From: Desulfobacteraceae bacterium
Lineage (GTDB): Bacteria > Desulfobacterota > Desulfobacteria > Desulfobacterales > ETH-SRB1
DNA length: 32,044 bases
NCBI GenBank assembly: GCA_013792055.1
Contig: VMSQ01000072.1
Coordinates: 1-32,044, forward strand
Reading direction: 5' to 3'
Below, piece after piece: positions 1-32,044 of this stretch. How positions within the stretch are numbered: position 1 is the first letter of the stretch; each line of letters begins with the position of its first letter. The notes below the pieces were generated by a model. The model made no database searches. It saw nothing but the letters and a program-made list of their open reading frames with translations, and was not told the origin of the DNA. A program made the translations under genes and the position numbers.

Positions 1-819
1 ACTATCATGGCGGACAGCGGCCAGATAGAGCAGGTCCTGATGAATCTTGCTACAAATGCAAGAGACGCCATGCCGGAAGGCGGGCTGTTAACCATAAGCA
101 CAGAGCTTATGGAATTGGACAGTCATTTTATAAAGACACATTGTTATGATGTTAAGCCTGGCAGGTATTGTCTTATTTCTGTTGCGGATACCGGCATCGG
201 TATGGATGAAAATACAAAAAAAAGAATATTTGAGCCATTTTTTACAACCAAAGAATTGGGAAGGGGCACAGGACTCGGTTTGTCCATAATATACGGGATA
301 ATCACACAGCACGACGGCTTTATAGATGTCTTAAGCAAACCCGGCAAGGGCACAACATTCAAGATATATCTTCCCGTAATCAAATCTTCGATTGAAGAAA
401 CCGAAGCAGATACTCTTCCTCCTCAAAAAGGCGGCACGGAGACAGTGCTTGTGGCAGAAGACGATGAGACAGTGAGAGAAATCATCAAAACCATACTTGA
501 CCGGTTTGGTTATAAGGTCATAGAGGCTGTGGATGGAGAAGATGCCGTTATAAGATTTAAGGAAAATAAAGATAAAATAGATCTTGTTATCCTTGATGTA
601 ATAATGCCGAAAAAGAACGGCAAAATGGCTTATGATGAGATAAAAGAGTTACGCCCTGAAATCAAGGCTATCTTTACAAGCGGATATACTACAGATCTTA
701 TAGATAAAAAAGGGATTCTTGAAGAAGGAATAAACTTTATTCAAAAACCGGTTTCAGCAAATGAGCTTTTGAGAAAGATTAGAGAAGTGCTTGAGGGTGA
801 TGAAAAATCCGCAATATGA
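1..819 (+). CDS. Hybrid sensor histidine kinase, C-terminal part (HATPase_c + receiver domain); gene starts upstream of the window
   Basis: ORF has HATPase motifs (NLATNARDAMPEGG, DTGIGMD, FFTTKELGRGTGLGLSIIYGI) followed by a receiver domain (VLVAEDDETVRE...LVILDVIMPKKNG...FIQKPVS). The listed ATG at 7 is internal to the domain. Confidence 0.93.
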   Translation, partial: TIMADSGQIEQVLMNLATNARDAMPEGGLLTISTELMELDSHFIKTHCYDVKPGRYCLISVADTGIGMDENTKKRIFEPFFTTKELGRGTGLGLSIIYGIITQHDGFIDVLSKPGKGTTFKIYLPVIKSSIEETEADTLPPQKGGTETVLVAEDDETVREIIKTILDRFGYKVIEAVDGEDAVIRFKENKDKIDLVILDVIMPKKNGKMAYDEIKELRPEIKAIFTSGYTTDLIDKKGILEEGINFIQKPVSANELLRKIREVLEGDEKSAI

Positions 820-824
820 ATGCG

Positions 825-2855
825 TCAGATGGTTTCTGGTTGCAGCACAATTGCTGTATGGGTTGGAAGATACAGGCTTATCCAGTTACTATTTTTCCCA
901 TCGGCTTTATTATTAAGGGTAACATGACATTGCTCTTTCATCAATCTACCATGTCCACCATACTCTTCGGCATCGCTATTAAAAATCATGTGGTATTTTC
1001 CCGGCAGTGCTTCAAAACAGTAATTGTTATGTGAGCATGAGGAATGAAAGTTGAAAACAAATAAAAGGCCTGCCCTTGTAAATGCTATAACCTTGTCCTC
1101 AAAATGTTCCCGCAACAGAACCGGCCCTTCAGACTCCAGCAGTCTGAATCGTTTTGCCAGTGATATCATCTCCCGATCAAAACGAGCAAGAAAATGATAT
1201 TTCAGGTTATAATCATCTGCAAGATGCCACTGACGCCGTGCATAGTGATATGACCAGTTGTTTCCTTCACGGGGAAAATCAATCCATTCAGGGTGCCCGA
1301 ATTCATTTCCCATAAAATTGAGATAGCCGTTTCCGGCTGTGGCCAGGGTAATCAGACGGATAAGCTTGTGCAGGGCAATGCCCCTGTCTACTGAAATGCT
1401 CTTATCTTCTGTACTCATATATTTGTACATCTCTGAGCCGATAAGCCTGAATATTAGAGTCTGATCTCCCACAAGTGCCTGGTCGTGAGACTCGGTATAA
1501 CTTATGGTTTTTTCATCCATCCTTCTGTTGTTCAGTTCATACCAAAGGTTGCTCAGAGGCCAGTACTCATCAGCTATATCTTTAACAAGTTTGATCCAGT
1601 AATCAGGAATACCCATTGCAAAGCGGTAGTCAAACCCTACTCCTCCCTTAGACAGGGGAGCAGCCAATCCCGGCATACCGCTTATATCTTCAGCAATAGT
1701 AATGGCATCCGGGCGAACTTCTTTGATAACCTTGTTAGTCAGTGTAAGACAGGTCAGTGCATCTTCATCAACGCTGTCGTCAAAATACTGTTCATATGAA
1801 GTAAAGGCATTCCCCATGCCGTGATGATGATACAGCATGCTGGTAATCCCATCAAATCGAAAGCCGTCAAAATGATACTCATCCAGCCAGAACCTGCAGT
1901 TGGAAAGAAGAAAGTGAAGGACCTGATATTTTCCATAGTCAAAACACCTTGAATCCCAGGCATAGTGATGACCACGAGGCCCCTTGTGAAAGTACTGGTA
2001 TAAAGTGCCGTCGAAACGGCTGAGCCCTTCGACTTCATTTAATACTGAATGTGAATGGATAAGGTCTATGATCACGGTCATTCCAGAGGCATGGGCGGTA
2101 TCAACGAGTTCCTTTAATTCCTCTGGTGTTCCGAACCTTGAAGAAGCAGCAAAAAAGCTGGAAACATGGTATCCAAATGACCCATAGTATGGATGCTCGG
2201 GTATTCCCATAAGCTGAAGAGTATTATAGCCGGCCGCAATTATACGCGGAATAATTTTTGCGGTAAATTCCCGAAAAGAACCAATCTTCTCTTCTTCCTG
2301 CGCCATACCAACATGAGCCTCATAAATAAAAAGTGCTTCAGAAGAACGCCGGAAATCCCTGCATTGCCATTTATATGGAAATGGCGGCGACCAAACCTGA
2401 GCATTAAAAATCAAGGTTTCCGGATCCTGAACCACCCGCCTTGCATAGGCAGGAATACGGTCGCCTTTTCCGCCTTCCCAGTGAATTCGAAGTCGGTATA
2501 GGTCGCCGTGCTTTAAAGTTTCTTCAGGCATATGGATTTCCCATACCGCTTCTTCATTGATACGCTCCAAAGCAAACGCTTTCTTTTCCTGCCACCCTGT
2601 CATATCGCCAATCAGATAAATTGCTGTGGCATTTGGAGCCCACTCCCTGAAGACCCACTCGCCTTCTCTGAAATGCAGGCCAAAGTACTCGTGGCCTGAA
2701 GCAAAATCAGCCAGGCTTATCTTTCCCTGAGTAAGTTTCTCTTCAACTTCTATAACACGCTCAAGCCTTCTTTTAAGAGCTTTCTCATAAGGCCGAAGAT
2801 ATGGGTCATTATCTAAAAGGGCTTGTAAAGTAATGGATTTAGGGGACATGGGCAT
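825..2855 (-). CDS. glgB: 1,4-alpha-glucan branching enzyme, eukaryotic-type GH13
   Basis: Motifs DGFRFDGITSMLYHHHGM, ITIAEDISGMPGL, SYTESHDQALVGDQT resemble eukaryotic GBE1-type branching enzymes. Confidence 0.93.
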   Translation of the reverse strand: MPMSPKSITLQALLDNDPYLRPYEKALKRRLERVIEVEEKLTQGKISLADFASGHEYFGLHFREGEWVFREWAPNATAIYLIGDMTGWQEKKAFALERINEEAVWEIHMPEETLKHGDLYRLRIHWEGGKGDRIPAYARRVVQDPETLIFNAQVWSPPFPYKWQCRDFRRSSEALFIYEAHVGMAQEEEKIGSFREFTAKIIPRIIAAGYNTLQLMGIPEHPYYGSFGYHVSSFFAASSRFGTPEELKELVDTAHASGMTVIIDLIHSHSVLNEVEGLSRFDGTLYQYFHKGPRGHHYAWDSRCFDYGKYQVLHFLLSNCRFWLDEYHFDGFRFDGITSMLYHHHGMGNAFTSYEQYFDDSVDEDALTCLTLTNKVIKEVRPDAITIAEDISGMPGLAAPLSKGGVGFDYRFAMGIPDYWIKLVKDIADEYWPLSNLWYELNNRRMDEKTISYTESHDQALVGDQTLIFRLIGSEMYKYMSTEDKSISVDRGIALHKLIRLITLATAGNGYLNFMGNEFGHPEWIDFPREGNNWSYHYARRQWHLADDYNLKYHFLARFDREMISLAKRFRLLESEGPVLLREHFEDKVIAFTRAGLLFVFNFHSSCSHNNYCFEALPGKYHMIFNSDAEEYGGHGRLMKEQCHVTLNNKADGKNSNWISLYLPTHTAIVLQPETI

Positions 2856-2925
2856 AGTTGCTAACTTAAATAGTTAAATTTCTAAAATGTGAATCACCTT
2901 GTAGAAAATATTTCGAACCATTCGA

Positions 2926-3187
2926 TTGCGGATTTCGGATTTTGGATTGAAGGAATTGAAAAAAATGAACATCCAACGTCCAACATCGAATGTTGAATGA
3001 TGAATGATGAAATCGCTTTGCTCTGCCGGTTTATATATTGGCAGAATACCTTATTCGACGTTCGATGTTCAATGTTCGATGTTCGATGTTCATCTTTTAA
3101 AATAATTTGTGGAGCAAAGCGATACAATAAATCCCCAATCCCCAATCCCCAATCCGCATTCCGCATTCCGCATTCCGCATTCCGCAA
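2926..3187. repeat. Clustered period-7 degenerate tandem repeats (nnGGATT, nATCCAA/TGATGAA, TTCGATG, CCCCAAT, CCGCATT) with partly inverted arrangement
   Basis: Direct reading: GCGGATT-TCGGATT-TTGGATT; CATCCAA-CGTCCAA-CATCGAA-TGTTGAA-TGATGAA-TGATGAA; repeated TTCGATG; CCCCAAT x2-3; CCGCATT x4. Perfect 12-bp inverted pair ATCGCTTTGCTC (3012-3023) / GAGCAAAGCGAT (3112-3123). Confidence 0.9.
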
Positions 3188-3253
3188 TTTTCACTCTAAT
3201 CCTTGGCATACTAATTTATCCAACCTTGTATGCAAGTTTTAGGTCATAAATGA

Positions 3254-4765
3254 TCAATTTATTAGTGGCCGCTTTAACATTTTTTCGTAAAGATCAATGT
3301 ATTTGCGCGCTGTAACCGCATGATTAAAAGAAGCAATACTTTCCGTCATTGCCTTCTCAATCTTCTGTTTTTTAATCTTTTGCGGAAGATTATAAAAAAG
3401 CATCGCCTGCTTGATGGCCCATAATAATCCATTTGAATCAAAGGTTTTGAAAAGAAAACCATTGCCTGTATCATTATCAACATCCATGTGAACCACCGTG
3501 TCATGTATTCCTCCGGTATCATGAGCTACCGGGAGAGATCCATATAAAAGTCCAATCATTTGGGGAAGACCGCAAGGCTCAAAACGTGAAGGCATTAGAA
3601 CAAAATCTGAGGCTCCATAGGCTATTCGTGCCAGACGCTCATCAAAGTCGCAGATAGCAACCCGCTGATGTAAACCGTGAAAATTCACTATATCTCTAAA
3701 ATGTCTTTGAAACTCTCCATTTGCGACAAAGATGATTTCAAGATTCTGCTCCCAGAAAAGCGAAACAACATGATAAAGTATGTCTGATAGTAGCTGGCAA
3801 CCTTTTTGAACTGTATCGAGACGAGAAGGCCAGAAAAATATTGGTGCATTTACATCCTGAATTAGCCCCAACATTTTTTGTATGGAGCGCTTGTTTTCTT
3901 GTTTGCCGATATAATGATTCTTTGAGGTATACTGACTAACCAGGGCTTCGTCGGTTGAAGGATTAAAAGATGGGTCCGGAGCATTCAGTATCCCTGCTGC
4001 ACATCCGGCATAAAATTTATTCGCCAGCTCCCTTTGAAGGCGCCCTTCAATAAAATAATGTAATCCATCCACGACCTCCTTCAAAAAGGTCGGGCTTACT
4101 GTATTTACAAAGTGAGCGGCAAAAATTCCACTTGCAAGAAAATCAATGATAGAAGACCCTCTGGTTGCCTCATAACTGCCGGAACAATAATCATAAAAAA
4201 GATATTGCCAGAAAGATGCGGCATCAATACCCTTGTCCTCAATATCAAACAGAGGACTATTTACGGTGTAAATATTGTGTACAGTAAAAAGACAGGGGAT
4301 GCCCAATTGCCTTGCCATGGCAGGAATAAGGCCTGTCATCCAGTCATTACAATGGATAAGATCCGGCTGAACATTGGGAATAATATTGTTAATAACCTCT
4401 CGCTGAAATGCCAGAGCAATTTTCGAATTTTCCCACTCATAACCGGAATAGATTCGGTCAATGTAGAAAAAAGCTCTGTCTTCGGCCAGATGAATCCTTT
4501 CATTGGGCATTTTTTTTCGAATGGTATTCAGCTCTTTCCCTAAAATTAAAGCGTTTTGGGCATTGAATATTTCACGATAATCAGGAATAGCCACATGCAC
4601 ATCAGCCCCCTGGTCAAAAAGGGCGCTGATTAATGCAGCAGATACATCCGCCAGTCCACCCGCCTTTGCGACAAGATAATTCGCAACATTGCCCATCCCC
4701 TTTGGCAGATAGGTTACTTCCGGGGTAACTATAAGAATACGCGGATTAGCTGAAGCCTTTTTCAT
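3254..4765 (-). CDS. glgA: Glycogen synthase (GT5)
   Basis: KAGGLADVSAAL, HCNDWMTGLIP, FTVHNI, MPSRFEPCGLPQMIGLLYGSLPVAHDTGGIHDTV motifs. Confidence 0.9.
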   Translation of the reverse strand: MKKASANPRILIVTPEVTYLPKGMGNVANYLVAKAGGLADVSAALISALFDQGADVHVAIPDYREIFNAQNALILGKELNTIRKKMPNERIHLAEDRAFFYIDRIYSGYEWENSKIALAFQREVINNIIPNVQPDLIHCNDWMTGLIPAMARQLGIPCLFTVHNIYTVNSPLFDIEDKGIDAASFWQYLFYDYCSGSYEATRGSSIIDFLASGIFAAHFVNTVSPTFLKEVVDGLHYFIEGRLQRELANKFYAGCAAGILNAPDPSFNPSTDEALVSQYTSKNHYIGKQENKRSIQKMLGLIQDVNAPIFFWPSRLDTVQKGCQLLSDILYHVVSLFWEQNLEIIFVANGEFQRHFRDIVNFHGLHQRVAICDFDERLARIAYGASDFVLMPSRFEPCGLPQMIGLLYGSLPVAHDTGGIHDTVVHMDVDNDTGNGFLFKTFDSNGLLWAIKQAMLFYNLPQKIKKQKIEKAMTESIASFNHAVTARKYIDLYEKMLKRPLIN

Positions 4766-4770
4766 TTACT

Positions 4771-7335
4771 TTAGTCCTTTAAAGCCCAGGCAATTAAGCC
4801 TGGAGCATGTTTTATCCAGTCATCTCCCTTTGATATTATCCTGGCAGTAAAACCATATCTGCCTGCAACACCACAGGGTACTTTGCAGTTATAAAGGTAT
4901 TCTCCCCCGCCCCGGTTTTCAAGCACCTTCATCTGGACAACATTGGTTTCAGAAAGCTCATCCAAAGATTTTAATGCGCCGTATACCAGATGCACTTCGA
5001 GTTCTTCCGGACTAAGTTCACCCATATTCACAACGACATCAACATTAAAGGAGTCTCCCACAGAGAATGGGCCTTTTTCATCTCCGACAGGATCCCCCAC
5101 TCTGATACTACTCCAGAATTTACGGAGTTTTTCACGTTGTGCGGCTATTTCCCTGGCTTCTTTAGCATCGTTCTCCAAAAGGTCATCCAACCTTTTTATA
5201 GCTGGAATATAAAAACGATCTCTATATTCGCTTACCATTCTCAGGCTGCAAAAATTTTCCATAGCCATCTTAATCGACTCTTTCATCATTTTAACCCATC
5301 TGGCTGGACAGGCTCCGTTCTTTCTTTCATAAAAAGCTGGGATAACATCGTTTTCAAGGATATTATATAGGGCCTGAGCCTCAACAGAATCCTGGTATTC
5401 GGGATCAGAATATTCCTCCGTACCGCCGATACACCAGCCTCTCTCAATTTCCTCAGAATATCCTTCGCACCACCACCCGTCCAGAACGCTTAAGTTAAGG
5501 GCACCATTGATAGCTGCTTTCATGCCCGACGTGCCACATGCCTCAAAAGGGCGCCTGGGAGTGTTCAGCCATACATCAGCTCCCTGTACCAAAAGCCCAG
5601 CCAAGTGCATATCGTAGTCTTCAAGAAAAATAAATCTATGTCGAACACTGGGTCTGCTGGAAAACTTGATAATTTTTTTAATAAGCTCCTTTCCCTCATT
5701 ATCCTTAGGATGCGCCTTGCCTGCAAAAATGAACTGAACCGGCCGAGTCTTTGAATTAATGATCGCTTCCAATCGCTCAGTGTCTTTGAGCAAAAGGGTT
5801 GCACGTTTATAAGATGCGAATCGGCGAGCAAACCCAATAGTAAGGATATCATGATCCAGTACAGATTCAACATCTTGCATTACTGATTTTGGTGCATTGC
5901 GCCGTCCATACTGCTTCGCCATCAGATCCCGACAAGCGCCTATTAGACGGGAGCGATTCATTTCATGAGCACGCCAGAGCTCCTCGTCGTATATTGCGCC
6001 AATCCGTCTAACAATATTCTGAGCGCGCGATTTCATAAACCAGTCAGGACCTATATATCGCTCAAAAAGCATTGTATATTCATGAGAAAGAAAAGTCTGA
6101 AGATGCACTCCATTTGTAATATAAGTGATAGGGACTTCCGCTTTAGCCCTTTTCGGCCAGATAAACGACCACATTTTTCGCACAGTATCCCCATGCAATT
6201 TGCTGACACCATTACAGTATTGTGCCATACGAATACCCAGAACAAACATGGAAAAAGGCTCATTAGGATCTGCACCAATCGGCTTTCCCCAGGACAGAAT
6301 TTCATCTTCTGTAGTATTCAGGCTTTTGCACAAAGGACGGATAAAAGGTCTCACGATATCATTGGGGAACTCATCGTAACCGGCAGCCACAGGTGTATGA
6401 GTGGTAAAAACTGTGGTTCTTGGAATAATTTCAAGGGCTGTTTTAAGATCAACATTATATCTCTTTATAAATTGAGAGATCCTTTCAATGCTGGAAAATG
6501 CTGAATGCCCTTCGTTCATATGACATACTGCGGGAAATATTCCTATGGCTTCGAGAGCTCGCATCCCTCCGATACCCAGGAGCACCTCCTGAATCAGTCT
6601 CACCTTTTGGCCATCAGCATAAAGTCTTGAGGTAATGTCCCGAATTTCCTGTGAATTTTCCGGAATATTGGTATCAAGCAGATAAAGGGGAACGCAGCCG
6701 ACCATGATTTTCCAGACAATAACATGGAATTCGCCATCAGGTCCGGTTAAAGATATTTTTATTTCCTTTCCTGAAGAATCGCAAACTCTTTCCAATGGTA
6801 TATTGTAAAGATCTGTCTCATGATATATCTCCTGCTGTATTCCATCCTGATTGAGATACTGGCGGAAATAGCCCTGTCTATAAAGGAGTCCGACTCCAAC
6901 CAGGGGAAAAGCCAGATTAGAAGAAGCCTTAAGAAAGTCGCCTGCAAGGATACCCAGGCCTCCGGCAAAAAAAGGAAGGCTTTCGTGGATTCCATACTCC
7001 ATAGAAAAATAGGCAATAACTCCATCTTTGCCGAAAGGAGTACCTGCCAGATTAACATTAGCGCTGACACGGCTTCCAAATTTTTCTTTAACCTGCCCCT
7101 GGTGTGCCAGGAAACTGTCATCCTTTGCCAGTTCCTCAAACCGTTCCTGTGAAATGCGGGATAAAAATACAATAGGATTCCGTTCTGAATTCTCCCATAA
7201 CCTCGGATCAATGCGGCGAAAAAGCTCAACCGCATGCGGCTTCCAGCTCCACCAGAGGTTCTGTGATAACTCTTCTAAAAAAGACAGGGATTCAGGTATC
7301 TTTGGATAAACCTGAAAGATTTTCAAATGACTCAT
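4771..7335 (-). CDS. glgP: Alpha-glucan phosphorylase (Thermotoga/archaeal-type GT35)
   Basis: N-terminal SFLEELSQNLWWSWKPHAVELFRRIDP, then YFSMEYGIHESLPFFAGGLGILAGD, CHMNEGHSAF, FAGKAHPKD, NTPRRPFEACGTSGMKAAINGALNLSVLDGWW. Confidence 0.93.
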   Translation of the reverse strand: MSHLKIFQVYPKIPESLSFLEELSQNLWWSWKPHAVELFRRIDPRLWENSERNPIVFLSRISQERFEELAKDDSFLAHQGQVKEKFGSRVSANVNLAGTPFGKDGVIAYFSMEYGIHESLPFFAGGLGILAGDFLKASSNLAFPLVGVGLLYRQGYFRQYLNQDGIQQEIYHETDLYNIPLERVCDSSGKEIKISLTGPDGEFHVIVWKIMVGCVPLYLLDTNIPENSQEIRDITSRLYADGQKVRLIQEVLLGIGGMRALEAIGIFPAVCHMNEGHSAFSSIERISQFIKRYNVDLKTALEIIPRTTVFTTHTPVAAGYDEFPNDIVRPFIRPLCKSLNTTEDEILSWGKPIGADPNEPFSMFVLGIRMAQYCNGVSKLHGDTVRKMWSFIWPKRAKAEVPITYITNGVHLQTFLSHEYTMLFERYIGPDWFMKSRAQNIVRRIGAIYDEELWRAHEMNRSRLIGACRDLMAKQYGRRNAPKSVMQDVESVLDHDILTIGFARRFASYKRATLLLKDTERLEAIINSKTRPVQFIFAGKAHPKDNEGKELIKKIIKFSSRPSVRHRFIFLEDYDMHLAGLLVQGADVWLNTPRRPFEACGTSGMKAAINGALNLSVLDGWWCEGYSEEIERGWCIGGTEEYSDPEYQDSVEAQALYNILENDVIPAFYERKNGACPARWVKMMKESIKMAMENFCSLRMVSEYRDRFYIPAIKRLDDLLENDAKEAREIAAQREKLRKFWSSIRVGDPVGDEKGPFSVGDSFNVDVVVNMGELSPEELEVHLVYGALKSLDELSETNVVQMKVLENRGGGEYLYNCKVPCGVAGRYGFTARIISKGDDWIKHAPGLIAWALKD

Positions 7336-7354
7336 TTATTATATCCTTTATAAT

Positions 7355-7472
7355 CTCTTTGCTCTTTGCTCTTTGCTCTTTGCTCTTTGCTCTTTGCTCT
7401 TAGCTCTTAGCTCTTTGCTCTTAGCTCTTAGCTCTTAGCTCTTTGCTCTTTGCTCTTTGCTCTTTGCTCTTT
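7355..7472. repeat. Heptamer tandem array CTCTT(T/A)G, about 17 units, between the debranching enzyme and glgP
   Basis: Direct reading of (ctctttg)n with interspersed ctcttag units, exact period 7. Confidence 0.95.
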
Positions 7473-7508
7473 TAAATTATATCGCTTTTTCTAATATCTT
7501 GTAAATAT

Positions 7509-10500
7509 TTATTCAAGCTTTTTAATATTAACCCAGACCCTCAACAATTCACTTGCTCCCCAGGCCTGCGCATCACATCCACGTTGCGTGTGAGGGAAAT
7601 TTCCATCAAGAATCTCCGGGACATGTCCGGCGCAACCCTGCTCAATAATACGCGAGCTGCTGGAAAGCCAGGAAAGCGCTGTATCCTTTCCTTCAGCCCC
7701 ATATGTTTTAACCCATGCCTCGCAAAAACAAGGGAAAAGCCAGGTCCAGGCAGTACCATTATGGTATGCCGGCTTTCGACTGGTATTTTCGTCCCCTTTG
7801 TAGCTTCCCTGATAAGGATTATTGGGGTCATTTATAATTTTATTGTTATGCATTACAGGCAAAGGACGGCTAACCGGGCGGTCGGCAAGGCTTCGAATAG
7901 CGCCGGGCACAAGAAGTTCTTCACATGAAGATAAGATATTCCGGCAAACCATGTTATCTGAAACTGCTCCCAGTGTAATAGCTAAAAGCTGATTTGGACG
8001 AAGTGCATCATCAGGTTCTGATTGTCTGGGTATTTCTCCAGCTCTGAAGTGAAGGCAGTCGGACAGATATCCTTTATCTTTGATCAAAAATAATTCAAGG
8101 ATTGAAGACTGAACCTTTTTTGCCATATCTTTCCATTTTTTTCCCGCTTTCCCTGAATCAATCTGAGATAGAAATGTTAGAGCAAAAAACCAGAGTGCCT
8201 GTATCTCAACTGGATAACCTTCCCGTGGTGTTCCTGCAGGATGGTTTGTATCCATCCATGTAAAATGAGCCGGGCTGAAAATCAGGCACGACTCAGGATC
8301 CATTTTAATGCCATTGGAAGTGCCTTCCATATAGGAGTTAATAATTGAAAAAAGTATTTGGCGTATTGTTTTTTTCCCGCACTTTAAGCTGAGAAATTTT
8401 TTGTTTCCTTTAATATTGACAAGGTCGGAACATGCCACGAAAAACCAAAGCGGGGCATCGGAAGTGTCACGGTTGCCGGCATCATCTCCATGGATCATGT
8501 TGGGAATTGTGCCTCCTTCCTCAAACTGTCCGAACTGCCTCAATATTGAACGTGCTTCTTCAGTTCTGCCGGCAGCAATTAAACCTCTGGCAAAAATTAA
8601 AGAATCGCGTCCCCAGTCAAGAAACCATGGATATCCTGCGATTACGGTATGTAATGAGCCTCTTTTAACGACATAATGATCCATTGCTTTATTTAAGGCT
8701 TCGTCCATATCGCAACATTCATCAGCTTTTAATAGAGATGCCTCAATTTGAGGTATAAGGCTGCTTTGCGGTAAAGTGCTTTTATCTTGTCTGCCATAGA
8801 TATGCGCTGTCAATTCAACTGACTGGTTCCCTTTCAAAAGTGTCGAAAAATAACCGGGGCTAAACAGATCTGAGTCGGGATCCAGACCTCTCTCAGCATC
8901 AATGTTTCGGTACACCATATATTGCCACTCGGGCTCCCAGTCAAAACTGCCTTCAGAAATCCTGATGGAAAGATTATGTTCTTGTTCCGGCGAAAAAGTA
9001 AAACCCTGTGGATATACTTTAAAGGATTTACGCCAGGAATGTTCCGGGCCGGTATATGCTTTAGTCGGCTCGTGGAAATTACGGTTTTCAACGTCAGGCC
9101 GAAGAATAAGCTTTACCTTCTGCTGATCCCCAAGCCTGCCGTCCTGTCCATTTGACGGGTGTCGGGAAAATACAATACTTAAACCATTTTCACTCTTCAT
9201 CATCTCAATCCCTATTGTAAAAAGGACATGTTCGCCCTGACCGGAAGGAATATGGTAACGCCATATTCCTTTTGACTTGTAATCAAATTCAAAGGAATCG
9301 AGGCAGTGAACACCAATATCCTGTGAATAACCTTGAAACACAAGCCATGCACGACATCTGGTAAACATAATCCATCGGTCTTCGGGATATTTAGAATTAA
9401 TATTTGCAGCAATAAGAGCGTCATAACGGCTGCTTAGCTCTCCCCATGCAAAACGTGACCGGGACATTCCGCCCTTGCCGTTTGTGCCAAGCATAATATG
9501 TGGCTTCCCAAGTAATTCAGAACGGTAATATTTTCTTTTTACTTTTGCGTTTTCTGCATTGGGCAGGAAAAGAAGCGGTGCATCGAAATGTTTGCATTTG
9601 CCATTGTTATAAAATGAAACTCTAAGTGTTCGAGAGTAAAGCCCTTCCGGTTCAGCTAATGGAGAAAAAAGGGAAAAAAACGATCCGTCAGCCTGCTGCC
9701 GGCTGTCTTCATTAGCCAGACATTCCTCTTTATTCATAATACGGGCGCGAAAAGAACCGGGAGCCCTCACAATAAGAAAATGCCCCGGCGGTATCATCAC
9801 TTCACGCCTGACATCTTTAGGCCATTGCCAGGTAATAACCCGCGGCTCATCGCTGAACGGATTCAGCTTTTTACAAAAATTAATCGGATCTTTTTCAAGA
9901 TGCTCAGCAGCTTCTTCCGGATCAAAATTTCCAATATCACTTACGCCTTTATAAAATTTAAACACGTCGAGGGCTTTTGCGCGCAAGCGCTGTTTTTTTA
10001 TTTGCTCGGGAATAATAAAAAAAACTTCGTTATCTTCCATGCCCTTCTCAACCAACTCCAAATCGCTATTGTCTTCGGAAAGGCAGAATACTGTGCCGGG
10101 TCCAAGAGAACATGTAAAATTCTTGCTCATTTTGTTTACATCAATTTTTTCTCCGGTAAGAAGATCTACAAAAGCTGAGCCTTCCATTCCTGTTTCATGC
10201 GGATTCCATTTCGCTAAAGTCTGGCTCTCGTCATCAAGGTTTGCAATTATAAGAAGTTTCTTCCCTGTAGGAATGTTGTGGCGCAACAAGACGATATTGT
10301 TTCCCTTACCATGCTGTATTAATTTCAGGTTAGTTCTGTCAAAAAAGGCTGGATGAGTTCTTAACAGGGAATTGAGACGACGGATATGTTCCACCTGGTT
10401 TTTTTCTGCACCCCAGTTAAGAGAAGGTGAACCGTGTACTTTTATTTTTTCTGTAGCATACCACTCAACTCCATTTGCAAAGGCAAATCCACCTTTATCC

Positions 10501-11822
10501 GAGCAGAGTGCACATAATGCTGTACGCATACGGGCAAAAGTTCTGGAACGGGAAGCAAGGCGAATATTATCATGGGTTTCAGCAAAATGAACGAGGGTAC
10601 CTTCGCTTTGTGAAATTTCCATGGCCCCTGGAAGATAGCTTTCAATCTGTCGGCGGTCATAGTTTTGAAAAAGTTCTGAATAGGCCCAGTTGAAATTGGC
10701 TTTATTCAGGATATCTCTGGCCACGGAAATTTTACCGCCAAGTCCCTCAAGAAAAAATATTGTATCAGGATACTGTTCACGTACCATAGAAACAATATAT
10801 TTCCAGGCAGCAACCGGAATCATGTAGCCTGCATCACATCTAAAACCATCTATACCTCGCCTGCACCAAATCAAAAAAATATCAGCCATATATTTCCAAA
10901 GGCCTTTATGTGAGTAATCAAGGCTTGCAAGATCCTCCCATAGAACCCCCCAGGCTCCTGGTACTTTTATGCTGCCGTCTTCAGCTCGAGCTATCCATTC
11001 CGGATGAGTCTCATGAAGGCTTGCAGCCCATCCGGTATGATTAATTGCCATGTCAATAATGATCTTGGCATTACGGTTATGAACAGCATCAATAAGCTCT
11101 ATGAACTGTTCCAAAGGAGTGGAGCATGGATCAAATTCTGCAAGACCTGGTTCAACTGCTGTAAAACTTAATGCCGCGTAAGGGCTTCCAAATCTTCCCA
11201 TACGTGCATATGTAGTTGGTATTGTATAAACAGGAAGTAATTGAAGGAACCTGCATCCAAGCTTTCCAACAATGAAATCAAGCTCGCGGATAAGATCTCG
11301 GAAAGTTCCTGATCGAGGAATGACGGCATAGCCATCTTTCTCAAGATTTCTTATACAGCTCTCCTCGGCCGGACCAGGAACACCACCTCCTTTGTTAGGC
11401 CCGAACTGTCTCACAAAGGCATTATAGATTATATTTGAGCAACATGTGTCTGCCGGCTCAACATTGATTACAGTATTGGAGCCATTCGGCCAAATGGGAT
11501 TTGATTCCCCATTTCTCATGAAAAAACACTTGGCCTCAAAATGCCCGACATCACAAATAGGCACTGTAACCTGGAAGTGTCTTTCATCCACCTGCCTCAT
11601 AGGTATATCAAACCAGTCACGACCAAGCGGAGTTTCATTATTGTTTACTTCACGAATGATTTCTCTTCTTGTAATTTTCGCATGGCCCAGGTTGGTACGG
11701 AGCCACGCAGCTCCCTTTTCACTGTGAGATAATGAAAGTGAAAAGCTTTTGGTGTCACCCTGAAACATAATAAGATGCGTTCCAGGTGCTGGGTCCTGTT
11801 TTACCGAATCTGAATTAGACAT
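7509..11822 (-). CDS. Bifunctional-type glycogen debranching enzyme: GH13 alpha-amylase/glucanotransferase domain + C-terminal amylo-alpha-1,6-glucosidase (GDE_C)
   Basis: GH13 motifs IIIDMAINHTG, GIDGFRCDAGYM, IFFLEGLGG, HFAETHDN; GDE_C motifs AGYPWFLDWGRDSLIFARGLIAAGR, GTIPNMIHGDDAGNRDTSDAPLWFF. Confidence 0.9.
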   Translation of the reverse strand: MSNSDSVKQDPAPGTHLIMFQGDTKSFSLSLSHSEKGAAWLRTNLGHAKITRREIIREVNNNETPLGRDWFDIPMRQVDERHFQVTVPICDVGHFEAKCFFMRNGESNPIWPNGSNTVINVEPADTCCSNIIYNAFVRQFGPNKGGGVPGPAEESCIRNLEKDGYAVIPRSGTFRDLIRELDFIVGKLGCRFLQLLPVYTIPTTYARMGRFGSPYAALSFTAVEPGLAEFDPCSTPLEQFIELIDAVHNRNAKIIIDMAINHTGWAASLHETHPEWIARAEDGSIKVPGAWGVLWEDLASLDYSHKGLWKYMADIFLIWCRRGIDGFRCDAGYMIPVAAWKYIVSMVREQYPDTIFFLEGLGGKISVARDILNKANFNWAYSELFQNYDRRQIESYLPGAMEISQSEGTLVHFAETHDNIRLASRSRTFARMRTALCALCSDKGGFAFANGVEWYATEKIKVHGSPSLNWGAEKNQVEHIRRLNSLLRTHPAFFDRTNLKLIQHGKGNNIVLLRHNIPTGKKLLIIANLDDESQTLAKWNPHETGMEGSAFVDLLTGEKIDVNKMSKNFTCSLGPGTVFCLSEDNSDLELVEKGMEDNEVFFIIPEQIKKQRLRAKALDVFKFYKGVSDIGNFDPEEAAEHLEKDPINFCKKLNPFSDEPRVITWQWPKDVRREVMIPPGHFLIVRAPGSFRARIMNKEECLANEDSRQQADGSFFSLFSPLAEPEGLYSRTLRVSFYNNGKCKHFDAPLLFLPNAENAKVKRKYYRSELLGKPHIMLGTNGKGGMSRSRFAWGELSSRYDALIAANINSKYPEDRWIMFTRCRAWLVFQGYSQDIGVHCLDSFEFDYKSKGIWRYHIPSGQGEHVLFTIGIEMMKSENGLSIVFSRHPSNGQDGRLGDQQKVKLILRPDVENRNFHEPTKAYTGPEHSWRKSFKVYPQGFTFSPEQEHNLSIRISEGSFDWEPEWQYMVYRNIDAERGLDPDSDLFSPGYFSTLLKGNQSVELTAHIYGRQDKSTLPQSSLIPQIEASLLKADECCDMDEALNKAMDHYVVKRGSLHTVIAGYPWFLDWGRDSLIFARGLIAAGRTEEARSILRQFGQFEEGGTIPNMIHGDDAGNRDTSDAPLWFFVACSDLVNIKGNKKFLSLKCGKKTIRQILFSIINSYMEGTSNGIKMDPESCLIFSPAHFTWMDTNHPAGTPREGYPVEIQALWFFALTFLSQIDSGKAGKKWKDMAKKVQSSILELFLIKDKGYLSDCLHFRAGEIPRQSEPDDALRPNQLLAITLGAVSDNMVCRNILSSCEELLVPGAIRSLADRPVSRPLPVMHNNKIINDPNNPYQGSYKGDENTSRKPAYHNGTAWTWLFPCFCEAWVKTYGAEGKDTALSWLSSSSRIIEQGCAGHVPEILDGNFPHTQRGCDAQAWGASELLRVWVNIKKLE

Positions 11823-11893
11823 ATAATCTCACAAAAATTATAAGTATAAAATCAACAAATCTTGACATACTTTCAATTTTATAAAAATCAAAA

Positions 11894-12030
11894 TTGATGG
11901 CCTCGTAAAAAGTCCAAAAATACCGTTTTCCGTCATTCCGGCGAAAGCCGGAATCCAGTCTTTTCAAGCAGTTGCAGACCATCTAGACTCCGGTTTTCAC
12001 CGGAGTGACGACTTTTTACGAGTTCATCAA
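11894..12030. mobile_element. MITE-like element with about 21-bp terminal inverted repeats, plus an adjacent third terminal copy at 12033-12052
   Basis: TTGATGGCCTCGTAAAAAGTC ... GACTTTTTACGAGTTCATCAA (2 mismatches as inverted repeat); internal CGTCATTCCGGCGAAAGCCGGAATCCAG; direct repeat ATCAAAATTGATGGCYTCGTAAAAAG at 11887 and 12026. Confidence 0.75.
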
Positions 12031-12152
12031 AATTGATGGCTTCGTAAAAAGCTTATTAATCTGTATGTAAAATTATTGATATTGACAATAATAATCATCA
12101 GAATTAAACTATTTAATATTGTTGAAGCTATTTTAACTTGCCCTCAAAAGAC

Positions 12153-12294
12153 GAGACTTTTGAAAAATGTTCAATTTTGTTCAAGTTCAAGGAAGGCGAA
12201 AATTTTAAATGCAGGAATACATTGAGTATTTCGAGGCTTAAAATTTGAGCCTGACGCCGAAATTGGGCAAAAGGGGGCGTTTTGCAAAGGTCTC
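12153..12294. mobile_element. MITE-like element, 142 bp, TIR GAGACYTTTGnAAAAnG, flanked by AAGAC direct repeats
   Basis: Left GAGACTTTTGAAAAATG, right (revcomp) GAGACCTTTGCAAAACG; AAGAC at 12148-12152 and 12295-12299. Confidence 0.8.
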
Positions 12295-12384
12295 AAGACC
12301 GGATCTGCAATCTGACCAGTTTTGTCACATTCATATCTATCTTGCCTGAAACCTTTGAAAAACAGTACTAAAGTCAATTTTTTT

Positions 12385-13758
12385 ATGAAACAGCAGATTG
12401 TAAATCAGACACATATAATTTTAGACAGCATTGCCGACGGCGTTTTTACCGTTGATCTTGAATGGAAGATCACCTCCTTTAACAGGGCGGCCGAGGAAAT
12501 AACCGGAATAAAAAAAAATGAGGCGATCGGAAGACACTGCTGGGAAGTTTTTAAGGCCAGTATCTGCGAACAGGGCTGCATGCTGCGAAAAAGCATGGAA
12601 ACAGGCTATCCTTTTGTAAATCAGTCAATATTTATCGTTAATTCCGAAGGTGAACGAATTCCAGTTAGCATATCAACCGCTCTTTTAAAAGATAATAAAG
12701 GAAAAATAATAGGGGGAGTTGAAACATTTCGAGATTTAAGCGTGGTGGAAGAACTACGCAAGGAGCTGGCCGACAAGCATACATTTCATGATATCATAAG
12801 CAAAAACAAGGAAATGAAACGTCTATTCGGCATGCTGGAACTTGTTGCTGAAAGTAACACTACTGTCCTTATTGAAGGAGAAAGCGGCACTGGAAAGGAA
12901 CTTTTTGCAAAGGCAATTCATTCCATCAGCAACAGGAGGAAAGAGCCTTTGATCACTATCAACTGCGGCTCTATACCAGATACACTTCTTGAATCTGAAT
13001 TATTCGGATACAAAGCCGGTGCCTTTACAGATGCAAAAAAGGATAAATCCGGACGTTTGGCTCTGGCTGAAGGCGGTACTCTTTTTCTGGATGAAATCGG
13101 AGATATTTCACAATTACTCCAGGCAAAGCTCCTGCGTGTCCTGCAGGATAAAGTCTATGAGCCTCTCGGAAGCACATCATCACTCAAAGCAAACGTGCGG
13201 ATTGTTGCAGCCACAAACAAGAGCTTAGAAAAACTTGTAAAAAATGGCACATTTAGAGATGACCTTTATTACCGTGTTAATGTAGTCAAACTTTTACTTC
13301 CTCCTTTGAGGGAACGTAAGGAAGATATACCCTTGTTAGCCGAGCATTTTATCCGAAAATGTAACCGGCTGAATGACAGAAAAATCCAGGGGATATCTCC
13401 AGAAGCTTTATCTATTCTTATGTCACATGATTTCCCTGGTAATATTCGCGAATTGGAAAATATAATTGAATACGCAAGTCTGGTGTGTAAAAAAACAGTA
13501 TTAGGAATCGAACATCTCCCCGAATATTTGCGTCAGCAATCAGATAATACGAGAATAAGCCCGCCCAAGGCCCTACCACAACAAGAATTTTCATTCCATG
13601 ACATTGAAAGAAATTTTATCTTTGAGGCTCTGATGGAAAACAGCTGGAACAAAAGCGTAACCGCAGCGAAATTGGGAATTCACTCTACAACTTTATGGCG
13701 TAAAATAAAACGTCTGAAACTTGAAATTCCAAAAACAGATGGCAGGTCGAAAAAATAG
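12385..13758 (+). CDS. Sigma54-dependent transcriptional regulator (PAS + AAA+ + Fis-type HTH), ORP-locus-type
   Basis: PAS N-terminus; VLIEGESGTGKELFAKAIH Walker A, AGAFTDA loop, GGTLFLDEIGD Walker B, C-terminal HTH NSWNKSVTAAKLGIHSTTLWRKIKRL. ATG at 12385 (MKQQIVN) preferred over TTG at 12322. Confidence 0.9.
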   Translation: MKQQIVNQTHIILDSIADGVFTVDLEWKITSFNRAAEEITGIKKNEAIGRHCWEVFKASICEQGCMLRKSMETGYPFVNQSIFIVNSEGERIPVSISTALLKDNKGKIIGGVETFRDLSVVEELRKELADKHTFHDIISKNKEMKRLFGMLELVAESNTTVLIEGESGTGKELFAKAIHSISNRRKEPLITINCGSIPDTLLESELFGYKAGAFTDAKKDKSGRLALAEGGTLFLDEIGDISQLLQAKLLRVLQDKVYEPLGSTSSLKANVRIVAATNKSLEKLVKNGTFRDDLYYRVNVVKLLLPPLRERKEDIPLLAEHFIRKCNRLNDRKIQGISPEALSILMSHDFPGNIRELENIIEYASLVCKKTVLGIEHLPEYLRQQSDNTRISPPKALPQQEFSFHDIERNFIFEALMENSWNKSVTAAKLGIHSTTLWRKIKRLKLEIPKTDGRSKK

Positions 13759-13927
13759 CCCGTATTTCTCATAAATTTAGCTTTATTGCGTATTTGCATC
13801 TATATCTCCCTTTCATTGCAATTTTGATATCATTACATCTTTATTTCACGTCCTTATTTTAATGTTATCATTCCTGATTTTTCAGTCAATCCAATAAGTT
13901 ATATTCATTGTCTATTTATACTCCGTC

Positions 13928-13945
13928 TTGGCATGGAAAATGCTT
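13928..13945 (+). promoter_or_regulatory. Putative sigma54 (-24/-12) promoter TTGGCATGGAAAATGCTT
   Basis: GG (13930-13931)-N10-GC (13942-13943) spacing, close to TTGGCAYG-N4-TTGCW, between a sigma54 activator gene and the NifX-like operon. Confidence 0.7.
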
Positions 13946-13954
13946 TGTTTATAT

Positions 13955-14124
13955 ATGATCATCGTTTCGGCTGTTTTATAACCACCTCCAATATATTTTC
14001 CCTACCCCATAGGGCATATACAATTAGGTGACGATTTCCCCTTACCTCCATATCCTGCTCAGGAAAACAGGCTAAGACGGGAGAAAAAGATTAAAGAAAA
14101 AGATTGAGCCGAAACGATGATCAT
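13955..14124 (+). ncRNA. Putative structured 5' leader RNA closed by an 18-bp perfect stem
   Basis: ATGATCATCGTTTCGGCT (13955-13972) is the exact reverse complement of AGCCGAAACGATGATCAT (14107-14124); the left arm begins at the sigma54-predicted TSS. Confidence 0.45.
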
Positions 14125-14206
14125 TCAATCGTCTTCTAATTATCTTCGCCGGAAAATTTTTAGAAACTATCTTTCAAAAAATACATTTTAAAAAGGAAAG
14201 TAGCAC

Positions 14207-14683
14207 ATGAAAATAGCTGTCAGTTCCAATGGAACAGATTTAAATTCGCAAATAGACCCGCGCTTTGGCAGGTGTGCCTATTTTTTAATCGTCAATACAG
14301 ATGATATGAGTTTTGAGGCTTTTGAGAATAAAGGCGTTGCATTAACCGGTGGTGCAGGCATTCAAGCTGCTCAGTTTATAATTTCAAAAGGTGCTAAAGC
14401 TTTAATAACCGGCAACTGCGGCCCAAAAGCTGCCCAAGCACTCTCAACAGGAGGGGTTGAACTTTTTGATGGGCAGACAGGATCAGTAAAGAAAGCTATA
14501 GAAAAGTATAATAGTAATAATCTTACCTCTACAATAAATGCCGAGCAAAATGTATCTAACATTCCAGTAAATCCAAGCGGAATGGGAATGGGTGGCGGCA
14601 GAGGTTCCGGAGGCGGTGGAAGAGGAATGGGTGGCGGCGGTCGCTGCGGTGGTGGTGGTGGCGGCGGCAGAAGGGGCATGTGA
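14207..14683 (+). CDS. Dinitrogenase iron-molybdenum cofactor biosynthesis (NifX/NafY)-like protein with Gly-rich tail; ORP-like
   Basis: MKIAVSSNGTDLNSQIDPRFGRCAYFLIVNTD...ALITGNCGPKAAQAL; C-terminal GMGMGGGRGSGGGGRGMGGGGRCGGGGGGGRRGM. Confidence 0.9.
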   Translation: MKIAVSSNGTDLNSQIDPRFGRCAYFLIVNTDDMSFEAFENKGVALTGGAGIQAAQFIISKGAKALITGNCGPKAAQALSTGGVELFDGQTGSVKKAIEKYNSNNLTSTINAEQNVSNIPVNPSGMGMGGGRGSGGGGRGMGGGGRCGGGGGGGRRGM

Positions 14684-14716
14684 GATAGTGGTAGAGATTC
14701 TGAAAGGTAATCTCCT

Positions 14717-15091
14717 ATGAGAATTGCCATGCCGATATGGAATGATAAAGTCTCGCCTGTTTTTGATACTGCTTCAAAACTTCTTATTATTGATGAAAAA
14801 AACTTAAATAAAGTATCCCGTTTCGAAACAAATCTAAATGAGTCAGATTTATCTCGAAGATGTCTTCGCATCCAGGGTCTTAAAATAAATATCCTAATTT
14901 GCGGCGCCATATCTCGTCCTTTTTTAATGATGCTCGTGTCATCTGGAATCAAAATAATCTCAGGGATATCAGGACTCGCCGAGGATGTATTGAACGCTTA
15001 TTTGCATGGTTCTTTGTCAAATTCAAAGTATCTCATGCCGGGATGTAAAGATAATCATTGTAACTATTCAGCCACAGATTCACACAGATAA
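14717..15091 (+). CDS. Second NifX/NafY-like protein (ORP-like), C-terminus running into repeat sequence
   Basis: MRIAMPIWNDKVSPVFDTASKLLIID...LICGAISRPFLMMLVSSGIKIISGISG; final residues NYSATDSHR lie on a CACAGATTCACACAGAT repeat. Confidence 0.8.
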   Translation: MRIAMPIWNDKVSPVFDTASKLLIIDEKNLNKVSRFETNLNESDLSRRCLRIQGLKINILICGAISRPFLMMLVSSGIKIISGISGLAEDVLNAYLHGSLSNSKYLMPGCKDNHCNYSATDSHR

Positions 15092-15225
15092 ACGCAGATA
15101 GGTTTAAATACAAAGAAATCACAGATATTATTCTTAGAAGTTTTTATAAAGCTTATAATGAGCTTGGTGATGGGGTTCTGGAAAAAAATATCAGTGATGA
15201 TCAGCGTAGATCAGCGGCTGAATAG
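15073..15225 (+). pseudogene. Remnant of a GxxExxY-type protein (N-terminal about 30 aa, flanked by repeat-derived codons)
   Basis: Frame from 15073 reads HRFTQINADRFKYKEITDIILRSFYKAYNELGDGVLEKNISDDQRRSAAE*; the core EITDIILRSFYKAYNELGDGVLE resembles the GxxExxY N-terminus. Not in the ORF track. Confidence 0.65.
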
Positions 15226-15268
15226 TTACTAATCATTTAATTCAAATGAAAGAGGAAAAGGAAATAAT

Positions 15269-15613
15269 ATGAAAAAAGTTGCAGTAATAGGTTGTGGATC
15301 ATACATGGATAGTGGTAATGGATGCCCTGGTGAATGGCGTTGCCTGAAAGCGGCATCTCTTGGCGATGGTAATTTTGAAGAACCCTCTCAGGTTGTAGCT
15401 TTTATAAGGTGCGAATGCCCTGGCCGTGCGACTGCCACAAATATGGGCTTGGCAATAAAATTGTCTGAAATCAAGCCTGACGTAATATATTTAAGCTCCT
15501 GCTGCGCCAAAGCAAAACCTGGCTGTCCTTATTCTGACCCGGAAGAAAAGGCCAAAATTATTGAAGAAAAGACCGGAATCAAAGTGGTACTCGGTACTCA
15601 CGATTACCATTAA
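15269..15613 (+). CDS. CGGC domain-containing protein
   Basis: MKKVAVIGCGSYMD...CPGEWRCLKAASLGDG...RCECPGRATATNMGLAIKL...LSSCCAKAKPGCPYSDPEE. Confidence 0.8.
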   Translation: MKKVAVIGCGSYMDSGNGCPGEWRCLKAASLGDGNFEEPSQVVAFIRCECPGRATATNMGLAIKLSEIKPDVIYLSSCCAKAKPGCPYSDPEEKAKIIEEKTGIKVVLGTHDYH

Positions 15614-15655
15614 ACCTAATTTTGCATTAAATATATATTGTAAACTGTCTGGACT

Positions 15656-15701
15656 AATGGCCAAATAGTTGTTAAAATTTTTTAATAACTATTTGGCCAT
15701 T
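15656..15701. terminator. Near-perfect 46-bp hairpin (possible terminator or processing site between the CGGC gene and the ATPases)
   Basis: AATGGCCAAATAGTTGTTAAAA-TT-TTTTAATAACTATTTGGCCATT, one G/T mismatch in the stem; no long T-run after it. Confidence 0.55.
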
Positions 15702-15736
15702 TAATATTAACCATTCAGAAATGAGACCTTTGAAAA

Positions 15737-16576
15737 ATGATTATAAGTATTGCAAGTGGAAAAGGCGGAACCGGCAAAACAACTGTCGCTACGAATCTGG
15801 CCATGGCAATTGGCTCTGATGTCCAACTGCTGGACTGTGATGTAGAAGAGCCGAATAGCCACCTCTTTATTAATCCGGTATTTGAAAAAACTATCACAGT
15901 CACAACACCTGTTCCGGAGGTAGATAAAAAAAAATGCAACCTCTGTGGAAAATGCGACGAAATATGTCAATTCAAAGCTATAATTGTGATTGCCAATATT
16001 ACAGTTATGACATTTCCTGAGCTATGCCACAGTTGTGGAGGTTGCGAAAAGGTTTGTCCGGAAAACGCTATAAAGGAGACGACCCGTGAACTGGGTATCA
16101 TACAGACGGGCTACCGTAACGGCATAGAGTTTGTTCATGGAAAGTTAAGGGTGGGCGAAGCCATGTCTCCTCCGTTAATCGTAAAGGTTCGTTCCTTTGC
16201 CAAGCCAGACAAATTCACCATTATAGATGCCCCTCCCGGCACATCGTGTCCGGTTATAGCATCCATGAAAAATACCGATTTTATTCTTCTTGTCACCGAG
16301 CCTACACCATTCGGCCTTCATGATTTAAAATTAGCCATTAGCGCAGTTAAAATATTAAAGATACCATGTGGGCTGGTAATTAACCGTTCAGATGTAGGAG
16401 ATAATAAAGTTAAGGAATTTGCAAAAAAGGAAAGCATCCCGGTTCTTTTGGAAATACCTTTCGACAGAAATATAGCAGAGGTCTACTCAAGAGGTGATAT
16501 GATCGTTGAAAAACTCCCTGGATTTAAAGAAAAATTTTTAACTTTATATGATAATATCAAAAAAATAGTGAGTTAA
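15737..16576 (+). CDS. MinD/Mrp-family ATPase with inserted 2x[4Fe-4S] ferredoxin domain (ORP-locus type)
   Basis: IASGKGGTGKTTVATNLA, CNLCGKCDEICQF, CHSCGGCEKVCPENAI, IIDAPPGTSCPVIASM. Confidence 0.92.
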   Translation: MIISIASGKGGTGKTTVATNLAMAIGSDVQLLDCDVEEPNSHLFINPVFEKTITVTTPVPEVDKKKCNLCGKCDEICQFKAIIVIANITVMTFPELCHSCGGCEKVCPENAIKETTRELGIIQTGYRNGIEFVHGKLRVGEAMSPPLIVKVRSFAKPDKFTIIDAPPGTSCPVIASMKNTDFILLVTEPTPFGLHDLKLAISAVKILKIPCGLVINRSDVGDNKVKEFAKKESIPVLLEIPFDRNIAEVYSRGDMIVEKLPGFKEKFLTLYDNIKKIVS

Positions 16577-17449
16577 ATGAAAGAATTGATAATTATAAGC
16601 GGCAAGGGCGGAACCGGCAAGACAAGTTTAATGGCTGCCTTTGCATATCTTGCAGAAAACAAGGTGCTTTGCGATGCAGATGTTGACGCGGCTGACTTAC
16701 ACCTTGTTACAGCTCCGGATATCATAGAAAAACACGATTTTCAGGGCGGCCATAGGGCTGTTATAAACAAAGATAAATGCACGGAATGCGGTCTCTGCAT
16801 TGATTTATGCAGATGGGAGGCCATAAGCGAAACCTTCGATGTTGATTCAATTGAATGTGAAGGTTGCGGTGTATGCGTTTATTTCTGTCCTGAAAAAGCA
16901 ATAGACTTCCCTCTGAATACTTACGGAGAGTGGTATATTTCTGATACACGTTTCGGTCCACTGGTACATGCAAGGCTCGGTATAGCTGAAGAAAATTCAG
17001 GCAGGCTTGTAGCTCTTGTAAGAACGGAAGCCAAAAAACTTGCAGAAGAAAAGGGGCTTGAGCTAATTCTTACTGACGGCCCTCCGGGAATAGGCTGCCC
17101 GGTAATTGCCTCCATCGGCGGAGCCAGTGCCGTGCTTATTGTTACAGAACCTAGTGTGTCAGGGGAACACGATATGCAGCGCGTTGTCCAACTGGCCAAA
17201 CATTTTAACGTGCCGACCTTTCTATGCGTCAACAAATTTGATCTTAATAATGACTTAACTGAAGAAATAGAAAAATTCGCCAAAGAAAAAGGGTTGCCTT
17301 GTTTAGGACATATACCTTTTGATCAAACTTTTACAAAAGCAATGGTTCAGGGGCAAACAATATTTGAATATGATTTGGATTCAGCGGCTGGTCAGGCTAT
17401 ACGAAAGATCTGGGGAAGTCTTTTAGAAAAACTAGCGCCCTTTGGGTGA
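16577..17449 (+). CDS. MinD/Mrp-family ATPase with ferredoxin domain, tandem paralogue
   Basis: IISGKGGTGKTSLMAAFA, CTECGLCIDLCRWEAI, CEGCGVCVYFCPEKAI, LTDGPPGIGCPVIASIGG. Confidence 0.92.
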   Translation: MKELIIISGKGGTGKTSLMAAFAYLAENKVLCDADVDAADLHLVTAPDIIEKHDFQGGHRAVINKDKCTECGLCIDLCRWEAISETFDVDSIECEGCGVCVYFCPEKAIDFPLNTYGEWYISDTRFGPLVHARLGIAEENSGRLVALVRTEAKKLAEEKGLELILTDGPPGIGCPVIASIGGASAVLIVTEPSVSGEHDMQRVVQLAKHFNVPTFLCVNKFDLNNDLTEEIEKFAKEKGLPCLGHIPFDQTFTKAMVQGQTIFEYDLDSAAGQAIRKIWGSLLEKLAPFG

Positions 17450-17470
17450 GCTCTTAGCTCTTAGCTCTTT
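17448..17470. repeat. Short AGCTCTT heptamer array (3 units) between the convergent ATPase and recD2 genes
   Basis: gagctcttagctcttagctcttta; same unit as the array at 7355-7472. Confidence 0.85.
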
Positions 17471-19646
17471 AAAGCCTGTGTTTAAGATAAGTATACCTTT
17501 TCTGTGTTTTATTGTTATTTATTCCGATCGCCAAAGCCTTTTTGGTACCAACCATCACAACAAGACTTCTGCCCCTGGTAACAGCCGTATAGATAAGGTT
17601 GCGCTGCAATAACATATAATGCTGAATAAGTATGGGTATTATTACGGCTGGATATTCGGAACCCTGGGATTTATGTACTGAAACAGCATATGCCAGAACA
17701 ATTTCATCTAAATCGGCAAATTCATAGCCGACTTCCCGGCCGTCAAAAGAAATAACAAGCGCCTGTTCATCTGCAATTATTCTTGCAATCTTTCCTATAT
17801 CACCATTAAAGACCTCTTTATCATAATTATTTCTGATCTGCATGACTTTATCATTAACTCTAAATCCTCTATCCCCTCTAATAATAATATTTTCACCCGG
17901 GTTTAGAGCTTCCTGCAATTTTTCGTTGAGATTGCCGGCACCTACCACACCTTTATGCATGGGAGTCAAAACCTGGATATCATCAACAGGATCAAAATTA
18001 AACCGCCGGGGTATGCGATCTGTTAATAGTTCCAGTATAATTTCTAAAACTTTTTCAGGGTCTTCCTGCTGGATGAAATAAAAATCATTTGTATAATCAG
18101 ATGGAGTCGGCGTTTTAAAATCCGGTATAATTCCGCTGTTTATCTTATGGGCATTAACAATAATCCGGCTGTCTTTGGCCTGGCGAAAGATCTCATTAAG
18201 CTCTACCACAGGTACGGATCCGGATTCAATAATATCATTTAGAATAGCTCCCGCCCCGACAGAAGGTAGCTGATTAACATCCCCCACAAGAATAAAGGTG
18301 GCTCTTGGAGGAATTGCTTTTAAAAGGTGGTGCATCAGAATTGTGTCAATCATCGAAGCTTCATCAATTATCAGAAGATCGCAATCAAGCGGTTTTTTAT
18401 CGTTTTTCTGAAATCCACCTTTTTGAAAACTGAATTCAAGGAGCCGGTGAATTGTCCTGGCTTCATAACCGGTGGTCTCGCTCATGCGTTTTGCGGCCCT
18501 GCCTGTGGGAGCGGCAAGCATTATTTTAAGCTTCATCCTTGAAAAAATCTTTATTACAGCATTTATAATTGTTGTCTTGCCTGTGCCCGGCCCGCCGGTA
18601 ATTACAACCACCTTGTTTTCAACAGAACATCTTAACGCTTCAAGCTGTTTTTCTGCCAGGGTAATAAAAAGCTGTTTTTGAACCCATTCTACTGCTCGAT
18701 CTAAATCAATATCGCGGAAAGATTTTGGCGCTCCAATCAGGGTTTTCAGCCGGAAAGCAATGCGGGTTTCGCAAACATAATATTTTTCCAGATAAACTGC
18801 CTTATTGTTTTCCCTGAACTCCTCAATATTATCATTAAGATCCTCTATAATTATTTTCTTATCAACAACAATACTGCCCAATGCTTTTGCAATAACTTCC
18901 CTGTCTATCTGAAGAATTTCCCGGCATTTTTCCAAAAGAAGCTCATAAGGATAATAAACATTTCCTTCATCTGCCATCTGGTGGAGAACATATTGTATTC
19001 CTGCTTCAGCCCTTAGAGTGGAATCCTTAGAAAATCCAAGCTTTTCAGCAATTCCGTCTGCTATCACGAAACCAATTCCGAATATGTCTGCTGCAAGCCG
19101 ATATGGATTCTCCTGGACCACGGCGATTGATTGGTTCCCGTACTGTCTGAATATCTTTGTTGCATAACCTGAGCTTACGCCGTGTGTTTGCAGAAAAAGC
19201 ATTACATCCCGGATTTCTTTTTGCTCATCCCAGGCCGTCCTGATCATTTCTATCCGTTTCTTTCCAATACCATCTACCTGGGCTAATTTCTCAATTTCAT
19301 TTTCTATTATATCCAGCGAATTTTTTCCGTATTTCTTTACGATTCGACCCGCCATCACTGGGCCTATGCCTCTTATAAGCCCGGAGCCAAGATATTTTTG
19401 GATTCCATAAACTGTTGCGGGCACGGATGTTTTATAACGCACAAGCTTGAACTGCTCACCATATTTGGGGTGACTGGTCCACTCCCCCTGCATTTTTATA
19501 ATTTCTCCGGGCATTGGAGACATAAGATTTCCAACCACTGTTACCAGATCCCTCCGGCCGGAAACTTTAACTCTGGCAATGGTAAAGCCGTTTTCTTCAT
19601 TAGAATAAGTTATTCGTTCAATCTGACCGGTAAGATTATAAGTCAT
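17469..19646 (-). CDS. recD2: ATP-dependent RecD-like DNA helicase (RecD2)
   Basis: N-terminal HhH region (KYLGSGLIRGIGPVMAGRIVKKYG), VVITGGPGTGKTTIINAV, LLIIDEASMIDT, GDVNQLPSVGAG, AYAVSVHKSQGSEYPAVIIP. Confidence 0.95.
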   Translation of the reverse strand: MTYNLTGQIERITYSNEENGFTIARVKVSGRRDLVTVVGNLMSPMPGEIIKMQGEWTSHPKYGEQFKLVRYKTSVPATVYGIQKYLGSGLIRGIGPVMAGRIVKKYGKNSLDIIENEIEKLAQVDGIGKKRIEMIRTAWDEQKEIRDVMLFLQTHGVSSGYATKIFRQYGNQSIAVVQENPYRLAADIFGIGFVIADGIAEKLGFSKDSTLRAEAGIQYVLHQMADEGNVYYPYELLLEKCREILQIDREVIAKALGSIVVDKKIIIEDLNDNIEEFRENNKAVYLEKYYVCETRIAFRLKTLIGAPKSFRDIDLDRAVEWVQKQLFITLAEKQLEALRCSVENKVVVITGGPGTGKTTIINAVIKIFSRMKLKIMLAAPTGRAAKRMSETTGYEARTIHRLLEFSFQKGGFQKNDKKPLDCDLLIIDEASMIDTILMHHLLKAIPPRATFILVGDVNQLPSVGAGAILNDIIESGSVPVVELNEIFRQAKDSRIIVNAHKINSGIIPDFKTPTPSDYTNDFYFIQQEDPEKVLEIILELLTDRIPRRFNFDPVDDIQVLTPMHKGVVGAGNLNEKLQEALNPGENIIIRGDRGFRVNDKVMQIRNNYDKEVFNGDIGKIARIIADEQALVISFDGREVGYEFADLDEIVLAYAVSVHKSQGSEYPAVIIPILIQHYMLLQRNLIYTAVTRGRSLVVMVGTKKALAIGINNNKTQKRYTYLKHRL

Positions 19647-19821
19647 AAATTTCTGTAACTACTCAGGTTGTTAGGTTCACGGTTGGTTGCCTTGATCTTT
19701 TCATATTTCTTGATAGTTTATAAAGCCAAAACTAATGCACAATCAATATACAATATTTTTATAATTGATGCTATACAGAAATTTACAAACTCATTATGAA
19801 ATTAACCCAATAACTCACGAA

Positions 19822-19920
19822 AATCTGTGTAACCTGCCCGCTTGTGCCTCCCTGCCCGCAATGCTTCGCAACGCGAGGCGGGCGGGGCAGTGGCAGGCGG
19901 GTCTGCGTAATCTGTGGATT
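19822..19920. repeat. Nested repeat: GC-rich palindromic unit inside an AATCTGTG(TAA)TCTGCGTAATCTGTGG repeat
   Basis: AATCTGTGTAA | CCTGCCCGCTTGTGCC...AATGCTTCGCAACGC...GGCAGTGGCAGGCGGG | TCTGCGTAATCTGTGGATT. Confidence 0.6.
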
Positions 19921-19939
19921 AAATTTAAAAAGGATACAA

Positions 19940-20959
19940 ATGGTAATTGTTGACGGATCTGTTGGCGAAGGGGGCGGTCAAATATTAAGAACATCTCTGG
20001 CCTTATCTTTATGTTTAGGCATCCCTTTTAAAATAACAAATATTCGTGCACGCAGAAAGAAGCCGGGGCTCAGGCGCCAGCACCTTGTGTGCGTAAATGC
20101 TGCTGCCCAAATAGGCAAGGCCAAAATTAAAGGGGCGGAATTAGGACATCAGGAATTAACATTTATTCCTGCAGCCATCACTCCAGGCGATTATCACTTT
20201 GACATAGGCACAGCAGGAAGTACAACCCTGGTACTGCAAACCATACTTCCTGCTTTGATAATAGCAAAGGGGCCATCGACATTGATACTCGAAGGAGGCA
20301 CGCACAACCCTTTCGCACCCCCTTTTGACTTCATACAGCAGGCATTCATTCCCATAATCAACAGCATGGGACCGAAAATAAATGCCCGACTGGAACGTCC
20401 TGGATACTATCCCAAAGGAGGCGGCAGATTTAATGTGACAATCCAGCCTGCTGACCAACTTCGGACATTTCATATCAATAAGCGTGGGGAAATTAATGAA
20501 TGCCGCGCCAAGGCCTTTGTTGCCGGCCTGCCACGTCATATTGCCGAACGGGAGCTTGGAGTAATTGAACAAAAGCTGGGATGGAATAAAGAATGCCTCC
20601 AGATTATCGAACAACCTGCCGACATGGGACCCGGCAACATCGTCTGCATTGAAATTAAAAGCCAACATATTACAGAGATATTTACCGGTTTTGGTAAAAA
20701 GGGCGTGATGGCGGAAGATGTTGCAAAAATCGCTGTCAACAAAGCCATTCGCTATCTGGAAGCCGGGGTACCTGTCGGCAAATATCTGGCGGATCAGCTC
20801 TTATTGCCTTTAGCGCTGGCAGGTGGCGGATCTTACACAACGCTAAAGCCCAGTCTGCATACAAAAACGAATTCTGATGTAATTAAGCTTTTCCTGGATA
20901 TTAATATAAATATAAATCAAACCAGCAATGATGTCTGGAGTATTTCTGCTTCAAGGTAG
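19940..20959 (+). CDS. rtcA: RNA 3'-terminal phosphate cyclase
   Basis: MVIVDGSVGEGGGQILRTSLALSL, RRKKPGLRRQHL, DIGTAGSTTLVLQTILPAL, GGTHNPFAPPFDF. The longer ORF start at 19844 reads through the upstream repeat and is rejected. Confidence 0.95.
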   Translation: MVIVDGSVGEGGGQILRTSLALSLCLGIPFKITNIRARRKKPGLRRQHLVCVNAAAQIGKAKIKGAELGHQELTFIPAAITPGDYHFDIGTAGSTTLVLQTILPALIIAKGPSTLILEGGTHNPFAPPFDFIQQAFIPIINSMGPKINARLERPGYYPKGGGRFNVTIQPADQLRTFHINKRGEINECRAKAFVAGLPRHIAERELGVIEQKLGWNKECLQIIEQPADMGPGNIVCIEIKSQHITEIFTGFGKKGVMAEDVAKIAVNKAIRYLEAGVPVGKYLADQLLLPLALAGGGSYTTLKPSLHTKTNSDVIKLFLDINININQTSNDVWSISASR

Positions 20960-21179
20960 ACTTACTCAACTTTCGCCCCTTAATTACTATCAATGTAAAA
21001 GCGAAAAGCCGCACCCAGAGAAGGTTGGAATCTGTGCAGATATGTTTTTGAAACTTAAAAATTTTGGTTTATTAATTTATTGTCGTATAATAGCAGAGAT
21101 ATCGAAATCTTGTTAATTAGGTGTCGGTTATACAATATGTGGGGATTTTGTTATATCAAATTCGTTCTTTTAAGAAATT

Positions 21180-23117
21180 CTATTTATTGTTTAATACCTT
21201 ACTTATTTTTGCAGATAGTTTTTTCATATCATACGGCTTCTGAATAAAACCATTACAGCCTCGGTTCAATATTTCGGTCGCCTCGCCATCAATGCTGTAG
21301 CCGCTTGAAAGGAGTACTTTTACTTCAGGATTAATCTCCTTAAGACGGTCATAAACCTCACCACCGCCCATATTAGGCAAAATCATGTCTAAAAGCACCA
21401 TGTCTATATCGTTATGGTTCTTTCTGTAAATCCCTATAGCTTCTTTTCCGTCTTTGGCTGATAAAACCCTGCAGCCTATGGCCTCCAACAGTTCTTTGCA
21501 GACATCATGAATAATTTCTTCATCATCAACCAGAAGTACTGTTCCTGTCCCTGTTCCTTTAATGAGTTCATCAGAAGTTTTAACAGTCTTTTTAACCTTT
21601 CTTTTAGTTGCCGGCAGATAAACACTGAAGGTTGTTCCTTGTTTTTCTTTGGATTCAACATCAATATATCCTCCATGAGCCTTTATTATACCGTAAACAG
21701 AAGCAAGCCCAAGGCCAGTACCTCTTCCCATTTCTTTTGTTGTAAAAAAGGGGTTAAATATGTGTTCAATAGTGCTTTTGTCCATGCCAATACCTGTGTC
21801 TTTAACTATCAGCAGAACATATTTATCAACTGTTGGTTTATATGGTTTGTTCTTCAAATCTTTTTTAGTAACATTTTTTGTTTCTAAGTAAAAATTTCCT
21901 CCATGAGGCATGGCATCTGCTGCATTGACAAATAAATTTAACAGAACCTGTTCGATTTGCCCCTGATCAGCCTCTATTGCAAAAAGGTCTTCGGCAAGTT
22001 TTTTATGAATAACTATTTCCCTTTTTGTCTGACCGAAAGTATCAGAAATTTCATTAACTATCTGGTTAAGACTGATTGGCTTAACTTCATATTGACCTTT
22101 CCTGGCATAACCAAGTAGCTGGCTGGTTAGTTTTACACCGCTTTGAATCTGTTTTTCGATGCTTTTCAGCCGTTCATAATGGGGATGTGAAGAATCAATT
22201 TCTTTAAACATCAAAGATGCGTTACCCTGGATACCCATGAGGAGATTGTTAAAGTTATGCGCAATACCTCCGGCCAGGGTTCCAATAGCCTCCATTTTTT
22301 GTGATATTTGCAATTGAGCTTCAAGCTCTTTCTTTTCGGTGATGTCTTCCACAATTTCAATGAATCCAGTAGCTGAGCCATTTGACCCGAATACTGGAAA
22401 AGCACAGATCCTGACATCAAACGTGGTGCCGCCATCTCTCACTCCGACACTTTCGGCCTCGGCAGTTTGGCCGGTTTTTATAGCCTGGACCCCTGGACAA
22501 TGAGGACAAACCTTCTCACGTTTTTCAAATTCTTGAAAACACTTTTTCCCAATAAGTTCATTAGGATGCTTATTAATCATTTTCCCATGAGCTTCATTTA
22601 CCATAATAACATTATGATCCAAATCAATAAGTGCAACACCAATGTCGATATTTTCCACAAGAGAACGATACAATTCTTCACTTTTTCTAATCAATTCTTT
22701 TGACTTCTTTGCTTCTGTAATGTCGCGAAAAATCCCCTGCAGATATTTTTTGTTACCTAAATAAAAGCTATTGCATTTAATTGCTACATCCTTGATTTCT
22801 CCTGTGCTTGTGATAACCTGCGCCTCTAAAATCTGACCATCAAATTTATTTCTATGTTTTATGAAAGTATCTGAAAACCCGTCAATAATTGTGTGCTGAG
22901 GATGAAGAATCCTCTGGTGTTGACCTAATAATTCGGATTTTTTCCTTTTAACAAGCTTAGCGGTTTCAGGGTTGCAGTCGATAATTGTGCCTGTTTCTGC
23001 ATCAGTCAGGACTATCCCATCCCTGGCTTCTTCGAAAAGTTTCCTGTATTTTACAGTTTCTTTTTCTAGTCTCTTTACTCTTTGTTCCAGTTCTTCATAG
23101 GTAGGCTTTTTTGCCAT
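21180..23117 (-). CDS. Hybrid sensor histidine kinase (two PAS + HisKA/HATPase + receiver)
   Basis: DGIVLTDAETGTIIDCNPE and VALIDLDHNVIMVNEAHGKM PAS segments; GTLAGGIAHNFNNLL; FFTTKEMGRGTGLGLASVYGI; receiver VLLVDDEEIIHDV...FIQKPYD. Confidence 0.95.
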   Translation of the reverse strand: MAKKPTYEELEQRVKRLEKETVKYRKLFEEARDGIVLTDAETGTIIDCNPETAKLVKRKKSELLGQHQRILHPQHTIIDGFSDTFIKHRNKFDGQILEAQVITSTGEIKDVAIKCNSFYLGNKKYLQGIFRDITEAKKSKELIRKSEELYRSLVENIDIGVALIDLDHNVIMVNEAHGKMINKHPNELIGKKCFQEFEKREKVCPHCPGVQAIKTGQTAEAESVGVRDGGTTFDVRICAFPVFGSNGSATGFIEIVEDITEKKELEAQLQISQKMEAIGTLAGGIAHNFNNLLMGIQGNASLMFKEIDSSHPHYERLKSIEKQIQSGVKLTSQLLGYARKGQYEVKPISLNQIVNEISDTFGQTKREIVIHKKLAEDLFAIEADQGQIEQVLLNLFVNAADAMPHGGNFYLETKNVTKKDLKNKPYKPTVDKYVLLIVKDTGIGMDKSTIEHIFNPFFTTKEMGRGTGLGLASVYGIIKAHGGYIDVESKEKQGTTFSVYLPATKRKVKKTVKTSDELIKGTGTGTVLLVDDEEIIHDVCKELLEAIGCRVLSAKDGKEAIGIYRKNHNDIDMVLLDMILPNMGGGEVYDRLKEINPEVKVLLSSGYSIDGEATEILNRGCNGFIQKPYDMKKLSAKISKVLNNK

Positions 23118-23180
23118 TGGATATTCCCCTTGTTGTTAACTTAAAGCTTAAAAGGAACTCTGTAAATCTATGACTATAAA

Positions 23181-23324
23181 GAGAGCTTTGCATAACACCA
23201 GTATTGTCATTGCGAGCGAAGCGAAGCAATCTCACAACCTGTTGATAATCCACAAGATTGCCACGTCGCTTTGCTCCTCGCAATGACCAGAATTGAGCAA
23301 AAATGGGGGTTGTGCAAAGGTCTC
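23181..23324. mobile_element. MITE-like composite element, 144 bp, TIR GAGAnCTTTGCAnAACnCC, flanked by TATAAA direct repeats, with inner palindrome GTCATTGCGAG...CTCGCAATGAC (23206-23287)
   Basis: Left GAGAGCTTTGCATAACACC, right (revcomp) GAGACCTTTGCACAACCCCC; TATAAA at 23175-23180 and 23325-23330. Confidence 0.75.
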
Positions 23325-23667
23325 TATAAATTTGGATAATAATAGTAGAGATAGCTTGCCACTTAACCCAGAAACCACCTGGTTTTCATGTAGGTAACAT
23401 TTGCATATCACAAATATTAAAATGTTTCAATTTGTTACGTGAATAGCAGTGATTTCCGATAACAGCATAATGTTTCCAAAGACAATTGGATTTTATTGTA
23501 TTGTCTTTACTTTTAAGCTGTTGCCACAAGTGGCTGTGCTTTCTGATCAATAACCATAATCAAATTTGAATTAACCCTCCAGAGATAGGCGGTCAGGCAG
23601 GAAAAGTTTTGATAATTTAAATCCTGTAAATCCAAAAAAATAATATTTAAAAGTGCTGAAGTGTTAC

Positions 23668-24030
23668 CTACATTCTAATTTTAGAGTCGGTTTTTTCCGG
23701 TCCCTTTTTAAGATGCTTATAACGGTTCACCGCAGTTTCCGCTAATCGAGAAAGCAAACGAGGTAAATCCGAGTCATTCCAGGCAGATTTAAACTCATTG
23801 GAAGAAACAAGCTGTTTGCTCAAAAGATAATATGGCTCTTTGCCTGGCGTTAATTCAATATCTTCATATTCAAAGTCAATTTTTTCAGCAAAAATACTTT
23901 CAAATAACTCTTGGATAGTATAGACAAAAAACTTTTTTACATCCTCGGTAGACTCTGCTGCCCCGATTTTTTGCCGGAAGTTTGGAAGAACTTTTTGCTC
24001 ATACTTTGAAAAAGAAATTTGTTTTGTCAT
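23668..24030 (-). CDS. Hypothetical protein
   Basis: 120-aa ORF with no recognised motif; coding supported only by length and composition. Confidence 0.6.
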   Translation of the reverse strand: MTKQISFSKYEQKVLPNFRQKIGAAESTEDVKKFFVYTIQELFESIFAEKIDFEYEDIELTPGKEPYYLLSKQLVSSNEFKSAWNDSDLPRLLSRLAETAVNRYKHLKKGPEKTDSKIRM

Positions 24031-24159
24031 GCGTTATCTCCTGGTTAGAGGTAAAGTTTTTCTATATTATTACTATACAATAATAATTTTTGCAAACCAT
24101 GAATATATATTATAGCTACTGTAAAATAAAATTATTCTCAGAAAAGGAATTGAGAAAAA

Positions 24160-24567
24160 ATGCGTGTATTATTCTGGTATTGCAATAATTTCAACTGGAC
24201 TCCGGCCATAAAAACCCTTGAAAATGCCCCGGATGCCAAGCCTGCTGAAAACGATAATACAGTAGTGGCTTTTATTCACGTAGAACCCAGGGATGTTGAA
24301 GACAGCAGCTCCGCTGAGACAAAGCTGGTAAAAAACTCAAAGTGGCTGGCCCGCAAATGGGAAACAACAAATATCGTTCTTCATTCTTTCACGCATCTGG
24401 GAGAAGAAAAGGCTGAAGCAATAAAAGCGCAGGAATTATTAGACCGAACACGGGAAAGGCTGGAAAAAGCAGGCTATTCTATTGTTCAAACACCCTATGG
24501 TTATTTTCTGGATCTTGAGATAAAAGCTCCAGGTCATCCTTTGGCAAGAATTTACAAGGAATTTTAG
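24160..24567 (+). CDS. Free-standing archaeal-type threonyl-tRNA synthetase editing domain (tRNA-Thr_ED)
   Basis: MRVLFWYCNNFNWTP, NIVLHSFTHLGEEKAEAIKAQELL, GYSIVQTPYGYFLDLEIKAPGHPLARIYKEF. Confidence 0.85.
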   Translation: MRVLFWYCNNFNWTPAIKTLENAPDAKPAENDNTVVAFIHVEPRDVEDSSSAETKLVKNSKWLARKWETTNIVLHSFTHLGEEKAEAIKAQELLDRTRERLEKAGYSIVQTPYGYFLDLEIKAPGHPLARIYKEF

Positions 24568-24596
24568 CCGCTAAAGGTAACAACCCCATTTTTACT

Positions 24597-26069
<1,473 letters not shown>

Positions 26070-26073
<4 letters not shown>

Positions 26074-26336
26074 GTCTTCTTCCCGCGAGCTTTAAATATC
26101 GCATCCTTAATATCAGACCTTTTTAATCCGGCTTGTTTCCCTTTCTTTCTGGCGTCAGCAATTAGAGCATTAAATTCATCAAGGGATGGCGGAGAAATGT
26201 TTTTAAGGATAACGACATCCTTTTCGCCAACTACGACGAATTGTGCTCCAGCCTTTAAATTGAGTTGTTTCCGTATGTTTTCAGGAATAACAACTTGTCC
26301 TTTAGAGGACATTTTTGTTGTTGATACATTTGCCAT
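26070..26336 (-). CDS. AbrB/MazE-family antitoxin (SpoVT-AbrB)
   Basis: TTKMSSKGQVVIPENIRKQLNLKAGAQFVVVGEKDVVILKNI. Confidence 0.9.
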
Positions 26337-26361
26337 AATATGCCTCCTTACAATTTATTTA

Positions 26362-26375
26362 TCTTACTGGTAAGA
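26362..26375. promoter_or_regulatory. Palindrome TCTTAC-TG-GTAAGA upstream of the AbrB-type antitoxin (possible operator)
   Basis: Perfect 6-bp arms, 26 bp upstream of the antitoxin start. Confidence 0.4.
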
Positions 26376-26464
26376 ATATATGGCCTTTATCTTAAAAACA
26401 CAAGTCTTTTAAATCAATTACGATCATAGAAAGCGAGCCATCACCAGTGGGCAGGTTTGCTGTT

Positions 26465-26640
26465 TTATCCTTGATGATGGAGCAATTGTTGTGAAATGGG
26501 CTTGACAGTTTGCCATGCTTTTGAGACATGCTCCGCCTGCCATAAATCATAGTTTTTTTGCAAGCTTAACCAAAGATCAGGCGTAGTATCAAAGGCACGC
26601 GATAAGCGTAATGCCATATCCGTGCCAAAACGGCTCTGCC
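26465..26640 (-). pseudogene. HigA-type antitoxin remnant (C-terminal part)
   Basis: Minus-strand frame reads SRFGTDMALRLSRAFDTTPDLWLSLQKNYDLWQAEHVSKAWQTVKPISQQLLHHQG*; an in-frame stop lies shortly upstream. Not in the ORF track. Confidence 0.7.
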
Positions 26641-26663
26641 TTGGCTGTCACCTGAACTGATAG

Positions 26664-26670
26664 GTTCGGC
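26664..26670 (-). other. attC-like half-site (GCCGAAC) just downstream of the ParE-type toxin gene
   Basis: Minus strand GCCGAAC followed by CTATCAGTTCAGGTGACAG; complete site not resolved. Confidence 0.35.
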
Positions 26671-26683
26671 GATGCTTAGCAAG

Positions 26684-26983
26684 TCATACCAAGCGATTGC
26701 GCCACTTCTTTGGGTCCCGGGATGCATGGAAGATGCAGTAGACGGTCACCTTCCCACCAGTGTACTCATAAAAGATGGCGTACGGAAATCGCCTCACCAA
26801 TGCCCGACGATACTCCTCGTGGACTTTCGAGTGGAGTTCAGGCATGCGACAAATTGCTTGAATACAGGCGTCCACACAGCCGAGAAACTCTTCCCCCAGG
26901 CCAAGTCGACGATTTTCGTACCAGTAATATGCTTCATCGACGTCTTGTTGTGCTTCTGGCGCGATTATTAGTTCAGCGACCAT
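26684..26983 (-). CDS. RelE/ParE-family toxin
   Basis: ELIIAPEAQQDVDEAYYWYENRRLGLGEEFL...HEEYRRALVRRFPYAIFYEY...VTVYCIFHASRDPKKW. Confidence 0.92.
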   Translation of the reverse strand: MVAELIIAPEAQQDVDEAYYWYENRRLGLGEEFLGCVDACIQAICRMPELHSKVHEEYRRALVRRFPYAIFYEYTGGKVTVYCIFHASRDPKKWRNRLV

Positions 26984-27197
26984 AGCGACTTCGAACCCTC
27001 TGTTTAACTTCGTCCCATGAAAGCCCAGAAGCCGGCTTGCTCATCAAATTGGCCTTTCGACGAGCCAACTCCTCCTTTTGCCATTCATGCACAGGAACCT
27101 CTGACGGAGTAGCCGCCAGATCGTCCCATAGATCTTCCACCAGTTGCAACTTCTCTGGTGGACTCAGGTTGAATATGGAAACAGTATTTAAATTCAT
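26973..27197 (-). CDS. Addiction-module antitoxin (putative addiction module component family)
   Basis: LSPPEKLQLVEDLWDDLAATPSEVPVHEWQKEELARRKANLMSKPASGLSWDEVKQRVRSR; overlaps the toxin start. Confidence 0.88.
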   Translation of the reverse strand: MNLNTVSIFNLSPPEKLQLVEDLWDDLAATPSEVPVHEWQKEELARRKANLMSKPASGLSWDEVKQRVRSRYGR

Positions 27198-27275
27198 TAT
27201 TACCTCCTGATAATAGGACAATCCCAACGTTCGAATTGATTGTTTCAGTTACCACCTGCAAGTTATATTTTCTCC

Positions 27276-27336
27276 GCCGAACAAATAGCTAACTGGCTCC
27301 GGTCACGCGCCGGCGTGATCGGAGTCCATGTTCAGC
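27276..27336 (-). other. attC-like site E (61 bp): GCTGAAC...GTTCGGC
   Basis: Minus strand GCTGAACATGGACTCCGATCACGCCGGCGCGTGACCGGAGCCAGTTAGCTATTTGTTCGGC; TGGaCTCCG / CGGAGCCA arms with one extra base. Confidence 0.65.
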
Positions 27337-27342
27337 GACTCA

Positions 27343-27816
27343 TTAGAATATACTCTCCAAACAAAAACATGTTAATTCTTTTACTTTATCCCATTCGATG
27401 CATGCAGGTTTATTTTTACATTCCTTACAAAGGGTTTCAATATTATCTTTGCTTATGAACATTGTTTCCTTTTCTGTGTGTAAATCAAATAACCGCTTCA
27501 AATACTTACCTGCGACAAGTCGATGCAAGTTATCTTTTTCTTTAAGTCCTAACCATACAAAAACACCTTTGTCGCCTCTTGAACTATTGCATTTTTGGCA
27601 AGACCAAACCATATTGTCTGCGGAATCATTACCTCCTCTGTTGCGTGGAATAAGATGATCCATTTGAAGGTTTTCCGTTGTATAACAAAAAACACATTCT
27701 TTAGGGAGTTCTTGCTCTTTTTGCCATTCTCGAATAGTCCCTGATATTGTAATTTTATTGCCACAAAGAGCTTTAAATCTATCAGATACAAATTTATAAT
27801 TCACCTTTCCATTCAT
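27343..27816 (-). CDS. HNH endonuclease family protein
   Basis: CVFCYTTENLQMDHLIPRNRGGNDSADNMVWSCQKCNSSRGDK. Confidence 0.9.
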   Translation of the reverse strand: MNGKVNYKFVSDRFKALCGNKITISGTIREWQKEQELPKECVFCYTTENLQMDHLIPRNRGGNDSADNMVWSCQKCNSSRGDKGVFVWLGLKEKDNLHRLVAGKYLKRLFDLHTEKETMFISKDNIETLCKECKNKPACIEWDKVKELTCFCLESIF

Positions 27817-27830
27817 TGCTGACCTGGATA

Positions 27831-27944
27831 TTAACTTTGTTTCTCTTTTACAATTTTTATAGTATTTTCAACTATTCTAATAGGTTGTAAACTTCTACCA
27901 AATTCTTTAGCATTGTAATAAATATCATTTGAACAAGAATGCAT
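27831..27944 (-). CDS. Possible small ORF (37 aa) upstream of the HNH gene
   Basis: MHSCSNDIYYNAKEFGRSLQPIRIVENTIKIVKEKQS*, stop 15 nt before the HNH start; below the ORF-track length cutoff. Confidence 0.3.
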   Translation of the reverse strand: MHSCSNDIYYNAKEFGRSLQPIRIVENTIKIVKEKQS

Positions 27945-27950
27945 TTCTTT

Positions 27951-28018
27951 CAATACTATTTTAGCCCTGAGGATATCACAGACATCCTATAAATAAATCA
28001 TGCTTAAAAGATAGTTAC
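27951..28018 (-). other. attC-like imperfect palindrome D at the 3' end of the CHAT-like gene
   Basis: Minus strand GTAACTATCTTTTAAGC...AGGATgtctgtgaTATCCT...GGGCTAAAATAGTATTG; the terminal GTT is not conserved. Confidence 0.4.

Positions 28019-32044: not shown

Follow-up and report, generated by a model that had tools for sequence, protein, structure and literature searches.

What occupies the leader of an orp-type operon in a Desulfobacteraceae bacterium, past its sigma54 promoter and ahead of its first gene, and does it act there as an RNA? In the window, the whole 32,044-nt stretch of DNA that was analysed, a 170-nt segment bounded by two inverted arms lies in this leader, and it had been put forward as a structured RNA that might respond to a metal or cofactor. 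The best reading of the evidence set out below is a relic of a non-autonomous DNA transposon (MITE), transcribed as a 5'-UTR hairpin that perhaps affects mRNA stability or processing. What appeared to be a riboswitch candidate thereby becomes, very probably, a transposon relic. The coordinates of the features discussed are collected in Table 1.

Table 1. Features of the orp-type leader and its neighbourhood, in window positions; assignments of the arms and interior to a MITE are probable
Feature	Position	Strand	Basis
sigma54-dependent activator gene	12322..13758	+	ORF; Pfam PF00158, PF13426, PF02954
Conserved upstream regulatory region	13759..13927	+	Between-species divergence; alignment
sigma54 promoter TGGCATGGAAAATGC (-24/-12)	13929..13943	+	Identical in 5 aligned species
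Left arm, probable MITE terminal inverted repeat (TIR), outer GGCC lost	13955..13972	+	Perfect inverted repeat; family TIR positions 5-22
Probable MITE interior, 134 nt, weakly structured, this genus only	13973..14106	+	DNA and covariance searches; fold z = -2.1
Right arm, probable second TIR of this MITE	14107..14124	+	Perfect inverted repeat; TIR match
Right flank CTTCGCCGG	14144..14152	+	Whole or nearly so in the 3 element-bearing species, missing in L037 and L038 (alignments)
First operon gene, NifX/NifB-type: Nitro_FeMo-Co domain, Gly-rich tail	14207..14683	+	Pfam PF02579

Genomic context and promoter

The gene upstream of the leader encodes a protein with PAS, sigma54-interaction AAA+, and Fis-type HTH domains (Pfam), which is probably the regulator of the orp locus; its start codon is uncertain. 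Downstream of the leader, Pfam identified two Nitro_FeMo-Co domain proteins, a CGGC-domain protein, and two MinD/Mrp-like ATPases with ferredoxin domains. Together with the regulator these are the genes that an orp locus would be expected to contain, in agreement with the original prediction that NifX-like genes of an ORP-type locus follow the leader. The first of them diverges strongly between species, and the tail of its product is Gly/Arg-rich (GMGGGRGSGGGGRGMGGGGRCGGGGGGGRRGM) and partly encoded by 39-nt repeats.

The sigma54 promoter box that had been predicted ahead of the repeat is fully identical across the alignment (5/5 species), and boxes similar to TGGCATGGAAAATGC were found at the equivalent place in most relatives of the regulator. 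When C13943 is taken as position -12, the predicted +1 falls at 13955, and the left arm begins twelve bases past this -12 C. The claim that the 5' arm starts exactly at the sigma54 +1 therefore holds for the window, by the predicted start, but it does not extend to the other two loci that carry the element, L052 and L036, where the same count puts the start of the arm at +4 and +3, respectively. In L052 the stem extends upstream of +1 (AAGACG/CGTCTT).

The inverted repeat and its fold

As first described, the inverted repeat is perfect, the arms being 100% complementary across 18 bp with 134 nt between them; we estimate the chance of such a repeat at that spacing as about 1e-4 per 32 kb. The computed fold of the 170 nt has an energy of -56.1 kcal/mol, where shuffled sequences average -30.9 (z = -6.24); this fits the closed terminal stem proposed for a transcript from the predicted +1, and the full elements of L052 and L036 gave similar results. 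The interior by itself scored only weakly (z = -2.1 in the window, -1.1 in L052, and -0.7 in L036), so that nearly all of the fold signal is that of the inverted repeat. A purine-rich segment, CAGGCTAAGACGGGAGAAAAAG, had been singled out as conserved-looking, and it is kept in the three species with one difference.

The 170 nt contain no listed ORF of at least 80 aa. A small-ORF reading of the purine-rich segment, which would give ENRLRREKKIKEKD and then a stop in all three species, was rejected because the start codon is absent in L052 and L036. A retron-like reading, with the arms as a1 and a2, was also rejected, as no reverse transcriptase was seen in the adjacent genes.

A dispersed family of terminal inverted repeats

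A covariance model was built from the three copies of the element, and 60 relatives as well as 395 genomes of the order were scanned with it. Apart from its three source loci, the model matched elements from other families of the order, with scores of about 28-42 bits, and several of the best alignments had the same arms (AUGAUCAUCGUUCCGGCC...GGCCGGAACGAUGAUCAU) around interiors that were unrelated and mostly shorter. Matches scored about equally on either strand, and one of them, at L084, was a simple-repeat palindrome and not a same-arm element. No copy of the 134-nt interior was found outside the genus by DNA or covariance searches.

The TIR pattern was then counted with both strands summed and at most one mismatch, using the reversed pattern as a control. 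Matches numbered 166 in G086, 197 in G344, 142 in G093, and 47 in each of G194 and G150, and the control gave 0-1; genomes from other families of the order thus have up to about 200 matches each. A profile of 28 copies, 27 from G086, G344, and G093 and one from the genus of the window (L141), gave GGCCWTGATCWTCGTTTCGGCCA, with a family TIR of GGCCWTGATCWTCGTTTCGGCC. Family copies span 87-287 bp, and their interiors vary widely, with frequent inner palindromes. The window arms (ATGATCATCGTTTCGGCT) differ from TIR positions 5-22 (WTGATCWTCGTTTCGGCC) by one base per arm, and the chance of an arm-length match to a dispersed inverted-repeat family is, by our estimate, far below 1e-4.

Target-site duplications of 8-9 bp accompany this family: in 17 of the 28 copies the flanks agreed at no fewer than 7 of 8 positions, where 0.7 were expected (flanks re-paired, 5000 shuffles; mean 0.7, maximum 5). 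An exact 8-bp duplication, gcaaaacc, was seen at L159, in a genome outside the order. Outside the order, the exact TIR 22-mer has a patchy distribution and was present in 2 of 398 genomes of the phylum. Within the genus of the window, the sole other family copy found with both ends is L141 (G007:C240), which is degenerate and has a 7/8 duplication. Candidates for an autonomous parent yielded none with a transposase: two long TIR pairs in G093 enclose ordinary genes and no recognisable transposase, and viral contigs with the TIR word carry single ends, not elements. A limited literature search found no description of the family, and the case illustrates that shared ends can reveal a transposon family whose members have unrelated interiors.

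At L099-L118 and L082-L088 the interiors are interchangeable, and several are other palindromic repeats (ATTTGTCTGAACC...GGTTCAGACAAAT or TGTAGAGACGCAATGCATTGCGTCTCTAC). From these sequences it looks as if the TIR-family ends mobilise whatever lies between them.

Presence and absence among relatives

In the genus of the window, the element occurs at one locus only, in three species (the window, L052, and L036). In L037 and L038 the same promoter, regulator, and gene are found, with the element cleanly absent from the site; the distance from promoter to start is 58 and 68 nt in these two, compared with 260-264 nt in the window and L052. The leader of G001 is also without the element and has the promoter, the first gene, and an unrelated MITE. 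The distribution of the right flank, CTTCGCCGG, points to a single insertion event. In the regulator tree, (window, L038, (L037, (L036, L052))), the inner group has support of 99/99; because the element-free L037 is nested among element-bearing species, the element must have been lost at least once (in L037) or exchanged between lineages. Farther out among the relatives, leaders are mostly shorter, and the element is in none of them.

A DNA search of 395 genomes of the order returned the three copies of the genus and two short, chance-like A-rich matches (G203 and G391). Neither phages and plasmids (DNA search) nor viral contigs (motif scan) gave a match to the element. It is single-copy in G000, G002, and G007, with no second copy in its own genome or the rest of the genus, and so lacks the multiple copies per genome that mark MITEs in general; the TIR family itself is multi-copy in other families of the order. 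The element is dispensable.

We conclude that the leader hairpin is very probably an old MITE that entered the DNA separating the sigma54 promoter from the first orp-type gene. It is small, has no transposase gene, and is found as filled (window, L052, L036) and empty (L037, L038) sites, and both ends match the family TIR at positions 5-22, the outer GGCC (positions 1-4) being gone. No target-site duplication was found at the window, L052, or L036 copies, and descent from the TIR family consequently rests on the TIRs and on the filled and empty sites. The missing GGCC ends and duplication are read as signs of an old, aged insertion; in L052 the outer bases of the element still pair (GACG/CGTC). 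The window copy is presumably old and immobile.

The same observations bear on the proposal of a metal- or cofactor-responsive leader, here a riboswitch for Mo, W, or Cu that would control the orp operon. Although such a switch might be suggested by the placement ahead of NifX/orp genes and by the conserved purine-rich CAGGCTAAGACGGGAGAAAAAG, close sisters have the same operon without the element, and the other orp leaders searched are without it too, so that it is confined to three species of one genus. An Rfam scan of the whole window, which the original prediction had named as a check, matched no family, Moco/Tuco RF01055 included. Neither a terminator nor a helix sequestering the ribosome site was seen adjacent, no covariation was detected (see below), and the arms reappear as transposon ends near unrelated genes. 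We regard a riboswitch as extremely unlikely.

An action of the arms at the DNA level, as paired operator or activator sites, had been offered as the alternative, and each arm does contain a palindrome, ATGATCAT. In D. vulgaris, the orp promoters are sigma54-dependent and are activated by a cognate regulator, DVU2106, which binds palindromes, and IHF occupies the stretch separating the DVU2106 sites from the promoters (PMC3897727). The present locus likewise combines a sigma54 promoter with a probable cognate activator. The D. vulgaris arrangement puts the activator sites upstream (PMC3897727), whereas the arms here lie downstream of the predicted +1. The same 18-mer also stands at the ends of elements in dozens of unrelated places. 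Element-free sisters retain the conserved upstream region, 13759-13927, which is present in 5/5 species with or without the leader element and diverges between species by 10.7-16.5%, compared with 25-28% for nearby spacers. It is this region that is expected to be the home of activator sites, perhaps also of IHF sites. Paired activator sites in the arms are accordingly very improbable, only a little less so than a riboswitch. A structured leader is not mentioned for the D. vulgaris orp promoters in the passages cited (PMC3897727), and the leader element is an optional feature in this genus; activator/IHF control of the kind described there (PMC3897727) needs no leader element.

Divergence of the element

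Of the 169 sites of the element compared between the window and L052, 10 differ (5.9%). For the same pair, divergence is 27.7% in the spacer at 15614-15736, 26.4% in that at 19647-19843, and 19.4% at third positions of the regulator gene (dS 0.37); the element is significantly slower than the spacers (Fisher p = 4e-9) and the third positions (p = 1e-5). This slow divergence counts against a mere relic, since a relic should drift faster. It raises the possibility that the element, a MITE by origin, has been exapted and is now a selected cis-acting leader RNA in the three species, acting in 5' stability, in RNase III processing, or as a released sRNA. However, the adjacent promoter region, at 10.7%, diverges at about the same pace as the element (p = 0.17), and the constraint may be regional. 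Between L052 and L036 the element differs by 6.4%, close to the dS of 0.095 and so near neutral.

The structure offers a similarly mixed picture. When the 51-pair structure was applied to the three sequences, 98% of cells paired, mostly through sequence likeness. Eight pairs vary, of which five are unbroken through U-G wobble wherever both letters exist and three have one broken cell. Unpaired columns vary more (13/72) than paired ones (10/102), a point in favour of exaptation. Against this, the covariation anticipated for a functional leader was not seen: 0/51 pairs changed on both sides, with no excess over shuffles, among three sequences only. The interior fold is near chance in L052 and L036, and the element is lost or absent in L037, L038, and G001.

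Taken together, these values give a hint of constraint on the element, not proof of RNA function, and the region may have been exchanged between lineages. We consider exaptation possible, with the balance tilted against it. Somewhat more doubtful is the fuller proposal that a solitary, immobilised MITE was domesticated as the selected 5' leader RNA of the orp operon, its transposon end serving as a protective mRNA stem or stable sRNA transcribed almost exactly from the left terminal repeat. If the slow evolution does reflect selection, the locus would provide, among uncultured relatives of sulfate reducers, a testable case of a mini-transposon turned mRNA leader.

Possible effects of the probable MITE relic and comparison with known systems

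For the preferred reading, a MITE relic within the 5'-UTR, the following course of events is envisaged. The MITE would have landed between the promoter and the first orp gene in an ancestor shared by the window's species and two relatives. With the predicted +1 ahead of the element, transcription by sigma54 polymerase should run through it, and the element would form about the first 170 nt of the mRNA. The terminal repeats would then be expected to pair in the cell as a long 5' stem. The end of the stem is 82 nt before the start codon, so the ribosome site should stay free, with little consequence for translation. Any effect would most likely be on the life of the mRNA, either by shielding of the 5' end or by provision of a double-stranded target for RNase III.

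The Correia elements of Neisseria have a TIR sequence different from that of the leader element. Both are MITEs, the present one very probably so, with TIRs that form stems within operon mRNA, although transcription is predicted here; Correia elements are high-copy in their host, whereas the leader copy is alone in its genome and has worn ends. According to a review, RNase III cuts Correia elements, for example those in mtrCDE transcripts, at their TIRs, and the elements alter expression (PMC10969869). By analogy with this precedent, RNase III may cut the leader stem.

A MITE in hupL of Candidatus Thiomargarita nelsonii has 19-bp inverted repeats and direct-repeat duplications, with no parent IS family in ISfinder (PMC4853749). 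It is likewise short with inverted-repeat ends, a likeness of description only. Its duplications are of 10 bp and it interrupts a gene, whereas the family of the leader element makes duplications of 8-9 bp.

Other repeat elements at orp loci

Several further repeats were noted in and around orp-type leaders. Between two orp genes of the window, at 15060-15229, lies a second MITE-like, imperfect inverted repeat with 46-nt arms (74%; CAGCCACAGATTCACACAGATAAACGCAGAT), of which a few roughly 70%-identical copies are found elsewhere in its own genome. An unrelated, high-copy MITE of ~170 bp sits in the same orp leader in L036 (2005-2185) and in L014 of G001 (near 942-1077), and every genome of the genus contains 15-57 matches to it. 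The orp leader of this genus thus collects mini-transposons. Another orp-type leader, L043 (9551-10042), measures 477 nt from the promoter to the listed ORF and holds a long, strongly folding insert, which is possibly also a repeat element.
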